This document shows, piece by piece, positions 1 to 64,000 of a stretch of 64,000 bases of DNA. How positions within the stretch are numbered: position 1 is the stretch's first letter; every line of letters starts with the position of its first letter. This stretch comes from Streptomyces noursei ATCC 11455 (GTDB taxonomy: Bacteria > Actinomycetota > Actinomycetes > Streptomycetales > Streptomycetaceae): NCBI RefSeq assembly GCF_001704275.1, contig NZ_CP011533.1, forward strand, positions 8,432,001 through 8,496,000, written 5' to 3'. The notes below the pieces were generated by a model. The model saw only the letters and a list, made by a program, of their open reading frames with translations, made no database searches and was not told the origin of the DNA. A program made the translations under genes and the position numbers.

Positions 1-76
1 GGGCCGCCACCCGCGCGCGATCGGGATCACCGTGAGTGAACGCCGTACTCCACACCCCGACCGGCGACACATCCAT
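1..76 (-). CDS. N-terminus of a luciferase-like (F420-type) monooxygenase, cut by the window edge
   Basis: Only 25 codons lie in the window, read from an ATG at 76 towards base 1. The start is supported by a purine-rich GAGGAGGG ribosome site about 7 bases upstream. The peptide opens with a short strand followed by GVWSTAFTHGDPDRARVAA, which resembles the first beta strand and helix of luciferase-like F420-dependent oxidoreductases. The assignment is inference from a very short piece; another (beta/alpha) barrel enzyme is possible. It is divergent from the AraC remnant at 172, and AraC regulators often sit divergent from the gene they control. Confidence 0.45.
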   Translation of the reverse strand, partial: MDVSPVGVWSTAFTHGDPDRARVAA

Positions 77-171
77 ACCGTGCCCTCCTCTGAACTCACA
101 GATACCTCGCCCCTCAATGTGAGCGACGCTGCGGCCGACGGAGGCACTCTTCACCGATAAATTGACGCCCT

Positions 172-493
172 ATGCCCACGATTCGCCGATCCGCCCCGTC
201 GCCCTCCCTGCCGCCGTCGACCGCGCTTCGCAGCGCGGCCTGGATCCCGCATGGCTTCCAGTTCGATCCGCACTCCCACGCCGAGGGGCAACTGGTGTAC
301 GCGGCCGCCGGGGCCCTGGCCACCACGACCGAGCGTGGGACCTGGGTCGCTCCCGCGCACCGCGTGACGTGGACCCCGCCGGGCTTCGAGCATGCGCATC
401 GCTTCTACGGCACCACCGACGCCCGCCTCGTCACGGTCCCGGTCGACCTGTGTGGCGAACTGGTCGCACCCTGGCCGCACGATTCCCCCGCGG
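172..493 (+). pseudogene. AraC-family regulator, N-terminal sensor domain only (C-terminal HTH deleted)
   Basis: From ATG 172 the frame reads a cupin-like ligand-binding domain of the AraC family: an FDPHSHAEGQLVYA segment followed by residues of the type WVAPAHRVTWTPPGFEHAH, the usual His-rich cupin core and 'address' segment. AraC proteins of this type run to about 250-280 residues and end in two helix-turn-helix motifs. Here the homology stops after about 107 residues, and the downstream DNA becomes the 3' part of pobA in another frame. What is left could bind ligand but not DNA. The deletion boundary is near 490-500. The family call is moderately sure; the truncation is plain from the change of frame and family. 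Confidence 0.7.
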
Positions 494-988
494 TGCGGAC
501 GCCAGTCGCCTTTATCTCCAGTGCCCGCCCGGCGACACTCCCGAGCAGTGGCCGGACGAGCGCATCTGGGGCGAACTGGGAGCCCGCTTCGGCGCCGACG
601 TGCCCACCGGCCGCATCGTCGACAAGCGGATCGTGCCGCTGCGGTCCGTGGTGTTCAGCCCGATGAGCCACGGTCGCCTCCACCTGCTCGGTGACGCTGC
701 CCACATCGTCCCCCCGATGAGCGCGAAGGGCATCCACCTCGCCCTCTACGACACCGAGGTGTTCGCCCGCGCGATCATCGCGAAGGTCCAGAAAGGCGAC
801 CCGAGTCCGCTCGACAACTACTCCGACACCTGCCTGAGCCACCTCTGGAACCACCAGGCATACGCGATCTGGATCACCGACCTGATGCACAACGCCGGCG
901 ACGCCTCCTACGAGGGAGCTTCCGCAAGGAGATCGCCCGAGCGGAACTGCGGCGCCTGAACGGCTCTCCCGCGGCCAGCTGCCTGTAG
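494..988 (+). pseudogene. pobA: 4-hydroxybenzoate 3-monooxygenase, 3' part with a frameshift
   Basis: The frame from about 494 encodes the C-terminal part of PobA, the FAD/NAD(P)H enzyme that turns 4-hydroxybenzoate into protocatechuate: ASRLYLQCPPGDTPEQW, then LHLLGDAAHIVPPMSAKG (the flavin-binding GD motif) and a C-terminal segment ending WITDLMHNAGDASYEG. The N-terminal Rossmann GxGxxG half is absent. At about 913-918 the frame breaks: restoring one base after the EG codons gives FRKEIARAELRRLNGSPAAS and a stop at 986-988, as in intact PobA proteins. The gene therefore has a 5' truncation and a 1-base deletion and cannot make an enzyme. Its 5' neighbour, the AraC remnant, could have belonged to the same 4-hydroxybenzoate locus. 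Confidence 0.85.
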
Positions 989-1015
989 GACGAGCTGAGA
1001 GCCGGGCTGCTCTAG

Positions 1016-1175
1016 GGCGCTTCTGATGGATCTCCGTGGAAGAAGGAGCGGCGCCTGGTGCGTGCGATCGCAAGGCGCCGGGATGTCTTCATAGCGGAGC
1101 TATGGGGGCATTTCGGCAACGCCGCGAGCGTGCGTGGCAGGCGCCGCGACGCCGCGGAGATCCATCAGAAGCGCC
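1016..1175. mobile_element. 160-bp MITE-like element with 24-bp terminal inverted repeats and CTAG target duplication
   Basis: Bases 1016-1039 and 1152-1175 are inverted repeats of 24 bp with one mismatch; both ends begin GGCGCTTCTGATGG. The element is flanked directly by CTAG at 1012-1015 and at 1176-1179, a typical target duplication for part of the IS5 family. The interior has no plausible gene but holds smaller palindromes, for example CATAGC...GCTATG near 1092-1106. The right end (33 bases, 3 mismatches) matches the end of the IS5-type transposase relic that starts at 41921, so that IS or a relative could have moved this non-autonomous element. Confidence 0.88.
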
Positions 1176-1273
1176 CTAGGTCCTGTCCGATGGGGCAGGG
1201 TCGGACAGGCCCTGGCCGACACCCTTCGCGGTCCGTTGTCCGGGCCCGGGTGACGGACGCTCGTCGAGCGAAC

Positions 1274-2134
1274 TCACGGGAATCGCTTCGCGATCGCCGC
1301 CGTGATCGCATCCGGTGTGTGTTCCTGAATGAAATGCCGCGCGTGTGGCAACTCGACGATCTCGAGATCGCTGAAGGCGGCACGCATCCGCGGGATGGAG
1401 GTGTTCGGACGGAACACCATGTCCCGCATTCCCCACACCAACAGGGTTGGCTTGTTGCCGAGTTGGGCTGGCACGTCCCGTGAGAGCCGATCCAGCAGCG
1501 GGCGCGCGGCACGAATTTCCCCGGGCGTCACGGCGAGTCCGCGACGGGCCTCCGCGGTGGGCTGCACCGCGCGGTAGTGGTCGGCCTCGGCCGCGGTGAG
1601 CTTGCGCCCCAGTTCTGCGAGCAGGACGCGCTCGACGAGGAAGTTCCGTTCGAGTATCCGCCGCTGCATCGGACGGCTGCCCATGATCACGCTGAAAGCC
1701 CGATTGGCCGTCGCTTCGATCGGCCAGAACACGGTGTTGCCCAGCACGATGCCCCTCACCCGGTCCGCGCGCGTGGTGACCGCGCCCAGACCGATGGGTC
1801 CGCCCCAGTCGTGTCCCATCAGAATGAAGTCGTCGAGCCGCAGGTGATCGATCAGCTCGCCGAGGACCGCGGTGTGCTCGGCGATGGTGTAGCCGAATCC
1901 CGCAGGACGTTCGGACAACCCGAACCCCAGGTGGTCGACGGCGACACACCGGTACCGATCGCGCAGGTCCTTCACGATGTGGCGGTAGAGGAAACTCCAC
2001 GCCGGAGCGCCGTGACAGAACAGGATCGCCGGTCCGGTCCCCTCGTCGATGTAGTGAACCCTGCCGACGGACGAGTCAAACCAATGCGACTCAAAAGGGT
2101 ACAGATTCCCGTCGGGAACGAAGTCGATCAGCAT
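1274..2134 (-). CDS. Haloalkane dehalogenase-like alpha/beta hydrolase
   Basis: A 286-residue alpha/beta-hydrolase, the usual length for haloalkane dehalogenases, which hydrolyse a carbon-halogen bond in the cytoplasm. Visible motifs: oxyanion segment HGAPAWSFLYR (about 41-51), nucleophile elbow GHDWGG with Asp109 followed by Trp110, catalytic acid in WGMRDMVF (Asp238) and base in ARHFIQEH (His267). Nucleophilic Asp plus Trp is diagnostic of the dehalogenase group and excludes most esterases. The HGNP motif common in the group reads HGAP here, so a second halide-binding Asn is missing at that position and would have to be replaced by a cap-domain residue, as in subfamily I. It is a single gene 98 bp beyond the MITE. 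Substrate unknown. Confidence 0.8.
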   Translation of the reverse strand: MLIDFVPDGNLYPFESHWFDSSVGRVHYIDEGTGPAILFCHGAPAWSFLYRHIVKDLRDRYRCVAVDHLGFGLSERPAGFGYTIAEHTAVLGELIDHLRLDDFILMGHDWGGPIGLGAVTTRADRVRGIVLGNTVFWPIEATANRAFSVIMGSRPMQRRILERNFLVERVLLAELGRKLTAAEADHYRAVQPTAEARRGLAVTPGEIRAARPLLDRLSRDVPAQLGNKPTLLVWGMRDMVFRPNTSIPRMRAAFSDLEIVELPHARHFIQEHTPDAITAAIAKRFP

Positions 2135-2384
2135 GGGCCCTCCCTCGGATGCCGGGCTCCATAGTGTCCCGGTCTCGGCGCTCCCGGCGAGCGAAGTCGA
2201 AACAGGAGCCGCACGGGGCCCTGGTGCAGTGGGAGCAGCCCGCCGGGCATTACGGACATCACCTCACCAGGGTCACCCGTAACTCCCAACGCTGCCAGGC
2301 ACGTTCGGAATCACAGCCTCCGCAGTAGGGTGACGGTGCGGAACTACCGACCACGGGGGACACGGGGAGTCGTCATGGGTTCTG

Positions 2385-2708
2385 ATGCGATACCGCCGGT
2401 GCACGGCACGGCAGATCGGAGACGCTGCCGCGAACGGCGCGGTCACCGGTGCGAGGTCGCTGCTGCGCAGGGTCTTCCGGCGGCGGGGCCGGGAGGTGAC
2501 CGTCCCCGCACTGACCCCAGGTCAACTCGCCGAGGTGCACCGTCGGGTACGGGAGATGGCCGCGCAGCGAGGTTTTGATGAGGAGCACGCGGGGGCGATC
2601 GCGGACGCGGTGGTGGCCAGGCTGGCACTGACCGCACCGGAGGAGCAGACGAGCCGGTACGGCCCCAGCGACCCTTCGCCCGAGAGCGGCGAACCACCGC
2701 AGGAGTAG
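2385..2708 (+). CDS. Small hypothetical protein upstream of the M48 protease
   Basis: A 107-residue basic N-terminus followed by a helical segment (LTPGQLAEVHRRVREMAAQRGFDEEHAGAIADAVV, about 43-77) and an acidic Pro/Ser-rich tail. No signal peptide or membrane segment is visible and the family is not recognised. It ends 6 bases before the start of the M48 protease gene, so the two were almost certainly one transcription unit. The start at 2385 is uncertain because no strong ribosome site precedes it. Confidence 0.5.
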   Translation: MRYRRCTARQIGDAAANGAVTGARSLLRRVFRRRGREVTVPALTPGQLAEVHRRVREMAAQRGFDEEHAGAIADAVVARLALTAPEEQTSRYGPSDPSPESGEPPQE

Positions 2709-2714
2709 CGGGCG

Positions 2715-3560
2715 ATGGCCACGACGGCGCCCCCGACTCCCGTGGGCGACCGGCCGGTCGGCGCCGGCACGACCATGCGGTTCGCCCTGCTCGTGGTGCT
2801 GATCCTCGTGACCAGCGGTCTGATGCTGCTGTACATGGCCTACTGGTGGGTGTCGAAGGCCGATTCGTACCGCTGCTCCCTGGCCGCAGGGGTGGATCCG
2901 GACCACGCCACCGATCTGCAGATCATCGTCAGCCGCAGCACCCAGTCGATGGCGTACCTGGACTGCCAGCGCCACTATGCCCAGCCACCACCGTGGTGGG
3001 TGCCTGTGTCGTGCCTGGTGCTGTTGTCCGCTGCGGCCGTCGCGCTGTTCTACTGGCTGCCCGCCTGGAAGGCGCGGCGAGGCAGGGCGGTCCCGCTGAC
3101 CGCGGTCGATCACGACGGGGAGATCCGGCACGTGCTGGAGGAGGCGGCGGCGGTGGCCGGGCTGGACCGGATGCCGCGCGTGCTGGTCGATCCGACCGCG
3201 GCCTCCGTCGGCGCGCTGGTCTTCGGCCGCAACGGCAGGCCGATCATGAGCCTGCACGGCGGCCTGCTCGCCCGCAGACACCGCGATCCCGAGGGCTTCC
3301 GGGCGGTGTTGCTGCACGAATTCGCCCACATCCGCAACGGGGACGTCACCCTCGCCTACGCCACGGTGGCGCTCTGGCGGGTCTTCCTCACCCTGGTCAC
3401 GCCACCGTTCCTGGTCGGTCTGGCCATGTACCTGCTCTACGGAGTGCGACTGGGAAGTCCGGTGTTCGTGGGCCCGTCGCGGAACTTCCTCCAGACGGCC
3501 TTCCTCGTGGTGCTGGTGCACCTCGCGCGGTCGGACGTGCTGCGCAGCCGGGAACAACGG
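2715..3560 (+). pseudogene. M48-type membrane zinc metalloprotease, C-terminal part replaced by GPP34 sequence
   Basis: The N-terminal part is a typical membrane-anchored M48 peptidase: hydrophobic segments at about residues 22-45 and 97-115, the zinc motif HEFAH (201-205) in the VLLHEFAHIRNGDVT context, further membrane helices at about 215-245 and a region ending ARSDVLRSRE (about 271-280). In intact proteins the last motif precedes further domain sequence; here, after about residue 283, the reading frame runs straight into the C-terminal half of a GPP34-family protein. The third zinc ligand, expected beyond HExxH, is not clearly preserved, so activity is doubtful. Deletion of intervening DNA is the simplest explanation. 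Confidence 0.75.
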
Positions 3561-4149
3561 CGGGCGGCGGGCTGGGCCGTCGCGGGCGGGATCCTGCTGG
3601 AACTGGTCCTCGCCGGGCGGGTATCTGTTGAGGGCAAGTACCTCAAACTGGCGGACCGGACGCCGACCGGTGAGCGATTGCTCGATGACCGCATGGCGCT
3701 GCTCGACGCCTGGCTGCGCGGCCGCGAAAAGTGCCGGGTGACGGAGTGGCTGAAAAGGGAGCGGCGCAAGGCCGGTGACGCGGCCGTGGAAAGCCTGTGC
3801 GCGCGGCGTGCTCGCCGAACAGCAGCACAGGGCCCTCGGCCTGTTCCCCACGCGCCGCCACCCCGAGGCCGACGGCGCGCCCGAGAGGGAGTTGCGTCAG
3901 CGGCTCCAAGCCGTCGTCCTGGACGGTGCCACCCCGGACGAGCGTACGGCGGGCCTCATCGCCCTGATCCACGCCGCGAAGCTGCACCGCCTGGCGGGCC
4001 CCGATGTCCCGCGTAAGCAGGTGGCCGACCGGATGGCGGAGGTCGCATCCGGCCAGTGGGCCGCCGAGAGCGTTCGCGCTGCGATCCGCGATGTGCAGGC
4101 GGTCATGGCCGCGGTCGCCGTCGCCGCCAGCGTCACGGCCGGAAGCTAG
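3561..4149 (+). pseudogene. GPP34 (GOLPH3/Vps74-like) protein, C-terminal remnant with a 2-base frameshift
   Basis: From about 3573 the frame reads GGILLELVLAGRVSVEGKYL, then PTGERLLDDRMALLD, the middle of a GPP34 domain (GOLPH3-like, phosphoinositide-binding fold, abundant in actinomycetes with unknown role). At about 3799-3805, inside a GC dinucleotide run, the frame changes: the continuation GVLAEQQHRALGLFPTRRHP, PERELRQRLQAVVL and VRAAIRDVQAVMAAV lies in the next frame and stops at 4149. Adding one GC unit would restore a continuous frame, so this is probably slippage. The N-terminal third of GPP34 is missing because of the fusion to the M48 gene. Confidence 0.75.
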
Positions 4150-4521
4150 GCCCGTCGGCCCATTCACCGGACAGCCCAGCCGCGCCCCGGCGACCGGCGA
4201 ATCTCCGTGGCGTCCGCCGGCCGCATGGCGGTTCGAGTTGGCGGATGTTGCGCACCCTCATGCCGGCAGATGGCAGATGGCAGATGGCAGATGGCAGACA
4301 GTACTTGGGCCTGTCTGGAGCCGGCTCACGTGGCGAGGAAAAGGGTTGAAGGGAAGAAGATCAAGCTGCTACCTTCCAGCTCACCGTGATGCCGCCCGAG
4401 GAGGTGAGACCCATGAACGCTGTACCGACGTGGGTGCTCCCCCTTCCCGTCACGGCCGGCGACTGACATAGACGTCGCTGGGAGCGCCTCGCTGACAAGG
4501 CACTCCCGAAAGGCAACACCT
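4150..4521. other. Intergenic stretch with a 7-bp tandem repeat
   Basis: No convincing gene is visible in these 372 bases. At 4265-4299 the unit GGCAGAT is repeated five times in tandem, the last copy differing by one base. The DNA just before the hydrolase at 4522 contains a weak AAAGG ribosome site. Short reading frames here lack usual third-position bias. Confidence 0.5.
4265..4299. repeat. Tandem repeat, 7-bp unit x5
   Basis: Five head-to-tail copies of GGCAGAT, with GGCAGAC as the last. It lies outside any gene. Copy number may vary between strains. Confidence 0.9.
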
Positions 4522-5295
4522 ATGCACCCCATGCACTCTTTGCAGTTCACCGCCGAGTCGTCGTCGAACGGCATCGTCGAGCGAGACTTCACCGTGGGCG
4601 ATGTTCCCGGAGTCCTCTGGTCGCCGGCTTCCGGCGGCGATCACGCGCCCCTGGTCCTGATGGGCCACGGCGGCGGCAACCACAAGAAGCATCCGGCGAT
4701 GTCGGGCCGGGCCCGGCGCCTGGTGACCGGCTGCGGCTTCCATGTCGCCGTCATCGACGCGCCCGGTCACGGGGACCGGCCGCGCACCGCGCACGACGAG
4801 GCGGAAATCGCCGAGCTGTTCCGGGCGAGGGCGGCGGGCGAGCCGGAGGGCCCGATCGTCGTCCGCTACAACGCCCACCTGGCGGAGCGCGCCGTGCCCG
4901 AGTACCTGGCAACCCTGGACGCCCTCCAGGAGCTTGCGGAGATCGGCGCCGACGGGCCGGTCGGCTATTGGGGCATCAACATGGGCACCGCGATCGGAAT
5001 ACCGTTCGTGGCAGCCGAACCCAGGATCACCGCCGCGGTCTTCGGCCAGCACTGGCCCGACGTTCTGGCCCGGAAGGCGCAGCAGATCACCATCCCGATC
5101 GAGTTCGACCTGCAGTGGGACGACGAGCACATCTCGCGCGACGAGGGTCTGGCGCTGTTCGACGCCTTCGCCTCGAAGGAGAAGTCGTTGCACGTGAACT
5201 CGGGCAAGCACAAGGAACTGCCCAGGTTCGAGGTCGACAGCGCGGTCCGGTTCTTCGCCCGGCACCTTGGCGGAGCTGTCCCCTCGCCGGTCTGA
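4522..5295 (+). CDS. Alpha/beta hydrolase (dienelactone-hydrolase-like) with the nucleophile serine replaced by asparagine
   Basis: A 257-residue protein with an alpha/beta-hydrolase layout: oxyanion loop MGHGGGNHKK (about 47-56), strand and turn VIDAPGHGDRP, elbow GYWGINMGTAIG (148-159), acid candidates in LQWDDEH and a C-terminal His in SGKHKELP. The elbow of this family should be GxSxG; here the central residue is Asn153 (codon AAC, 4978-4980). AGC to AAC is a single transition, so a recent loss of activity is likely, although a binding role is conceivable. There is no signal peptide. It is followed by a strong hairpin terminator at 5415-5457, consistent with a single-gene unit. Confidence 0.8.
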   Translation: MHPMHSLQFTAESSSNGIVERDFTVGDVPGVLWSPASGGDHAPLVLMGHGGGNHKKHPAMSGRARRLVTGCGFHVAVIDAPGHGDRPRTAHDEAEIAELFRARAAGEPEGPIVVRYNAHLAERAVPEYLATLDALQELAEIGADGPVGYWGINMGTAIGIPFVAAEPRITAAVFGQHWPDVLARKAQQITIPIEFDLQWDDEHISRDEGLALFDAFASKEKSLHVNSGKHKELPRFEVDSAVRFFARHLGGAVPSPV

Positions 5296-5414
5296 TGTGC
5301 TCGGTTGCGGCGTCCGGCCCGCCAGCCGGGCTCCGCCACCAGTTCGTACCAGCACTTCCGCGCGATACGGCATGACGTCGGGTTGTCCACTTGGGCAGTT
5401 CAGCCTGCGCAGTC

Positions 5415-5457
5415 AGGCCCCTCGGCCCACTCAGAGGTTGAGTGGGCCGAGGGGCCT
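5415..5457. terminator. Strong hairpin terminator after the hydrolase
   Basis: Perfect 17-bp stem: left arm 5415-5431, right arm 5441-5457, 9-base loop. It lies 120 bases after the hydrolase stop codon. There is no T-run, which is normal for Streptomyces terminators. Confidence 0.85.
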
Positions 5458-5537
5458 CGGATCGCCTATCCCGCTTCGAGGGCGGCCGGTCGCCCTTGGC
5501 GGAAATGGCGAGGGTGCTGGGCTGCACCTTGGTTTTA

Positions 5538-5574
5538 GCCGCCGGCCAAGCTCACCGGAAGAATGGCCGGCGGC
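5538..5574. terminator. Hairpin, possible terminator
   Basis: Perfect 11-bp stem, arms 5538-5548 and 5564-5574, 15-base loop. Between the hydrolase and the convergent small secreted protein gene; it may act in either direction. Confidence 0.5.
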
Positions 5575-5613
5575 GGTCTAACTGCGGATGAGGCGTCTCA
5601 TCTTTCGGCTGTT

Positions 5614-5640
5614 TGCCAAGTCTCCCCGAGAGACTTGGCA
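5614..5640. terminator. Hairpin, probable terminator of the small secreted protein gene
   Basis: Perfect 11-bp stem, arms 5614-5624 and 5630-5640, with a 5-base loop, about 115 bases beyond the stop of the minus-strand gene 5756-6079. The remaining 5458-5755 sequence holds no gene I can support. Confidence 0.55.
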
Positions 5641-5755
5641 GGCCGCTTTCAGCCCGTCCGTGGTGCGAGGGAATTCCCGTACCCAGGGGCGTGAAGTTGC
5701 GATGAAGGCCGCACCCCTGACACCGGCTCCATGAATCGGACGCCGGGGCCGGCTG

Positions 5756-6079
5756 CTACTCCCTTTCGCCCTTGCCACCCTTGCCGCCGACGGCAAAGCT
5801 GTTGTCGCAGCCCATGTCCGAGCCCATCTTGGTGCTCTGGGCGCCGGGGGAGCCTTCGCCGCCGAGCGCGTTACCCAGCGCCCCATTGAGGATCCCGACC
5901 TCGCCGAGCACGTCAACGTTCTCGTCGTGCGATCGACATGAGCTTCCCTGCTTGATGGCGAACCCGCTGTCCTCCTTGCCGCCGTGCCTTCCGCCATCGG
6001 CGTAGGCCGTGCCGGCGCCAAGGAGGGAGACGCTGCCAAGGATGGCCATCATGACGGCAGCCTGCTGAAGCTTACGCAT
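5756..6079 (-). CDS. Small secreted protein of unknown function
   Basis: 107 residues starting MRKLQQAAVMMAILGSVSLL, a clear Sec signal peptide with cleavage probably after TAYA (about residue 27). The mature part is glycine-rich with three cysteines (SSCRSH and DMGCDN contexts) and an alternating NGALGNALGG segment, ending in a Gly/Lys/Glu tail. Such short Gly-rich exported proteins are common in Streptomyces and usually unannotated; the sequence is not a chaplin (no chaplin GNG... hydrophobic domain). No neighbours share its operon. An inverted repeat at 6107-6121 lies 28 bases upstream of the start. Confidence 0.65.
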   Translation of the reverse strand: MRKLQQAAVMMAILGSVSLLGAGTAYADGGRHGGKEDSGFAIKQGSSCRSHDENVDVLGEVGILNGALGNALGGEGSPGAQSTKMGSDMGCDNSFAVGGKGGKGERE

Positions 6080-6106
6080 TTCTTCTCCGATTGACTGGAA
6101 GGGTCC

Positions 6107-6121
6107 GATCAGCTGCTGATC
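6107..6121. promoter_or_regulatory. Inverted repeat upstream of the small secreted protein gene, possible operator
   Basis: GATCAGC and its exact reverse complement are separated by one base. It sits 28-42 bases before the start codon at 6079, where a regulator could block or aid transcription. No matching regulator is identified. The rest of 6080-6401 is less GC-rich than the genes around it and holds no gene I can support. Confidence 0.35.
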
Positions 6122-6401
6122 GACTTGATGCGACTGCGAGATTAGTAGCGAAATATGCCGCCGTCACTTAATGACGCGCCGGAATCCAGGGAATGTCATC
6201 AGTGGAAATAAATGGAATAGTAGGCGGTCCCGATCATATGAAGAAAGCGTGGAATCCTTCAGGGGTATCGGAAGTCCGCGATGTATTGCGCGCCAAGTTC
6301 GCGGTTCGACGCATGGGTGCGTTCCGAGCCATGGACGGTCGGGATCTCGGGGGGTGGAGGTTTCTGGGAACTCCGGGCTCCGTTCGGCCGACTAGTGGGC
6401 T

Positions 6402-7058
6402 GTGGAGCAGAGCAACGTAGAGGCCCGCGGTCTGGACGTACGGCTACGCGGCGTCGTGTGCAGACACGGTCGGCTGGAAGCGGTGTCCGGGGTGGACCTG
6501 GAGGTGGCGCGGGGTGAGCGGATCGCGCTGACCGGGACGAACGGTTCGGGGAAGACCACGTTGTTGCGGGCGGTGCTCGGCCTGCACCGGAAGGTGGAAG
6601 GCGAGCTGCTGGTCGGCGGGCGGGGTACCCGGACGGTGGCGGAGTGGGCCTGGCGGCGGCGGGCGTGTGCGTGGGTTCCGCAGCGTCCGGCGGCGGGCCG
6701 ATTTCCGCTGTTGGCGCGGGAGTTGCTGGTGAGCAGTGGTGCGCACGAGGCGGCTGCCGCGGCCGCCGGGCGGCTGGGTGTCGGTGCACTCGCCGACCGG
6801 TCGTTGGACAGCCTGTCGGGCGGTCAGTTGCAGCGGATGCATCTGGCGCGGGCGGTGGGATGCGTGGCGGCGGGTGCCGGGGTGGTGCTCGCGGACGAGC
6901 CGACCGCGGCCCTGGACTTCGCCGGTCAGGAGGAGGCGGCGGAGCTGCTGACGTCACTGGGGGTGACGCTGCTGGTGGTCACCCACGACCGGGCGATGGC
7001 CGAGCGGTGCGACCGGGTGCTGGAGATGGCGGCGGGCCGGCTGCGGGAGGTCAGGTGA
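6402..7058 (+). CDS. aztA: Metal (Zn/Mn-type) ABC transporter ATP-binding protein
   Basis: A 218-residue ABC ATPase: Walker A GTNGSGKTT (about 45-53), Q-loop region AWVPQRPA, signature LSGGQLQR (about 138-145), Walker B VVLADEP and the H-loop VVTHDRA. It powers uptake by the permease and binding protein encoded directly downstream; its stop overlaps the permease start by GTGA (7055-7058). The order ATPase, permease, cluster-9 binding protein matches actinobacterial aztABC zinc systems. The GTG at 6402 is the longest start and has no strong ribosome site, so the true start may be a little further in. I see no clear Zur box upstream. Confidence 0.85.
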   Translation: MEQSNVEARGLDVRLRGVVCRHGRLEAVSGVDLEVARGERIALTGTNGSGKTTLLRAVLGLHRKVEGELLVGGRGTRTVAEWAWRRRACAWVPQRPAAGRFPLLARELLVSSGAHEAAAAAAGRLGVGALADRSLDSLSGGQLQRMHLARAVGCVAAGAGVVLADEPTAALDFAGQEEAAELLTSLGVTLLVVTHDRAMAERCDRVLEMAAGRLREVR

Positions 7059-7978
7059 GTGCGTTCGGGCAGGTCGGTGCGTTGTTGCAGTTGGTGCCGG
7101 TGCAGCGGGCGGGGGTCGGGCTGCTGCTGGCCGCGCTGGGGCTGCCGGTGGTCGGGGTGGTGATCGTCGGGCTGGACATCATGCCCGTGCGGTTCGCGAT
7201 GATGCATGTGGCGCTGTTCGGCATCGCGGTGGGTCAACTGGTCGGACTGGACCCGGTGTTGTGTGCGTTGGTGGCGTGTGGGCTGGCGGGGGCGGGGGTG
7301 GCTCCGTTGGCTCGTACGGCCGATGCGCTGTCGGGGGCGATGGGGTTGCTGATGAGTCTGGCGATCGCCGCCGCGCTGCTGATGCTGGCGTTGTCGGGGG
7401 TGAACGCGAACGGCGCGTTCGCGTTGTTGTGGGGATCGATTCTCGCGGTGCGTCCGGCGGATCTCGCCGTGCTGGGCGTGCTGGCGGTGGTGGTTCCGGC
7501 ACTGTTCGTCTGGCGGCGTCGGGAGTTGGCGCTGCTGCTGCACGACCGGGAGTTGGCGCTGTGCTCGGGGGTGGCCGTGCCGCGGCTGACCATGGCGCTG
7601 CTGGTCCTGGTGGCGGTCGCGGTGGCCGGGGCGATCCGCTTGACGGGGGCGTTGCTGGTGGACGCGCTTACCTTGCTGCCGGCGCTCGCGGCGCGGCGGC
7701 TGGGCCGGTCGTTGGGGGCGATCACCTGTTGGGCGATCGGCATCGGCGTCGTGGTGAACGTCGTCGGCTTGTTGGTCTCGCTGGCCTGGGACCTCCCGCC
7801 CGGGCCGATTCTCGTGCTCGCCGCGGGGGCGGTCGCCCTCGCGGTCCACCTGCTACCGGAACGGAGAACACGCTCATGGCGCGCGTCCACGTCCCCGTCC
7901 ACGTCCCCGTCCACGCCCCCGTCCTCCTCCGCTTTCCCGTCCGACTCCCGGTCCTCGTCCGCTCGTTGGCCGCACTGA
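7055..7978 (+). CDS. aztB: Metal ABC transporter permease
   Basis: From GTG 7055 (overlapping the ATPase stop) the frame gives 307 residues with about eight hydrophobic segments typical of ABC-3 (ZnuB-like) permeases: the GLPVVGVVIVGLDIMPVRFA start, an FALLWGSILAV motif, and LTGALLVDALTLLPALAARR, the conserved family segment near the coupling helix. The last 40 residues are Ser/Thr/Pro-rich and overlap the next gene by 103 bases in another frame; that tail lacks family similarity and includes the same tandem repeat DNA as the start of aztC, so it may be an extension caused by repeat expansion. Confidence 0.82.
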   Translation: MSAFGQVGALLQLVPVQRAGVGLLLAALGLPVVGVVIVGLDIMPVRFAMMHVALFGIAVGQLVGLDPVLCALVACGLAGAGVAPLARTADALSGAMGLLMSLAIAAALLMLALSGVNANGAFALLWGSILAVRPADLAVLGVLAVVVPALFVWRRRELALLLHDRELALCSGVAVPRLTMALLVLVAVAVAGAIRLTGALLVDALTLLPALAARRLGRSLGAITCWAIGIGVVVNVVGLLVSLAWDLPPGPILVLAAGAVALAVHLLPERRTRSWRASTSPSTSPSTPPSSSAFPSDSRSSSARWPH

Positions 7979-8745
7979 GCGTGGGGCTGCTCCTGTTGAC
8001 CGGGTGCGACAGTTCCGGCACACGCATTGCCAAGGCCGGCAGTTCCCCCGGCTCGGCATCGTCCGGACCCGTCGTGGTGGCGACCTCCTCCTGGGAGGCG
8101 GCACTGGCCAAGGCGGCCGGTGCGAAGAACGTCAGGTCCATCGTGCCGCCGTCGATCCGCCATGCGCCCGACTACGATCTCAAGCCGTCCGACCTGACCG
8201 CCGTCGCGGGGGCGGATGACGTGCTCTACGCGTCCTTCGAACCGTTCGCCGGACGGATCAAGAGCGCCGCAGGCTCGAAGGCGAAGATGGTCGAGCTCGA
8301 CCTCGACGACGATCCGGAGACGACCCGGGCCAATGTGACCCGGTTGGGCAAGCTCTTCGGGACCGAGCAGGCCGCGGCGAAGTGGAACAGCGCCTTCACC
8401 ACGGAATGGAACTCGCTGTCCCAGCAGTTGAAGGCCGCTCGGACCGGCGGCAAGGCACCGGTGGCGGTCGCGCAGGCGTTCACGACATGGGCGGCCAAGC
8501 TCGCGGGCGTCCAGGTAGCCGGGACCTACGGGCCGGATGCCGTGACGCCCGCCCAGTTGTCGGCGCTGTCCGCCAAGAAGCCGGCGTTCGTGCTGGACAA
8601 CGAGAACATGTCGACCGGGACGGTCCTGCCGGGGTCCGAGGCCAGGCAGCTGGAGATCGTCAACTACCCCGGCGCGGACCTCGACCTGCTCTCGGTCTAC
8701 CGCAAGGCCGCCGACCAGATGCGAAAGGCGTTCGCCGGTTCGTGA
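7876..8745 (+). CDS. aztC: Metal ABC transporter substrate-binding lipoprotein
   Basis: 289 residues in the cluster-9 (ZnuA/TroA-like) family. A repetitive N-terminus precedes a lipoprotein signal, SVGLLLLTGCDSSG, with the lipidated Cys at about 43. The metal site is visible as SIRHAPDYDLKPSD (His plus Asp/Tyr cluster) and further residues around SFEPF and VLDNEN. It lacks the long His-rich loop of ZnuA, as expected for AztC, which receives zinc from a partner chaperone; no aztD gene is found in the window. The start at 7876 lies inside the permease gene; 12-bp repeats encode the unusual HVPVHVPVHAPV beginning, so translation may in fact begin later. Confidence 0.82.
   Translation: MARVHVPVHVPVHAPVLLRFPVRLPVLVRSLAALSVGLLLLTGCDSSGTRIAKAGSSPGSASSGPVVVATSSWEAALAKAAGAKNVRSIVPPSIRHAPDYDLKPSDLTAVAGADDVLYASFEPFAGRIKSAAGSKAKMVELDLDDDPETTRANVTRLGKLFGTEQAAAKWNSAFTTEWNSLSQQLKAARTGGKAPVAVAQAFTTWAAKLAGVQVAGTYGPDAVTPAQLSALSAKKPAFVLDNENMSTGTVLPGSEARQLEIVNYPGADLDLLSVYRKAADQMRKAFAGS
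7885..7920. repeat. Three 12-bp tandem repeats in the aztB/aztC overlap
   Basis: The unit GTCCACGTCCCC occurs at 7885, 7897 and, with one change, 7909. It is read in two frames: as the Ser/Thr/Pro tail of the permease and as the Val/His/Pro start of the binding protein. Confidence 0.85.
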
Positions 8746-8791
8746 GTGGGGCAGCAGATGAGAGGAAGGGGGAGGGACGCCTGTCGAGCGG

Positions 8792-8909
8792 CCTTCTCCC
8801 TTCTCCCTTCTTCCTTCTTCCCTCCTCGTCCTCTTCCCCTTTCCCCGTCCTCTTCCGCCTTGCCCTTTCGTCTTGCTCCTTCCCGCTTCCTTCTTCCTGT
8901 TGTCTTCTC
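8792..8909. repeat. Polypyrimidine tract between convergent genes
   Basis: Nearly 120 bases of the plus strand consist almost only of C and T, in runs of CTTCT and CCCTT, broken by a few purines. It is preceded by a purine-only stretch at 8761-8777. It fills the gap between the convergent aztC and AMP-ligase genes. Mirror-like pyrimidine tracts can form triplex DNA or pause polymerase; no ordinary hairpin terminator is seen here. No coding function. Confidence 0.75.
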
Positions 8910-8921
8910 GGCTGGCCGCCG

Positions 8922-10643
8922 TCAGCCGGCCTGTGCGTGATGCGTGGGGGGACCGGGGGCGGCGAGGCGTGCCCGCAGGGTTGCTCGGTCCGGCTTGCCT
9001 GCCGAGGTGAGCGGCAGTTCGTCGTCGATCAGGAGCAGGTGCTCGGGATGCTTGCGGCGTTCCAGCCCGCGTGCGGCGAGGTGGGCGCCCAGGCTTTCCA
9101 GGGTGGGGCGGCGCCCGTAGTTCGGCACGACGCAGGCGGCGAGGCGTTCGCCCATGAGCGGGTCGGGGACGCCGAGGCAGATCACATCCCGGACGTCCGG
9201 GTGGGCGGAGAGTTCGCCTTCGACTTCGGCGGGGCTGATGTTCGCGCCGCCGCGGATGACGATGTCCTTCAAGCGGCCGACGACGCGAAGAGTGCCGTCG
9301 TCGTCCAGGACTCCCAGGTCACCGGTGCGTACCCAGCCGTCGGCGGTGCGGTAGCGCATGTTCAGCTCGGGAGCGCCCACGTAGCACATCGGTGTCATCG
9401 GGCCGCGCGCGATGATCTCTCCCGGTTCTCCGGGTTCTCCGGGTTCTCCGGGTTCTCCGGGTTCTCCGGGTTCTCCGGGTTCTGCGGGTTCTGCGGGGCC
9501 GGTGCCGGGCAGGGGCGCGATGCGGATCTCACAGACGGCGGGGTCCGGTGTGCCCGCCGTGACCCCAAGGCCAGGGTCGGGCTCCGCGTTCTCGGCCAGG
9601 CCGGTGTGGCAGTTGACGCCGTCGGCCGATCCGTAGAGGTTGACCACCGGGCAGTCGAAGGCCCTGCGTGCCTCGTCGCGGGTGTTCGCGTCCAGCGGCG
9701 ATCCGCCGAGGACAACGGCGGTCAGGCCGGTTGGCGGCCTCGGCTCCTTCGCCAGCGGGTCGAGCATCATGCGGACCATCGTGGGCACGCACAGGACGTG
9801 AGTGGGCCGGTGTGCGTGGATCGCCTCCAGCGCGGCGTCGGGTGTGAACCGGTCCAGCAGCACGAGGGTCCCGCCGTGGCGGGCGAGGGTGACCGCGGTT
9901 CCCGCGGTCCCGAAGGCGGAGCCCAGCGGGACCAGGAACAGACAACGGGGCGGTAGGCGGTCCGGCAGCAGGGCCGCGAGGGTGTTGCCACGGCCTCCCA
10001 CCAGCGCGTTGTGGGAGTAGGCGATCATCTTGGGTTCGGCTTCGGTGCCCGAGGAGACCAGGATCCGGGCCGCGGCGTCGGGGTCGGTGCGGGCCGCGGC
10101 GAACTCGGTCGTGCCGGTGCGGAGGAGGTCGTCCAGCGACAGGCAGCCCTCCGGGGTGGATCCGGTGCCTGCGGCGATCACTGTGCGCAGGGCGGGTAGT
10201 GCGTCGGCGAGCGCGACGAGATCCCCGGCGTGCTCGACGCCGCGCTGCTCCGTCGCGGCGATGACGGCCCGGGCTCCGGAACGGCTCAGCAGCGACCTGA
10301 CCTCCCGGCTGCCGCGTCCGACGGGGAAGGGAAGGGCGACGGCTCCGAGGGCTGCGGTGGCGAGGTCGGCCGCCACCGCCGGCCAGCCGTTGGGAAGTTG
10401 GATGCCCACCACGTCGCCCGGGCACACGCCGGCCGCGGCCAGCCCGGCGGCCAGACATCGCGCCCGGTCGTCCAGCTCCGCGTAGCTGGTCGCGCCCTGT
10501 GCGTCGATGACGGCGGTGCGGTGCGGGTCGGTGACGCGGTGGGCCCGGAAGAGCGCGTACAGGTCGAGATCCGGGTAGTGGCCGCTGGTGGCCCAGGAGC
10601 GCCGCAGTGCGGTGGGGACCAGGTCGTGGATCCGGGGGGTCAC
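8922..10643 (-). CDS. Acyl-AMP ligase / acyl-CoA synthetase (CaiC-like)
   Basis: 573 residues of the ANL family, which activates a carboxylic acid as acyl-AMP and transfers it to CoA. Seen: A3-type loop ILVSSGTEAEPKMIAYSHNA (usual form SGTTGxPK), VNLYGSADG in place of the YGxTE motif, TADGWVRTGDLG, the hinge GRLKDIVIRGGANISP, and the catalytic Lys in LTSAGKPDR near the end. Between the core motifs lies an AEPAEP(GEP)6 insertion encoded by a 9-bp tandem repeat, probably a flexible loop. Its start overlaps the stop of the CoA-transferase gene by ATGA (10640-10643), so the two are translated together. With the neighbouring acyl-CoA dehydrogenase this recalls the carnitine-type CaiABC set. Substrate unknown. 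Confidence 0.82.
   Translation of the reverse strand: MTPRIHDLVPTALRRSWATSGHYPDLDLYALFRAHRVTDPHRTAVIDAQGATSYAELDDRARCLAAGLAAAGVCPGDVVGIQLPNGWPAVAADLATAALGAVALPFPVGRGSREVRSLLSRSGARAVIAATEQRGVEHAGDLVALADALPALRTVIAAGTGSTPEGCLSLDDLLRTGTTEFAAARTDPDAAARILVSSGTEAEPKMIAYSHNALVGGRGNTLAALLPDRLPPRCLFLVPLGSAFGTAGTAVTLARHGGTLVLLDRFTPDAALEAIHAHRPTHVLCVPTMVRMMLDPLAKEPRPPTGLTAVVLGGSPLDANTRDEARRAFDCPVVNLYGSADGVNCHTGLAENAEPDPGLGVTAGTPDPAVCEIRIAPLPGTGPAEPAEPGEPGEPGEPGEPGEPGEPGEIIARGPMTPMCYVGAPELNMRYRTADGWVRTGDLGVLDDDGTLRVVGRLKDIVIRGGANISPAEVEGELSAHPDVRDVICLGVPDPLMGERLAACVVPNYGRRPTLESLGAHLAARGLERRKHPEHLLLIDDELPLTSAGKPDRATLRARLAAPGPPTHHAQAG
9424..9495. repeat. 9-bp tandem repeat x8 inside the AMP-ligase gene
   Basis: Unit GGTTCTCCG on the plus strand: six exact copies and two one-base variants, in frame with the gene, so gain or loss of units changes the number of Gly-Glu-Pro triplets without a frameshift. 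Confidence 0.92.
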
Positions 10644-12430
10644 TCGAACCTCCAGGGGGCGGGGACGACGAGGGAGCCGTGGGGGTCACGGGTGAGAGCG
10701 CCGCGCAGCCGCGGGTCCGTCGGCAGTGCGGCGAGGTCCGTGGTGACCACGGTGGCGGTCAGGCCCTGGTCGCGCAGGACGGCGACGGCCTCGTGGGAGG
10801 AGAGCCGGGCCAGGTGGCCCGACTGGGTGTCGGCGGCTCGGGCGGAGTCGTCCGCCGGGGCTATCCACCTGTCGGCGGTGGGCAGGGGGCGGCGGAAGCC
10901 GGCCGGGCGGCGCGCCTCCCGGCCCACGCCGGCGCGGCGGAGCGCGGGTGCGGTGAGTGTCTCGGCGGCGCCGAGCAGAGAGGACTCCACGCGTACGCCG
11001 TGTCCGGTGCGTTCCCGCAACAGGAGGGCGGCGAGCACGGCCTCGGCGCCGAGCAGCCCGCCGAGCACGTCGATCAGGGTCATCAGCGACGGGGCGGTCG
11101 GCTCGTCGGCGGGCCGTGCCGCCTCCCCGACCCCGGTGCGGGCCTGCACCATGAAGTCGGTGCCGATGGGGGCGCCGGGGAGACGTCCGCCCCAGCCGCT
11201 GGTGTGGGCGTGGACGAGGTGGGGGTTGACGGCCGCGAGGCGGTCGGCGCCCAGTCCGAACCGTTCCGCCCTGCCCGGGGCCCAGTTGTGCAGGAAGACG
11301 TCGGCGCCGGCGGCCAGCTCGCGCAACTCCGCCTGTCCGATGGGTGACTTGACGTCGATCTGAACGGCGCGCTTGCCCCGGTTGAGGGCCAGCCAGCGGG
11401 CCGAGATGTCCGAGCAGCACGGGGGCATGCCGCGCAGTGGATCGCCGCCGGGTGGTTCGACACGGATCACGTCGGCGCCGAGCAAGCCGAGGAGGTGGGC
11501 GGCGAGGGGAGCCTGGATGCGGCGGCCCGCTTCCAGCACGGTGAAGCCCGACAGCGGGCGGGCGTCTTCGCACCCCGGGTCCCTCGGTGGCGGTACGTCG
11601 ATGGACGCCGACGGAGCAAACGTCCATGGTGCGTCGGCGCTCGCCTCGGTGACGCGTTCGGCCAGTGTGTGCAGTCGGCACACCTCGGCCCCCGAGCCGG
11701 TGGCGGCCTGCCGGATCCGCGCCCAGGAGGCAGCGCGCGTTGCGGCGTGCAGTTCCTCGGGCAGGGGCGCGCAGGCAGTGGCGTAACGGAACTGGAAGGG
11801 GCGCCAGCCGCTGCGGATCGCCTGCTCGGGCGTGCCCAGAATCCGCCAGAACCCGGCCCAGACGGTGGGCTCCAGCGCCTCCAGCTCGAAGCGGGTACCG
11901 CACGCGGCGGTGAACGGGGGACCGCCCGGTTCGAGGACGACGGCCTCCGCCTCGGGTGCCGCCGCCGCGGCGATGTACTGGGAGACCGCCAGCAGAGCGG
12001 CCCGGTCGGCGCCGCAGGTGACATGGGTGGCACGGCCGCCGCGGACCTGTCCCAGCAGGGCGGCGAGCAGCCCTTGCACGGTGGCCACGGCGGCGCAGGT
12101 GGCGGCGTAGTCGACGGCGAGGCCGAGCGGCTGGCCGTCGCGTCGCCCATGGACGTGCATCACCCCTGTGGTCGCCTGCGCGGTGGCCTCGTCGGCGACG
12201 TCCGCCTCCGGACACAGGTCCGCCCACACCGTGTCGGCGGTGACCTTGCCCAACTCGGGGCAGTCGACGGCGAGATGGGCCGCATCGCCGGCCGGGGCGG
12301 ACTCGACGGTCGTCGCACCGAGCGCGCGCAGGTGCCTGAGCGCCGGGTCCGTGAGCGCGGGAGGGCCCACGGCACGGACGGCCGCTTCCGCCAGTGGGCG
12401 GATGGCGGTGACAGCGGGAAGATTCCCCAT
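10640..12430 (-). CDS. Type III CoA-transferase (CaiB/BaiF), two-domain form
   Basis: 596 residues, longer than the usual ~400, consistent with a fused double-domain CoA-transferase. The second half has the family features: GFTVLEAGRRIQAPLAAHLL with LGADVIRVEPPGGD (CoA-binding Rossmann start), NRGKRAVQIDVKS, DVFLHNWAPGRAERFGLG and IGTDFMVQARTGVGE, which holds the catalytic Asp. The first half is degenerate and lacks that Asp. The enzyme would move CoA between acyl groups in the cytoplasm. It starts at 12430, divergent from the acyl-CoA dehydrogenase at 12556, and is translationally coupled to the AMP-ligase downstream. The 125-bp gap to 12556 is probably a shared regulatory region. Confidence 0.83.
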   Translation of the reverse strand: MGNLPAVTAIRPLAEAAVRAVGPPALTDPALRHLRALGATTVESAPAGDAAHLAVDCPELGKVTADTVWADLCPEADVADEATAQATTGVMHVHGRRDGQPLGLAVDYAATCAAVATVQGLLAALLGQVRGGRATHVTCGADRAALLAVSQYIAAAAAPEAEAVVLEPGGPPFTAACGTRFELEALEPTVWAGFWRILGTPEQAIRSGWRPFQFRYATACAPLPEELHAATRAASWARIRQAATGSGAEVCRLHTLAERVTEASADAPWTFAPSASIDVPPPRDPGCEDARPLSGFTVLEAGRRIQAPLAAHLLGLLGADVIRVEPPGGDPLRGMPPCCSDISARWLALNRGKRAVQIDVKSPIGQAELRELAAGADVFLHNWAPGRAERFGLGADRLAAVNPHLVHAHTSGWGGRLPGAPIGTDFMVQARTGVGEAARPADEPTAPSLMTLIDVLGGLLGAEAVLAALLLRERTGHGVRVESSLLGAAETLTAPALRRAGVGREARRPAGFRRPLPTADRWIAPADDSARAADTQSGHLARLSSHEAVAVLRDQGLTATVVTTDLAALPTDPRLRGALTRDPHGSLVVPAPWRFE

Positions 12431-12555
12431 GGCCTTCTCTCAGGTGGTCAAGGACGTATGGGAACCGGAGAGGGGTGCGCACCGACCAACTCCACGGCCA
12501 GTTAGTCGGATTGTCGTCTTCATGGGTTCCCGGTGCCCCGAAGGAGGCCGTGCAC

Positions 12556-13809
12556 GTGAGCAACGTCGAACCGAGCGTCATACCCAGTCCGGACCCACCG
12601 GATGAAACCGCTCCGCCCGGGCCGCCCGCCGACCCGTCGAACGGGCTGGGCGAGCGCGTGGCCTCGTTCATCCAGCAGCGGGTCATCCCGTACGAACAGA
12701 CCCTGGAAGCGGGCGGACCGGCTGCCCGAGTCGCCCGGCGCCGACTCCAACACGACGCGAAACAGGCGGGGTTGTGGGGCCTGCCGCTCCCCGTCGAACT
12801 CGGTGGCCAGGGGCTCACGCTCTCCCAGTACGCACACCTGGCGGAGGTCGAGGGAGCAAGCGATCACGGCCCGGCCGCTCTCGGGTCGGCACCACTGCTG
12901 GACGTGCTGATGCTCTCCCGGCACGCCACCGAGGCCGTGCGGGAACGGTACCTGCGTCGGATCAGCGCCGGCGAACTGCGCATCTGCTTCGCCATGACGG
13001 AACCCGACACCCCTGGCACCGATCCCACACTCACCGCGACCCGCGCCACGGCGGACACCGGCGGGACATGGACGGTGCACGGTCGCAAGTGGTTCATCAC
13101 CGGCGCGGGCGAGGCCGACCTGGTCACCGTACTGGCCCGTACGCGCGGCGGTGCCCCCGAGGCCGACGGGCTCTCCCTGCTGCTCGTGCCGACCACCGCG
13201 CCGGGTTTCCGCGTGGTGCGGGAACTGTCCGTGCTCGGCGCCGGAGGGCAGTGGGAGATCGCCCTCGACGACGTCACCGTGCCCTCCGACCACGTGATCG
13301 GTCCGCCCGGTCGGGCGCTGGGGATCGCCGGTGAGCGGCTTCGGCTGGGGCGGGTGCTGCGCTGTCTGCGCTGGCTCGGGCAGGCGCAGCGCGCCTTCGA
13401 CCTGATGTGCCGGCGCGCCCGGTCGCGCACCCAGGCATCCGGCCGGCTCGCCGACCGCCAGCTTGTCCAGCAACTCGTCTTCGACGCCCTGCTCGCCATC
13501 CGCACCACCCGACCACTGGTGTACGAAGCCGTCACCCGCCTCGCGGCCGGCGACGACGCCCGGACGGAAACCGGACTGGCCAAGGTCGCCGCCGCACGCA
13601 TGCTGCAACAGGTCGCCGACGCGGCCATCCAGGTGCACGGCGCGGCAGGGCTCGGCCCCGACACCGTCCTGCCGGGGCTGTTCCGCGCCGGCCGAGCGGC
13701 CCGGCTGCTCGACGGTCCCGACGAACTGCACATCGCCGCGGTGGCCCGACGTGCCCTCCGTGACCATGCGGCTATGCCTACACCGCGAACGGCTCCACCG
13801 CCCCCATGA
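12556..13809 (+). CDS. Acyl-CoA dehydrogenase (CaiA-like)
   Basis: 417 residues from GTG 12556, chosen because AAGGAGG at 12541-12547 lies 8 bases upstream; an ATG at 12475 would add 27 residues without family similarity. Motifs: helical N-domain with KQAGLWGLPLPVELGGQGL, the FAD-site motif CFAMTEPDTPGTDPT, VHGRKWFITGAGEADL in the middle beta domain, and a C-terminal helical domain with AAIQVHGAAGLGPD. It oxidises acyl-CoA to enoyl-CoA using FAD and an electron-transfer flavoprotein. Its 3' end overlaps the convergent GH88-like gene by 32 bp. Confidence 0.85.
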   Translation: MSNVEPSVIPSPDPPDETAPPGPPADPSNGLGERVASFIQQRVIPYEQTLEAGGPAARVARRRLQHDAKQAGLWGLPLPVELGGQGLTLSQYAHLAEVEGASDHGPAALGSAPLLDVLMLSRHATEAVRERYLRRISAGELRICFAMTEPDTPGTDPTLTATRATADTGGTWTVHGRKWFITGAGEADLVTVLARTRGGAPEADGLSLLLVPTTAPGFRVVRELSVLGAGGQWEIALDDVTVPSDHVIGPPGRALGIAGERLRLGRVLRCLRWLGQAQRAFDLMCRRARSRTQASGRLADRQLVQQLVFDALLAIRTTRPLVYEAVTRLAAGDDARTETGLAKVAAARMLQQVADAAIQVHGAAGLGPDTVLPGLFRAGRAARLLDGPDELHIAAVARRALRDHAAMPTPRTAPPPP

Positions 13810-14872
13810 ACATCGCCAGTCCCAGCGCCAGGAAGAAGTCACCCCAGATCAGCTCGTGCTGCGTGGCGAGTCCCCGCTCGGCGTCGTAGCAACCGTCCAA
13901 CAAGCCGCCGGTCGTCGACAGGTGCGACGTCGACAACCGGCGCAGGATCTCCCCGGCGCGCCACGACAGTTCGCGGAACGCGCGGTGCCGGCCTGCCGCC
14001 CGTGCGAGCGCGGCCAGCTTCAGCGCGGCGACCGCCTCGATCGCGGCCGCTGACGTATCCACCGGACCGGACGGACGGACCCGGCACGCCGGAGGGACCA
14101 ACGGGGCCTCCCGGCCGAGGCGCAGCGCGACCAGTCGCCGGACCGCCGCCGGTGGGACGCCCGGCTCCCCCTCGCGCGGCGGCACGATGCGGAGCCCGTC
14201 CGCGGCCCCCAGCAGCAGCCACGCCACGGTACGGCTCCACCCCGGCACCGGATGCGGATACCCCGTCCAGCCACCACCGGGCCGCGTCCGCCAGGCCGGT
14301 CGCGGCGGTTCCTGGGAAAGGCACAGTTCCAGATGGGTCGTCAGATGTCGGTATGCGGCAACTCGGCCTCCACCCGGCACGGTTGCCAGCAGTGGCACCA
14401 GCCCCGGCACCCCGTCCGCCCGAGCGAGCATCCTGGGGCCGCCGAAGGCTCCGCCCCACGGCACCAGACCCCGTTCCGGCTCGTAGGCCGCGAGACACGC
14501 CCGCGCGGCCCGCGCCCGCAGTTCCGCCGCTCCGCGGTCGCCACCGAGCGCGGCGGCAAGCGCCGTGCCGTACCACAGCACCAGGCCGCGCGCCGCCGTG
14601 TCCTGCCCGATCCAGTACTCCAGGCGCCGGGTGCAGTCAGCCGCGAGGGCCTGGTCGCACGGGTCGGACGTGGCCAGCGCGCGCAGCCACAGCAGCCCCG
14701 CCCAGCAGCCCCCGGTCCACGAGCCCCGCGCGGTCGTCGTCCACCGGCCGGTACCCGGATCCGCGTGCAACGGGAAACGTTCGCCCACCTCGGCCACCGT
14801 CACCCGCACCCGCTCCAGCACCGCTTCCCACGCCCGGACCGCCCAACTCGCCACGCCCACCCTCTCGTTCAC
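13778..14872 (-). CDS. GH88/GH105-like glycan hydrolase-fold protein
   Basis: 364 residues with the six-hairpin alpha/alpha barrel pattern of unsaturated uronyl hydrolases: GSWTGGCWAGLLWLRALAT near residue 50, WLLLGAADGL in the middle and a C-terminal TQHELIWGDFFLALGLAM, the family-type signature near the active site. These enzymes remove 4,5-unsaturated uronic acids from oligosaccharides. No signal peptide, so it would act in the cytoplasm. It begins at GTG 14872, whose GTGA overlaps the stop of the MFS gene, so the transporter could bring in its substrate. The active-site Asp residues cannot be confirmed by eye; a related non-enzymatic role is possible. Confidence 0.68.
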   Translation of the reverse strand: MNERVGVASWAVRAWEAVLERVRVTVAEVGERFPLHADPGTGRWTTTARGSWTGGCWAGLLWLRALATSDPCDQALAADCTRRLEYWIGQDTAARGLVLWYGTALAAALGGDRGAAELRARAARACLAAYEPERGLVPWGGAFGGPRMLARADGVPGLVPLLATVPGGGRVAAYRHLTTHLELCLSQEPPRPAWRTRPGGGWTGYPHPVPGWSRTVAWLLLGAADGLRIVPPREGEPGVPPAAVRRLVALRLGREAPLVPPACRVRPSGPVDTSAAAIEAVAALKLAALARAAGRHRAFRELSWRAGEILRRLSTSHLSTTGGLLDGCYDAERGLATQHELIWGDFFLALGLAMFMGAVEPFAV

Positions 14873-16113
14873 GTGCGGGAGCGCTCAGCGACTCGGGCAC
14901 CCCGCAGCGCCATGGGCAGGGCCACCGCCGCGGCTCCCGCGAACTCCGCCGCCACCAGCAGCCAGCCAGGCCCGTAACCCGCGGCCGAGACCAGTACGCC
15001 GAACAGCGGGGGGCCGACGGCGAACCCGGCGAAGAAGCCGGCCGAGACCAGTGCGGAGTCCCGTCCGGCCCGCCCGGGGGCGGCCTGCCGGATCACCAGG
15101 ACCATCGACACGGCGTTCGCCGCCACCGCGAACGACCCCACCGCCACCGCGGCCACCCACACCAGGACGGGCACCCGGACCGCGGCGCACAACGTCAAGG
15201 CGGCGCCCACGGCCCCGGACGCCAGCAGCGCGGGCAGCGCCTCGCCCCGGCCCGGCCGTCCTGCCGTACGCGACCACACCACGCGCCCGCCGATGCCCGC
15301 GACCCCGAGCACCGCGACCAGCACCGCGGCCACCGTCGGCGACAGACCCAACCGCTGCGAACCGAAGAGCGCCAAGTATGTGTTGACCGAGGCGATCCCG
15401 CAGCCGAGCAGCAAGGAGTGCAGCGCCAGCCTCACCATGACAGCCCGCCGCCACACCGCCGGACGCCCGGCATCGGACACGGTGATCAGGGCTGCCCGGT
15501 CGGGTGGCAGTACACCCATGCCCCACGCCGCCGCCACCGCCGCCAGGCAAGCCGCCGTCCACACCGCTTCGCGCCAGCCGATCGCCGTCGCCAGAACGGA
15601 CAACGGAAGCCCGGCCGCGAAGGCGCCGAACTGCACACCCGACTGCTTCCACCCCGTGACGCCACCGCGCCGCTCGGGCGGAACCCTGGCCAGGATCAGT
15701 TTGTTGGTGGCCGGATTGGCCAGGGCCTGCGGGAGGCCGCCGAGCCCGACGGCCGCCAACAGCGCCGCGGTCCCCGACGCGGCCCCGATCAGCGCCAACG
15801 AGACGGCCACCAGCAGGAACAGTGCCACCAGACACCGCCGGGGCCCCGCCCTGTCCACCAGCCTGCCCGCGACCGGCGACAGCAGCGCCGCGATACCGAA
15901 TCCCACCGTCGTGGTGAGCCCCAACTCGGTGCGTGACAGGCCCAGTTCGTGGACGAGGCGTGGCCCGAACGCGCCGATCAGAAAGAGTTGCATCATCGAG
16001 AGGGCCATCGCCGCCGTCAGCAACGCGGTGATGGCCGTGCCCGACGCGGACGGCCGGGCCGTGCCACCTCCGGAACTTGATATGTCGGAATCCGTACGCT
16101 TTCCGGTCCGCAT
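14869..16113 (-). CDS. MFS transporter
   Basis: 414 residues with about 12 hydrophobic segments. The start at ATG 16113 is chosen because GGGAGGG lies 5 bases upstream; longer versions read into non-coding DNA. Family motifs: between helices 2 and 3 GRLVDRAGPRR, the classic MFS loop, and GVTGWKQSGVQFGAF in helix 5, a pattern seen in CynX/NNP-like and exo-sugar acid transporters. It is the first gene of a two-gene operon with the GH88-like protein (GTGA overlap). Direction and substrate cannot be read from sequence; an oligouronide or organic anion is a reasonable guess from the neighbour. Confidence 0.8.
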   Translation of the reverse strand: MRTGKRTDSDISSSGGGTARPSASGTAITALLTAAMALSMMQLFLIGAFGPRLVHELGLSRTELGLTTTVGFGIAALLSPVAGRLVDRAGPRRCLVALFLLVAVSLALIGAASGTAALLAAVGLGGLPQALANPATNKLILARVPPERRGGVTGWKQSGVQFGAFAAGLPLSVLATAIGWREAVWTAACLAAVAAAWGMGVLPPDRAALITVSDAGRPAVWRRAVMVRLALHSLLLGCGIASVNTYLALFGSQRLGLSPTVAAVLVAVLGVAGIGGRVVWSRTAGRPGRGEALPALLASGAVGAALTLCAAVRVPVLVWVAAVAVGSFAVAANAVSMVLVIRQAAPGRAGRDSALVSAGFFAGFAVGPPLFGVLVSAAGYGPGWLLVAAEFAGAAAVALPMALRGARVAERSRT

Positions 16114-16342
16114 GCGGCCCTCCCGTCGGTCCGGTCCCGTCGCCGGGATCAGTCCAGTCAGTCGTCCGGTCCGGCCCGTCAGTTCCCGGAGATCCCCCCG
16201 GGACGCCGAACCCCTCGATGGCCGCGGTCCCCGGCGGGGAGCCCCGGCGCATGCGGGGCGCACGACGGCGGCGTGAGGGGGCGCGCAGAAGTGCCGCGTC
16301 CGCCCTGTCGCCTCCCGTGCAGGCGATGGCACGATTCCGGCC

Positions 16343-17173
16343 ATGAGTCCCGGGCCGGCTTCACGCACCACACGCGCCGCGGTCTTCGCGGCCGTCTGCG
16401 TGCCGACGACGGCCCTGGGGCACTCTTTGATGTCCGAGGGAGCCGTCCCCTGGTGGGGCTTGGCCGCGGCGTTCGCCGGCACCTTCGGGGCGGCGTGGCG
16501 GCTGACCCGACGCGAGCGCGGCGCACTGTTCGTCGTCGGCGCCACCGTCACCGCCCAGATGGGCCTGCACTTCCTGCTGTCCCTGGCGCAGACGCTGGCG
16601 ACCGGCCCGCCCGGCGGCCGGTGGCACGGCAGCGCCCGGGCCCGGCACATGGTGTGCGGCGTTTCCGGGCACCAGGGTGCGTGGCACGGCCGGTGGGCAG
16701 CGGACCTGCTGCCGCGCCAAGCCGGGCCGGGCATGCCCCTCACCCACGTTTCCCCTCCGCCGCCCCACGACGGTACGAGCACCGCGGGACCCCTGTCTGG
16801 TATGGATGCCATGCCCCACGACGGCATGGCACACATGGGCGGCGCCGCGCTGCCGGTGGGCCACCAGTTGAACCAGATGCCGATCGCGCACCCTGGCCAC
16901 GGTCACCTGGGGATGCTCCTGGCCCATCTTCTCGCCGCGGCGGTGTGCGGGTGGTGGCTCTGGCAGGGTGAGGCCGCCGCGTTCCGGCTCGCCCGCGCCC
17001 TGGTCGCCGTGGTCTTCGCACCGCTGGTGCTCGTCCTGGCCGTCCTGCGCCGCACCGGACCGCGCGCCCCGTCCACCACGCCGGCAACCGCCTTTGCTCC
17101 ACCCCTGTGTGGGGCATTGCTGCAGTACACCCTCTCGCGCCGAGGTCCCCCCGCGATGCCCCGCTGCCACTGA
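16343..17173 (+). CDS. His/Met-rich integral membrane protein, possibly copper-related
   Basis: 276 residues. Hydrophobic segments at about 10-28, 36-52, 60-85, 190-205 and 215-237. Between the third and fourth lies a large loop rich in His and Met, including MDAMPHDGMAHMGG and HPGHGHLGMLLAHL, a composition common in copper-handling proteins. The Arg/Pro-rich tail is poorly conserved-looking. An ECF sigma gene follows 262 bp downstream on the same strand. No enzyme motif is visible; the copper role is inference from composition. Confidence 0.65.
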   Translation: MSPGPASRTTRAAVFAAVCVPTTALGHSLMSEGAVPWWGLAAAFAGTFGAAWRLTRRERGALFVVGATVTAQMGLHFLLSLAQTLATGPPGGRWHGSARARHMVCGVSGHQGAWHGRWAADLLPRQAGPGMPLTHVSPPPPHDGTSTAGPLSGMDAMPHDGMAHMGGAALPVGHQLNQMPIAHPGHGHLGMLLAHLLAAAVCGWWLWQGEAAAFRLARALVAVVFAPLVLVLAVLRRTGPRAPSTTPATAFAPPLCGALLQYTLSRRGPPAMPRCH

Positions 17174-17435
17174 CCGATCGTCCCGGCGCACCGTCCCTTG
17201 GTGGGTGTCCCCTCATCGGAAGCGACCCGGCGGCGAGCGAAACACCGGCGTGCCCGTTCACCCATCGCCGTCACGCGGCGGGACCAGGACGTGGCATGCC
17301 CGCCAGCACCTGACTCTGTAGCCCTGGCGTGCCTGCCGCCGTGCCGTCTTCCGGCCTGCCACGCCTCAGGGGCTACTCATCGACGGGCGTCTGCCCGCAC
17401 TCGGGCAGCCCCGCAGCCGAGAAGGACACCAGGCG

Positions 17436-18089
17436 ATGACTCCTGCCCACATGGCACACGGCCACCCATCGCGATCAACCAGGAACGACGAGAACGTGAC
17501 CCGCTGGGCGCTGGACGCCCGCGGCGGAAACCCCGAAGCGGTGGAACGCTTCGTCCGGGCCACCCACCGTGACGTATGGCGGTTCGTGGCCCATCTGAGC
17601 TCCGACGTGAACATCGCGGACGACCTGACCCAGGACACCTACCTACGAGCGCTGACCAGCCTGCCGAGGTACGCCGGACGTTCGTGCGCCCGCGTCTGGC
17701 TGCTGTCGATCGCCCGGCGGGTGGTGATCGACCGCTACCGGTCCGCCGCCGCCCGCCCGCGCATCGTCAACTCCGTGGACTGGCAGGCGGCGGCGGAACG
17801 CGCACAACCCGACGGACTCCCCGAGTTCGACGAGGGCGTGGCGCTGCGCGACCTGCTCGACGCCCTGGACGACACCCGCCGGGAGGCGTTTCTCCTCACT
17901 CAGGTGCTCGGACTGCCCTACGGCGACGCCGCGGTGGTGGCGGGCTGCCCCGTCGGCACTGTGCGCTCGCGGGTCGCAAGAGCCCGGGCGGACCTGACCG
18001 GTTGGTTGAACGCGGCCGAACGCGACACCACCAGTCCCAGTCGGACCTCCTGGGATCCAACCGGCGAGCCGAGGTACCGGCCCCGCTGA
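17436..18089 (+). CDS. ECF RNA polymerase sigma factor (SigC-like)
   Basis: 217 residues. Region 2 is clear: FVRATHRDVWRFVAHLSSD followed by ADDLTQDTYLRALTSLPRYAG (2.1-2.4), then LLSIARRVVIDRYR. Region 4 holds a sigma-70 helix-turn-helix: RREAFLLTQVLGLPYGDAAVVAGCPVGTVRSRVARARADL. It would bind core polymerase and select promoters with an ECF-type sequence. No anti-sigma gene follows; the next element is a terminator and the gene beyond is convergent. The N-terminal extension contains His residues. The neighbouring His/Met-rich protein suggests a metal-stress regulon, but that is inference. Confidence 0.85.
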   Translation: MTPAHMAHGHPSRSTRNDENVTRWALDARGGNPEAVERFVRATHRDVWRFVAHLSSDVNIADDLTQDTYLRALTSLPRYAGRSCARVWLLSIARRVVIDRYRSAAARPRIVNSVDWQAAAERAQPDGLPEFDEGVALRDLLDALDDTRREAFLLTQVLGLPYGDAAVVAGCPVGTVRSRVARARADLTGWLNAAERDTTSPSRTSWDPTGEPRYRPR

Positions 18090-18168
18090 AACCTCTCCGT
18101 GCGTGAGAGACGCATGAGCGGGCGGCCGCGCACAACACGCTGAGGGCCGGGCCGGACCCACCATCAGG

Positions 18169-18204
18169 CCGGGTGGTGCTGACGGGAGGAACAGCACCAC
18201 CCGG
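18169..18204. terminator. Hairpin terminator between convergent sigma factor and GT39 genes
   Basis: Perfect 12-bp stem, arms 18169-18180 and 18193-18204, 12-base loop; 80 bases after the sigma-factor stop and 91 bases from the stop of the convergent gene, so it probably serves both. Confidence 0.8.
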
Positions 18205-18294
18205 AGGCCACGGGCGCCCTCGATCGGACAGGCGACGCCGCGGGCCCCCGGGTCTTGGGCCGGGCTCTTCGGCCTCGGGGTCGTAGGTACCGCC

Positions 18295-20526
18295 TCAGCG
18301 GCCCGGTCCGCACCGGTAGAGGGTCTGGGCGGCGGCGCTTGCTCGGGCCGGTGCGGTCGTCGGGGGCTGCTGCGCACCGTCGTAGGCCGAGGCGGGCACG
18401 CGGGCGCAGACGGACCGCACCCAGTCGGTGATCCGGGTGGCGGGCGTCGCGCCCCGGCCGGTACCGCCGCCGAACATCCCCGCCGTGCCGCGTGCCTGGC
18501 CCAACAGGACGTAGCGGACCTTGCCCGCCTCGACCAGCTGCCGGAACCGGACCTCGGTGGGGAAGGGGACCTGGCCGCTGAAGCCGCCCAAGGGAAGGAC
18601 GTGCGCACCGGTGGCCAGGATGTACGGGGAGGCGCCGCTCCAGCCGTTGGTGGCGAAGACGTACTCGGCCGACCCCTGGTGGGCGGTGGCGAACGCGAGC
18701 AACTTGCGCTGTTCGGAGGTCAGTTGGCCGCTGGAATCGCCGAAGCCGCCCTTCAGGTGGCCACTGCCCGGTGACATCGCCGCCCCGTGGCCGCCGTGGT
18801 GGGTGCCGGTCGGACCGACCGCGCCCATCCCGGAGCTGCCGTAGGTCGGGTTGAAGACCTGCACCGCCCATGCACCCGGCGCGAGCAGCACCGCAGCGAG
18901 CGACGCACCGAGACCGGCCAGGGCGATGCGGCCACCGCATCGCGTGCCGCTCGGGCGGGCGAGGACCAACAGGACGACGGCGATCAGCGCCAGTGCACCC
19001 ATGGCCGGCACCAACCACGGCAGGAACGAGGGGAACTCGCCGGCGAGGCAGGCGCCCCAGACCACCGTCGCGGCGACCGCGCCGGGGAGCACCCATCCGC
19101 GGCGACCGCCGGCCCGGTACGCGCCCCACAGCAAGGAGAGGCCGCCGCCGGCCAGCGCGGCGAGCGGCACCGCGATCACGCCCATGTAGTACGTGTGGCC
19201 GCCGACGCTGCCCGCGCTGAAGACCAGGAAGTACGTGGTCAGCCAGGTGCCCCAGAGGACGAAGCCCGTGCGGATCCGGTCCGTGCGGGGCCGGCCCCGG
19301 CGCCAGAGCAGGCCGCAGACGATGGCGACGGCGGCGAGCGGGTAGAGCCAGCCGGTCTGCGACGCCAGCGACGGGCCGAACATCTTCGACCAGCCGTCCT
19401 GGCCGCGATCGCCGCCCCCGCCGAAGCCGCCGGGCCCGCCGCCGTGGGACGGGACGGACGGGTGGCCGGCACCCGCCGACCGGCCGAGGTGCCCGCCGGA
19501 CGCGCCGCCGCCGTCGGCCCGGTGCGGTTGCCGGGCGCCGCCGCCCGGGACGCCCGTGCCGGCATGCGTCCGGGCGCCGTACGACGCACCACCGTGATCC
19601 GCATCCTGGCCGCCGCCGTGGCCCCCGCCTCCGCGGGTCGCGCTGATGCTGCCGGTGGAGGCGGCGCTGATCCCCAGGGACGAGAAGCGGTTCAGGAAGT
19701 TGTAGCCAACCACCATGCTGAACGCGGAGTTGTTCGTGGTGCCGTCGACATACGGCCGGTCCTTGGCCGGGGTGAGGGCGACGACCACCATCCACGAGGC
19801 GGAGACGGCGACCATCACCACCGTGGAGATCCCGAGCCGCACCAGCCGCTTCCGCAGGGGGACCGGTGCCGAGAGCAGATACACCGCGGCGAGCGCGGGA
19901 AGGACCACCCACGCCTCCAGCATCTTCGACTGGAACCCGATGCCGACCCAGACACCGGCCATCACCAGTGGGCGCAACCGGCCGGCCTCCGCCGCACGTT
20001 GGGTGGCCTCTGCCGCGAGCAGCACGCACAAGGTGAACAACGGGTCCTCGACGGCAGTGCGGAAAAGCCCCACCGCCACCGGCGTCACGAGGAACGCGAC
20101 GCTCGCGATCAGTGCCGCATTGTCACCCGCCCAACGGCGCACCACCCGGTACAGCACCAGCAGGCTCGCCACCCCCTCCATTACCTGAGGGAGCGTCAAC
20201 GCCCAGGGGTGGAAACCGAATATCCGGGCGGAAATCGCCTGCGGCCAGAGGAATCCCGGCAGTTTGTCGAGGGTGATGGAATTGCCTGGGTCGAAGGAAC
20301 CGTAGAAGAACGCCTGCCAACTCTGCGTCATACTGCGCACGGCGTTCGCATAGAAGGTGTGGTAATGGCTGTGGTTGATCCCCCACGCGTAGAGCACGAC
20401 GGCGAGCAGGGCGATGACGAGCAACGCCGGACGCGCGTAGGCCGGCTGACCCACCGGAGATCGCCAGGGCGCGCGACGGGCGGCGCCGCCGGTGGGAGCG
20501 GTTCTGTCGAGGACTGTCGTAGCCAT
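18295..20526 (-). CDS. GT39 / ArnT-like membrane glycosyltransferase
   Basis: 743 residues. Many membrane helices fill the first 290 residues, beginning near 33-50. The catalytic-loop segment reads FDPGNSITLDKLPGFLWPQA; the Asp-Lys pair after a first-loop acidic residue matches ArnT/protein-mannosyltransferase types that use polyprenyl-phosphate sugars outside the membrane. After about residue 290 comes a Gly/His-rich insert of about 75 residues, then more helices and a soluble C-terminal domain with a FATAHQGSAEYVFATNGWSG segment and QLVEAGKVRYVLLG, typical of the actinobacterial YkcB-like branch. It probably adds a sugar to a cell-wall or protein acceptor. It is convergent with the sigma factor gene and stands alone. 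Confidence 0.83.
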   Translation of the reverse strand: MATTVLDRTAPTGGAARRAPWRSPVGQPAYARPALLVIALLAVVLYAWGINHSHYHTFYANAVRSMTQSWQAFFYGSFDPGNSITLDKLPGFLWPQAISARIFGFHPWALTLPQVMEGVASLLVLYRVVRRWAGDNAALIASVAFLVTPVAVGLFRTAVEDPLFTLCVLLAAEATQRAAEAGRLRPLVMAGVWVGIGFQSKMLEAWVVLPALAAVYLLSAPVPLRKRLVRLGISTVVMVAVSASWMVVVALTPAKDRPYVDGTTNNSAFSMVVGYNFLNRFSSLGISAASTGSISATRGGGGHGGGQDADHGGASYGARTHAGTGVPGGGARQPHRADGGGASGGHLGRSAGAGHPSVPSHGGGPGGFGGGGDRGQDGWSKMFGPSLASQTGWLYPLAAVAIVCGLLWRRGRPRTDRIRTGFVLWGTWLTTYFLVFSAGSVGGHTYYMGVIAVPLAALAGGGLSLLWGAYRAGGRRGWVLPGAVAATVVWGACLAGEFPSFLPWLVPAMGALALIAVVLLVLARPSGTRCGGRIALAGLGASLAAVLLAPGAWAVQVFNPTYGSSGMGAVGPTGTHHGGHGAAMSPGSGHLKGGFGDSSGQLTSEQRKLLAFATAHQGSAEYVFATNGWSGASPYILATGAHVLPLGGFSGQVPFPTEVRFRQLVEAGKVRYVLLGQARGTAGMFGGGTGRGATPATRITDWVRSVCARVPASAYDGAQQPPTTAPARASAAAQTLYRCGPGR

Positions 20527-20784
20527 GCGCAGAAGTCTTCGGCATGTTCGGGGCCCGTTGCGTCGCAGTCCGCCGTTTCAAGGAATTTCTCACCGGATAC
20601 GGGGGATTTCTTTACCGACCTGATTTCGCCTTTAATCCGTGCGGCACGATTCATTACCAGCGCCGGACGCCACGCGGGAACGCCGCACGCCCCGGCGAGC
20701 AGGGCGACACCGCCGAGGCGGGACATCGGCTCCCGGTGGACGTCCCGGGCCCGGACGGGCGGCGCCGCGTGAGCGGGTGGCCTC

Positions 20785-21525
20785 TCAGGTCAGGTTCAGT
20801 CCGCCGTCGAGCACGACGACCTCGCCGGTGAGATAGGTGTTGGCGATCAGCGACGCCACCAGGTCGGCCACGTCGGCGGGCCGGGCCGGACGGCGCATGG
20901 GCGCGCGGTCCCGCCACAGCTCGTGCGCCTGCGCCCAGTCCTTCGTCATCGGGGTGTCCACCAGCCCCGGGGCCACCGCGTTGACCCGCACCTCGGGCCC
21001 GAGCGCGGCCGCGAGCAGCCGGGTCACGTGATTGAGCGCGGCCTTGCTCGCCGCGTACGGGACCGACGAGCCCTTCGGGCGCACCCCGGCGTGGCTGGTG
21101 ACGTTCACGATGCTGCCGCCCACGGGGGACCGGCGCAGCGCCGGAAGTGCCGCTGTGCACAGCACCCATGGCGCGATCAGGTTGACCTCCAGCAGCCGGC
21201 GCCAGTCCGCGGGTGTCGCCGCGGCCAGGTCGTCGTGCGGGATCGGCCAGCTGATGCCCGCGTTGTTCACCAGCACATCCAGTCGCCCGTACCGGTCGAG
21301 CGCCGCCTCGACCAGCCCCCGGGCCTCCTCCTCCACCGCCAGGTCCGCCCGCAGGTACGTCCCACCGAGCTCCGCCGCCAGCGCCTCCCCGGCCTCCGCA
21401 CTGCGCCGCGAGTGCACGACGACTCGCATCCCGTCCGCCGCCAGCCTCCGCGCGACGGCCTCTCCGATCCCCGACGTGGACCCGGTGACCAGGGCGACGG
21501 GCCGATCTGCCTGTTCGATACTCAT
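20785..21525 (-). CDS. Short-chain dehydrogenase/reductase
   Basis: 246 residues from ATG 21525, where the Rossmann start PVALVTGSTSGIGEAVARRL follows directly; upstream in-frame codons to 21675 have no family similarity. Motifs: TGSTSGIG for the cofactor, LVNNAGIS, the Ser in NVTSHAG and the catalytic PYAASKAALN (Tyr/Lys), then NAVAPGLVDTPMTKDW and a C-terminal TGEVVVLDGGLNLT. An Arg in VVHSRRSAEAG after the second strand suggests NADP(H). It is probably an oxidoreductase of the FabG type; the substrate is not known. 213 bp separate it from the DUF6603 operon end, and no operon partner is visible. Confidence 0.88.
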   Translation of the reverse strand: MSIEQADRPVALVTGSTSGIGEAVARRLAADGMRVVVHSRRSAEAGEALAAELGGTYLRADLAVEEEARGLVEAALDRYGRLDVLVNNAGISWPIPHDDLAAATPADWRRLLEVNLIAPWVLCTAALPALRRSPVGGSIVNVTSHAGVRPKGSSVPYAASKAALNHVTRLLAAALGPEVRVNAVAPGLVDTPMTKDWAQAHELWRDRAPMRRPARPADVADLVASLIANTYLTGEVVVLDGGLNLT

Positions 21526-21738
21526 ACCCACGGATCCTGCCACGGCTCTCCGGAGACAGGTCTGCTGGTGACAGCGTTCCACTACCCAGGAGACGGCTGT
21601 TGAGCCGTGACCGCTTGCGGGAGGCGGGGGCGACCAATGGATCGAGCAGCAGGAGTGCGTGGAGGCCGCCGCCATCGTCCGATGGCGGCGGAGAGCTGAT
21701 ACGCGGACCCGTTCTGTCGGGCGCGCGACAGACCGAGG

Positions 21739-23088
21739 TCAGTCGATGGTGATCCTGGCGTACCTGTGCCCGGTCCAGCCGTTCTCGTCGCCGCGGTGGT
21801 GGCGGCCGACCATGACCTTGCCCGCAGGAGCCTCCCGGTCGCCGGCCTGACTCTCTTTCCACTCCTTGTCCCATTCCGCGTCAGGCGTCACCTTCACGGT
21901 GACGCCGGACAGGGCACCCGTCACGTTGAGTCCGGCTACCGTCGTTTGTCCTGTGACTCGGAGTGTGCCTCCCACCGCGGCATTTCCGGTGGCCGCGAGC
22001 GTGTTCACCGTCGTTTGTCCGGTGACGCCGAGCGTGCCCGCCACCGTTGCGTTCTCGGTTGCCGCGAGTGCGCTCACGGTGGTTTGTCCGGTGACTCCGA
22101 GTGTGCCTCCCACCGTCGTGTTCCCGGTGGTCGCGAGTGCGCTCACCGTCGTTTGTCCGGTGACCCCGAAGGCGCCCTCCACCGTCGCATTGCCCGTCGT
22201 TGTCAGAGAGGCCAGGGTCTGGTCCGCTACGCACACCGTGAGGTGGTCCCACCGTGTCACGAACCCGCCGACCGGCGTCGGTGTCACGGTCTTCAGTGCG
22301 AGTGCGGTGTCCCGCAACACCGTGTCCCGTCCCACCTGATACATGCTTCCGCCCGCGATCGAGGGATCGTCGATCCGCAGACCGTTCATATACAGTTCGT
22401 GGCTGTCGCCGGGCGCGTGGTGCCACTCCAGCCTCACCGGGGCCCCCGCGTTGATCAGGGTCGCCGGCGGGCCGCCCTGTTCTTTGAGGGCGACGAGCGC
22501 CCGTCCGACACCTGGCGACGGGTTGGCTCCGCTGCGGAACGGGTATTTCGCGACGTCGAGCGTCGCGGTGTTCGGTGTTTCCGGAATCGTGTCCCCGGTG
22601 GTCGCCCATTCTTCGATCCCGATCCGGGCGATACCGGTCTTGTCGCTGACCAGGATGTTGCTCAGCGTGATGTACAGGCCGTCGACGGTGACTTCACTGG
22701 TCCCGTCCCGCGGCACTACTTCGAACCGCACCTTCGAACCGGACGCGTCACCACTGTTCTCCCGCCCTGACGGGAACACCGCTGTCTCGGCCGTCGGCAC
22801 GGCGACCAGAACGTCCGGCTGCGGACTGACGATCGTCCATCCGGATTCCGGCTCGACGTACGGCGCGATGCCCTCGCCGGTCAGCGCGAGGTCCTGGGCG
22901 AGCGAACCCACGGGCAGCACGACGGCGATGCGGCTGCACCTCACAGGCATAGAACCGCTGTTGGAGATGACCAGGTCGATGGACGCGTAGGAGTTCTCGT
23001 CCTCCTGCCCCGCCTCCACGGCAGGGGGGCTGACGGTCAGCGGGGCGGGGACGGTCGTCAGGGCGTAGCTGAGCACGCAGTCGGTCAT
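21739..23088 (-). CDS. Tail-fibre-like repeat protein, last gene of the DUF6603 operon
   Basis: 449 residues. The N-terminal ~290 residues look like beta-sandwich domains (VISNSGSMPVRCSRI, VTVDGLYITLSNI, WDHLTVCVADQ). Residues 297-388 are four 23-residue repeats of the type TGNTTVGGTLGVTGQTTVSA, the kind of Gly/Thr/Val repeat that builds trimeric beta-helical shafts in phage tail fibres. The last ~50 residues contain PAGKVMVGRHHRGDENGWTG, a compact head-like domain. No signal peptide. Its start overlaps the stop of the 1293-residue gene (23085-23088, ATGA), so it is made with that protein. The shaft-plus-tip form suggests target binding; that is inference. The ordinary phage or CIS structural genes are absent nearby. 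Confidence 0.75.
   Translation of the reverse strand: MTDCVLSYALTTVPAPLTVSPPAVEAGQEDENSYASIDLVISNSGSMPVRCSRIAVVLPVGSLAQDLALTGEGIAPYVEPESGWTIVSPQPDVLVAVPTAETAVFPSGRENSGDASGSKVRFEVVPRDGTSEVTVDGLYITLSNILVSDKTGIARIGIEEWATTGDTIPETPNTATLDVAKYPFRSGANPSPGVGRALVALKEQGGPPATLINAGAPVRLEWHHAPGDSHELYMNGLRIDDPSIAGGSMYQVGRDTVLRDTALALKTVTPTPVGGFVTRWDHLTVCVADQTLASLTTTGNATVEGAFGVTGQTTVSALATTGNTTVGGTLGVTGQTTVSALAATENATVAGTLGVTGQTTVNTLAATGNAAVGGTLRVTGQTTVAGLNVTGALSGVTVKVTPDAEWDKEWKESQAGDREAPAGKVMVGRHHRGDENGWTGHRYARITID
21925..22200. repeat. Four 69-bp coding repeats (23 residues each)
   Basis: Four tandem units encode the TGN-VTGQTTV shaft of the fibre-like protein. The units differ at several bases, so expansion is not very recent, but recombination between them could change shaft length without a frameshift. 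Confidence 0.85.
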
Positions 23089-26000
23089 CGGGGCTCTCCT
23101 TCGGGCTGATCGCCGTGGTCGGCGCTGTGCGTGGGCCGTAGGGTGAGGCGGCCGGAACGGAGGGTCGGGGTGGGGCGCGGGTGGTGGGGTTCACCGTCGG
23201 AGGCGTATGTGGTGGCCGTGCTCGTGTCGGTCGTCTCGTTCTGCACCCAGGTCCATGTGCCGTGCCGGTCGGAGGGGCGCGGCAGGACGAGTGCGGGCGG
23301 CTCCCCGGGCCGTCCGGAACGCGCCCCCGCCGGGTCCGGTACGTACTCGCTCACCGGCAGCGGCCCCAGTCGGAAGGACACCGGGAGTTCGGCCAGTGGC
23401 GGCTCGACGAGCCGTGCGGGCAGCCGGACTTCGGCGGTGGGCAGGATCTCCGTCGTGGCGTGCACCGTGCCGCGCGGGTCGGCGATCAGGGTCAGGAACG
23501 CGGCGTCCCGGTCGTCCGGGTCGCTGCCCGGTGGCCGAGCCGGGAGTGTCAGTGCGGCGCCTGTGCCGATGGGGTCGAAGTAGTCCCGTGCCCCGTCGGG
23601 GAGTTCGGCCGCCCCCAGGACCGTGTGCAGGACGCGGTAGTCCGTGTCGTGGTGCTCGCCGTGGAAGTAGCCCACGAGTCCGTCCGCCAGCTCGTTGCGT
23701 TCGCCGAGCCGCACCGGCCACCGGTAGCCGGGGTACGCCGGTCCTTCCGGGGCGCGCAGGTTCTTCCACGACGGGTCCGGGTACGGCGGCCCGTCGAGGT
23801 CGATTCCGAAACGTACGCGCATCAGTGCCAGCGGCCGGCCGACGAGCACGCTCGGGGTGTGCGGGGGCGTGGCGTCCCCAATCGGCGTGGTGGTGGACAG
23901 GGTGCGGTCGATGACGGTGAGGAGGGAGCGGAGTGCCGCCGGCCCCCGGTCGGGGGCGACCAGTGCGCTCAGGAAGCGGTGCAGGTGCGGGAATTCCTCG
24001 CTCAGGTCGTCGATCTCGTGGTGCCGGGAGTACGGCAGTGCGTGCCAGGTCACTTGCGGGTTCCCGCTGGGCGGAAGGGTGGTGCGCAGCTCGCCGAGCG
24101 GGGTGCCGTCCGGTCCGTAGGCGTACAGGGCCTGGTCGAGGTGCCCCGGGACCAGCCATGCGGACACCGGGGTGGTGTCGGGGGCACTCGCGGTGGCGAG
24201 CGGGTTGAGGTCGTCGAGGGCGTCCAGGAGGGTGAAGCCGGCCCGGGCCGGCTGGGTCAGGCGCGGCGTGAGCTGGGCGAAGCGGTACCAGGTGGACGGG
24301 TTGATGGTCCAGTGGCCGCCTCTCGCATCCTGGGGGTCCTTCCAGGAGGGAGTCAGCTCCTGGGGAAGCTCCGGCGCGAAACGCCGCGCGGGCACGCCGA
24401 CGCCGATGACGTCACCGGGCTCGTTGCCCGGTGGGAACCGCAGGGCGAGCGGATCCGGGAAGATCGCGGGCAGGGCGTGGCCGAAGCGGTCGATGACGGC
24501 CAGCCGCGCGAAGGCGAACTGCCCGGCCCGCAGCGACTGGTAGAGGCTTTCGTTCCAGCCGATGAACGGGCGGGGGAGGGCACCGGGGTTGGGTGGCAGG
24601 GTGCGGCCCATCGCCTCGGTGAGCGCGGTGCGCAGGTCGGGCGGCAGGTCGGAGTGGGGGTCGAGAGCGGCCGGGGCGGAGGCGCGGGCGGCGAGCAGTT
24701 CGGTGAAGCCGGCGAGGGGTTGGGAGAACCAGTCGGCGTCGTCCTCGACCTGCCGGGCGAGGGCCCGCAGCGCGGCGGCTGCCGGTCCCGGGTGGGTACG
24801 GGCGTACTGGCGCAGCGCCGCCGCCGTGGTCTCGCCGGCGGTCGGGGCGAGGAACTGGCGGCCGCTGAGGACGCGGGGGATCGCGTGGGCGCCGGTACCG
24901 AGCCAGTGGTAATCGGTGCCGTCGAAGCTCCAGTTGTCGCGGTCGCCGTGACTGCCGTCCGGCTCGCCCCGCCACTCGATGGGGAAGTGGTCGACCTTCC
25001 ACTCGAAGAACAGGGGCTGCCAGGGCTGCCGCCATTGCGCGGTGTATTCCCCCGGGGTGCCGACGGCGTTCACGTGCGGTGTGCGCATGGCGTCGGCGAG
25101 TGCCGTCACGTCGCCGGTGAAGCCGGTGGCCGTCGCGAGCGTGCGGGCGTTGGCGGAGGCGAGGTGCAGCAGCTCGCGCAGCAGGGCCGACAGCACACCG
25201 GACAGACCGTCGGGGGACGGGAGGTTCGGCGGCTTGGGGGTCTGCGCGTCGGTCGCGGAGACCTGGTTCCCCGCCACCCGCACACCGGAGACGAGGGCGT
25301 CCGGCCAGCGGCAGGCCAGCGGCGGGTCCTCGTCCTGCTCGGAATCCTCGTACGCGCCCTCGCGCACGGCGTACGGGTCATCGGGGGCCGAGCCCTCGGG
25401 TTCCGGCGGGACGGGCCGGTCCTTCGTTCCCCGGATGACCACGACGGGATCGTTGGGCCGGTGGAAGCCGGGCAGGACCGCACGCTTGAGGACGACCTCG
25501 TCCTCCGGGAGTCCATGGTCGCGCTGGTACCGGCCGATGTCGGTGGTGAGTTGGTCGGGGGTGTCGCCCCAGGGAACCGCGCCACGCAGCCTCGCCACCA
25601 CGTCGCGCTGGTCCTTGGCCGCCTCGGTCGCGTCCTGGAGGCGATCGGCGAGGTCCTCGCGGTACTTCCCGGCCGGCTCCCCCGGCGCGTCCGGCACCTT
25701 CGGCAGGTTGGTCGCCCACCACAGGTCGTACAGCCGACGCTGGGCGGCGACGAGGTCCCGCACGGCGGCGTCGTGCGCGGCCTGGTCCTCGTTGAGCTTG
25801 GCGAGGACCTCGGCGTACGCGGCGCGTACGGCCCGGGGCCGACGGCGCCTTCCCTCCGGGGCGGCGGGCTGCTCGGCGTCCTCCAGAACCCAGCTGTAAC
25901 CGCCGGGCTCCGGCGTGAACCACGAGGCGTGCACGGCGCGTTCGGCCTGGAACTGGCCGTCGGGCTCTTCGAGCAGGTCGAGCACGCCCGAGTGCACGGC

Positions 26001-26966
26001 CGACAGCAGCGCGGCCAGCTCGGGCGGGGAGCCGGCCCGGCGGGCGGCGTACTCCTTGAGGGCCTTGGTGGCGTGCTCGGTGTTGTTGCCGACGGCGACG
26101 GTGACGTAGTCGGGCCGGTCGGAGGCGGGCATGCCACTACCCCGGCGCTGCCACTGCACGTCGAGGGCGGTGCCGTGGCAGACGGTCCGAGCCGCGTCGG
26201 GCACCGGGCCCGTGGCGGTCCATTCGAGGGCAGCCATGCGCGCGGCGAGGTCCCCGGCGAGCGGATCCGCGGCCGGGTCGCTGTACCAGCCGGCGACCAG
26301 GTAGCTGAGCTGGTAGGCGGTGTCCGGATCGAGGTCGTCCGTACGGTCGTGGACGGAGAACACATCGGTGTTGTACGGCTGGTAGGCGGCGAAGGTCGGC
26401 AGGCCCGGGCCGACGGCGGTCAGGAACAGGCCGTCCGGCGTACCGGGTTCGCGCCACGCGCCGTCGGCGAGGTCGATGCGGCGGCCGATGCGGGTGAGGC
26501 GGCCCTCGCGGTCCAGGTAGGTGCTGGAGCCCTGAGCGGGGTCCAGGTAGTCGCTCTCGACGATCCAGCCGGTGTCGGTGCGCGCGCCGGAGAGGGTGGC
26601 GACGGCCTGGCGGACGACGAGCCAGCGGTTGGGCACGAGCGGGAAGACCGGCACGCCGTCGCCCTGCTCGTCCACGCCGTGGGTGAGGGCCTGAGGCAAC
26701 TGCCAGTGCAGGTAGACGCCCTCGCGATCGGGGTCGGCGTTGAAGGCCGTGTCGGTGTTGGAGAACGCGGGCGGTTCCGGGGACAGATCGAGCCGGGTGA
26801 GGGCGTAGTTGGCCTGCCAGCGCTGGAAGACCTCGGCGGAGCGCACGCGCTCGTTGACGGTGAGCGCCTCGATCTGCAGGGGGACGACGAGGGGCTGTGG
26901 GTCCGGTGCCGCAGGAGGGAGCGTCACGGCGCTGTCCTGTCCTTCCTTCGGGGGGCTCGCGGTCAT
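23085..26966 (-). CDS. Large uncharacterised protein, third gene of the DUF6603 operon
   Basis: 1293 residues from ATG 26966 (an apparent longer frame upstream is a shadow of the preceding gene). The start overlaps the preceding stop by ATGA. No signal peptide or membrane helix. Visible parts: an opening beta-rich region (VYLHWQLPQALTHGV, PNRWLVVRQ, about 90-130), a helical coiled-coil-like stretch at about 375-460 (AEVLAKLNEDQAAHDAAVRD, then LQDATEAAKDQRDVVARL), an aromatic segment WQPLFFEWKVDHFPIEW near 649, and a C-terminal beta-rich half with FHGEHHDTDYRV. The family is not recognised and no catalytic motif is evident. Codon use is like its neighbours. It was probably co-inherited with the other three genes and may be a structural or scaffold protein. 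Confidence 0.72.
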   Translation of the reverse strand: MTASPPKEGQDSAVTLPPAAPDPQPLVVPLQIEALTVNERVRSAEVFQRWQANYALTRLDLSPEPPAFSNTDTAFNADPDREGVYLHWQLPQALTHGVDEQGDGVPVFPLVPNRWLVVRQAVATLSGARTDTGWIVESDYLDPAQGSSTYLDREGRLTRIGRRIDLADGAWREPGTPDGLFLTAVGPGLPTFAAYQPYNTDVFSVHDRTDDLDPDTAYQLSYLVAGWYSDPAADPLAGDLAARMAALEWTATGPVPDAARTVCHGTALDVQWQRRGSGMPASDRPDYVTVAVGNNTEHATKALKEYAARRAGSPPELAALLSAVHSGVLDLLEEPDGQFQAERAVHASWFTPEPGGYSWVLEDAEQPAAPEGRRRRPRAVRAAYAEVLAKLNEDQAAHDAAVRDLVAAQRRLYDLWWATNLPKVPDAPGEPAGKYREDLADRLQDATEAAKDQRDVVARLRGAVPWGDTPDQLTTDIGRYQRDHGLPEDEVVLKRAVLPGFHRPNDPVVVIRGTKDRPVPPEPEGSAPDDPYAVREGAYEDSEQDEDPPLACRWPDALVSGVRVAGNQVSATDAQTPKPPNLPSPDGLSGVLSALLRELLHLASANARTLATATGFTGDVTALADAMRTPHVNAVGTPGEYTAQWRQPWQPLFFEWKVDHFPIEWRGEPDGSHGDRDNWSFDGTDYHWLGTGAHAIPRVLSGRQFLAPTAGETTAAALRQYARTHPGPAAAALRALARQVEDDADWFSQPLAGFTELLAARASAPAALDPHSDLPPDLRTALTEAMGRTLPPNPGALPRPFIGWNESLYQSLRAGQFAFARLAVIDRFGHALPAIFPDPLALRFPPGNEPGDVIGVGVPARRFAPELPQELTPSWKDPQDARGGHWTINPSTWYRFAQLTPRLTQPARAGFTLLDALDDLNPLATASAPDTTPVSAWLVPGHLDQALYAYGPDGTPLGELRTTLPPSGNPQVTWHALPYSRHHEIDDLSEEFPHLHRFLSALVAPDRGPAALRSLLTVIDRTLSTTTPIGDATPPHTPSVLVGRPLALMRVRFGIDLDGPPYPDPSWKNLRAPEGPAYPGYRWPVRLGERNELADGLVGYFHGEHHDTDYRVLHTVLGAAELPDGARDYFDPIGTGAALTLPARPPGSDPDDRDAAFLTLIADPRGTVHATTEILPTAEVRLPARLVEPPLAELPVSFRLGPLPVSEYVPDPAGARSGRPGEPPALVLPRPSDRHGTWTWVQNETTDTSTATTYASDGEPHHPRPTPTLRSGRLTLRPTHSADHGDQPEGEPR

Positions 26967-29308
26967 CGGGCCGAGCCGCGGGTGATGAGCTGACGGCGGG
27001 GCGCGTTGACGAGCTGCACGGCGAGCCCGGCGGGGCCGAACTCGGCTGCGGCCTGCTGGCCGAGTTCGGTGAGCCGGTCGCCGAGTCTGCGCAGCAGCCC
27101 GTCTGCCGCGTCGGGGCGCAGATCGAGGACGGCGCGCCGTCCGGCGGGGTCGGGGCGCAGGTGGGCGTCGAGTCCGTCGGCGCCCACGGGGTTCGGGAAC
27201 GACTCGCCGTCGATCTGCCGGGCCACATTCGGCGCGTCGACGTGCCGCAGGTCGATCACCCGGCGTGCGTCCGGGCTGAGGTCGATGCCGAAGGAGAGTC
27301 CCTCGGGCGGCTCGGCCAGCTCGACCTCGTCGGGTACCTGCTCGAACAGGACGAGGAGGACGTCGGGCCCGAGGACGTCCTGCCGTAGCACGGCGATGGG
27401 CCGACGGTCGCCGCCATGGCCCCGGTACGGGCGGACGAGCAGCCCCGGGCACTCCTGCACCAGCGCGGACCGGATGACCACACCCGCGCGGGGAGTCGGC
27501 CCCTGGTCGTCGCCGCGTGCCCAGGGCGCGGCGAGGCGGGCCAGGGCGGCGTCGGTCTCGCCGGTGATGGCGATGCCGGCGGCACCGGAGACGAGTGCGG
27601 TGAGCCAGCCCTGGTCCACGTAGAACACGCGCAACGACTCGCCGGGTAGCGCACGCTCGTCGGGGACGAGGTCGGCGAAGGGGACGTTGTGCAGCAGGCG
27701 CAGCCGACGCAGCCACTCGCTGATCGGGGCGGCGGCGTCGGCGAGTTGAGCGGTGAGGGCGGCGCGGAGCGGGGCCGGGGGATCGGCGAGCAGTTCGGCG
27801 GTGCGCGCGGCCCGCCCGGCCCCGCGCCGCCCGGCGGCGGGGGTGCGGGGGAAGGGCTCGGGCGGTGGTGTGTGGCGGGGCGCGGCGGGGTGGGTGCCCG
27901 CGCGCAGGAGACGGGCGGCGGTGCCGTTGGCGGCGAGCTCTTCGAGGAGGGTGCCGAAGGGGCGGGGCGTCAGGGCGCGGGCCGCCACCTCGGCCGATCC
28001 CGCCACGTCCAGTCCCACCGCGGCCACACGCTGTGCCAGCACCGCGGCGCGGGAACGGGCTCTGGCGTACCACGCGGTCAGCATCGCGGCGAAGTCGGCG
28101 TCCGCGAGGGCCAGCGCGCGGCCCAGGGTCCAGGCCGCGCCCCAGCCCGCGTCGAACAGGCCCCACGCCTTCTCGTACGCCATCAGCTGCGCGGCGCTCG
28201 TCCAGCCGGACGCGGGCGGGGCCGGCAACGGCTGCGCGGGCTCGGCCGTGAGCGGGCCCCGATACCAGGCGTAGCCGCGCTCACCGGTCTCCAGGCCGTA
28301 CGCCAGCGGCACCCGGCCCGAGACCAGCCGTGCGCGGGCCGCGGCGTATGCGGCAGGGTCGGCGCCGGCGGGCGGCTCGGCCGACGGCACGGGGGCGCGC
28401 AACAACAGGTCGCGTTCCTCGCCGCGCTCGTCGAAGAGGAAGTGTCGCACCCGGCCCGGGAACCCGCCGCCGGACGCCGGCCGGCTGGTGAAGGACCAAC
28501 TGTGCAGCGCGGCGAGGCGGATGCGCACACCGGAGTTCAGGCGCCCGGCATCGGCGTCGGCGAGGATGGACCGGCAGCCCTCCAGAGCGACGAGGTGCGC
28601 GGCGTAGCGCACCTCGCGCTCGCGGTCGGGCAGCCGGTTGGCGAGCACGACCGCGTACGCGCCCTCGGCGAGCTGTTCTCCGCGCAGCCCGGTGTCCGTG
28701 CGCACGTCACGGACGTGGATCAGGTGCCGCAGCTCCGCGGTGCGCGGCACGAGCGTGGTGAAGACGTCACCGGGGATCTCGACGGTGCGGCAGAGCGCGG
28801 TCGGGTCGCCCTCGATCTGTGCGGGCGCGATGCGCGGGTGGCGTACGCCGTCCGCGTCGGTGAGGAGTTCCTCCGCCGTCATGGGCCGGGTCAGGGCCAT
28901 GGATTCGGGGTCGTCGGGCAGCTCGCCCTGCGCGAACAGCAGGAGGGCGAGCCACGGTTCCTCGGGCGCTTCGGCGAGGGCGGCACCGGACTCGTCCAGG
29001 CGGCGCAGCCACGGCAGGAGCGGGTCGGCGAAGGTGAGGTGCGCGAGGGTCGAGGAGTGGTCGGATCGGGCCTCGTGCGTCGGATTGACGGCATGCACGT
29101 GCTCGTCGGCGAGCGCGAACTGCGGGGCGCGGACCTCGAAGGTCTCCTCGACGGGCGTCAGGTAGTCACCGGTGTTCACACCGGGCAGGGTTTGACCGGC
29201 CCGGAGCCGGTAGAGCCCGGCGTTGATCGCCGGTTCGCGGTTGTCCTGGAAGCGCAGGACGAAGCCGGGATCGGCGGCCGTCGAGAAATCGCGGCGCTGG
29301 TCCGTCAT
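26963..29308 (-). CDS. Uncharacterised protein, second gene of the DUF6603 operon
   Basis: 781 residues from ATG 29308, overlapping the DUF6603 stop by ATGA (29305-29308); stop overlaps the next gene likewise. Cytosolic by appearance (no signal or membrane segment). N-terminal region with DPGFVLRFQDNREPAINAGL and a His-rich DEHVHAVNPTHEARSDHSS (about 70-90), then PWLALLLFAQGELPDD; the centre is helical with many Ala and Arg, and the C-terminal 200 residues are beta-rich with RVFYVDQGWLTALVSGAAG and PYRGHGGDRRP. I do not recognise the family or see an enzyme motif. Repeated co-location with a DUF6603 protein elsewhere would show that the set is one system. Confidence 0.72.
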   Translation of the reverse strand: MTDQRRDFSTAADPGFVLRFQDNREPAINAGLYRLRAGQTLPGVNTGDYLTPVEETFEVRAPQFALADEHVHAVNPTHEARSDHSSTLAHLTFADPLLPWLRRLDESGAALAEAPEEPWLALLLFAQGELPDDPESMALTRPMTAEELLTDADGVRHPRIAPAQIEGDPTALCRTVEIPGDVFTTLVPRTAELRHLIHVRDVRTDTGLRGEQLAEGAYAVVLANRLPDREREVRYAAHLVALEGCRSILADADAGRLNSGVRIRLAALHSWSFTSRPASGGGFPGRVRHFLFDERGEERDLLLRAPVPSAEPPAGADPAAYAAARARLVSGRVPLAYGLETGERGYAWYRGPLTAEPAQPLPAPPASGWTSAAQLMAYEKAWGLFDAGWGAAWTLGRALALADADFAAMLTAWYARARSRAAVLAQRVAAVGLDVAGSAEVAARALTPRPFGTLLEELAANGTAARLLRAGTHPAAPRHTPPPEPFPRTPAAGRRGAGRAARTAELLADPPAPLRAALTAQLADAAAPISEWLRRLRLLHNVPFADLVPDERALPGESLRVFYVDQGWLTALVSGAAGIAITGETDAALARLAAPWARGDDQGPTPRAGVVIRSALVQECPGLLVRPYRGHGGDRRPIAVLRQDVLGPDVLLVLFEQVPDEVELAEPPEGLSFGIDLSPDARRVIDLRHVDAPNVARQIDGESFPNPVGADGLDAHLRPDPAGRRAVLDLRPDAADGLLRRLGDRLTELGQQAAAEFGPAGLAVQLVNAPRRQLITRGSAR

Positions 29309-32300
29309 CGGGCGTCCCCTTCCGGGGCGGAGGTGGCGAACACGGTGTAGAGGGCGGCGGAGGCGACGGTGCCGGGCGGCAGCTGCCATTGCTCGACCAC
29401 GACGGGCGCGTTGTCGTGGATCTCGACGACGGTGACGGTCGCGTCGTCGCGGACGACGAACGCGCGGGCGGCGTCCGGAGCGAAGGTGATCGACAACGGG
29501 CCGGCGTCGAGCGGGAGTTCACCGAGGAGGGTGCCGCCGCTGACGACGGATACGGCGGACGCGTGCAGGACCCAGGCACGGTTGGCGGGGTCGACGGCGA
29601 GCGCACGGGGCTCGGGGCCGACGGCGACATCGTGTTCGGCGACTGTGACGGGCGGCGAGCCCCAGCGCTCGTAGAGCGTGACCACCTGTCCGGTGTCACC
29701 GGCCTTTCGCAGCACGACGGCCCGACGGCGCGAGTTGGTCAGCATGGCAAGCGCGGTGCCGCGCGCCGGGAAGTTGTGCGGCGTGTAGGAGGTTCCGGGC
29801 GTCGGCACCGGCATCACCTGCACCTGGCCGTTGCTGCCGGCCGCCGCGCCGTAGACGTACACCCGCCCCGGCTCCCCAGGGGTGACGAACGTCGGCGTCG
29901 CGGGCCCGAAGACCACGCCGAGTCGCGCGCCCGTCGAGGTGTCGTAGGTGACGGTCTTGCTGCCGTCGTTGGCGTTGACGTACAGGCGCCCCGCCTCGAC
30001 GTCGACCGCGATGCCGCCGAACGCCCCGACATCCTGCTGAGCCACGTCCGTACGCACGGGCTCGGCGCCCCCGGCCAGCTCGACGGACGAGGCCGCGATA
30101 CGGGCCGGACGGGCCACCACCGCCCGCGAGTCGTCCCGATTGACCGCGAGCACCGTCGGCCTTCCGGCCAGCTCGATGCCGGTGCGCGGCGCGCGTACCT
30201 GCTGGGCGACGAGGTCGATGACCGCGAGCTGCCGGGGATCGGATCCGGCCGCGTACAGCGTCGCTCCGGACGCCGAGGTCACGGCCAGGTACGGCCCCTG
30301 CTGCCCGACCGGCACCCGTCCGACGACGGTCGCCGTGTCCGGGTCGACGGACAGGACGGCCCCGGTGGTGTCGTCCAGGACCAGCACGACGCGGCCGGGA
30401 GCCGGCGGCACGGGATCATCCGTGAGCAGCAGCGGATCCGCGTCGAGTCCGGCGGTACGGGCCTGCTCGGCGTAGTCGCCGACCGTGCCGTTGGGCAGCG
30501 GGAGGTCGGGGCGGAGCCCGTCGAGGACGCCGTGCATGCGGGTGCGGGCCGAGCCCGCCGCGAGGCCGGCGATCTGCTCGGCGAGGACGGCCACGCCCGC
30601 GCCGAGCGGTTCGGCGAGTTCGACGGGTGAGCCGGTCGGGTCGGCGTTCGGATCGAGTGGCAGCGCGGCGTCGGGGTGGAGCTTCTCCCAGGCCAGGTCG
30701 CGTTCGGCGATCGGGCCGAGATCCTGGCCGTTGACCCGGGGCGGGGGAACGGTGACGCGCAGCCCGGTGAGGTGGTCGAGCAACGGATCCTCGCCCAGGA
30801 CCTTGTTCTGGGGGACGTCGGGGTCACCCCACAGTGCGAAGGGAACGTTCCCGCGCTCGGTCTCGATCCGCCACTTGTCGTCGTTGGGCAGGGAGCGCCA
30901 GGAGGCGACCTGCCGGCGGCGGGTGTCGCTGTACTCGACGGTGACGTGGAGCAGCCCGTCGATGCCCTTCTCCTTCATGGGCCGGATGTCGACGGTGCGG
31001 TTGCCCGCCGGGTCCCGGTCGTTGAACCGGGTCCGGGACGTGGGCACGACGGACGAGACCGAGAAGGAGAAGCCCGCCGGGTCGGCCAGCCACGGCTCCT
31101 CACCGGCCTTGATACGGGCGGCCCGGAGTACGGGGTCGGCGTCGGGGTCGGTGAGCAGCCCGGTGAGCGGGTGCGCGGTGAGCGGGGCGTGCGGCGGCAG
31201 CAGTTGGGCACGGAACTCGTCCCAGGTGAGTGCGACCGGACCGGACAGCCGGGCGCCGAACGTGACGGTGACCTTGATGAAGACGAACTTCGCCGTGACC
31301 GTGCCGCCCGTGGGCGGCCCCCACAGGTCGAGGGAGGCGCCGATCTCGCCGCTGAGGGTGAACAGCAGCTTGACGCGGGCGCCGACGCGGACGGAGATCC
31401 CGGCACAGAAGTGCAGGGGCGCCCACTGGACGAGCAGGTTGGCCCGCGCGGTCAGCCACGCCTCGACGTTGCCGGCCTTGAAGCGCACGTCCAGCGAACC
31501 GCCGGCCATCACGGCGTTGGGGGTGAGCGCGAAGTAGGCGCCGCCGCTGACGGTGACGGTGGAGCCGACGGACCAGGTGAAGCCGAGGCGGGGAACGACC
31601 GGGAAGTAGTCGGGCCTGGTCTTCTCGTAGTCGGGGTGGTAGCCGCCGACGGTGAGGACGAAGTTCCCGGCGTGCGGGCTCGGCCCGAACCAGGAGTAGA
31701 AGGCGAAACCGCCGGTGAGCGCGCAGGACGGGTCGATGACGTAGGAGTCCACGAGCTGGGCGGTGGCCGCGAGTTCGCCGCGGGCGGACTGGTAGACGAT
31801 CCGCAGGTCGACGCCGACACGCGCGTACTTCTTCGCGCCCTTCTTCGGGAAGCTCGCGCTGGCTCTTCCGATCAGCGCGAGGGTGAGATCACGGCCGGCC
31901 TCCAGGAGCAGCAGGACACGCGCCTGCACGAACTCGAAGGAGGTGAAGTCGATGCCGCCGGCCAGCCAGATCTGCCCTTCGGTGGGGCCGACCCAGGGGT
32001 TGGCCCCGCCGGTGAGCAGGGGGAGCGCGGTGAGCGGGTCGTCGGGGAGCCCGCCGTCCAGGCCGGACACCAGCGGGAACTGGGCGATCTCCGTCTGCTC
32101 CGGTACGCGGACGCTGCTGTGGTAGCCGAAGCCGAGGGCGAAGCCGGTCACGCGGAACGGCGGCGGCCCGCCGAACGTGCCCGAGAGCCTGCCGAAGGCG
32201 AAGAACGAGGCCATGCCGTCGCCGCGGCGCTGGTACGCGCCGAGCGCGAGCGCTCCGAACCTGGGCATCTCGACGACGAGCAGGCCCTCGACCAGGATCG

Positions 32301-33981
32301 TGTAACCGTCGGGCGGGGGCTGGCGGTTGACGAGGGCACCGGCGATGTGCAGCGGGTTGCGGCGCAGGTCGACGGAGAGCCCCTGGAAGCGGGGTTCGGC
32401 GCGCATGGTGTCGAGGTCGAGGGCGATGCCGAGACCGAGGACCCCCAGAGTGAACCCGGCGGCGCCCATGCTCGCGTCGAACATCACCAGTACCTTGCCG
32501 GAGTCGCAGCCGGCGCCGATGCGCCGCAGGTGCAGGGGCCCGAAGGAGCGGCCGATGTCGACCCAGGCGGCGGACTCCGGGCCGCCGCTGCCGTCCCGTA
32601 CGGCGAGCTGCTGCTGCCCGCTTCCACCGAAGGAGACCGCGAGGGGGTCCTGCGCCTCGCCCGCGATCTCGTACGGGAGGGTGAGCACCACACCTTTGGG
32701 CAGTCCGGTCCCGGAGTCGGGCAGCTTGCCGCCGGTCCAGCCGGTGGCGTCGAGGTCGGCGTTGACCTGCTGGACCTGGGCGGTGGACAACGCGCCGCTG
32801 GTGGCCAGGAACTGGACGCCGGTGATGCCGACGTCCGCGCCCGGCGGGATCCGGTCGCCGACGAGGGGGAGTTGGGACAGCTTGGTGGGCTTGAGGTCGG
32901 AGATGTTCGCGGCGACGAGCAGCACGAGGGCACGCGGGATGCCGGGCACGGACGCGACGACGATGCCACCCCCGGCTTCGGTGGTGGCGGACAGCAGCAG
33001 CCGCCCGGCGGTGGTGTCGTAGCGCAGGCCGATGGAGGCGAGCGTGGGGAGCAGACCCGGGGGCACGCCGGGCGGGATCGACAGCCCGACGGCCCCGGCG
33101 AGTTCGCGGGACGTGATGCCGGGGGTGCCGGTCCAGCGGGCGGTGAGGGTACGGCCGGTGGGATCGCTGGCGTAGTCGATGGTGAACTCAAGGACGCGCG
33201 GGTCGCCCTGCTGCCGGGGAATCGCCAGAAACAGGGTGGCGCCGTAGGTCGCGTCGTAGCCGGAGCCGGAGCTCCGCCGCAGATCAACCCGCACGACGAG
33301 GTCGGCCGTGACATCCCCCAGGGGAAACCGGACCTCGGCCTCCACCTCGAACCGCTGGTTGCGGATGTCGTAGCCCAGTGACAGCCGTTCGACGGCGACG
33401 TCCCTGAGAAGGGCCGGCGGATCGGCTCCGAAGAGCCGGAACAGGGCACCGATGACCTGCCACTGGGTACCAGGCGCGGGTTCCACGGTGAACGCGTAAC
33501 GGGAGCTCGTCGCGTCGAAGTCGAGTTCGCAGGTGATGAGGAGCTGCTGCCCGTCCGTGACATCGAGCCGGGCCTCGGCGACCAACGACCGTACCGCTGC
33601 GGTGTCCAGGGAGCGGATCTCGTATGCCAGGCCGAGGTCCCTGAGCCCGAGGCCGCTCAAGAACCCCAGCACCGGGTGCCCGTTCAGGGACAGGCCGACG
33701 CGCACTCCGGCTATGGCGTCGGTGCCGTCCGCGGCGAGGAAGCGGATTGCTGCGGTAGGGGAGTCCGGATCGACCGTCCCCCTCAGCGTCAGCTGCTCCG
33801 GATCGGGATCGAGCTCGGTGAACTCCGATCCCACGGCGAACCAATCGCTCAAGGCGTAATCGATGTTCACGGAATTCTTGAGGTCACCCAGATCATCCGG
33901 GAGGCCGTCGGGAAGTTTCAGCTCCTGGCCAGGAGAAAGGCCGCTGAGCCAGGCTTTCATCTCTTCCACGGTCATCGCCAT
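29305..33981 (-). CDS. DUF6603-type giant protein with C-terminal beta-propeller, first gene of the operon
   Basis: 1558 residues. The start at 33981 follows AAAGGTGAG with 5-base spacing. Residues about 1-550 are repeated beta-strand-rich segments (LSLGYDIRNQRFEVEAEVRF type). The centre, about 560-920, carries the DUF6603 pattern: FVLTVGGYHPDYEKTRP, VPRLGFTWSVGST, GGAYFALTPNAVMAGGSLDV and a DLWGPPTGGTVTAKF segment. From about 1197 onward a YVTN/WD-like beta-propeller follows (VDPDTATVVGRVPVGQQGPY, then VIDL and AVDPANRAWVL units). There is no signal peptide. DUF6603 has no established function that I know. It heads a four-gene ATGA-coupled operon and shares a 219-bp divergent region with the Cys-rich gene at 34201. 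Confidence 0.82.
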   Translation of the reverse strand: MAMTVEEMKAWLSGLSPGQELKLPDGLPDDLGDLKNSVNIDYALSDWFAVGSEFTELDPDPEQLTLRGTVDPDSPTAAIRFLAADGTDAIAGVRVGLSLNGHPVLGFLSGLGLRDLGLAYEIRSLDTAAVRSLVAEARLDVTDGQQLLITCELDFDATSSRYAFTVEPAPGTQWQVIGALFRLFGADPPALLRDVAVERLSLGYDIRNQRFEVEAEVRFPLGDVTADLVVRVDLRRSSGSGYDATYGATLFLAIPRQQGDPRVLEFTIDYASDPTGRTLTARWTGTPGITSRELAGAVGLSIPPGVPPGLLPTLASIGLRYDTTAGRLLLSATTEAGGGIVVASVPGIPRALVLLVAANISDLKPTKLSQLPLVGDRIPPGADVGITGVQFLATSGALSTAQVQQVNADLDATGWTGGKLPDSGTGLPKGVVLTLPYEIAGEAQDPLAVSFGGSGQQQLAVRDGSGGPESAAWVDIGRSFGPLHLRRIGAGCDSGKVLVMFDASMGAAGFTLGVLGLGIALDLDTMRAEPRFQGLSVDLRRNPLHIAGALVNRQPPPDGYTILVEGLLVVEMPRFGALALGAYQRRGDGMASFFAFGRLSGTFGGPPPFRVTGFALGFGYHSSVRVPEQTEIAQFPLVSGLDGGLPDDPLTALPLLTGGANPWVGPTEGQIWLAGGIDFTSFEFVQARVLLLLEAGRDLTLALIGRASASFPKKGAKKYARVGVDLRIVYQSARGELAATAQLVDSYVIDPSCALTGGFAFYSWFGPSPHAGNFVLTVGGYHPDYEKTRPDYFPVVPRLGFTWSVGSTVTVSGGAYFALTPNAVMAGGSLDVRFKAGNVEAWLTARANLLVQWAPLHFCAGISVRVGARVKLLFTLSGEIGASLDLWGPPTGGTVTAKFVFIKVTVTFGARLSGPVALTWDEFRAQLLPPHAPLTAHPLTGLLTDPDADPVLRAARIKAGEEPWLADPAGFSFSVSSVVPTSRTRFNDRDPAGNRTVDIRPMKEKGIDGLLHVTVEYSDTRRRQVASWRSLPNDDKWRIETERGNVPFALWGDPDVPQNKVLGEDPLLDHLTGLRVTVPPPRVNGQDLGPIAERDLAWEKLHPDAALPLDPNADPTGSPVELAEPLGAGVAVLAEQIAGLAAGSARTRMHGVLDGLRPDLPLPNGTVGDYAEQARTAGLDADPLLLTDDPVPPAPGRVVLVLDDTTGAVLSVDPDTATVVGRVPVGQQGPYLAVTSASGATLYAAGSDPRQLAVIDLVAQQVRAPRTGIELAGRPTVLAVNRDDSRAVVARPARIAASSVELAGGAEPVRTDVAQQDVGAFGGIAVDVEAGRLYVNANDGSKTVTYDTSTGARLGVVFGPATPTFVTPGEPGRVYVYGAAAGSNGQVQVMPVPTPGTSYTPHNFPARGTALAMLTNSRRRAVVLRKAGDTGQVVTLYERWGSPPVTVAEHDVAVGPEPRALAVDPANRAWVLHASAVSVVSGGTLLGELPLDAGPLSITFAPDAARAFVVRDDATVTVVEIHDNAPVVVEQWQLPPGTVASAALYTVFATSAPEGDAR

Positions 33982-34200
33982 GGATACTCACCTTTCAGCC
34001 GCCGACCGAGCCGCGGGAGCAATTGCCGAGAGCAAAGGACATCGACCGGCCGGACGCTACCCCCTTCGAAACTCGACCTGCCACCCTGGCCATGCATTTC
34101 CGGACATCGACTCAATGGAAAGTCCCACTGGACCACCGGGCCCATCGGTGCTAGTTTCGGCGCCCGTTCAGCATGTGCGCTATTCGGGGAGGGCGACCGC
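33982..34200. promoter_or_regulatory. Divergent regulatory region between the DUF6603 operon and the Cys-rich gene
   Basis: 219 bases between two divergent starts, less GC-rich than the genes on either side. It must hold promoters for both directions. Each side has a good ribosome site (AAAGGTGAG for the operon, GGGGAGGG for the plus-strand gene). No operator or known sigma-factor motif is certain. Confidence 0.5.
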
Positions 34201-34956
34201 ATGACGGCGACGGGGCTCCTTACGGCAGGGCAGGACGTCAACCTCTACCACGGCGGCAGGAGTTCGGATCTCTGCCCCCGATGCAGGCACGGCCGGAACA
34301 CGAAAAGCGGACCCTTCGTCCACGGCCTCAAGGAACTCACCGACAGCGAAAAACTCCGGCAGGTACTCGCGCAGGTGGCACACAACCTGCAACAGGACAA
34401 AGACCTGATCGAGAAGAATCCCGAACAAGCCTACTTCATGATGGGCGCGCTGGAGGCGCAGGTCGCGGGAGAGCAATACTTCCTCATCTCCTCCAGCGGG
34501 CGCCAGGGGCTTGTGCCGTGGATCGAAACAAAGCACCTCGACGGCATTCCGTACCACCCCGGAAAATGGGAGATCGTGAATTCCCAGGTGCCGGAGACCC
34601 CCGACAGGGGTTGGACAACGCTCATGGGTCAAAAGGCAGACCTGACGCCCATCTGCGAGGCGCTCCGAGAAGGTCAGCAGTGTGACAAAGTCATCGGCCA
34701 GCCGTGCGCGGCCATCAAACTCCTGCGCACACTTGCCGACCGGAACAGGAACGGCAGGCCGATCAACAGGCTGTACATGAGCGAGATGGTGTACGTGCAC
34801 GGCACCGCAAAAGTCCCACAGAACCTCCGCGCCTACCACGGCAACGGCAACGCCTGCTCATGGACGGCCCACTCCTGCGACAAGTGCGAGAAGCGGATCC
34901 CCTACCTCCTTTGCACGGTCCCACTCGACCACATCGAAGCCGAAGCCCCGCAGTAG
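34201..34956 (+). CDS. Cys-rich protein divergent from the DUF6603 operon
   Basis: 251 residues, no signal peptide. It begins with a CPRC pair (25-28) in a SSDLCPRCRHGRN context. The C-terminal part has PCAAIKLLRTLAD (Cys169), a strand LYMSEMVYVHG, and HSCDKCEKRIPYLLC (Cys226, Cys229, Cys238). The order helix with Cys-Ala, strand, helix with Cys-x-x-Cys resembles cytidine-deaminase folds (CAE ... PCxxC), but the catalytic Glu would be Ala171, so an active deaminase is doubtful. A zinc-binding structural protein is an equal possibility. Its position, divergent from the four-gene operon with a shared upstream region, suggests a partner or effector. Start ATG 34201 has a good ribosome site. Confidence 0.62.
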   Translation: MTATGLLTAGQDVNLYHGGRSSDLCPRCRHGRNTKSGPFVHGLKELTDSEKLRQVLAQVAHNLQQDKDLIEKNPEQAYFMMGALEAQVAGEQYFLISSSGRQGLVPWIETKHLDGIPYHPGKWEIVNSQVPETPDRGWTTLMGQKADLTPICEALREGQQCDKVIGQPCAAIKLLRTLADRNRNGRPINRLYMSEMVYVHGTAKVPQNLRAYHGNGNACSWTAHSCDKCEKRIPYLLCTVPLDHIEAEAPQ

Positions 34957-35438
34957 GATCCAGGCCCCGTCACCGCATCGGAACCGCCTTCGCCCCGACA
35001 CAGGGCGGCTGATCGTCAGGCCGGTCGCGCCCGACCGCCAGGCAACTTCACGATCCGAACGGGCAGAAGCGGATGCACAAAGGTTCGCTGACGCGGTCAA
35101 CGGCTGTCCTTCCGGCGGCGATTGCCACAGCGTGCCGCTGGTTCACTTGCCGGGCAAGTATGCCGAAGGTCCAGGCGCTCTCTTCCGGACATCGGGGGAT
35201 CCTGGAGAGCCGACTCCCGGACAGGACAGCTCCTCGCCCCTGCCCCACCACCCACTTGAGCGAACCGCCCCTGCCCCCCGAACGACCGGAACCAGTCTCG
35301 TCTCTTCCTGCCGAGCACTGCGCCGGTGAGGGGATTGCCCGGAACCCGGGCACGCTCGGAAACGGCGGATCGAGGTTGACGTCCACCAATTGGTTGAGCG
35401 CGCAGGATTCGGCGCCACAGGCCCCGGGCGAAGACGGC
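34957..35438. other. 482-base stretch without a supported gene
   Basis: A frame open from 34958 to 35329 on the plus strand reads 125 residues without an ATG at its beginning (it includes FADAVNGCPSGGDCHSVPLVHLPG). The first ATG in it is 35132, and no ribosome site supports it. It may be a decayed gene end; the rest shows nothing. Confidence 0.4.
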
Positions 35439-36364
35439 TCAGATCCTGCGGTCGATCTTCTTTTCCCGCATCAACGCCTCCAGCTCCGTGTGCGACAGGG
35501 GATGCAGGGTGTTCAAGACCCGGCGCAGCCCGGTTTCGTCGAGGGTCTGGCTGGTGACCTCGGCCTCCACGTTCCCGTGGCGGCGGATGAGGGTGACGGC
35601 GCGGGTGCCGTCGGGGAACGCGTGGACCGTGAGCATCTCGCCGTGCGTGTCCACGGTGCAGGTCGCACCCTTCTCCGCGGGCTCGGGGCATCGGGGCGGC
35701 GGCGTGAACGCCGAGCGCATCGTGAGTCCCACGTACCCGGACTCGTATCCCTCCCGGACGGGGCGGTAGTCGACGTTGAAGGAGGCGGGTCCGGCCTCGG
35801 CACGGGACACCTGCATGCCCGGTGGCGCAGCGCCCAGGTACAGCAGCTCCGGATGCTCCCGGTACCGCGCGACCTCCGCCTGGTGCTGCCGCTGCCGTGC
35901 CTGTGCCGGGCCGACGAAGCCGCCGTAGGCCACTGCGGCCGCCAGCACGGCCAGTGCCCCCAGCCGCACCCACCGACTGGGCACGAAGAACGCGGCGGCC
36001 ACGGCGTACGGCACCCCGCCAGCGCGATCCGGGTATGGGCGCTTCCCAGGTCGACGCCCCCGGCGTAGGCGGCCAGACCCGCCAGGACGCCGAGCGTACC
36101 GAGGACGAAGACCAGCGCCGCCCAGCCCAGCCGCCGCGGCACGGAGCTGCACAGCGGCACGACGGTCCTCATCGGTATGCCCGCCGTGGCCAACAGACCC
36201 ACCACCAGCGGCACACCCAACGCGAAGAGCGGCACCGTCGCAACGGCCCCACCACCCCAGGCCCTCAGCACCAGCCCGAAGCCGAGCGCCGGCAACACGG
36301 CCGCCATCGCCGCCCAGACCAGTAAGAGATGCAGGGCGGTCAGCGCCCCTCTGCCACTTTTCAT
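35439..36364 (-). pseudogene. Membrane protein gene split by a one-base frameshift
   Basis: The N-terminal half begins at 36364 (MKSGRGALTALHLLLVWAAM) and has four hydrophobic helices to about GVDLGSAHTRIALAG. Its natural continuation VPYAVAAAFFVPSRWVRLGALAVLAAAVAYGG, then LLYLGAAPPGMQVSRAEAGP and a C-terminal soluble domain ending LEALMREKKIDRRI, lies in another frame to 35439. The switch falls in the C-run at 36014-36017 (G-run on the coding strand); one extra G would restore a single frame of about 309 residues. This could be a real mutation, a phase-variable tract or a sequencing error. Family not recognised; the layout is membrane anchor plus an extracytoplasmic domain with a Cys pair (RCPEPAEKGATC). 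Confidence 0.75.
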
Positions 36365-36689
36365 GTGCGGAGCCTGTCAGCTGGCGTACTGACGTACATG
36401 AGTAGGCGTACTCAGCACGGAACCCCGCCGCCTGGGTGGTGCGCCAGGGGTTCACAGGCCGAGGGGACGATTCCGCACACCGGCCTGTGGCGCACCTCCT
36501 CCGGCCCCGCGAAAGCCTCCACGAGCTGGTGGCGGTGGCGCGACGAGTGGGCGCGGTCGGTTCCCCGGTGTGGCAATCCCCACAGGCGCCTGCTCGATTG
36601 CGCGATCATGCAACTATTGTGGAGTCCACAGCGTCCCACCCGTCATCGACACATCAATTCCGGATGAACCGACCGGACGGACTGGGCAC
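36365..36689. other. 325-base intergenic stretch
   Basis: Divergent upstream region of the membrane protein remnant and the transglycosylase gene. A less GC-rich patch at 36605-36660 is a likely promoter zone. No gene is supported. Confidence 0.4.
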
Positions 36690-37400
36690 ATGCAAGAACA
36701 GCAAGCCGGAGCGACGGACAGCGGCCGGGTACGGAGGCAAGATCAGCAGCCCGCGCATCCCTCTTGGGAAGAGTCGTCGCCCGCCACGGTGTACCGCGCC
36801 TCTCCGGCGGGCAGGGGAGCCAGGCGCCCCGGTCGCCGAAGGGGGCGGGCGGCGCTGGCCCTCGGAGCCGTACTCGTACTCGTCGCCCTCGGGGTCGTCT
36901 GGTGGCTGACCCGGCCGCCCACATTGCCCACCATTCCCCCTCAGTATCTGGCGACCGTCCAGTCCGCCACCAAGACCTGCCCGGAACTGAGCGTTCCGAT
37001 GCTCGCCGCGCAACTCGACGCGGAGAGTCACTGGGATCCGCGGGCGGATTCCGGCCAGGCCCAGGGCATCGCGCAGTTCCATCCGTCGACCTGGGCGGAG
37101 TGGGGCAAGGACTACACCGGCGACGGCAAGGCCGACGTGTGGAACCCGGCCGACGCCATCCCGGCCCAGGGCGCCTACATGTGCCACCTGTTCAAACAGA
37201 TCAAGGGCATCCCCGGCGACCCCACCCAGCTCGCTCTCGCCGCGTACAACGCGGGCCCCGGCGCGGTGCTCAAGGCCCGGGGCATCCCGCGCATCCCCGA
37301 GACGCAGAACTACGTCAAACGGATCGAGGCACTGATCCCGAAGTACACCCAGACCTACGCCAAGCAGATCAGCGCGTCACCCAGCCCGCCGGGCAACTGA
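36690..37400 (+). CDS. Membrane-anchored lytic transglycosylase (SLT, GH23-type)
   Basis: 236 residues from ATG 36690; the longer frame from 36570 adds no family sequence. A basic cytoplasmic stretch is followed by a single transmembrane helix (LALGAVLVLVALGVVWWL, about 50-67), so the enzyme faces the wall. The SLT domain shows the catalytic Glu in LDAESHWDPRADSGQAQGIAQF, the motif STWAEWGKD and the ALAAYNAGPGAV motif. It cleaves peptidoglycan with formation of 1,6-anhydro ends. A Cys pair (TKTC ... YMCHLF) may form a disulfide as in related actinobacterial enzymes. Confidence 0.85.
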   Translation: MQEQQAGATDSGRVRRQDQQPAHPSWEESSPATVYRASPAGRGARRPGRRRGRAALALGAVLVLVALGVVWWLTRPPTLPTIPPQYLATVQSATKTCPELSVPMLAAQLDAESHWDPRADSGQAQGIAQFHPSTWAEWGKDYTGDGKADVWNPADAIPAQGAYMCHLFKQIKGIPGDPTQLALAAYNAGPGAVLKARGIPRIPETQNYVKRIEALIPKYTQTYAKQISASPSPPGN

Positions 37401-37497
37401 TGACCACACGGTCCCGAGTGCCTTCCGGCTCCCTCTGGGGCGGCGGTCTCCGGTCGAGGCATGCCGGGATGCTCCTGGCCAGTCGGCACGGCGTGGA

Positions 37498-39456
37498 TCA
37501 GGTGAGGGGGCGGCACAGCAGGGCGTCGGGTCGGCCGAGCTGCAGCGCCTTCCAGGTCATGGCGACGCCGGCGACGTACTCGTCGTCGGTGCACTGACCC
37601 TTGTGGTCGTTCTCGGCCCAGTCACTGCCCTTGGCACCGCCGGTGGCGGGGCGGTTGTCGCCCTTGTCGAACCACACGCTGCGGCCCTTGGTGGGCAGCG
37701 GGGTTGCGGAAGGGGCGCAGAGCAGGGAGACCATGGCGGGGCCGTTCATGCTGTAACCGACCGCGAAGCTGTTGACCGGGCACTGGAGCTTGTTGTAGCC
37801 GCTGGCCCAGTCACCCTGCTTGACGTAGCGCTCGTCGTCGACCGTCTCCCACGCGCCCGCCGCCTTGAGCGGCTCGGCCGCGTCGGTGCACAGGCCGCGG
37901 CCCTGGCTGCGGCTGAGCCCGATCAGACGCTCGCTGTCGGGGCAGTTGCCCTTGGAGTTGCCCGGGCTCCAGTCCGCCTTGGCGAGCATGGTGCGGGACA
38001 GATTCCAGTCTCCGTGGTCGATGTCGACGATGTTCCAGTGGTTGACCGGGGCGATGCGGCCGCTCTTGGCAGAGGCGTTGACCAGCTTGTTCCAGTCGCT
38101 GGCCCGCCAGTCGCCGTCGTCCTCGACGCCGAGCTTCTTCCCGGACGCGTCGTAGGAGATCAACGCCCAGTTGTCGTTCGGTGTGCCCTTGTCGTCGCTC
38201 CAGCCCACCAGCGGCCACTGGGCGAAGTCGGTGTCGTTCTCCACCAGGATGTCGGTGAAGTTCTTGAACCAGGCCCTTTCCTTGGCGTCGGTGGAGCCGC
38301 GCCCGGCGGCGCCGAACTCACTGACCCACACCGGGGCGGTGAAGTGCTTCCCCTCCTCGGTGACGAACAGTCCCTCGTCGTTCACGACCTGGGCGAGCTG
38401 GTCGGGGGCGAAGTCCTCGTAGCGCGGATCGCCGGTCGCTCCCGGACCGCTGCCGGCGCCGGTGTTGGCCGGGCCGGTGTAACCGTAGAAGTGCACCGCG
38501 TAGACCAGCTTGTTCGAGTCGATCAGGGTGTGGGAGAGGGTGCGGACCGGCTTGAGGTCCGGACGCTGGTGGGGGAAGGGGGCAGCGGGGATGCCCTGCC
38601 AGTTGATGCCCTCCATGATGATCAGCAGGTCGGGGTCGGCCTGGAGGATCTTGTTTCCGGCCTGCTCGAAGGCGGTGTACTCGTCGTGCTCGTCGCCCCA
38701 GCCCCAGTTGGCGTCGTCCCAGGTGTCGCGGCGGACCTCGTTGCGCAGATCGGCACCGACCACGCGCTTGTTGTTCTGGTAGCGCTTGGCCATGAACACC
38801 CAGTCGTCGATCCACTGTTGGGTCGACTGTCCGCTGTTCCAGCGCTCGTTGCCGTCCAGACCGCAGCAGAAGCGGTAGCTGGTGGTGTGGTTGTTGAGGA
38901 TCACCGCGAAGCCGTCGGCGGTCAGTGTCGCGATGACGGCGTCGAACACCTCCAGCGGCGTCTTGCCCTTGAGCTGCGGGTTGGCCGCGACCGCGGTGTC
39001 CGGCACCACGGTCTTGTCGTGCACCAGTGCGTTGGCGAACGGCAGTCGGATGCTGTTGATGCCGAGGCTGTGGAAGTCGGCCATGAGCCGGCCGATCGGG
39101 GTACGGTCCAGGCCGAGGGGGATGTTGTTCGACTTCTGGTGCGCCTGATGGTTCGCCACGTCGTTGACGTCGCCGCTTCCCACATACGTCCCCTGAGCGC
39201 CTGCCCAGTTACTGGACTTGAGTTTGAAGCGGTCACCGTCGGCATCGACGATGTACCGCCCCCGGGTGCTCAGCGGGCCGGTCCACGAGGCCGCGAGCTC
39301 CTCGCCCGTCAACGCGGCGGGAGCCGAGGCGGCGACGGTGTCCGGGACGGACTCCGCTCCGGGGACAGCCACGGCTCCGGGGACGGCCACGGCCAGCAGC
39401 GCGGCGGCGGCGAGCAGCGCGGGTATGCCACGCGTGACGGATCTGACGGTTCTCAT
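37498..39456 (-). CDS. Secreted glycoside hydrolase family 5 protein
   Basis: 652 residues from ATG 39456 (CGGAGGG ribosome site 4 bases upstream). An Ala-rich Sec signal peptide covers about 1-30. The catalytic domain has GH5 features: FKLKSSNWAGAQGTYVG, SLGINSIRLPFAN, ADGFAVILNNHTTS, acid/base Glu in VGADLRNEVRRD, VYAVHFYGYTGP and nucleophile Glu in VWVSEFGAAGRG. It probably cuts a beta-glucan or related polysaccharide outside the cell. The C-terminal ~180 residues form two Cys-containing repeats (LIGLSRSQGRGLCTDAAEPL and VGYSMNGPAMVSLLC), likely a binding domain. Single gene; the Tat or Sec route cannot be separated, but no clear RR motif is present. Confidence 0.85.
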   Translation of the reverse strand: MRTVRSVTRGIPALLAAAALLAVAVPGAVAVPGAESVPDTVAASAPAALTGEELAASWTGPLSTRGRYIVDADGDRFKLKSSNWAGAQGTYVGSGDVNDVANHQAHQKSNNIPLGLDRTPIGRLMADFHSLGINSIRLPFANALVHDKTVVPDTAVAANPQLKGKTPLEVFDAVIATLTADGFAVILNNHTTSYRFCCGLDGNERWNSGQSTQQWIDDWVFMAKRYQNNKRVVGADLRNEVRRDTWDDANWGWGDEHDEYTAFEQAGNKILQADPDLLIIMEGINWQGIPAAPFPHQRPDLKPVRTLSHTLIDSNKLVYAVHFYGYTGPANTGAGSGPGATGDPRYEDFAPDQLAQVVNDEGLFVTEEGKHFTAPVWVSEFGAAGRGSTDAKERAWFKNFTDILVENDTDFAQWPLVGWSDDKGTPNDNWALISYDASGKKLGVEDDGDWRASDWNKLVNASAKSGRIAPVNHWNIVDIDHGDWNLSRTMLAKADWSPGNSKGNCPDSERLIGLSRSQGRGLCTDAAEPLKAAGAWETVDDERYVKQGDWASGYNKLQCPVNSFAVGYSMNGPAMVSLLCAPSATPLPTKGRSVWFDKGDNRPATGGAKGSDWAENDHKGQCTDDEYVAGVAMTWKALQLGRPDALLCRPLT

Positions 39457-40102
39457 GAAGCCCTCCGGGTGTGGTGGGGGTGAGGGAACAGGGCGGTGCA
39501 TGCCACGGGCCGTCGGCTCGGGGCCGCGACCTCACCAGCCGCCACGCGCGCCCACGGCTGGCCGTGGACGATGGCGCTGCCGCCGACTGGCACGGCGCGG
39601 TGTCGGCCACCGCCCTTTACCGGAGCGGCAGTTGGCGGATCACCGTACACCGCGTCCCGGTCGGCAGTACCACCGGAGCCGGCGGCTTCGGCCACACGCG
39701 GTCACACGGATCCCCTCCGAAACTGACGGCGTTGCCCCGGCTCGGGCGGCCTCGACTCCGGCTCCGGCTCCGGCTCCGGCACCATCCTCTGGCCAGCCAG
39801 GCGATCCGAAAGAACGGCCAAGCCCCCGAGGGACGCGCCACGACTCCGAACAGCGCTCGGAGTCGTGCGCGCTGCCGGACGCCGAATGATGCCCTCAACC
39901 GGAGTGCGACGCCTCCAAGTTCAGCGCCTCTACATCAACCTCCAGGTCAAGGCCCATCCCGCAGGCCCTCGTTATAGGGGCTTCTACGCGCAACGGCCTT
40001 AGTCGGGTGTTAGTGGAGCGTCAGCCTGGCGATAGTGGCCCTGGCCAGAGTGGGTGTCGTACGCAGGTGAGACCGACACTGACTTCCCCGGGGGGAATCC
40101 GA
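39457..40102. other. 646-base intergenic stretch with a hairpin
   Basis: No gene I can support. It holds a perfect 11-bp hairpin at 39839-39867, a short run of CCGGCT repeats at about 39758-39780, and the promoter region of the following lipoprotein gene, where a GGGGGGAA ribosome site lies at 40090-40097. Confidence 0.45.
39839..39867. terminator. Hairpin, possible terminator
   Basis: Perfect 11-bp stem, arms 39839-39849 and 39857-39867, 7-base loop. It lies in the gap between GH5 and the lipoprotein; which gene it serves is not clear, since neither ends here, so it may mark the end of a lost gene. Confidence 0.45.
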
Positions 40103-40861
40103 ATGAGTTCCAACACCACTGCCCGCACTGTTCGTCGCCGTACCCTGCGTGTTGCCGCGGCGTCCCTGACCGCGGCCGCCGCGTTCTCCTTGACGGCCTG
40201 CTCCGGTTCGGACGGTGCCGCCTCCAAGCCCGGGGGCCAGTCGGGCGCGGGTGCGGCCGCTGAGGCCGGTGGTGCGGGTTCGTCGACCGGCGCGCAGGGG
40301 GCCGATGCTCCGGCGGGGAACGCGAAGTCGGGCTCCGGCGAGGGCACCTCCGCGCACGCCGGCTCCGGCGGCACTTCCTCCCACGCCGGTTCCGGCGGTA
40401 CCGCCTCGTCCCGTGCTGGTTCCGGGGGCGGTGCGGCGAAGGGCGGGGGGAAGGGCAGGTTCTGCCGCACGAGCGACCTGGTGATGGAGGCCGTGGACAG
40501 CTCGCCCGACCAGAAGGTGGGCGAGGTGACCGTTCAGATGACGAACAAGGGCGGGAGGACCTGCTCGGCGACGGGCTTCGCGGGCGTCGACCTGAAGGAC
40601 GCCGATGGCACCTCCGCCCCTGTCCACCGTGGCGGTGAGCAGCCGCGCATCACGGACCTGAAGCCTGGTGACACCGCCACTTTCAGCATCTCGTACGCGG
40701 TCGACTTCAGTGGTGACAGTCTTGCGTCCCCGACCAACATCATCGTGACGCCGCCGAACGAGACCCACAGTGTGTCCCTGAAGTGGCCCGCGGAGGCGCT
40801 GAAGCTGGCCGGCCCCTACGACGAGAAGATCAAGGTCCACCCGGTCGGCATCGCCAACTGA
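40103..40861 (+). CDS. DUF4232 lipoprotein
   Basis: 252 residues. Lipoprotein signal with AAAFSLTACSGSDG (lipidated Cys about 33). Residues about 34-118 are a low-complexity Gly/Ser/Ala linker with repeated HAGSGGTSS units, which would span the wall. The C-terminal domain is DUF4232: RFCRTSDLVMEAV, VGEVTVQMTNKGGRTCSATGFAGVDL (the usual disulfide pair) and TFSISYAVDF. These proteins are common on the surface of Streptomyces; their role is not established. Confidence 0.85.
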   Translation: MSSNTTARTVRRRTLRVAAASLTAAAAFSLTACSGSDGAASKPGGQSGAGAAAEAGGAGSSTGAQGADAPAGNAKSGSGEGTSAHAGSGGTSSHAGSGGTASSRAGSGGGAAKGGGKGRFCRTSDLVMEAVDSSPDQKVGEVTVQMTNKGGRTCSATGFAGVDLKDADGTSAPVHRGGEQPRITDLKPGDTATFSISYAVDFSGDSLASPTNIIVTPPNETHSVSLKWPAEALKLAGPYDEKIKVHPVGIAN

Positions 40862-41137
40862 CCACCGCGAAGGGGGCTGGCCCAGATGCATGGATCAGCA
40901 ACTTCTGGGCCGACACGTACTGGAACATGCCGACACGTATTCACGCATATCGACACATGCTGGGACGTGCTGGCAGGGCTGGGCAAACGTGAAGGTGCCG
41001 CCGGGGAACATGTCCTCCGGGGTACCTCGCTCTCAGCAGCAGACACGGCAGAGAGCGAGTCGGCGCTCGAAAGGCTGAAGCGGGTCTTCGCCAGCCAGAG
41101 CCTGTCCGGCGGATCGTGCGACTACTAGGGTGCGACG
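40862..41137. other. Intergenic stretch before the methyltransferase
   Basis: 276 bases, no supported gene; short imperfect repeats of GACACGTA-type sequence at 40913-40970. Confidence 0.4.
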
Positions 41138-41920
41138 ATGGAACATGAAACGGACGTAACCGATGAAACCGACGGCTTCGGCCGGTCCGCAGGTCGGGAT
41201 CAGGTGAACGACTATGACGGTTTCGCCGAGGCGTACTCGGCGGAGAACGAGAACAGCCTCGTGAACGCGTACTACGAGCGGCCTGCGATGTTGGCCCTCG
41301 CCGGAGACGTTGCCGGCCGTCGGATCCTGGACGCCGGTTGCGGCTCCGGCCCCCTGACCGCTGCACTGCGCGACCGCGGTGCGGTCGTCACCGGCATCGA
41401 TGTCAGCGCCAGGATGCTGGCGTTGGCGAGGCGGCGACTGGGCGACGAAGTGGCCCTGCACATGGCCGACCTGAGCGACCCTCTGCCGTTCGGCGACGGT
41501 ACGTTCGACGACGTGGTCGCGTCGCTGGTGCTGCACTACCTGGAGGACTGGGGGCCGACGCTGGCCGAGTTGCGGCGGGTGCTCAGGCCCGGCGGCCGGT
41601 TGATCGCTTCGGTGGACCACCCTTTCGTGGCCTACACGATCCAGGATCCTCGGCCCGACTACTTCGCGACCACCAGCTATACCTTCGACTGGATGTTCAA
41701 CGGGCAGACCGTCCCGATGAAGTTCTGGCGCAAGTCACTGCATGCGATGACCGAAGCCTTCACCGCCGCCGGCTTCCGCCTTTCCAGCATCAGCGAGCCC
41801 CAGCCCGACCCCGCCGCCCGTGAACTGTTCCCCGACGGCTTCCAGGACCTTTCGACCAAGACCTGCTTCCTCTTCTTCGTCGTCGAGGTTCCGCCGTCGG
41901 CTACCGGCTCGGACGACTAG
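41138..41920 (+). CDS. Class I SAM-dependent methyltransferase
   Basis: 260 residues. Motif I is RRILDAGCGSGPLTAALRDRG (about 66-86), followed by VTGIDVSARML, the acidic post-I residue in the second strand, DVVASLVLHYLEDW and LRRVLRPGGRLIASVDHP. It is a UbiE/type-11 methyltransferase for a small molecule. The stop codon TAG (41918-41920) is part of the CTAG target site next to an IS5-type inverted repeat that begins at 41921, so the insertion sits exactly at the gene end and may have replaced the original C-terminus, though the protein has normal length for the family. Confidence 0.82.
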   Translation: MEHETDVTDETDGFGRSAGRDQVNDYDGFAEAYSAENENSLVNAYYERPAMLALAGDVAGRRILDAGCGSGPLTAALRDRGAVVTGIDVSARMLALARRRLGDEVALHMADLSDPLPFGDGTFDDVVASLVLHYLEDWGPTLAELRRVLRPGGRLIASVDHPFVAYTIQDPRPDYFATTSYTFDWMFNGQTVPMKFWRKSLHAMTEAFTAAGFRLSSISEPQPDPAARELFPDGFQDLSTKTCFLFFVVEVPPSATGSDD

Positions 41921-42175
41921 GGCGCTTCTGACGCATCTCCGTGGCGTCGCGGCCGTCCTCACCGACGAGATGGATCTTGCAAGTCAAGCCGCCCCGAGAG
42001 CGTCCGAGTCCTCGTCGGGTCGGTGCTGCCGGGGCGTGCTTGTCCCACTTCTCGCCGCCCGCTGGCCAGCGTCTCGTCGCCCGTACGCGGTCTTCCGCGA
42101 ACCGAAACGCGCAGGCAGATCCCGCCGTGGCAGCCTGGTGCGCAGCCAGTACGAGATCTCGTTGAAATGTCACTT
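41921..42175 (-). mobile_element. IS5-family transposase relic with one terminal inverted repeat
   Basis: The right-hand IS end starts at 41921 with GGCGCTTCTGACGCATCTCC, preceded by CTAG (41917-41920). On the minus strand the open frame contains WDKHAPAAPTRRGLGRSRGG, then LTCKIHLVGEDG, the conserved centre of IS5-type DDE transposases (LGRSRGGLTTKIHL), and runs out through the inverted repeat. Catalytic residues and the other end are missing, so it is a fragment of about 250 bp. Its end matches the ends of the MITE at 1016-1175. Confidence 0.8.
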
Positions 42176-42302
42176 TGTGTTAGCCTCAAACGTTCGGATG
42201 GTTGTGACGGCTGGCGACTCCGTCCGTGCGGTTCCCCTTGTTCGTCGGCTGCTCATTCCTGCCGGGCCTTCCTCGGTACGTTCCCCATGCGGAAGGCTCT
42301 TC

Positions 42303-43718
42303 ATGAACCACTCGGACCGCCCCGGTACCTCGCACGGCGACCCCGCCCTGCCAGTGACCCTCGCCCCGACGGCGTCCCCGGTCGCCTTCGCCGACATGGG
42401 ACTTCCGGCCGAGGTGCTGCGAACCCTCACCGAGTGCGGCGTGCGCGAGCCCTTCCCGATCCAGGCAGCCACGCTGCCCAACGCCCTCGCGGGCCGCGAC
42501 GTCCTGGGGCGCGGGCGCACGGGATCGGGCAAGACGCTCGCCTTCGGCCTGCCGCTGCTCGCACGGACGGCCGGTCGGCGCGCGGAGCCGAAGCAGCCCC
42601 TCGCCCTGGTCCTGGTGCCCACCCGGGAGCTGGCCCAGCAAGTAACCGAGGCGCTCGCGCCGTATGCCGACGCGCTCCGGTTGAGGATGGCCACGGTCGT
42701 CGGCGGCATGTCGATGGGCCGGCAGGTCGCTGCGCTGCGCGACGGGGCCGAGGTCGTCGTCGCCACGCCTGGCCGTCTGCACGACCTCATCGAGCGCAGG
42801 GCCTGCCGCCTGGGACGAGTACGGATCACCGTCCTCGACGAGGCCGATCAGATGTGTGACATGGGCTTCCTGCCGCAAGTCACTGAGGTGCTCGACCAGG
42901 TGCACCACGACGGCCAGCGGATGCTGTTCTCGGCCACCCTGGACCGCGACGTCGACCAGTTGGTTCGCCGCTACCTCCACGACCCGGTCGTCCACTCGGT
43001 CGACCCGTCCGCGGGCGCGGTCACGACGATGGACCACCATGTGCTGGTCGTCCACGGCCCCGACCGGTACGCCGTCACCACGGAGATCGCCGCCCGCGAC
43101 GGCCGCGTACTGCTGTTCCTGGACACCAAGCACGCCGTCGACCAGCTCACCCGGCATCTGCGGGCCAGCGGAGTGCACGCCGCGGCCCTGCACAGCGGCA
43201 AGTCCCAGCCGCAGCGCACGCGGACCCTTGCCCAGTTCAAGAACGGCCAGGTCACCGTCCTGGTGGCGACCAATGTCGCGGCCCGTGGTCTGCACGTCGA
43301 CGACCTCGATCTCGTGGTGAACGTCGACCCGCCCACCGACCCCAAGGACTATGTGCACCGCGCGGGCCGCACTGCCCGGGCGGGAGAGTCCGGCAGCGTC
43401 GTCACGCTGGTGCTCTCGGGCCAGCGCCGGGAGATGAGCCGGCTGACGGCCGAGGCCGGCATCGAGCCGACGATCACCAAGGTGCGCTCGGGCGAGGCGG
43501 AGCTGAGCCGGATCACCGGGGCCAAGGCTCCCTCCGGCATCCCGCTCGACGGCGGGTCCGCCGCACCCCGACCCAAGAACACCAACGCCCCCTTCCGTGG
43601 CCTGGGCAGCAGCAAGGACGCCTCCCGCGGCACCGGCGGCAAGTCGTCCCGCAAGGCAAGCGAGGCCCGCAAACTCGCCGAGGCCCGCAAGGCGGCCCGG
43701 GTGCGGCGCGGCAACTGA
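42303..43718 (+). CDS. DEAD-box RNA helicase
   Basis: 471 residues from ATG 42303 with GGAAGG 7-8 bases upstream. All core motifs are present: Q-motif GVREPFPIQAATLP, I GRTGSGKT, Ia PTRELAQQV, Ib TPGRL, II LDEADQM, III FSATLD, then IV LLFLDTKH, V TNVAARGLHVDD and VI HRAGRTARAG. The last ~100 residues are basic with Arg/Lys-rich ends, probably RNA binding. It unwinds short RNA duplexes in ribosome assembly, decay or cold adaptation. The 5' leader after the IS relic is about 125 bases and somewhat less GC-rich, perhaps a regulated untranslated leader. Confidence 0.9.
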   Translation: MNHSDRPGTSHGDPALPVTLAPTASPVAFADMGLPAEVLRTLTECGVREPFPIQAATLPNALAGRDVLGRGRTGSGKTLAFGLPLLARTAGRRAEPKQPLALVLVPTRELAQQVTEALAPYADALRLRMATVVGGMSMGRQVAALRDGAEVVVATPGRLHDLIERRACRLGRVRITVLDEADQMCDMGFLPQVTEVLDQVHHDGQRMLFSATLDRDVDQLVRRYLHDPVVHSVDPSAGAVTTMDHHVLVVHGPDRYAVTTEIAARDGRVLLFLDTKHAVDQLTRHLRASGVHAAALHSGKSQPQRTRTLAQFKNGQVTVLVATNVAARGLHVDDLDLVVNVDPPTDPKDYVHRAGRTARAGESGSVVTLVLSGQRREMSRLTAEAGIEPTITKVRSGEAELSRITGAKAPSGIPLDGGSAAPRPKNTNAPFRGLGSSKDASRGTGGKSSRKASEARKLAEARKAARVRRGN

Positions 43719-43865
43719 GTGCGCGGACACGCACCAACTCACAAGGCGTGGCGTTGACGGTGACCAACAGCCCGTGGCGGGCCTCGGGGCCAACCTGCTA
43801 CGACTCGTGCCGTCCACCCACCGGCTCCGATGGGCGTCGACGGGGAACGGCCGCCCGCATCGTGG

Positions 43866-44444
43866 CTACCGCTGCGCCCACTGCTCCTTGGTGATCTCGT
43901 ACCGTACGCCGCCATGCTCGGAGCCCTCGATCATCCCCATGTCGGAGGGAACCGGGATGGCGTCCGCGAGCGTCATGTCGAGCTTCTCCATGATGTTGCG
44001 CGAACCGCGGTTCACGGACATCGTCTCAGCCCAGACCATGCGCACACCGAGTTCCGTGAACGCCTTGCCCAGCAAGGCCCGCGAGCCCTCGGTGGCATAC
44101 CCCTTGCCCCAAGCCGCCTGCCGCAGCCGATAGCCGAGTTCGACTTCGTCCAGCGGGCCCTCCGGCTCGGGACGCAGGAGGAACCAGCCGATGAACGCTC
44201 CGCCGCCCTTCTCGTGCGCGGCGAACAGTCCGAGGTCGCCGCCCCACTTCTCGTAGCCGGCAAGGATCTTCGGCAGGTGGCGCTCGCGGACGAGCTCCGG
44301 AGCGGTCGGATTGCCGCCGGTCAGGTAGCGCATCACCGCCGGGTCGCTGTCCAGCTCGATCAGCAGGTCCGCGTCGTCGGCAGTGAAGCGGCACAGGGCC
44401 AGACGCTCGGTCTCCAGATAGGTGTCCACGAGTCGATCATGCAT
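43866..44444 (-). CDS. GNAT-family N-acetyltransferase (RimJ-like)
   Basis: 192 residues from ATG 44444. It begins YLETERLALCRFTADDADLL, typical of RimJ/RimL-type GNATs, and contains LGYRLRQAAWGKGYATEGSRALL (acetyl-CoA motif A, R/Q-x-x-G-x-G/A) and SVNRGSRNIMEKLDM (motif B). It would acetylate an amine or protein N-terminus; the target is not known. It is convergent with the helicase gene, with 147 bases between the two stops. Confidence 0.87.
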   Translation of the reverse strand: MHDRLVDTYLETERLALCRFTADDADLLIELDSDPAVMRYLTGGNPTAPELVRERHLPKILAGYEKWGGDLGLFAAHEKGGGAFIGWFLLRPEPEGPLDEVELGYRLRQAAWGKGYATEGSRALLGKAFTELGVRMVWAETMSVNRGSRNIMEKLDMTLADAIPVPSDMGMIEGSEHGGVRYEITKEQWAQR

Positions 44445-44563
44445 GAAGCAAATCCGGCAGCCCAACGGTTTTCCTCGGCGACTCAGGGCTGTGCGCGTCA
44501 GGCCCGACTGCGGGCAACCCTCGTGCTCCTGGCGGCCCGAGGGCGTCCCAACGCCCGAATTGT

Positions 44564-44779
44564 TCAACGACGTCGATAGCGAGCTGCGGCCCACACGCCC
44601 GCCGCGACGGCGGGAACAACGAGAAGCCATCCGGTGTCGTCGCTCATCGTCGCGTATTTCGAACCAGTGGCAGCCGAGACAATTGCGGACAGCGCGATGA
44701 AGACAGCGACGGTTGCACCACCGCCGATTGCGATCTCCGTCCACCAGTTCCGCTGGCTACGGCTCATACCCGTGATCAT
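44564..44779 (-). CDS. Small two-helix membrane protein
   Basis: 71 residues (or 67 from ATG 44767). Two hydrophobic segments, IAIGGGATVAVFIALSAIVS and TGWLLVVPAVAAGVWAA, with a basic C-terminus RYRRR. No family recognised. It is upstream of the GNAT gene on the same strand, 119 bp away. Third-position composition is acceptable for coding. Confidence 0.45.
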   Translation of the reverse strand: MITGMSRSQRNWWTEIAIGGGATVAVFIALSAIVSAATGSKYATMSDDTGWLLVVPAVAAGVWAAARYRRR

Positions 44780-44793
44780 CTCTCATCCGATTG

Positions 44794-44890
44794 CTATTTG
44801 GTGATGTAGTGGCACTGAACGGCCTTGCGTTGCCCGTTGACCCACAGCTGGGCGCAGGTCTTGCCTGCCTTTTCTGGGGTCTACGGCAGG
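44794..44890 (-). pseudogene. Short 3' remnant of a small protein gene
   Basis: A minus-strand frame ends at 44794 with KTCAQLWVNGQRKAVQCHYI, a natural-looking C-terminus with a Cys pair, but no start is present upstream. The rest of 44891-45255 has no supported gene; it includes an unusually AT-rich patch at 45030-45092. Confidence 0.3.
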
Positions 44891-45255
44891 GCACGTAAAT
44901 CCGCCTGCGTATCGACTTGTGACACGAGCGCGGGTGGCTGCATACACACGCCACCCGCACCGCTCCAGGTCAGGGTGGCATGTATCAAGGCCGGAGAGCG
45001 CGACGAACTGCAAGCGCACCCTCCCTTCCGCGCCGATAAAGAATATCTAAATAGATGGCATTGTTTGAGTAAAGGCTAGGTAAATGAGTGGCTCTTTGGG
45101 TATTCGGAGAGTCGCTCACACCAGGTACGTGGAAAACCTCGACTCGGAGCATCTGTCGGCACATTGCGATGAGTGTGCATTGCCGGTATCTGCCTCTGGT
45201 CCGCCCCATGATCCAAAGAAGGGGTGTTGTCGGGCCGGGGTTGGAAACGGAGCCC

Positions 45256-46263
45256 TCACAGGCCACCGCGCCGGTCCTCGACCCTGCTGCATGACCCCTC
45301 AGGTCGCGTCGTCTCGCCGACGGCGTGGTCGTCGTCGGCGTACGGCTGCGCGGGTGGGGCCTGGCTGGCGGACACCGGTTCCACTTCGCCGATGCTCTGC
45401 GGCGTGAGGTCGAGGTCGGAGATCTCGTCGTCGCCGGGTCCCGCTGCCTCTCTTCGGGCCTTGCGCCGGTCATGGAGAAGCGAAAAGACGACGGCGGCGA
45501 AATAGAGCGCCCAGATCGGTGCGGCCAGCGCCAGCATGGTCAGTGGGTCCGTGCTCGGCGTCGTCACAGCCGAGAAGACCGTGATCCCCATGATCATGCC
45601 GCGCCACCAGCCGAGCATCCGCCGGCCGGACAGCACTCCGGTGAGGTTCAGCATCACCAGCAGCAGCGGCATCTCGAAGGAGAGGCCGAAGACGACCACC
45701 ATGCGGGTGACGAGGTCGAGCAGATCGTCCAGCGGCAGCAGGTTGTCCACCCCGTGCGGCGTGAAGTCGATCAACACCCTTGCGGTCGTGGGCAGCACCT
45801 TGTAGGCGAAGAAGGCACCGCCGAAGAACAGCGGGACGCCCGCGCCGACGAACGCGTAGGCGTACTTCCGCTCGTGCTTGTGCAGGCCGGGGGCAACGAA
45901 CGCCCACAGCTGGTACAGCCATACCGGCGAGGCCAGTACGACGCCGGCCATCAGGGACACCTTCAGCGCCAGGGTGAACGGCGCGAGCAGGCCGTTGATC
46001 GTGATCCGCGCGCAGGCGGTGTCCGCGGTCTGCTTGGCCAGATCGGCGAAGGACGTCGGGCAGCCGACCGAGTCCAGCACCGGCCTGGTGAAGAAGTTCA
46101 CGATGCCCTTGTAGGAGAAGGCCGCGGCGATGGTGACGACCAGGATGGCAAGGACGGCCTTGGCGAGCCGGTTGCGGAGTTCACGGAGGTGCTCCGCGAG
46201 CGGCATCCGCCCCTCGGGATCCTTCTGCTTGCTGCGGGCCGACTGGGACACGCCAGTCCTCAT
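45256..46263 (-). CDS. tatC: Twin-arginine translocase subunit TatC (probably an extra copy)
   Basis: 335 residues from ATG 46263. Typical TatC: MPLAEHLRELRNRLAKAVLA (signal-recognition N-terminus), six membrane helices, SPVWLYQLWAFVAPGLHKHE, GLSFEMPLLLVMLN and MLGWWRGMIMGITVFSAVTTPSTDPLTMLAL. It recognises the RR signal of folded exported proteins. The hydrophilic tail of about 70 residues is longer than needed and not conserved. It follows tatA in the same direction. The proteasome-pup genes beside the core Streptomyces tatAC locus are absent here, so this is likely a second copy; that needs the whole genome. A Tat-signal metallophosphoesterase lies at 51362. Confidence 0.9.
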   Translation of the reverse strand: MRTGVSQSARSKQKDPEGRMPLAEHLRELRNRLAKAVLAILVVTIAAAFSYKGIVNFFTRPVLDSVGCPTSFADLAKQTADTACARITINGLLAPFTLALKVSLMAGVVLASPVWLYQLWAFVAPGLHKHERKYAYAFVGAGVPLFFGGAFFAYKVLPTTARVLIDFTPHGVDNLLPLDDLLDLVTRMVVVFGLSFEMPLLLVMLNLTGVLSGRRMLGWWRGMIMGITVFSAVTTPSTDPLTMLALAAPIWALYFAAVVFSLLHDRRKARREAAGPGDDEISDLDLTPQSIGEVEPVSASQAPPAQPYADDDHAVGETTRPEGSCSRVEDRRGGL

Positions 46264-46403
46264 CTCTTGCGGCAGGCCGGAAACCACCGGCCCTGCGTCA
46301 GTACTTGATCGTCTCCGTCGGCCGGTGGGGCGCGAGCTGATCTTCCTTGCCTTGACTGGCAGGCGTCTCGTGCGGGGGGAGGCAGCGGCGCGCAGGACCG
46401 GGC

Positions 46404-46733
46404 TCAGTCCCGGTGGCTGGTCGTGCCTTCCACGGGCTCGGTGCGGGTGGTGGGGGCCGTGGGGGCAGTGGCAGTGTCTCCGGGAGCGCCCGAGATCGTC
46501 CGCGATCCCGGTCCCGGTCCTGGTCCTGGTGCCGGTCTCGGTGCGGGCTCGGGCTCGGGGCGTGGTTCGTCCGAGGCGCCGTCGTCCTTCATGGCCTTGG
46601 TCTCGCTCTTGAGGATCCGCATGGACTTGCCCAACGCCCGTGCGGTGTCGGGCAGTTTCTTCGAGCCGAAGACCAAAACCACCACCGCGACCAGGATCAG
46701 CAGGTGCCAGGGCTCCAGCGCGTTGTGGAACAT
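46404..46733 (-). CDS. tatA: Twin-arginine translocase subunit TatA
   Basis: 109 residues from ATG 46733; the longer frame to 47096 is upstream non-coding. It opens [20 protein letters not shown], with the single membrane helix, then [20 protein letters not shown], the amphipathic helix with the family FG motif. The tail is acidic, Pro-rich and low complexity ([16 protein letters not shown]). It forms the pore complex with TatC, whose gene starts 140 bp downstream. A TatB gene is not in the window, as usual in Streptomyces where tatB is separate. Confidence 0.88.
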
Positions 46734-47324
46734 CGTCACACCATCCCTTCGAACGGCCGCCCGGAGAAGTGTCCCGCCCACGGGCGGGCCGGGCCCGAGG
46801 TCTCGTGCGCGGGTGCCTGGGAGGAGGTTTCCCGGTGCGCTTGGCATGTCGGTCTCACCGATGTCCGCCGCCCGCGCCATCGGGAGATTCCCATGGCGTC
46901 GTCCAGGCACGCCTCGCCGGTGAACGCGTCTCCCCTCGCCACCACAACCGCGGGGAGCTCGACCGGCAACGGGCGTACAGAGAAGGGTGGTTCGCCGCCT
47001 GTGGCCCGTATGGCAAGCTGTGCCGGCTGCCCGGCCCGCGGAGTGTGCGGGGGCGTTGGGGTCAGGTGGAGGCCCAGCCGCTGCCCCTGGAAGCAATCAC
47101 GTCCAGGCACCTGGATCAGCCGATGGGTCTTCGTGTTCGGCCACGGTCCGTTCATCGGCTTTCCCTGGTGTGACCGTTCCCTTCGCCGACTGGCGCGATG
47201 TTCACGCGTGGCTGTCGGGTGTGGTGGGAGAGGCGAGTGGGGTCGGCCGGCTGCTGCGGGGGCGTGCCGGCTGTCGATGTCGTTGCGGGACATGTCTGCT
47301 TCTTCCTGTGGGGTCGGGGTCGAT
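46734..47324. other. 591-base stretch with a possible decayed gene
   Basis: On the minus strand a frame across about 46880-47165 reads [20 protein letters not shown], then [18 protein letters not shown] and [14 protein letters not shown], which looks like a real protein segment, but neither start nor end is clear and the 3' part becomes low complexity. It may be a pseudogene; I do not name a family. Nothing else is supported here. Confidence 0.35.
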
Positions 47325-47741
47325 TCAGATCCCGGGGTGCCCTGCGGCCGTCCAGGCGGCGTACTCCTGGCGGACGTAGAGGCGGTGGCTGGGGGCGAGC
47401 GTGATGGCTTCGGGGTGGTGCGGGCCGGCCACCAGGTCGGGATGGCGGCGGTCGTGCAGGACGAGTTGTTCGGCGGTTTCTGCGGCGGCTGCGACCGGGC
47501 CGGGGCGGGGGTCCTCCAGGGCCATCCGGTCCATGAGGGCGGCCTGGCGTAGCCGCCAGGCGCGTTCGGCGGCGGTCGCATCGACCGGAGCGTCGGTGAC
47601 TGGCCTGGCTTGGCGGCCGTCGCGTTCGGCCCCGAGAGCGAGCACTTGGTGCATCTCGCGGCGCAGGTCCGGCGCATTCGCGTACGCCTCGTGCGGGGGC
47701 GGGGCGCTGATGACCTCGCCGCCGTTCGGGATGACGTTCAC
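47325..47741 (-). CDS. Hypothetical protein
   Basis: 138 residues from GTG 47741 with GGAGGT 6 bases upstream. It is helical with many Ala, Arg and Pro (REMHQVLALGAERDGRQARP, then RAWRLRQAALMDRMALEDP) and has a C-terminal DLVAGPHHPEAITLAPSHRL segment. No signal peptide. The stop of the small gene upstream overlaps its start by GTGA, so they are translated together. Similar trios with an HATPase gene are common in Streptomyces, but I cannot name the family. Confidence 0.6.
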   Translation of the reverse strand: MNVIPNGGEVISAPPPHEAYANAPDLRREMHQVLALGAERDGRQARPVTDAPVDATAAERAWRLRQAALMDRMALEDPRPGPVAAAAETAEQLVLHDRRHPDLVAGPHHPEAITLAPSHRLYVRQEYAAWTAAGHPGI

Positions 47742-47848
47742 GCTCGCACCTCCGCCGGTACGTAGGAGCTGGCGCCGCAGCGCTGACACGGCATCGTGTC
47801 GTGGTGGTGGTCGGGGTTGCCGTGGCCGAGGGGCGATGGGTGTGTCAT
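47738..47848 (-). CDS. Small CxxC protein
   Basis: 36 residues from ATG 47848: His-rich middle (GNPDHHHDTMPCQRCG) with one CxxC pair, possibly a tiny zinc-binding protein. Its end overlaps the start of the 138-residue gene (GTGA at 47738-47741). The start is uncertain; an in-frame ATG at 48043 would lengthen it but would overlap the ATPase gene. Confidence 0.4.
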   Translation of the reverse strand: MTHPSPLGHGNPDHHHDTMPCQRCGASSYVPAEVRA

Positions 47849-48030
47849 GGACCGGGTGGGCGCCTGGGTCTGGCTCGGACGGCCGATGATGGGGCACGGC
47901 TTGTGGGTCGCGAAGGCCCACTCGGCGGGGCGTCGGGTGACTTGGCACCGGAGCCGCGCCCGATGGCCCGTCGCTGTGCGGCAGTGCCGGCCCCGGCAGC
48001 CGGTCGCAGCTCGTGCGACGTCCGGCCCGG

Positions 48031-48459
48031 TCATGGCGAGCACCTCAGGCAGGCGCGGACCTCGCGGCCGCTGTGTGTCTGGTGGACCTCGGTCGACTGG
48101 GCGAGATACTGGACGATGCCGGTGCCGCGGCCGTGTTCGTCGGGGGCGATGTCGGGGCGATGGTGTTCCACGGTCGGGCCGGAGTCAGTGACGACGATGT
48201 GCAGAGTGCCGTGATCGAGGACGAGCAGCAGGGTCATGCGTTCGCGGCCGTACTGCGCGGCGTTGGCGGCGAGTTCGTCGACGATGAGAACGGCGGAGTC
48301 CCGCTCGCTTGCCGGCACACTCCAGGTCTCCAGCAGATCTGCCGCGAAGTGACGAGCGGCGGAGACGTGCGCCTCCTGCGCAGGCAGGGTGAGCAGCGCC
48401 TGGTGGTGGCAGGGCCGGCCGAGCAGCGAACTCGGGCTGGGGGAATCGGTCACAAACAT
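48031..48459 (-). CDS. ATP-binding protein, anti-sigma/RsbW-like histidine-kinase ATPase
   Basis: 142 residues from ATG 48459. Bergerat-fold ATPase boxes: N-box IVDELAANAAQYG (about 62-74), G1 VVTDSGPTVEH and G2 GRGTGIVQYLA. The proteins of this group are short HATPase domains without a kinase dimerisation helix and usually act as serine kinases or anti-sigma factors. No anti-anti-sigma partner is seen beside it; the two small genes downstream are probably co-transcribed. Confidence 0.82.
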   Translation of the reverse strand: MFVTDSPSPSSLLGRPCHHQALLTLPAQEAHVSAARHFAADLLETWSVPASERDSAVLIVDELAANAAQYGRERMTLLLVLDHGTLHIVVTDSGPTVEHHRPDIAPDEHGRGTGIVQYLAQSTEVHQTHSGREVRACLRCSP

Positions 48460-48985
48460 GGTCTTCTGGCTCTTCTGTGGATGTGCGGAGGCCGGAACGG
48501 GGAGACCGCTGACAACTTCGGAGGCGGTCGGTAGGCGGGAATCCTGGATGGCCGCGCTCACTGAGTTCCACGGGCGACGCATGCCGATCGGTTCGAGGTA
48601 TTCGCCCCTTTTTGTTCGACTTCTTGCGCGTCATATCCGAGTCATGTCAATGCCGGCGGCCCGACTGGACCCACCCGCCTCTGTGGGAGGTTCATGCCGT
48701 ACTCGGCGCGCCAGGAACCGGCGGCTCGGTCTCCTCGCCCGTGGGGGAGCACCTCGGACGGGCCGTCGTGACGACCAGGGCGGCGCCATCGGCCACCTGG
48801 ACGGGGAGTGCACACGCCGTCGGCGCACTCACGCATCAAGTCGGCTGAAGTCGGCTGAGGGCTGGGCGGGTCGCTTCCTGCCGGGCCGGCCGGTCCCCTC
48901 TCCGCCCGCGGTGCGACCTTTCGGTGGGGACGTCTTCTTGGCCTTTCGTGTGGCCGTGCGCTCACACTCGACACCGACGGTCGCG
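48460..48985. other. 526-base stretch without a supported gene
   Basis: Upstream region of the ATPase gene and downstream region of the anti-sigma gene. A less GC-rich patch at about 48600-48650 may be the ATPase promoter. A short direct repeat AAGTCGGCTGA lies at about 48838-48860. Frames here lack coding bias. Confidence 0.4.
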
Positions 48986-49774
48986 TCACGCCCGGATGGT
49001 GACCAGCTTCTGACCGTTGCCTGCGTGGATCTCGAAGTGTTCGATGGCTTCCGGGGACATGGCGACCGCTCCTGGGATCGTGGTGCCGGGAGGGTAGGTG
49101 CCTGCCCGCCAGGTGGCGACGTCCGTCCTGGTGCCGCCGGGCCCGATCGCCTGCAGCCGGCAGGTGATTCCGGCGGGTGCCCCCCTGGCGGAGACCTGAA
49201 CGACACTGCCCCAGGCCGATGGCGAGACCTTCACCGAGGCGGAGACGCCGGTGCTGGGATCACTTCCGGAGAAGGTGCGCCAGGTGGTCGGTGCGGTCGG
49301 CCCAGGCGGCGTCGCCTGACTGCCCACGGATCCGACAGCCGCCAGCCATGTGCCGCCGGCCGCTGCCGCGATGAGCGTCAGCGAGGCGGCAGCGCCGGCC
49401 AGTTGCAGACGCCAGGTCCTGCGGCGCCGGGACGCGGCCTTCTGGAGCAGGCTCTCCAGCACCCCCCTCTCCGGCACCTGCGGCACCGCGGGCGCGGCGG
49501 GTCGTTCGGGCAGGGAGCCCTGTGCGTCTTCGGCTGCCCGTGCCACCAGCCGGTCGGCCAGGTCCTCGTCGGCCGTCGGCGCCGTCTGGCCGGAGGCTTC
49601 GGCTTCGGTCACCGTCGCCAGCAGCGCGGACAATCCCGCCAGTCGGGTGTGCTCGGCCCGGCATTCGGCGCATTCCGCGAGGTGGACGCGCACCTGTTCC
49701 ATTTCCGCCGGGGGCAACGCGCTCAGGACGTATCCCCCCAGCGCCAACCGGAGGGCGTCGTGCTCCGCACTCAT
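48986..49774 (-). CDS. Zinc-finger anti-sigma factor with periplasmic-type domain
   Basis: 262 residues from ATG 49774 (AGGAGG 8 bases upstream). The N-terminal zf-HC2 motif reads VRVHLAECAECRAEHTRL, with His-x3-Cys-x2-Cys, which binds ECF sigma factors. A membrane helix follows at about 125-145 (LAGAAASLTLIAAAAGGTWL). The outer domain ends AIEHFEIHAGNGQKLVTIRA, an RskA-type C-terminal domain. It would hold the sigma factor encoded 25 bases upstream inactive until an outside signal triggers proteolysis. Confidence 0.88.
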   Translation of the reverse strand: MSAEHDALRLALGGYVLSALPPAEMEQVRVHLAECAECRAEHTRLAGLSALLATVTEAEASGQTAPTADEDLADRLVARAAEDAQGSLPERPAAPAVPQVPERGVLESLLQKAASRRRRTWRLQLAGAAASLTLIAAAAGGTWLAAVGSVGSQATPPGPTAPTTWRTFSGSDPSTGVSASVKVSPSAWGSVVQVSARGAPAGITCRLQAIGPGGTRTDVATWRAGTYPPGTTIPGAVAMSPEAIEHFEIHAGNGQKLVTIRA

Positions 49775-49799
49775 GGTCGCCACCTCCTGCCCGCCGCGG

Positions 49800-50402
49800 T
49801 CATGGCTCGATCCCGCGTTCCTGCAGCGCCAGCCGCAGGGCGTGCAGGGCGTAGTACGTCCGCGACTTCACGGTGCCCAGCGGGATGCCCAACACCTGCG
49901 CGGCCTCCACCATGGTCCGGCCACGGTAGTAGGTCTCCAGCAGGACGGCGCGGTGGTCCGGGGACAGCGACCGGACCGCGTCGGCAACCGCCCAGCTCTG
50001 CAGTGCCTGCTCGATCTCGTCCTCGCCGGACTTCTGCTCGACGGCTCGCTCCAGCACCTCGCCGCCGGCCTCGGCCGGCCTGGCCTGCCGGGCCCGGTGA
50101 GCGTCGATGACCAGGTGCCGGGCGACCGTGCACAGCCATGCCCGGGCCGGGCCGCGTGCAGGGTCGAACGCGGCGGGATGCTGCCAGGCTCGCAGCATCG
50201 TCTCCTGCACCACATCCTCCGCCCATTGCCGATCTCCTGAGGTCAGTCGCAGCACGTAGTGGAACAGGGCGCCCGCGTGCTCCGCGTACAGAGTGCGCAG
50301 CAGTTCCTCATCTGCGGTCGAAAGGGCCCCTTTACCAGAGACACGGTGCGCGGAGCGATCCGGATCGGTCCTCGGGCCACGTTTTCGGGGACTCCAGGGC
50401 AT
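49800..50402 (-). CDS. ECF RNA polymerase sigma factor (SigK/SigL-type)
   Basis: 200 residues from ATG 50402; GTG 50420 would add six. Region 2: LLRTLYAEHAGALFHYVLRL, WAEDVVQETMLRAWQHP, then CTVARHLVIDAHRAR. Region 4: LSPDHRAVLLETYYRGRTMVEAAQVLGIPLGTVKSRTYYALHALR. It is paired with its zf-HC2 anti-sigma gene 25 bases downstream and divergent from a cupredoxin and a metallophosphoesterase, an arrangement common in Streptomyces. The divergent genes are likely targets of this sigma factor, but I do not see a sure consensus promoter. Confidence 0.88.
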   Translation of the reverse strand: MPWSPRKRGPRTDPDRSAHRVSGKGALSTADEELLRTLYAEHAGALFHYVLRLTSGDRQWAEDVVQETMLRAWQHPAAFDPARGPARAWLCTVARHLVIDAHRARQARPAEAGGEVLERAVEQKSGEDEIEQALQSWAVADAVRSLSPDHRAVLLETYYRGRTMVEAAQVLGIPLGTVKSRTYYALHALRLALQERGIEP

Positions 50403-50810
50403 AAGTCGATCATCGCGCACATGTACCGCTTTGTCGTGTAACGCACGGCGTAGTGCGGGTGACGCTCCGCGAGCGCCGCGGGCGATACGTCCTTACCGGG
50501 CCGTATGGCGCCACCGGGACCGGGTGTGCGCGGCTTCCCGGGGGAGGCCGGCTGAGTCGCGGCGATATCAAGAGGCCGAACAAAAAGTGCATATCCATCG
50601 AACCGTGGGAACCCCGCCGTCCGTGGTGCCGGACAAGAGCCGACTTACGCGCAATTCCTCATCGACTCCCCATACGACAAGGGATGGAGCCGAGGCGACC
50701 GAAAAGCACCACGCGACGCACTCGCTCCTGGCGCCGGCCACGCTCGTCCCTGCGGTTGCGTGCGCCCGGCACGGTCCCCGTCTCCGCCTTACCAGTGAGG
50801 AACGGACACC
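50403..50810. other. Divergent region between the sigma factor and cupredoxin genes
   Basis: 408 bases with starts on both sides. It should hold the promoters of both units. No gene is supported; several GAAC-type sequences could be -35 elements of ECF promoters, but spacing to a -10 is not convincing. Confidence 0.4.
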
Positions 50811-51362
50811 ATGTACCTGAACTTTCGCACTGCGGGCCGTCGATCACGGACCGCGGCCGGGCTGGCCGTTGCCGCCATCGCCACCGCCGGCGCGCTGGGG
50901 CTCCTCAGCTCATGTGGCCAGTCGCCGCATTCTTCGTCCACCGGCGCCGGCGCCATCACCCCCGGTCCGGGGCAGCGCCAGACGGCAGGCATGCCCGGAG
51001 CCACGGGGTCGGGGAACGCGGCGGGCTCCGCTTCCAGCACCTCGCCGATGCCCGGCATGAGCATGCCCACGAGCCCTTCGAGCGCGGGTGCGCCGGCCGT
51101 ACCGGCGACCGGCAACGCCGTGGCGATCAAGAACTTCGCATTCTCCCCGGCCACGCTGAAGGTCAAGGTGGGCACGACGGTGACCTGGACCAATCAGGAC
51201 ACCGACGCCCACACCGTCACCAGCGTCGGATCGGGCGGCCCGTTGCATTCGGCCGCCCTGTCCGCCCACGCCACCTACAGCCACACGTTCACCGAGCCCG
51301 GCACCTACGCCTACCTCTGCACCATCCATCCGTTCATGACCGCCACTGTGGAGGTGGCCTGA
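50811..51362 (+). CDS. Cupredoxin lipoprotein
   Basis: 183 residues. Lipoprotein signal ending GALGLLSSCGQS (Cys about 35), then a Ser/Pro/Met-rich linker (STSPMPGMSMPTSPSS). The cupredoxin domain has FSPATLKVKVGTTVTWTNQD, the His of TDAHTVTS and the C-terminal YLCTIHPFM, giving the Cys-His-Met set of a type I copper site. It would carry electrons or bind copper at the outer face of the membrane. It overlaps the next gene's start by TGATG, so both are translated as a pair. Confidence 0.88.
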   Translation: MYLNFRTAGRRSRTAAGLAVAAIATAGALGLLSSCGQSPHSSSTGAGAITPGPGQRQTAGMPGATGSGNAAGSASSTSPMPGMSMPTSPSSAGAPAVPATGNAVAIKNFAFSPATLKVKVGTTVTWTNQDTDAHTVTSVGSGGPLHSAALSAHATYSHTFTEPGTYAYLCTIHPFMTATVEVA

Positions 51363-52363
51363 TGTCCGACTACCACGACAGTCACGACGGGGCATCGGCC
51401 GGAGACGCCGGTCGTCCCGAAACCGAACACGGCATGAATCGACGTCAACTCCTGCGGCACGCAGGGTGGTTCGGCGGCGCGGTGGTGCTGACCGTGGCCA
51501 GCGGCGAGGTGATCAGCCGCATTGCGGACTCCCGGGACAGCAACGTCGGAGCCGCCGCCGGGGCCGCGGCGGTGGGAAGCGGCGAGCTGCGGTTCGTACA
51601 GGTCTCCGACAGCCATATCGGATTCCACGGCCCGGCGAACATGGACGTGGCCGGCTCGTTCGGCGAAGCGATCAACAAGGTCAACTCGCTCGGATTCAGG
51701 CCGGACTTCGTCATGCACAGCGGTGACCTGACCCACCTGTCCACGGCCGGGCAGTTCGACCAGGTCAAGCAGCTGATGGCCGGGATGAAGACAGACCGCG
51801 TCTTCACCGTGCCGGGCGAGCACGACTCCATCGGCGACGCGGGCCGCGCCTACCGGCGGACCTTCGGCAGGGGCACGCTGGGCGACGGCTGGTACAGCTT
51901 CGACACCCACGGCGTGCACTTCATCGCCCTGGTCAACACCCTGAGCCTGGAGAAGCTCGGCCACCTCGGCAACGAACAGATCGACTTCGTCCGCAAGGAC
52001 ATCGCCGGACTGTCGTCGGACACTCCCATCGTGGTCTTCAGCCACATCCCGCTGTTCGCCATGTACCCGCAGTGGGGCTGGAGCACCGACGACGCCCTCA
52101 AGGTCATCGCCCTTCTGCGCCGCTTCTCCTCCGTCACCTGTCTCAACGGACACGTCCACCAGCTGTTCACCAAGACAGACGGCAACATCACCTTCCACTC
52201 CGCCACCACCACCGCCTACCCCCTGCCCAAGCCGGGCCGCGCCCCCGCCCCCACCCCGCAGGTCGTCCCTGCCAGGCAGCTCAAAGACGCACTCGGCATC
52301 CGCAGCGTCGGCTACCGCCAAGGCGACCGCGAACTGGCCATCAAGGACCAGAGGCTGGCATGA
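51362..52363 (+). CDS. Tat-exported metallophosphoesterase
   Basis: 333 residues from ATG 51362, which overlaps the cupredoxin stop. A twin-arginine signal is seen at about 25-50 (MNRRQLLRHAGWFGGAVVLT). The calcineurin-type core has all metal motifs: VSDSHIGF (DxH), HSGDLTH (GD), GEHDS in place of the usual GNHD, FSHIPLF (H) and LNGHVHQ (GHxH). It would cleave a phosphoester or pyrophosphate outside the membrane using two metals. The Asn to Glu change in GNHD is uncommon but can still bind metal. Coupling to a cupredoxin suggests a common extracytoplasmic task. Confidence 0.87.
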   Translation: MSDYHDSHDGASAGDAGRPETEHGMNRRQLLRHAGWFGGAVVLTVASGEVISRIADSRDSNVGAAAGAAAVGSGELRFVQVSDSHIGFHGPANMDVAGSFGEAINKVNSLGFRPDFVMHSGDLTHLSTAGQFDQVKQLMAGMKTDRVFTVPGEHDSIGDAGRAYRRTFGRGTLGDGWYSFDTHGVHFIALVNTLSLEKLGHLGNEQIDFVRKDIAGLSSDTPIVVFSHIPLFAMYPQWGWSTDDALKVIALLRRFSSVTCLNGHVHQLFTKTDGNITFHSATTTAYPLPKPGRAPAPTPQVVPARQLKDALGIRSVGYRQGDRELAIKDQRLA

Positions 52364-53034
52364 ACACCCCGCCCGCGGACACCGACACCGTCCGGAACGG
52401 AGGAGGGGGCGGCAGCCCTCCCCGCAGGTTTCAGCCCTTGCGGGGGGGAGAAACCGCCGTCGGCGTCGCCGTGGGCCGTGCAGTCCGTGTTGCGGTAGCG
52501 GTCGACGAAGGTGCCGGTGAGGCCGGTGAACGCGTCGTACGTCTGGTCCGGCGGCAGGTCTTCGCTCACCCTGAACCGCAGCTGCACGTGGACGGACTCG
52601 CGGGGCTTCAGCGTCTTCGGGCCGGGGACGGTGCCGCCGGCGTTTCCACCAGCCTGGCGCAGCGTCTTCCAGGCACGTTGCGAGGTGTCCCAGTACTGCA
52701 GATCGCCGTACGGGCTCAGGTCGCGCTCGCCCTCGTTGTAGACGTAACTGCCCAGCTTGGCGCTGAGTTCGAGCGACTTCAGCTCCTTCGCCGACGCGTT
52801 GGTGAGCGTGGCGGTGTAGTTCGTCCAGTGAGTGCCGAGGGTGATCGACTTGGGTATGCCGAACGTGCGGCCCACGAAGGTGTTGTTGTGGTACTGCCCG
52901 TAGGCGGTGTCGAGGTCGTAGCACGTCGGGATCTCCGCGGCAGGGGCCGCCGGGGAGACGGGCGCGGCGGCCACCGCCGTGGGGAGCAGGGCGGCCGTCG
53001 CGGCCGAGACCGACAGGGCGCGGCGCAGTTTCAT
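52312..53034 (-). CDS. Secreted protein, paralogue of the LAxTG protein next to it, probably frameshifted at the 3' end
   Basis: Signal peptide at 1-30 (MKLRRALSVSAATAALLPTA). The domain IPTCYDLDTAYGQYHNNTFV, then LGTHWTNYTATLTNASAKEL and VHVQLRFRVSEDL, followed by RYRNTDCTAHG, matches the layout of the 365-residue neighbour: paired Cys, immunoglobulin-like strands and a final Cys. After GDADGGFSPP the frame passes a G7 run (52442-52448, plus strand) and continues 46 residues of Pro/Arg-rich sequence that overlaps the end of the metallophosphoesterase gene. With one base fewer in the run it would stop at 52431. So the natural end may be there. It lacks the sortase signal of its neighbour. Confidence 0.7.
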   Translation of the reverse strand: MKLRRALSVSAATAALLPTAVAAAPVSPAAPAAEIPTCYDLDTAYGQYHNNTFVGRTFGIPKSITLGTHWTNYTATLTNASAKELKSLELSAKLGSYVYNEGERDLSPYGDLQYWDTSQRAWKTLRQAGGNAGGTVPGPKTLKPRESVHVQLRFRVSEDLPPDQTYDAFTGLTGTFVDRYRNTDCTAHGDADGGFSPPQGLKPAGRAAAPSSVPDGVGVRGRGVHASLWSLMASSRSPWR

Positions 53035-53144
53035 GAAGATCTCTTTCCTGATTCCTCGGCCCCTTGGAGCCTTTGTTCCTCGTGGCATTGCCTTCCAAGG
53101 CCATGGATCCTTGGGTTGTCAGGTTCTCGGAGAGAAGGCGGGGC

Positions 53145-54242
53145 CTACGCGGTGACGTCCGTGGCGCCCGGACCGGCCGGGCCCCTCCGGCGGCGCGCGC
53201 CGATGACCGCACCTCCGCCGACCACCATCGCGGCTCCGCCGGCGAGAGCGATCGCCGGGAGCGTGGACGAGGAGCCGGTCGCGGCGAGTTGGGCGTCGCC
53301 CTGAGGGCTGAGGCCACCGGTGGAATCGGAACCACCCGTACCGCCGCCGGACGCGGCGCTCTGGCCGGGCTCGGCCGTGCCACCCGACGTGCCCGGCCCA
53401 TCCGGCTTGGTGGTCGGGGGGTGCGTCGGCTTCGCGCTCGCGGGGAGGATGGTGAAGTCGTACCAGGCTTCCTTGGCCGAACCACACGAACCGTCGCGGT
53501 TGCGGTAGTCGCCGGCGGCCAGCGCGTACCCGGCGCCGGGCTTGGCGTCCTTGACCACGCGGGTGCGCAGTTGGAGCGTGATGGCGCTGCCCGGACCGAC
53601 GGCGAAGGAGCCGAACAGCTCGTCGGGCGTCGCGTCATGGAAGGTCTTCCACTGCCCCGTCCTGACGTCGCGGTACTCGGTTTCCAGCTCCCAGTACGGC
53701 CGGTCGACGTCTTCGGCGGAGGACACGAGCAGGAAGGGCTGGACCTCCGCCAGGGGCTTGCCGGTGGTGTTGGTGAGACTCATGGAGAACGGGGTCCAGG
53801 CGCCGCCCGCAGCCAGCTGGGACGGCAGTCCGTGGACGGTCAGCAACTGGTCGGACTCGAAAGCGCAGGGCTGGCCCGCACCATCGGAATCACCGGTGTC
53901 CTTGCCGCCACCGGTGGCACCACCCGCGCCGGTGGTCCCCCCAGTGGTGCCCCCAGTGTTCTCCTCAGTGGTCCCATCGGTGGTCCCGGCGGCTTTCGGC
54001 GGCTTGCCTGGGGAGGGGCGGGCCGCCTCGTCGCGGTTACCCGTTCCGCCCCCGCCCGTTGCGGATTCCGCTGGCCGGTCCGACGGTGTCGCGGCACCGG
54101 GGGAGTCGGGCGAGGTGGGCGTGCGGGGACCGGCCTCGGACACCGGTTCCGTTGCTAACGCGACGGCGGGCGCGGCCAGTACGGTGGCGGGCGCTATCAC
54201 GGCAGCCGCCGCGGCGGCCGTCAGGGCGCGGCGTATCCTCAT
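53145..54242 (-). CDS. LAxTG cell-wall-anchored surface protein
   Basis: 365 residues. Signal peptide 1-30; a long Thr/Gly/Pro-rich stalk (TGGTTGGTTGAGG type), then a folded domain CAFESDQLLTVHGLPSQLAA through VVKDAKPGAGYALAAGDYRN and DGSCGSAKEAWYDF. A second linker leads to the sorting signal LAATG, a membrane helix (LPAIALAGGAAMVVGGGAVIG) and RRRR. LAxTG is the signal used by class E sortases of Streptomyces, so the protein is linked to peptidoglycan. It lies 110 bp upstream of the shorter paralogue on the same strand. Function unknown. Confidence 0.83.
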   Translation of the reverse strand: MRIRRALTAAAAAAVIAPATVLAAPAVALATEPVSEAGPRTPTSPDSPGAATPSDRPAESATGGGGTGNRDEAARPSPGKPPKAAGTTDGTTEENTGGTTGGTTGAGGATGGGKDTGDSDGAGQPCAFESDQLLTVHGLPSQLAAGGAWTPFSMSLTNTTGKPLAEVQPFLLVSSAEDVDRPYWELETEYRDVRTGQWKTFHDATPDELFGSFAVGPGSAITLQLRTRVVKDAKPGAGYALAAGDYRNRDGSCGSAKEAWYDFTILPASAKPTHPPTTKPDGPGTSGGTAEPGQSAASGGGTGGSDSTGGLSPQGDAQLAATGSSSTLPAIALAGGAAMVVGGGAVIGARRRRGPAGPGATDVTA

Positions 54243-54591
54243 CCAGCAGACCTCTCGGATCCCAAGTGCCGCCTGGACGGCACAGGTTGACGTTCGTCCC
54301 GTTCAGGCCGTGCATGGCGCATGGTGTGCATGGTGTGCATGAGTACGCCTACAGGCATACGTGTATGCGCGCACCCGCGCCTTATGTATGCATGACCCCT
54401 CGCACTGCGAAAAGGTTGCATCCTCAAGTCACTGAAGTGGCCCATGGGGTGGTGTCTGTGCAAAGGAACGCGCCAGAAGGCGACTTGAGGACCGCCCGGC
54501 CGCGACCGATGCCCGGCGGCTGGTCTTGCCACCCTCTGGCGATCGGCGTTACAGTCTCAGCGAGCCCCGTATGGGCCTACGTATGGAGGTA
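54243..54591. other. Upstream region with short repeats
   Basis: 349 bases without a supported gene. GCATGGTGT-type units recur at 54310-54342. The region is less GC-rich than its surroundings and ends in a good ribosome site (GGAGGT, 54586-54591) ahead of a very short frame, so it is probably the promoter of a lost gene. Confidence 0.4.
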
Positions 54592-54687
54592 GTGGCTACT
54601 CAGCCAACACAGGGACCGGCACGTCCGTCTCTCGCAGTTTCGTCAACCCCTGAAGCGGGGGTTCGCTGCGCCCATTCCATTGCGTAG
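54592..54687 (+). pseudogene. 31-codon frame with a strong ribosome site, probably the start of a deleted gene
   Basis: GTG 54592 follows a GGAGGT site closely and reads a peptide opening VATQPTQGPARPSLAV with a stop at 54685-54687. Streptomyces regulatory and ATPase proteins often begin in this way (Thr/Gln/Pro-rich start), so this may be a truncated 5' end. A free-standing peptide gene is possible but less likely. Confidence 0.3.
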
Positions 54688-54759
54688 GCATGCGGGTTTT
54701 TCTGTGTTGTTTTCCTGTGCAGCCGCCCTCCTTTCCGGATGAAACCTGAAAGGAAGTGC

Positions 54760-55695
54760 ATGAGCGAGGAGCAGGCCGAGACCAGCTGGTCCGGCTTCGA
54801 CGTCAACGATTTCCAGCGGAGGATCATCGCCGAGTTCCGCGAGAACAACGGCAAGATGATCGGAATGTTCGAGGGCTGGTCGCTGACCGTGCTGACGACG
54901 ACCGGGGCCAGGAGCGGACTGCCCCGTGAGACCCCCCTCGGCTACCTCGTCATCGACGGCAAGGGCGTTGTCATCGCGTCAGCGAACGGATCGGACCGGC
55001 ATCCCGGCTGGTATCACAACGTCCGCAAGAACCCCATCGTGACGGTCGAGACCGGCGAGGAGACCTACCGCGCCATCGCCGCCATACCGCAGGGAGCCGA
55101 ACGCGACCGGCTCTTCGAGCGGGTGGTGGCCGAGGCGCCCGGGTACGGCGACTACCAGGCCAAGACCACCCGTGAGATCCCGGTCGTCGTGCTGCACCGG
55201 ATCGAGCCCAAGCCTGGTGACGAGCGGGTGAAGGGCATGGGGGACTGGATCGTCGAGGTGCACGACTGGCTGCGCGGCGAGCTCAGGACACTCCGAGGCC
55301 AGGCGGACCGGGTGATCGACGGCACCGCGGAGACCATCGAGACGACCCCGCCGGACCTCGCACAGCAGATGCGCACCCACTGCCTCAGCTTCTGCGGAGC
55401 ATTGCGCCGACACCACACCGGCGAGGACATGGCCGTCTTTCCCTCGCTGGCCGCACAGTTCCCCGCGCTCGCCCCGGCACTCGCCCAGCTCAGCGAGCAA
55501 CACAAGGTGGTGGCCCAGCTCCAGGACTCCATCCAGGCGCTCGTTGAGGGATTCGTGCCCGGCGGTTCCGACCCCGTCCGACTGCGCGCCGAACTCGAAG
55601 AGCTGGCCACCCGCCTGGAGTCCCACTTCGACTTCGAGGAGCAGACCGTGGTGACGGCGCTGAACGCCACGGCCGAGGCGCCGCCGTTCGCCTGA
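54760..55695 (+). CDS. F420-type nitroreductase fused to a hemerythrin domain
   Basis: 311 residues from ATG 54760 (AAAGGAAG upstream; the ATG at 54739 would add seven). The first ~150 residues are a DDN/DUF385 domain: LTVLTTTGARSGLPRETPLGYLVIDG and HPGWYHNVRKNPIVTVETG, typical of deazaflavin-dependent quinone/nitro reductases. The rest is a hemerythrin-like four-helix bundle with MRTHCLSFCGALRRHHTGEDMAVFP, SEQHKVVAQL and HFDFEEQTVV, giving His and Glu ligands for a di-iron centre. It could couple F420H2 redox with oxygen or nitric oxide sensing. The fusion recurs in actinomycetes, but its role is not established. Confidence 0.85.
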   Translation: MSEEQAETSWSGFDVNDFQRRIIAEFRENNGKMIGMFEGWSLTVLTTTGARSGLPRETPLGYLVIDGKGVVIASANGSDRHPGWYHNVRKNPIVTVETGEETYRAIAAIPQGAERDRLFERVVAEAPGYGDYQAKTTREIPVVVLHRIEPKPGDERVKGMGDWIVEVHDWLRGELRTLRGQADRVIDGTAETIETTPPDLAQQMRTHCLSFCGALRRHHTGEDMAVFPSLAAQFPALAPALAQLSEQHKVVAQLQDSIQALVEGFVPGGSDPVRLRAELEELATRLESHFDFEEQTVVTALNATAEAPPFA

Positions 55696-56029
55696 GCCGG
55701 CACGGGCTCTTGCGCTGTCCTCCGGAGCTGTCCTCCGGAGTTGTCCTCTAGAGCTCCGCACTTCGTGGGTGTGACTGAATCGGCTGGTCCGGAGCCTGTG
55801 GGGGTGCCTGGTGGAGTCGTGCCCGCGTTGGTGGGGTGTGACGAACCGCTCCCGGTCCCCACGGGCACCGACGGTGCGCGGTGCATGGAATGTGTGATCA
55901 GGGCTGACTCGTTGACGCCACCACCACCACCGCCACCGCCCCGACCACTCCGCGCCGGGCCAGGGCGCGGCCGAGGAGGGCGAGATAGGCGGCTGCACCT
56001 TCGCCTCCCGTCGGTCCTCTCTCAGCCGG
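55696..56029. other. Intergenic stretch with short direct repeats
   Basis: TGTCCTCCGGAG-type units occur three times at 55715-55752. A plus-strand frame from 55741 to 56073 (110 codons) has CDEPLPVPTGTDGARCMECV and a proline run; it overlaps the convergent methyltransferase end and has no strong ribosome site, so I do not call it a gene. Confidence 0.4.
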
Positions 56030-56803
56030 TCACCCGGAAGCCACCCATACAGTCCAGTAGTCCACCTCCCTGATGCCTTCCACGCTTCGCAGGCGATCGG
56101 TCAAGTGGTCAGCCAAGTCCATGAGTTGATCGTCACTCAGCTCGTGCAGAATCGACCGGCCGGTACGCGCCAGCACGTCGTCCCGTACCTCGTCCGCCCC
56201 CGCGTACTCCCGTCGAAGCTCTGCCAGTGGCACACCGTGCACGTCCCCGAACCCGGCCGCCCGCATCGCCGCCTCGACCTCTTCGCCCGACGGTCGCCGC
56301 CTTCGCTCGACATCCACGAGGAAGGGGAACTTCTCGAAGAAGTACCCCCGCACATGCTCCGCCGAGCCGGGCTGCAATACGTCGTCGACCGTCCGATCCT
56401 GTACGACGAGCCGGCCCCCGGGTGCCAGTACCCGCCGTGCCTCCCGGAAGCATGCACGCAGGTCGTCGAGGTGGTGGATCAATGCCCGTTGGAAGACGAT
56501 GTCGGCACTGCTGTCCGGCAGCCCCGTGGCGGATGCCTCGCCTTGCCGGAAGGAGAGCCCTGGTCGTCGTCCGCAGTGTTCCCGCGCGGCCGAGAGCATG
56601 ACGGTGGAGAAGTCGACCCCCGTCACCTCGGCCGCGCCCAGCTCCAGCCAGGCCGTGCAGTACACCCCGCCCCCGCAGCCGACATCCGCCACCCGTGCGT
56701 TGTCCGGAGATACCAAGCCCCGCATTACCCGTGCCCAGTCCTCCCCGGCCGAGCGTCGCGTGTAGGTGAGCCGGTTGGCCGCGCTGTGAAAGTCCATCCC
56801 CAT
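56030..56803 (-). CDS. Class I SAM-dependent methyltransferase
   Basis: 257 residues from ATG 56803 (GGAGGGG upstream; ATG 56797 is an alternative). Motif I is ARVADVGCGGGVYCTAWLELG, followed by VTGVDFSTVML, SADIVFQRALIHHLDDL and RRVLAPGGRLVVQDRTV. The C-terminal domain, about 150-257, is helical and may shape the substrate site. A type-11 methyltransferase with an unknown small-molecule acceptor; single gene. Confidence 0.85.
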   Translation of the reverse strand: MGMDFHSAANRLTYTRRSAGEDWARVMRGLVSPDNARVADVGCGGGVYCTAWLELGAAEVTGVDFSTVMLSAAREHCGRRPGLSFRQGEASATGLPDSSADIVFQRALIHHLDDLRACFREARRVLAPGGRLVVQDRTVDDVLQPGSAEHVRGYFFEKFPFLVDVERRRRPSGEEVEAAMRAAGFGDVHGVPLAELRREYAGADEVRDDVLARTGRSILHELSDDQLMDLADHLTDRLRSVEGIREVDYWTVWVASG

Positions 56804-56947
56804 GACATCCCCTCCGTCTCTTCGCTCACCAATCTATCTTGATGTCGAGATAGTTGCCGGCGTTCCCCTCGTTGGTTGAAGGAGCTGGCCGGTTCATGCT
56901 GGGTGTGGGCCGATGGCGGTGCAGAGGGGATTCCTCTGCACCGCGGT

Positions 56948-57766
56948 CTACGCCAGCGACAGCTTCCAGGTCACGCTGATCACCAGGCCCGAGACGACCA
57001 CCAGGAAGACCTTGCGTACGAAGGTGGAGCCGCGCTTCATGGCCAGGGAGGCGCCGAGGATGCCGCCCACGAGGTTGCACACGGCCATGGCGCCGCCGAG
57101 GCCCCACAGCACCTTGCCGGCGGGGATGAAGAAGACCAGTGCCCCGAGGTTGGCGGCGATGTTGACGACCTTGGCCACGGCGGAGGCGCGCAGGAAGGCG
57201 TAGCCGATGACTCCGACGAGGAGGAACACCAGGAAGGAGCCGGTGCCGGGCGGGCCGAGGCCGTCCCAGAAGCCGATGGCCGCACCGCCCACCGCCATGG
57301 CGATCAGTTCGCCGCGGCGTCCGAAGCGGCGGACCTCGTCCACGCCGAACTCGGGTTTGCGCCAGGTGTACAGGCCCACGATCACCAGGGCGCACAGCAC
57401 CACGGTGTTCAGGACCGACTTGGGCAGGGCGGAGGCGACCGCCGCCCCGGCGACCGAGGCCGGGAAGGTCGTGGCTGCCATCCGCCCCACGGCCTTCCAG
57501 TCGAGGGGCGTCCTGCGGGCGAAGGTGACGGCTGCGGCGGAGGTGCCCACCAGACCGACCATCTTGCTGGTGGCCAGCGAATGGACCACCGCCCCACCGG
57601 GGTTGACGAGGAGCATCGCCGGCAGTTGCAGCAGACCGCCGCCACCCACGATGGCGTCGACCGCGCCAGCGAGAAGGGCCGTCACACACAGGAACAGCAG
57701 GGCGACGAGGGTGACACCACCGAATCCCGGCCAGTCGAGCGGTGCCCACAGGTCCGTGTACGTCAT
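56948..57766 (-). CDS. TauE/SafE-type anion exporter
   Basis: 272 residues with about eight membrane helices. The half-repeat motif AGAVDAIVGGGGLLQLPAMLL in the first half and FWDGLGPPGTGSFLVFLLV in the second half are TauE/SafE signatures. The family exports sulfite, sulfoacetate or related anions. Its start overlaps the stop of the aldolase gene by ATGA (57763-57766), so both are one operon: the aldolase may form a product linked to the exported compound. A fragment of a closely related gene lies at 59096-59198. Confidence 0.85.
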   Translation of the reverse strand: MTYTDLWAPLDWPGFGGVTLVALLFLCVTALLAGAVDAIVGGGGLLQLPAMLLVNPGGAVVHSLATSKMVGLVGTSAAAVTFARRTPLDWKAVGRMAATTFPASVAGAAVASALPKSVLNTVVLCALVIVGLYTWRKPEFGVDEVRRFGRRGELIAMAVGGAAIGFWDGLGPPGTGSFLVFLLVGVIGYAFLRASAVAKVVNIAANLGALVFFIPAGKVLWGLGGAMAVCNLVGGILGASLAMKRGSTFVRKVFLVVVSGLVISVTWKLSLA

Positions 57767-58824
57767 GGCTTCATGGCCGGGGAGGGCTGCCGGTCGGCCA
57801 CCCGGTGCAGGCGCCGCACGGCGTCGCGTACGACGGCCTCGTCCACGCCGAGTCGCGCGACGATCCGGACCTGTGTGTCGGTCCAGCGGGCGACCTTCAC
57901 ACCGGCTTCGGCGGCGGCCGAGACGAACTCCGCCGAGCTGAGGCCGGTGCCGGAGACATCCGCGATGACCATGTTGGTCTCGGGTTCAGGGGCGGTGAAC
58001 GCCGGGCTCTCGACGAGGAGTTCGCGCAGCAACCGGGCGTGGGCGTGATCCTCGGCGAGCCGGTCGATGTTGTGTTCCAGGGCGTACAGCGCGGCGGCCG
58101 CCATGAAGCCGGACTGGTGCAGGCCGCCGCCGTACCACAGGCGGTAGACGCCGGCCCGCTCGATCAGTTCGGCCGGGCCGGCGAGGACACTGCCGAAGGG
58201 CGCGCCGAGGGCCTTGGCGAAGGAGACCGCGACGGTGTCCACGGTGGCGGCGTACTCGGCGAGCGAGGCGCCGGTGGCGACGCTCGCGTTGGGCAGCCGG
58301 GCGCCATCCATGTGCGTCGGCAGGCCCTTGGCGAGCGAGGCCGCGCGCAGGTCGGCCAGGTCGGACACCGAAATCGCCCTGCCGCCGTAGTAGTTGACGG
58401 TGTTCTCGACCCATACCAGGGACGGGGCGGAGGTGAGCCGGGCACGCCGCTTGCGGTCAACGGCGGCGTCCAGGAGGCGGGGCGTGAGGATGCCGTCCGG
58501 GCTGTCCACGGGGTTGAGCACGACGCCGGACAGATCGGCGGTGGCCGCACTCTCGAAGAAGTTGATGTGGTACTTCGCGTCGGTGACGATTTCGCTGCCG
58601 CGGTCCGTGTGCACGCGGATCGCCAGCTGGTTGCTCAGGGTGCCGCTCGCGGTGAAGAGCGCTGCCTCTTTTCCGAGGAGTTCGGCGCAACGGCGCTCCA
58701 GGCGCTGGGTGGTGGGGTCTCCGCCGTAGAGGTCGTCGCCCACCTCGGCGTCCGCCATGTAGCGGCGCATCTGCGGAGTGATGGTGCTTAAGGTGTCGCT
58801 GCGCAGGTCGATTGGTGCCGGCAC
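57763..58824 (-). CDS. Low-specificity threonine aldolase-like PLP enzyme
   Basis: 353 residues, fold type I. Motifs: PIDLRSDTLSTITPQMRRYM start, VGDDLYGGDPTTQRLE, ASGTLSNQLAI, THMDGARLPNAS (Asp for the PLP ring nitrogen) and VSFAKALGAPFGS with the PLP Lys. It splits beta-hydroxy amino acids such as threonine into glycine and an aldehyde. Related enzymes act on phenylserine and other analogues, so the exact substrate is open. It is the first gene of a two-gene operon with the TauE-like exporter. Confidence 0.85.
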   Translation of the reverse strand: MPAPIDLRSDTLSTITPQMRRYMADAEVGDDLYGGDPTTQRLERRCAELLGKEAALFTASGTLSNQLAIRVHTDRGSEIVTDAKYHINFFESAATADLSGVVLNPVDSPDGILTPRLLDAAVDRKRRARLTSAPSLVWVENTVNYYGGRAISVSDLADLRAASLAKGLPTHMDGARLPNASVATGASLAEYAATVDTVAVSFAKALGAPFGSVLAGPAELIERAGVYRLWYGGGLHQSGFMAAAALYALEHNIDRLAEDHAHARLLRELLVESPAFTAPEPETNMVIADVSGTGLSSAEFVSAAAEAGVKVARWTDTQVRIVARLGVDEAVVRDAVRRLHRVADRQPSPAMKP

Positions 58825-59095
58825 GGGTGGTTCCCCTCGTCGCTCGGTCCGGACGCGTGCGGAGGCGCTCGCGTCGTCAGCGGAGGACGCTAGCGATCAA
58901 CGCCAAGAATGGAAAGACCCTTTCGCATGGTGGACTCATTGGGTGAGGGGTCCGGGGAGGCGGGACTGCTTATCGCGCGGACGGCATGTTCGTCGCCCTG
59001 CAGACGTCCGGCCTGCGGGTTCCGGCCAACGGCGGGCGGTGGGGCGTCGATCCGGGCCGGGGCGGGGGGGCTGGCCGGTCGGTCGGCGGTCGGGC

Positions 59096-59198
59096 GGAGG
59101 CAACCGCCGCCCGACCGGCGACCGAGGACGGGAAGGTTGTGGCCGGCATGTGCCCCACGGCCTTCCAGCCGAGGGGTGTCCTGTGGGCAAAGGTGACA
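59096..59198 (-). pseudogene. Internal fragment of a second tauE-like gene
   Basis: About 100 bases closely match the intact exporter gene near 57431-57531. On the minus strand it reads VTFAHRTPLGWKAVGHMPAT and then TFPSSVAGRAAVASA, against VTFARRTPLDWKAVGRMAAT in the intact protein. Both sides are unrelated. The remainder of 58825-59241 has no supported gene. Confidence 0.8.
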
Positions 59199-59241
59199 GG
59201 GGCGTGGCTGGCTGGTGGGTCAGCAGTCGCAGGCCGGCCCG

Positions 59242-59901
59242 CTACTCGTACCGGTACTTCAGCGAGTCCGCCTCCGCCTGCTCGATGTCGGCGATCGTGA
59301 GCTCCGGCATCCGCAGTTGGGCCAGCGTCACCTCGGCCGAGGCCGGCTGGGCGTCCGCCGGCAGCCACTGCCCCGGCTTCCAGGCCGCGCTGCGCAGCAG
59401 CGACTTGGGGCAGTGCGGGTAGACCTCCTCGATCCCCAGCACCAGCGCACTGGCCGGCGGCTTGCCCACGGCGGTCAGTTGCGACAGCAGCTCTGGGCGG
59501 GTGGAGACGCAGGCCCGGCCGTTCACCCTGAGCGTCGTGGTGCGTCCCGGGATGACGAACAGCAGCCCGGCCCGTCCGGTGGCGACGACGTTCTGCAGGG
59601 TGTCCAGACGCTTGTTGCCGGTCGCGTCCGGTATCGCCACCGTCCGTGAGTCCAGGACGGAGACGAACCCGGCGGGGCCGCCGCGCGGGGAGACGTCACA
59701 GTTGCCCTCGGCGTCCGCGCTGGCGACCAGGACCAGCGATGAGCAGCCGATCAACCGCCGGGTCTGCTCGGTGAGTTCGGTCATCTGTTTCCGCACTGCC
59801 GCGTCGCTCGGGGCTGCGTAGGCCCGGCGCAGCGCCTCTTGGTCGGGCACGGCATCGAGACGGAGCGAGTCGAAGGCACTGCCGGCAAGGGATGTCGTCA
59901 T
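59242..59901 (-). CDS. Pyridoxamine 5'-phosphate oxidase-like flavin protein
   Basis: 219 residues from ATG 59901. Split-barrel PPOX domain: SLVLVASADAEGNCDVSPRG, VAIPDATGNKRLDTLQNVVA, RAGLLFVIPGRTTTLRVNGR. The C-terminal part LVLGIEEVYPHCPKSLLRSA is typical of the MSMEG_1061 subfamily. It binds FMN or F420 and probably reduces a small molecule. It is divergent from the NRPS relic; no operon partner is present. Confidence 0.87.
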   Translation of the reverse strand: MTTSLAGSAFDSLRLDAVPDQEALRRAYAAPSDAAVRKQMTELTEQTRRLIGCSSLVLVASADAEGNCDVSPRGGPAGFVSVLDSRTVAIPDATGNKRLDTLQNVVATGRAGLLFVIPGRTTTLRVNGRACVSTRPELLSQLTAVGKPPASALVLGIEEVYPHCPKSLLRSAAWKPGQWLPADAQPASAEVTLAQLRMPELTIADIEQAEADSLKYRYE

Positions 59902-59945
59902 GCTTCCGACCCTAGTGGGCCGATCTGCGGACTGGGCTTCCATGA

Positions 59946-60065
59946 GGTGTCGACGACGACTTCTTCGCGCTGGGCGGCGACTCGATGCTCGCCACCCGGT
60001 CGATCAGGCGGATCCGGGCGGTCCTCGGTGCCGAACCGGTCATCAGGACCCTGTTCGACGCGCCC
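59946..60065 (+). pseudogene. Carrier-protein (PCP) domain fragment of a nonribosomal peptide synthetase
   Basis: 40 codons read [19 protein letters not shown], then [18 protein letters not shown], the heart of an NRPS peptidyl carrier domain with the phosphopantetheine Ser in GGDSM. The frame has a stop directly before the first Gly (59943-59945), so the 5' part is cut off abruptly, and after the usual TLFDAP motif the sequence no longer resembles any NRPS domain. It is a small remnant of a multi-kilobase gene. Confidence 0.8.
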
Positions 60066-60204
60066 GTCCCCCTGCTCTCGACGCACGCCGGCGTCATCAC
60101 GCACCGCACCTGGCGCGTCGCGGTACGGAGCGGAGCGACCGTCAGGGACAGGGCTGGCGGCATCCTGGGGAAGAGAATGGGGTGAAGGCGGGAGAGGGGG
60201 CGTG

Positions 60205-61107
60205 ATGCGAACCAGCGACGAGATCTATCACCGGGTCTGCTGGGATCCGCGGTTCGACCCGGCCCGGTTCGTGCTGGGGATCAGCCAGCGCAGGGATGCC
60301 GTCAAACGCATTCCGCTGCCCTTCTTTGTTCCCGGGGGCGACATCCCGTGGCACCGGGTGATGTTCATCGAGGCGGACGGCGAGGTGGTCTGGGACCGGA
60401 CCACAGGTGTGGACCGCATCGACGCGTCGGGGGCCGGCCGGGTGCGGGCCCCGCAAGCGCACCTGGGTTTCGCCACGAGCGGGCCTGCCGGTGCCCTCGA
60501 TGTGTCCCCGACGGCCCGCACGGTGGTGGCCTGGATCCCGCCTGCGGAGCTGTGGCCGCCGATCCAGGACATCCGCCGGGACTACGATCCCCAGATCCAC
60601 CGCTGGCCGCCGCATGTCAATGTGCTCTTCGGCTTCGTGCCGGAGTCCGACTTCGAGCGGGCGGCCCCGTTGCTCGCCGCAGCGACGGCCGAAGCGCCGG
60701 TCTTCACCGCCCGCCTGGACGGGGTGCGCACCTTCCCGCAGCGGGCGTACGTCACCGTGTGGCTCGACCCTACGGCCACCGGCAAGGCGCCGTGGGCACA
60801 TCTGCACCGGGCACTGCAGCAGCGGTTCCCGCGCTGTCGTGCGTCCGCCAGGGACTTCACCCCCCATCTGTCCCTGGGGCGGACCCGGGATCCGCGGCGA
60901 GTCACCGCCGACTGCGCCACCCGGCTCGACGCCATGACGGCGACGGTCTGGGAACTCGTCCTGCTCGCACGCAGGGGCGACGGGCCGATGAGACCACGGG
61001 CCACGGTCGCCCTGCGCTCGGGCGAGGTCCGCTGGCTGCCCGCGCCCGGCCCCGAAGCGCCGGGCCCGGAGGACGGCGCATGGCTCTCCGCGATCACTGA
61101 CAGGTGA
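60205..61107 (+). CDS. MJ1316 (DUF504) RNA-binding domain fused to a 2H phosphoesterase (2'-5' RNA ligase-like)
   Basis: 300 residues from ATG 60205 (GGAGAGGGGG upstream). Residues about 1-80 are an MJ1316 domain: TSDEIYHRVCWDPRFDPARF, RIPLPFFVPGGDIPWHRVMF and DGEVVWDRT. Residues about 120-290 form a 2H domain with PPHVNVLFGF (first H, with Asn instead of Ser/Thr) and FTPHLSLGR (second, canonical HxS). MJ1316 domains are linked to RNA end recognition, and 2H enzymes open or close 2',3'-cyclic phosphates, so the protein is a probable RNA end-processing or repair enzyme. Single gene, ending at a strong hairpin. Confidence 0.83.
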   Translation: MRTSDEIYHRVCWDPRFDPARFVLGISQRRDAVKRIPLPFFVPGGDIPWHRVMFIEADGEVVWDRTTGVDRIDASGAGRVRAPQAHLGFATSGPAGALDVSPTARTVVAWIPPAELWPPIQDIRRDYDPQIHRWPPHVNVLFGFVPESDFERAAPLLAAATAEAPVFTARLDGVRTFPQRAYVTVWLDPTATGKAPWAHLHRALQQRFPRCRASARDFTPHLSLGRTRDPRRVTADCATRLDAMTATVWELVLLARRGDGPMRPRATVALRSGEVRWLPAPGPEAPGPEDGAWLSAITDR

Positions 61108-61226
61108 GGCGATGGCCAGGTGGCACAGCGCCGCCCGCGTTCCACCAGCAGTGGTGCCCTTCGGCAGTGCCCTTCACCGAACGACGCTTCGCCGGTCCGT
61201 GGGTGACCCGTTCCTCGTCACCGTGA

Positions 61227-61264
61227 CCGTCCGTCCGCCCGAGGGCGAGCGGGCGGACGGACGG
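61227..61264. terminator. Strong bidirectional hairpin terminator
   Basis: Perfect 15-bp stem, arms 61227-61241 and 61250-61264, 8-base loop. It separates the 2H gene from the convergent CoA-transferase remnant (19 bases from its stop). Confidence 0.85.
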
Positions 61265-61282
61265 CCCCCGCGAGGCGGTGTC

Positions 61283-62065
61283 TCAGCTGCGGGGGAGCCA
61301 TTCAGGGCGGCAGGCGCCGCGCGGCAGGAGCACGTGCCGGTACGCGCCCGGGGTGTCGGACATCCGCACCTGGTCGGTGACGCCCTGGTAGTGGCCGAGC
61401 GGGGTCTGGGCGGTGAAGGTCTCCGGGGCGGGGTAGGCGTGGTCCCCGCCGGTGCCGGCGATCTCGGTGGCGTAGTCCTTGTCGAAGACGCCCATGCCGA
61501 GGATCCACAGGGCGACGCGGGACAGGGAGACGTGGACCCGGTAGCTGCCACCGTCGACGGCGCGGCGGCGCAGGGCCTCCACGATGCCGGCGGTCAGGAA
61601 CCACGAGACCAGGTAGTCGTTGACCACGGTGATCGGCGGCAGGGCGGGCTTGTCGCCGTCGCCCTCCAGGTGCAGCAGGCCGGTCAGCGCGCCCGCGGTC
61701 TGGTCGAAGCCGAGGTAGTCGGCCCACGGGCCACTGCGCCCGTTGAGCGAGACGGTCGCGTGGACGAGCCCCGGCCGCCGGGCGATCGCCTCCTCCTCGG
61801 ACAGGCCGACGGACTCCAGATAGCCGGGGCGGCGGTTGGCGAAGAAGACGTCGGCGCCCGACTGGAGCGCGTGGACACGCGCCAGACCTTCGGGGGTGTA
61901 CGGGCTCACGGTGGCCGAGCGCACGCCGACGTTCGCGGAGAGGTACGTGACGTCGTGCTCCAGCTCGTGCGGGCGCCAGAGGTTGAGCACGTCGGCCCCG
62001 TGCAGGGCCAGGGCGCGGCCCGCGCCCGCGCCCGCGATGATGTGGCCCATGCCCAGCGCGCGCCG
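61283..62065 (-). pseudogene. Type III CoA-transferase, N-terminus deleted
   Basis: On the minus strand, similarity begins near 62065 with GMGHIIAGAGAGRALALHGAD and continues DVFFANRRPGYLESVGLSEE, VHATVSLNGRSGPWADYLGF, and VVNDYLVSWFLTAGIVEALR to the stop at 61283. The protein belongs to the CaiB/BaiF fold. The normal start region is gone: upstream DNA is the 3' end of a LysR gene on the opposite strand. No ribosome site or start fits the junction. Confidence 0.75.
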
Positions 62066-62294
62066 CGCCGGGGCCGACGACCTCACCGGCCTGCTCGGCT
62101 ACGTCGCCGCCGGGCTGTGCGTCAGCCTTCTGCCGGAGGACCTGCGGGACTTCCCCGTCCCCGGAATCGCCTTCGTGCCGCTGCGCGGATCGTCGCCGCA
62201 CCTGGAGACGACCGTCGCCGCCGTCCACCGGCCCGACGCGGACGCCGCCGTGCTCCGCCTCCTGGACCTCATCCAGCGCCACGCAAGGCCGTGA
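62066..62294 (+). pseudogene. LysR-family regulator, C-terminal end only
   Basis: A plus-strand frame reads LTGLLGYVAAGLCVSLLPED, then FPVPGIAFVPLRGSSPHLET and TVAAVHRPDADAAVLRLLDL with a stop at 62294. This is the end of the LysR effector-binding domain (co-inducer pocket strand AGLGVALLPE). The helix-turn-helix domain and about 220 residues are missing. The break lies at about 62060-62075, head-on with the CoA-transferase break. Confidence 0.75.
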
Positions 62295-62343
62295 CATTCG
62301 TCCCGGACAGGTGTGGAGATGCGACTCTGCCACCCGGCTCCTG

Positions 62344-63942
62344 TCACCGCAGGGTGGCGAGCGCCGCCCCTTGATAGGTGGCTCCGGCGTTCCAGAGCAG
62401 GAAGGAGTTCATGCCGTCCCCCGCCGCCGCCCTGATCTGGTCGGCGACTTCACCGGGGCCGTAGTGGACGCCGAGGGAGAAGTCCTGGAGCCAGGGGACG
62501 ATCGTGGCTCCGGTGCCCTTGACCTGTGTGGCGAAGTCGGCCAGCGACCGGTTGACGATCTCGTAGGGGCTGGCGTTCGGGCTGGTGACCCCGTACTCGC
62601 CGGCGGCCCAGTGCGAGGGGTAGACCATGGGGGCGATGTAGTCGGCGTGTTGGGCCATGGCGGGGATGTCCTGGGCGATTTCGGTGGGCCGGGTGGCGGC
62701 GATGCCGAAGACCGAGACCCCGAGGTACGCGCCTTGCGGGCGGACGCTGCGGCGGGTGTCGGCGACGAACTCGGCGATGGACTTTTCGGGGGTCTGGTTG
62801 CCCAGGCCGGGGAAGCGCAGCGTGGAGAGCTTCCCGTCGGGGCGGCGCACGTAGTCGTACAGGATGTCGTCGAAGCCCAGCTTGGCCGCTTCGGTGGCCA
62901 GGGCGATGTTGTACCGGCGGACCTCGGGATCGGCGAAGTTGGTGAAGGAGAGCTTGCCGTAGTGGCCGCCGTCGTACGGGCTGCCGTCGGGGGCCTGGAC
63001 CAGGCGGTTGTCCTTGCCCTGGCGGTGGGATGCCTGGGCCAGCATGGGATCGCGGAAGGCGACGATGCGGCCGACGACGCGGGCTCCCATGCCGTGCAGG
63101 GTGGCGAGCACCTCGTGTGCGTCGTAGCGGTTCTTCACGGCGCCGATCTCGCGGGCCAGTGGCACCGTGGAGCCGTAGCCGACCTCGCCGTCCTCGTCCT
63201 TGATGTCGAGCTCGATGGTGTTGAGCTTCCTGTCCTTGATGAGCTGGAGAACCGGCTCGCGGACCTCCGGCGAGGCCCATCCGATGGCGGTCAGGTGCGC
63301 GGCCCGGGTGAGGGGGTAGGGCGCGACCGCGTCCACGTGCCCGCGGGTGACGTTGCCGCCCGCGTCCGTGGCCGCCACGTCGATACGGGCGGGGGGCCGT
63401 TCGAGCCGCCGGGAGAAGGTGCCGTCGCCGCGGACGGGCACCGACGCACCGGCTATGGAGACCTTCACCTGCCCGGCGTCCTCGACCCGGCCGCGTACCG
63501 TCACCGGTGCGCCGGGCCGGGTGGCTCGGGCGGGGGACAGCCGCAGTTTCGGTGCGGAGGTGTCCACCGTGAACGTCCGGGATATGTGGTGCAGGAAGAG
63601 CAGGCCACTGTGGGATGTGGCCGTCAGTTCGTGCCTGCCCTCGGCGAGCACGGGGGCGTCGAGTATGACGCGGCCGTCGGCCCGGTGCGTGTGCACCGGC
63701 TTCCCGTCGAGTCGCACCTCCAGCTCGGCCAGGTCGTCGGCTCCTTCCTCGGACGTGATCGCAAGGCGCGGGTTGCTGACGTCGGCTCGGCCCAACACGC
63801 CCTCGCTGCGGAGCCCCTCGACCCGCAGCTGGTGAGACAGGGACTGTATGGCGAAGGCGCCGAGCGCCGTGCAGGCCGGGACCACCAGGGAGATGGTGAT
63901 GACTGCGGTTCGTATTCGGGGTCGGTGTCCACGCATGTCCAC
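62344..63942 (-). CDS. Putative secreted glycoside hydrolase (DUF4015-type TIM barrel)
   Basis: 532 residues from ATG 63942 (ATG 63936 possible). A signal-anchor segment lies at about 12-32 (TAVITISLVVPACTALGAFA). Two beta-sandwich-like stretches follow, with LEVRLDGKPVHTHRADGRVI and VTVRGRVEDAGQVKVSIAG. From about 225 a barrel domain begins: NTIELDIKDEDGEVGYGST, MGARVVGRIVAFRDPMLAQA, FDDILYDYVRRPDG, DYIAPMVYPSHWAAGEYGV, and WLQDFSLGVHYGP. These fit the DUF4015 putative glycoside-hydrolase family with an Asp in the DYVRRPDG motif. A cell-wall or polysaccharide target is likely. Single gene; the last 58 bases of the window upstream of it hold only its leader. Confidence 0.82.
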   Translation of the reverse strand: MDMRGHRPRIRTAVITISLVVPACTALGAFAIQSLSHQLRVEGLRSEGVLGRADVSNPRLAITSEEGADDLAELEVRLDGKPVHTHRADGRVILDAPVLAEGRHELTATSHSGLLFLHHISRTFTVDTSAPKLRLSPARATRPGAPVTVRGRVEDAGQVKVSIAGASVPVRGDGTFSRRLERPPARIDVAATDAGGNVTRGHVDAVAPYPLTRAAHLTAIGWASPEVREPVLQLIKDRKLNTIELDIKDEDGEVGYGSTVPLAREIGAVKNRYDAHEVLATLHGMGARVVGRIVAFRDPMLAQASHRQGKDNRLVQAPDGSPYDGGHYGKLSFTNFADPEVRRYNIALATEAAKLGFDDILYDYVRRPDGKLSTLRFPGLGNQTPEKSIAEFVADTRRSVRPQGAYLGVSVFGIAATRPTEIAQDIPAMAQHADYIAPMVYPSHWAAGEYGVTSPNASPYEIVNRSLADFATQVKGTGATIVPWLQDFSLGVHYGPGEVADQIRAAAGDGMNSFLLWNAGATYQGAALATLR

Positions 63943-64000
63943 TCTGCCGTTCTCGAAAGAGGGTTTCTTGCGTCATGAGATAGCCGCCACGCCGTCCGCC

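Follow-up and report, generated by a model that had tools for sequence, protein, structure and literature searches.

Active and binding modules vary in contractile injection systems, phage tails and Tc toxin complexes. PMC3482391 describes polymorphic toxin systems whose active modules can be exchanged, including those of ART and metallopeptidase type. The Umb particles, according to PMC11062931, are made up of ALF repeats (UmbC), UmbB and a trypsin-like/lectin UmbA.

We analysed a stretch of 64,000 nt (the window), positions 8,432,001-8,496,000 of a 9.8-Mb single-contig genome, and describe here five of its genes, A to E. Genes A-B-C-D form a conserved and undescribed unit; no paper naming DUF6603 or PF20248, the family of protein A, was found in a literature search that left aside preprints and most subscription journals. 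We propose, at about even probability, that the unit is a modular carrier, on which a partner protein docks and whose fibre binds the target. The features are:

29305-33981, minus strand: gene A, 1558 aa, DUF6603 protein and proposed carrier backbone (open reading frame, PF20248)
33448-33981, minus strand: A residues 1-178, N-terminal module going with E, proposed dock
31054-32553, minus strand: A residues 477-976, DUF6603 core, an amphipathic beta-sheet by the model of a homologue
29308-30591, minus strand: A residues 1131-1558, tail with beta-propeller-like repeats
26963-29308, minus strand: gene B, 781 aa, without known fold (open reading frame, model)
23085-26966, minus strand: gene C, 1293 aa, or 1280 aa if the start is at 26927 (open reading frame)
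21739-23088, minus strand: gene D, 449 aa, fibre-like protein (weak PHROG fibre matches)
22219-23088, minus strand: D residues 1-290, conserved base
21886-22197, minus strand: D residues 298-401, repeat shaft, where the PHROG matches lie and a repeat pattern is visible in the sequence
21742-21885, minus strand: D residues 402-449, tip, which relatives exchange
34201-34956, plus strand: gene E, 251 aa, Cys-rich and divergent, proposed partner of the A N-terminus
34148-34158, plus strand: GTGCTAnTTTC element before E, possible promoter part

This locus is like the Umb system (PMC11062931) in its occurrence in Streptomyces, a multi-protein body, diversified binding domains and a diversified active module; it differs in that A-E have no ALF, UmbA or UmbB match (Pfam and NCBIfam, E up to 1), and in that the active partner is here proposed to be a separate protein that goes with the A N-terminus. 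With contractile systems and phage tails it shares a fibre-like protein beside large structural and effector-like genes, but A-E have no sheath, tube or baseplate family match in Pfam, NCBIfam or PHROGs, the weak fibre matches of D apart. The likeness to Tc complexes lies in several giant proteins, an exchangeable toxin and binding domains, whereas A-E have no TcA, TcB or RHS family match (Pfam and NCBIfam, E up to 1). Polymorphic toxins may have a counterpart here, in that the neighbouring gene and the A N-terminus change together, the neighbours' activity being putative; unlike in those toxins, the module would be encoded in trans and exchanged with a putative docking N-terminus, and no immunity gene came to light, short of a systematic search. 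ApoB-100 and the large lipid transfer proteins may share with A the large amphipathic antiparallel beta-sheet that is predicted for an A homologue, but there is no sequence relation, and A is bacterial with modular ends. The Streptomyces diphtheria-like insect toxin of PMC13171429 is a different matter.

An earlier note, made from the DNA sequence, had described four minus-strand reading frames of 1558, 781, 1293 and 449 codons and a divergent Cys-rich gene, and these open reading frames were confirmed. Because GC by codon position is coding-like in A-E and relatives of all five proteins are present in other genomes, the genes are more than chance. The ATGA overlaps reported for every junction are indeed found at A/B, B/C and C/D in the window. 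The ATGA start of C is nevertheless insecure, since the gene caller chose a start 13 codons later (1280 aa, leaving a 35-nt gap after B) and a Streptomyces noursei homologue, 96% identical, is listed with 1280 aa. In relatives a 4-nt overlap occurs at 28/73 A/B, 16/75 B/C and 19/55 C/D junctions called; close gene spacing is thus general among them and the ATGA overlap is not.

DUF6603 was found in 9 of 296 genomes drawn from the phylum, and B and C in four each. These are the same four genomes, the window's own among them; all four have DUF6603, and the sites lie side by side. It is on these grounds, together with the gene order in the loci described next, that we call A-B-C-D a unit. The supposition of the earlier note that B and C form a set with DUF6603 proteins was not refuted by the test it had named, as in the 296 phylum genomes both occur only with DUF6603. 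Among nearer relatives, DUF6603 matches occur in 16/100 related genomes and in 40/392 genomes sampled from the genus, where they fall into two operon types.

Genome contigs scanned with the B profile (one peptide pattern) yielded 82 loci, of which the best 80 are considered here. A simple gene caller recognised B in 78 of these 80; A stands directly before B on the same strand in 73/78 and C directly after it in 75. D relatives were called after C in 55/78 loci, a count from which the caller misses some D genes, e.g. those of L048 and L049. Hosts include Streptomyces, Kitasatospora, Nocardia, Actinomadura, Saccharothrix, Frankia and other actinobacteria, and B relatives lie on 8/72,556 plasmid records (Streptomyces, Embleya, Paenibacillus), two of them Paenibacillus plasmids. 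The nearest named relative of the locus is that of Streptomyces noursei A-2-1, with an A core 94-95% identical. The S. klenkii genome (G060) has five DUF6603 operons (L023-L027) with differing neighbours, as if a repertoire were kept.

Gene E, 219 nt from A and divergent, encodes nine Cys in 251 aa and has no Pfam or other family match. Its relatives occur in 9/80 loci and none was found on plasmids. E is present in 2/100 related genomes (the window's own and one other), adjoining DUF6603 both times, and it goes with one class of A N-terminus, which supports the earlier suggestion that the divergent gene is a partner of the operon.

Other loci have other genes in this place. A metallo-beta-lactamase-like gene stands directly before A in 10/80 loci, nine times within 150 nt, the label being given by a profile of four such genes; those of L030, L045 and L052 are above the Pfam cut-off, and those of L023 and L107 have no Pfam match. 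It occurs together with E in no locus of the 80. A relative of the ribosome-inactivating proteins (RIP) lies 88 nt before A in L047 (25.8 bits, cut-off 21), and an ADP-ribosyltransferase-like gene follows D in L078 (PF02917, 34.6 bits; PF22596, 31.5 bits; both above cut-off); these two neighbours come from one species each. M91-like proteins occur in nine loci, eight of them with HExxH, and one of three scanned passed the Pfam cut-off. Their genes lie directly before A in L061 (the one without HExxH), L066 and L087, divergently before A in L105, and after D in five loci. Partner-like genes are thus found on either side of the unit, and the slot before A holds no recognised gene in about 50 of the 75 loci with A. 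Stand-alone proteins like the N-terminal beta-rich part of A, recognised by profile in L078 (19402-21132) and by eye in L074 (17808-19571), lie beside M91-like genes and are perhaps separate docks for M91-like partners.

The comparison of N-termini covered 76 A proteins, one from the window and 75 from other loci. The E-type N-terminus, A residues 1-178, occurs in 10/10 A proteins beside E (that of the window included) and in 3/66 others (Fisher 3e-10, kinship ignored). For the hydrolase type the reference was the first 430 residues of S. klenkii A (L043), matched over nearly the whole length; it occurs in 9/10 A proteins beside the hydrolase gene and in 3/66 others (Fisher 1.5e-8, kinship ignored; partial matches in L062 and L066 left out of the count). 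Exceptions are an E-type N-terminus without E in L098, L114 and L120, a hydrolase-type N-terminus without the gene in L058, L093 and L118, and the gene without that N-terminus in L095. A subtilase-like frame was seen, by eye only, in front of A in L093.

The A N-terminus thus follows the neighbouring gene rather than the ancestry of A. The window's near relatives, S. klenkii and S. albospinus, have a metallo-hydrolase-like gene in place of E. Their A cores are 79-81% identical to that of the window, and alignment of the N-termini is marginal (about 30% over 100 residues, E 0.001-0.002). Against distant E loci the core is only 38-40% identical and the N-termini 44-52%. This pattern of low core and high N-terminal identity shows that N-terminus and neighbouring gene move as a pair, which varies between close A genes. 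On a tree of A cores, a quick tree with long-branch warnings, E needs five changes and the hydrolase seven, of which at least four and at least six are forced by starred branches. Counted over independent pairs, N-terminus and gene agree on average in 3.5 of 4 for E (disagreeing in 0) and in 5 of 6 for the hydrolase (disagreeing in 1), tests that singly do not reach 0.05.

Protein D keeps its base and swaps its tips between relatives. Among eight close relatives residues 1-290 are 72-98% identical, whereas identity over the last 110 residues spans 19-95% and the tips sort into a few dissimilar kinds. The tail-fibre-like shaft ascribed to D rests on weak PHROG matches, at 1.5e-5 to a family of unknown function and at 0.0031 to a tail fibre. 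The D tip of L091, one of nine D proteins scanned, is an F5/8 type C (discoidin) domain above cut-off. Further binding modules occur around the unit: hemopexin/propeller-like proteins in the neighbourhood of 9/80 loci (hemopexin above cut-off in two of three scanned); a LamG protein that follows in 2 of 80; a CBM96-type domain on 1/50 B homologues; and, among the 120 C homologues listed of 305 found, discoidin domains on at least nine and hemopexin on at least one.

The simplest account of a neighbouring gene and an A N-terminus that move together is that their products bind each other, and we hold docking of the partner on A, taken alone, to be more probable than the carrier as a whole. In that carrier the N-terminal module of A would dock the partner encoded next door, here E, and B and C would complete the carrier body. 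The conserved base of D would attach the fibre to the body and the exchangeable tip would choose the target, a role likened to that of the discoidin, hemopexin, LamG and carbohydrate-binding modules in relatives. The partner would be the active cargo; its counterparts in other loci resemble RIP, ADP-ribosyltransferases, metallopeptidases or metallo-hydrolases. The complex would then most likely bring an enzyme to other cells, possibly eukaryotic. In the loci with RIP- and ADP-ribosyltransferase-like genes, the kind of partner hints that the targets are eukaryotic. Neighbours and fibre tips are both swapped, as a carrier with varied loads and varied targets should show. Physical docking, assembly into a particle, export, delivery and toxicity are here what we infer. 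Counting against a carrier, no secretion signal was seen and no secretion gene was identified in the unit. The many loci with no recognised gene before A, the lack of a family match for E, the single-species occurrence of the RIP- and ADP-ribosyltransferase-like neighbours, the one M91-like protein above cut-off among three, the limits of the tree and pair tests and the low scores of the A model also speak against it. A crude hydropathy scan brought out neither a signal peptide nor a membrane helix in B-E; the claim that all four operon proteins lack both is less clean for A, where one 19-residue stretch (340-358) has a mean Kyte-Doolittle value of 2.1.

Beyond this, we hold it possible, at somewhat less than even, that the unit represents a non-contractile carrier particle of a new class, found in actinobacteria and, given the Paenibacillus plasmids, perhaps more widely, with an ApoB-like-sheet giant, an exchangeable dock for a separately encoded cargo enzyme, a body in which at least one protein has an unseen fold, and a tip-swapping fibre, delivering enzymes to competing or eukaryotic cells. 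If so, a type of sheet that is familiar from lipoprotein particles would here underlie a machine for protein delivery. That N-terminus and neighbour are linked would give a handle on E and on many hypothetical proteins. Even if delivery is wrong, a conserved multi-gene system has been defined, with a large protein matching no known fold.

The system is wider than the earlier note had it: partner-like genes occur on either side of the unit, and there is a second DUF6603 type, in which the large proteins X and Y take the place of B and C. Around the DUF6603 matches of the 16/100 related genomes 20 regions were compared: 11 with A-B-C, one cut after B, one with A-B and no recognised C, six with X (mostly with Y as well) and one weak match left unclassed. 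A further 40 regions, a subset of the matches (37 from the genus sample and three from the phylum sample), comprise 20 with B or C, 19 with X or Y and one 5.8-kb contig. The N-terminal part of B resembles X in profile comparison (probability 94.5, E 7.6e-8); C gave no profile match to Y, and B and C show no profile similarity to each other. Within the non-contractile-particle reading, the second type would be a sister system. It was seen in L027, L035, L036, L038, L039, L040 and L146-L163, often with a third, 'LARQWQLAEF'-like protein; X, Y and this third protein are without Pfam family. In L027 (12825-17618) lanthipeptide-like genes, as judged by eye, adjoin the second-type operon: frames resembling a dehydratase and a cyclase, and a short Cys-rich one like a precursor.

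The partner slot of the second type holds PhoD-, S8-, M64- and trypsin-like proteins or WD40 propellers, with matches above cut-off for PhoD in L027, S8 in L035, M64 in L165 and WD40 in L156. These proteins fit extracellular digestion equally well, and this counts against the carrier. The alternative that survives best, and one we still hold unlikely, is an extracellular or surface enzyme-display complex for feeding, in which the carrier takes hydrolases to polymers or lipids and what the binding modules recognise is substrate, not prey; the PhoD-like, subtilase, M64-like and trypsin-like proteins, the CBM96-type domain on a B relative and the discoidin domains on C relatives would suit it. 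RIP- and ADP-ribosyltransferase-like neighbours, though, have no digestive role, and the hydropathy scan gave no signal peptide.

Protein A is a DUF6603 protein, as had been noted: PF20248 matches residues 477-976 with 450.9 bits (cut-off 27), over profile positions 2-501 of 502. The beta-propeller tail claimed with it came out as weak NCBIfam matches below cut-off, at residues ~1196-1291; the tail is common to near relatives at 69-82% and mostly absent from other E-type A proteins. Structures were predicted for two proteins, an A homologue and the window's B. The DUF6603 core of the A homologue models (pTM = 0.56) as a large amphipathic antiparallel beta-sheet whose strands have one hydrophobic face, and its top Foldseek neighbour is ApoB-100, at a low TM-score of 0.17. 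In the proposed carrier A would be the backbone, the sheet offering a hydrophobic face through which it could touch membranes, lipids or proteins.

The same model lends itself to an intracellular or released lipid-bearing particle, with A wrapping a hydrophobic core as ApoB does, B-D as its coat and the neighbouring enzymes acting on the content. The ApoB-100 match and the one-sided strands speak for such a particle, but it leaves the exchangeable fibre tips and the toxin-like neighbours unexplained, and A has no sequence relation to lipoproteins (no lipoprotein family match in Pfam); we consider it decidedly unlikely.

The window's B gave a confident model without ordinary enzyme fold, in line with what the earlier note had expected of the large proteins; its lack of a known fold covers the folds in the VIA lists, which are re-ranked Foldseek matches. 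Searches of solved-structure sequences with profiles of A, B and C and with E gave nothing relevant, the A profile drawing one irrelevant PDB match at E 0.26, and neither Pfam nor NCBIfam gave a match above cut-off for B, C, D or E.

An anti-phage defence system, with E or the metallo-hydrolase as effector, is very unlikely: a variable effector-like neighbour beside a conserved core and a patchy occurrence in genomes would suit it, but the binding modules point outward and PADLOC 2.0.0 gave no match for A-E at E up to 1, on which ground known anti-phage defence was rejected. Derivation from a phage tail or contractile injection system, which the weak tail-fibre matches of D might suggest, is highly improbable, as B, the protein searched, has no relative in viral contigs, phage records or the viral fold library (phage or viral origin was rejected on this ground) and A-E have no sheath or tube family match in Pfam, NCBIfam or PHROGs.

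The earlier statement that sheath and tube genes are absent holds for A-E; elsewhere in the genome, at 3,938,659-3,939,129 (L123) and ~4.5 Mb from the window, there is a gene of the phage sheath family (PF04984, 42.3 bits, cut-off 31.4), which perhaps belongs to a separate tail-like or injection locus.

Nucleic-acid deaminase toxins have [HC]xE and PCxxC zinc motifs. The E family keeps PC(S/A)A and HSCxxCExRIPYL, without the Glu of the first deaminase motif; a deaminase assignment of E, suggestive by eye, found no support in Pfam, where E has no match. Between A and E no sigma-70-like promoter or terminator was found by consensus. The element GTGCTAnTTTC is kept in five aligned E/A intergenic regions, two of them nearly identical, and is possibly part of the E promoter.
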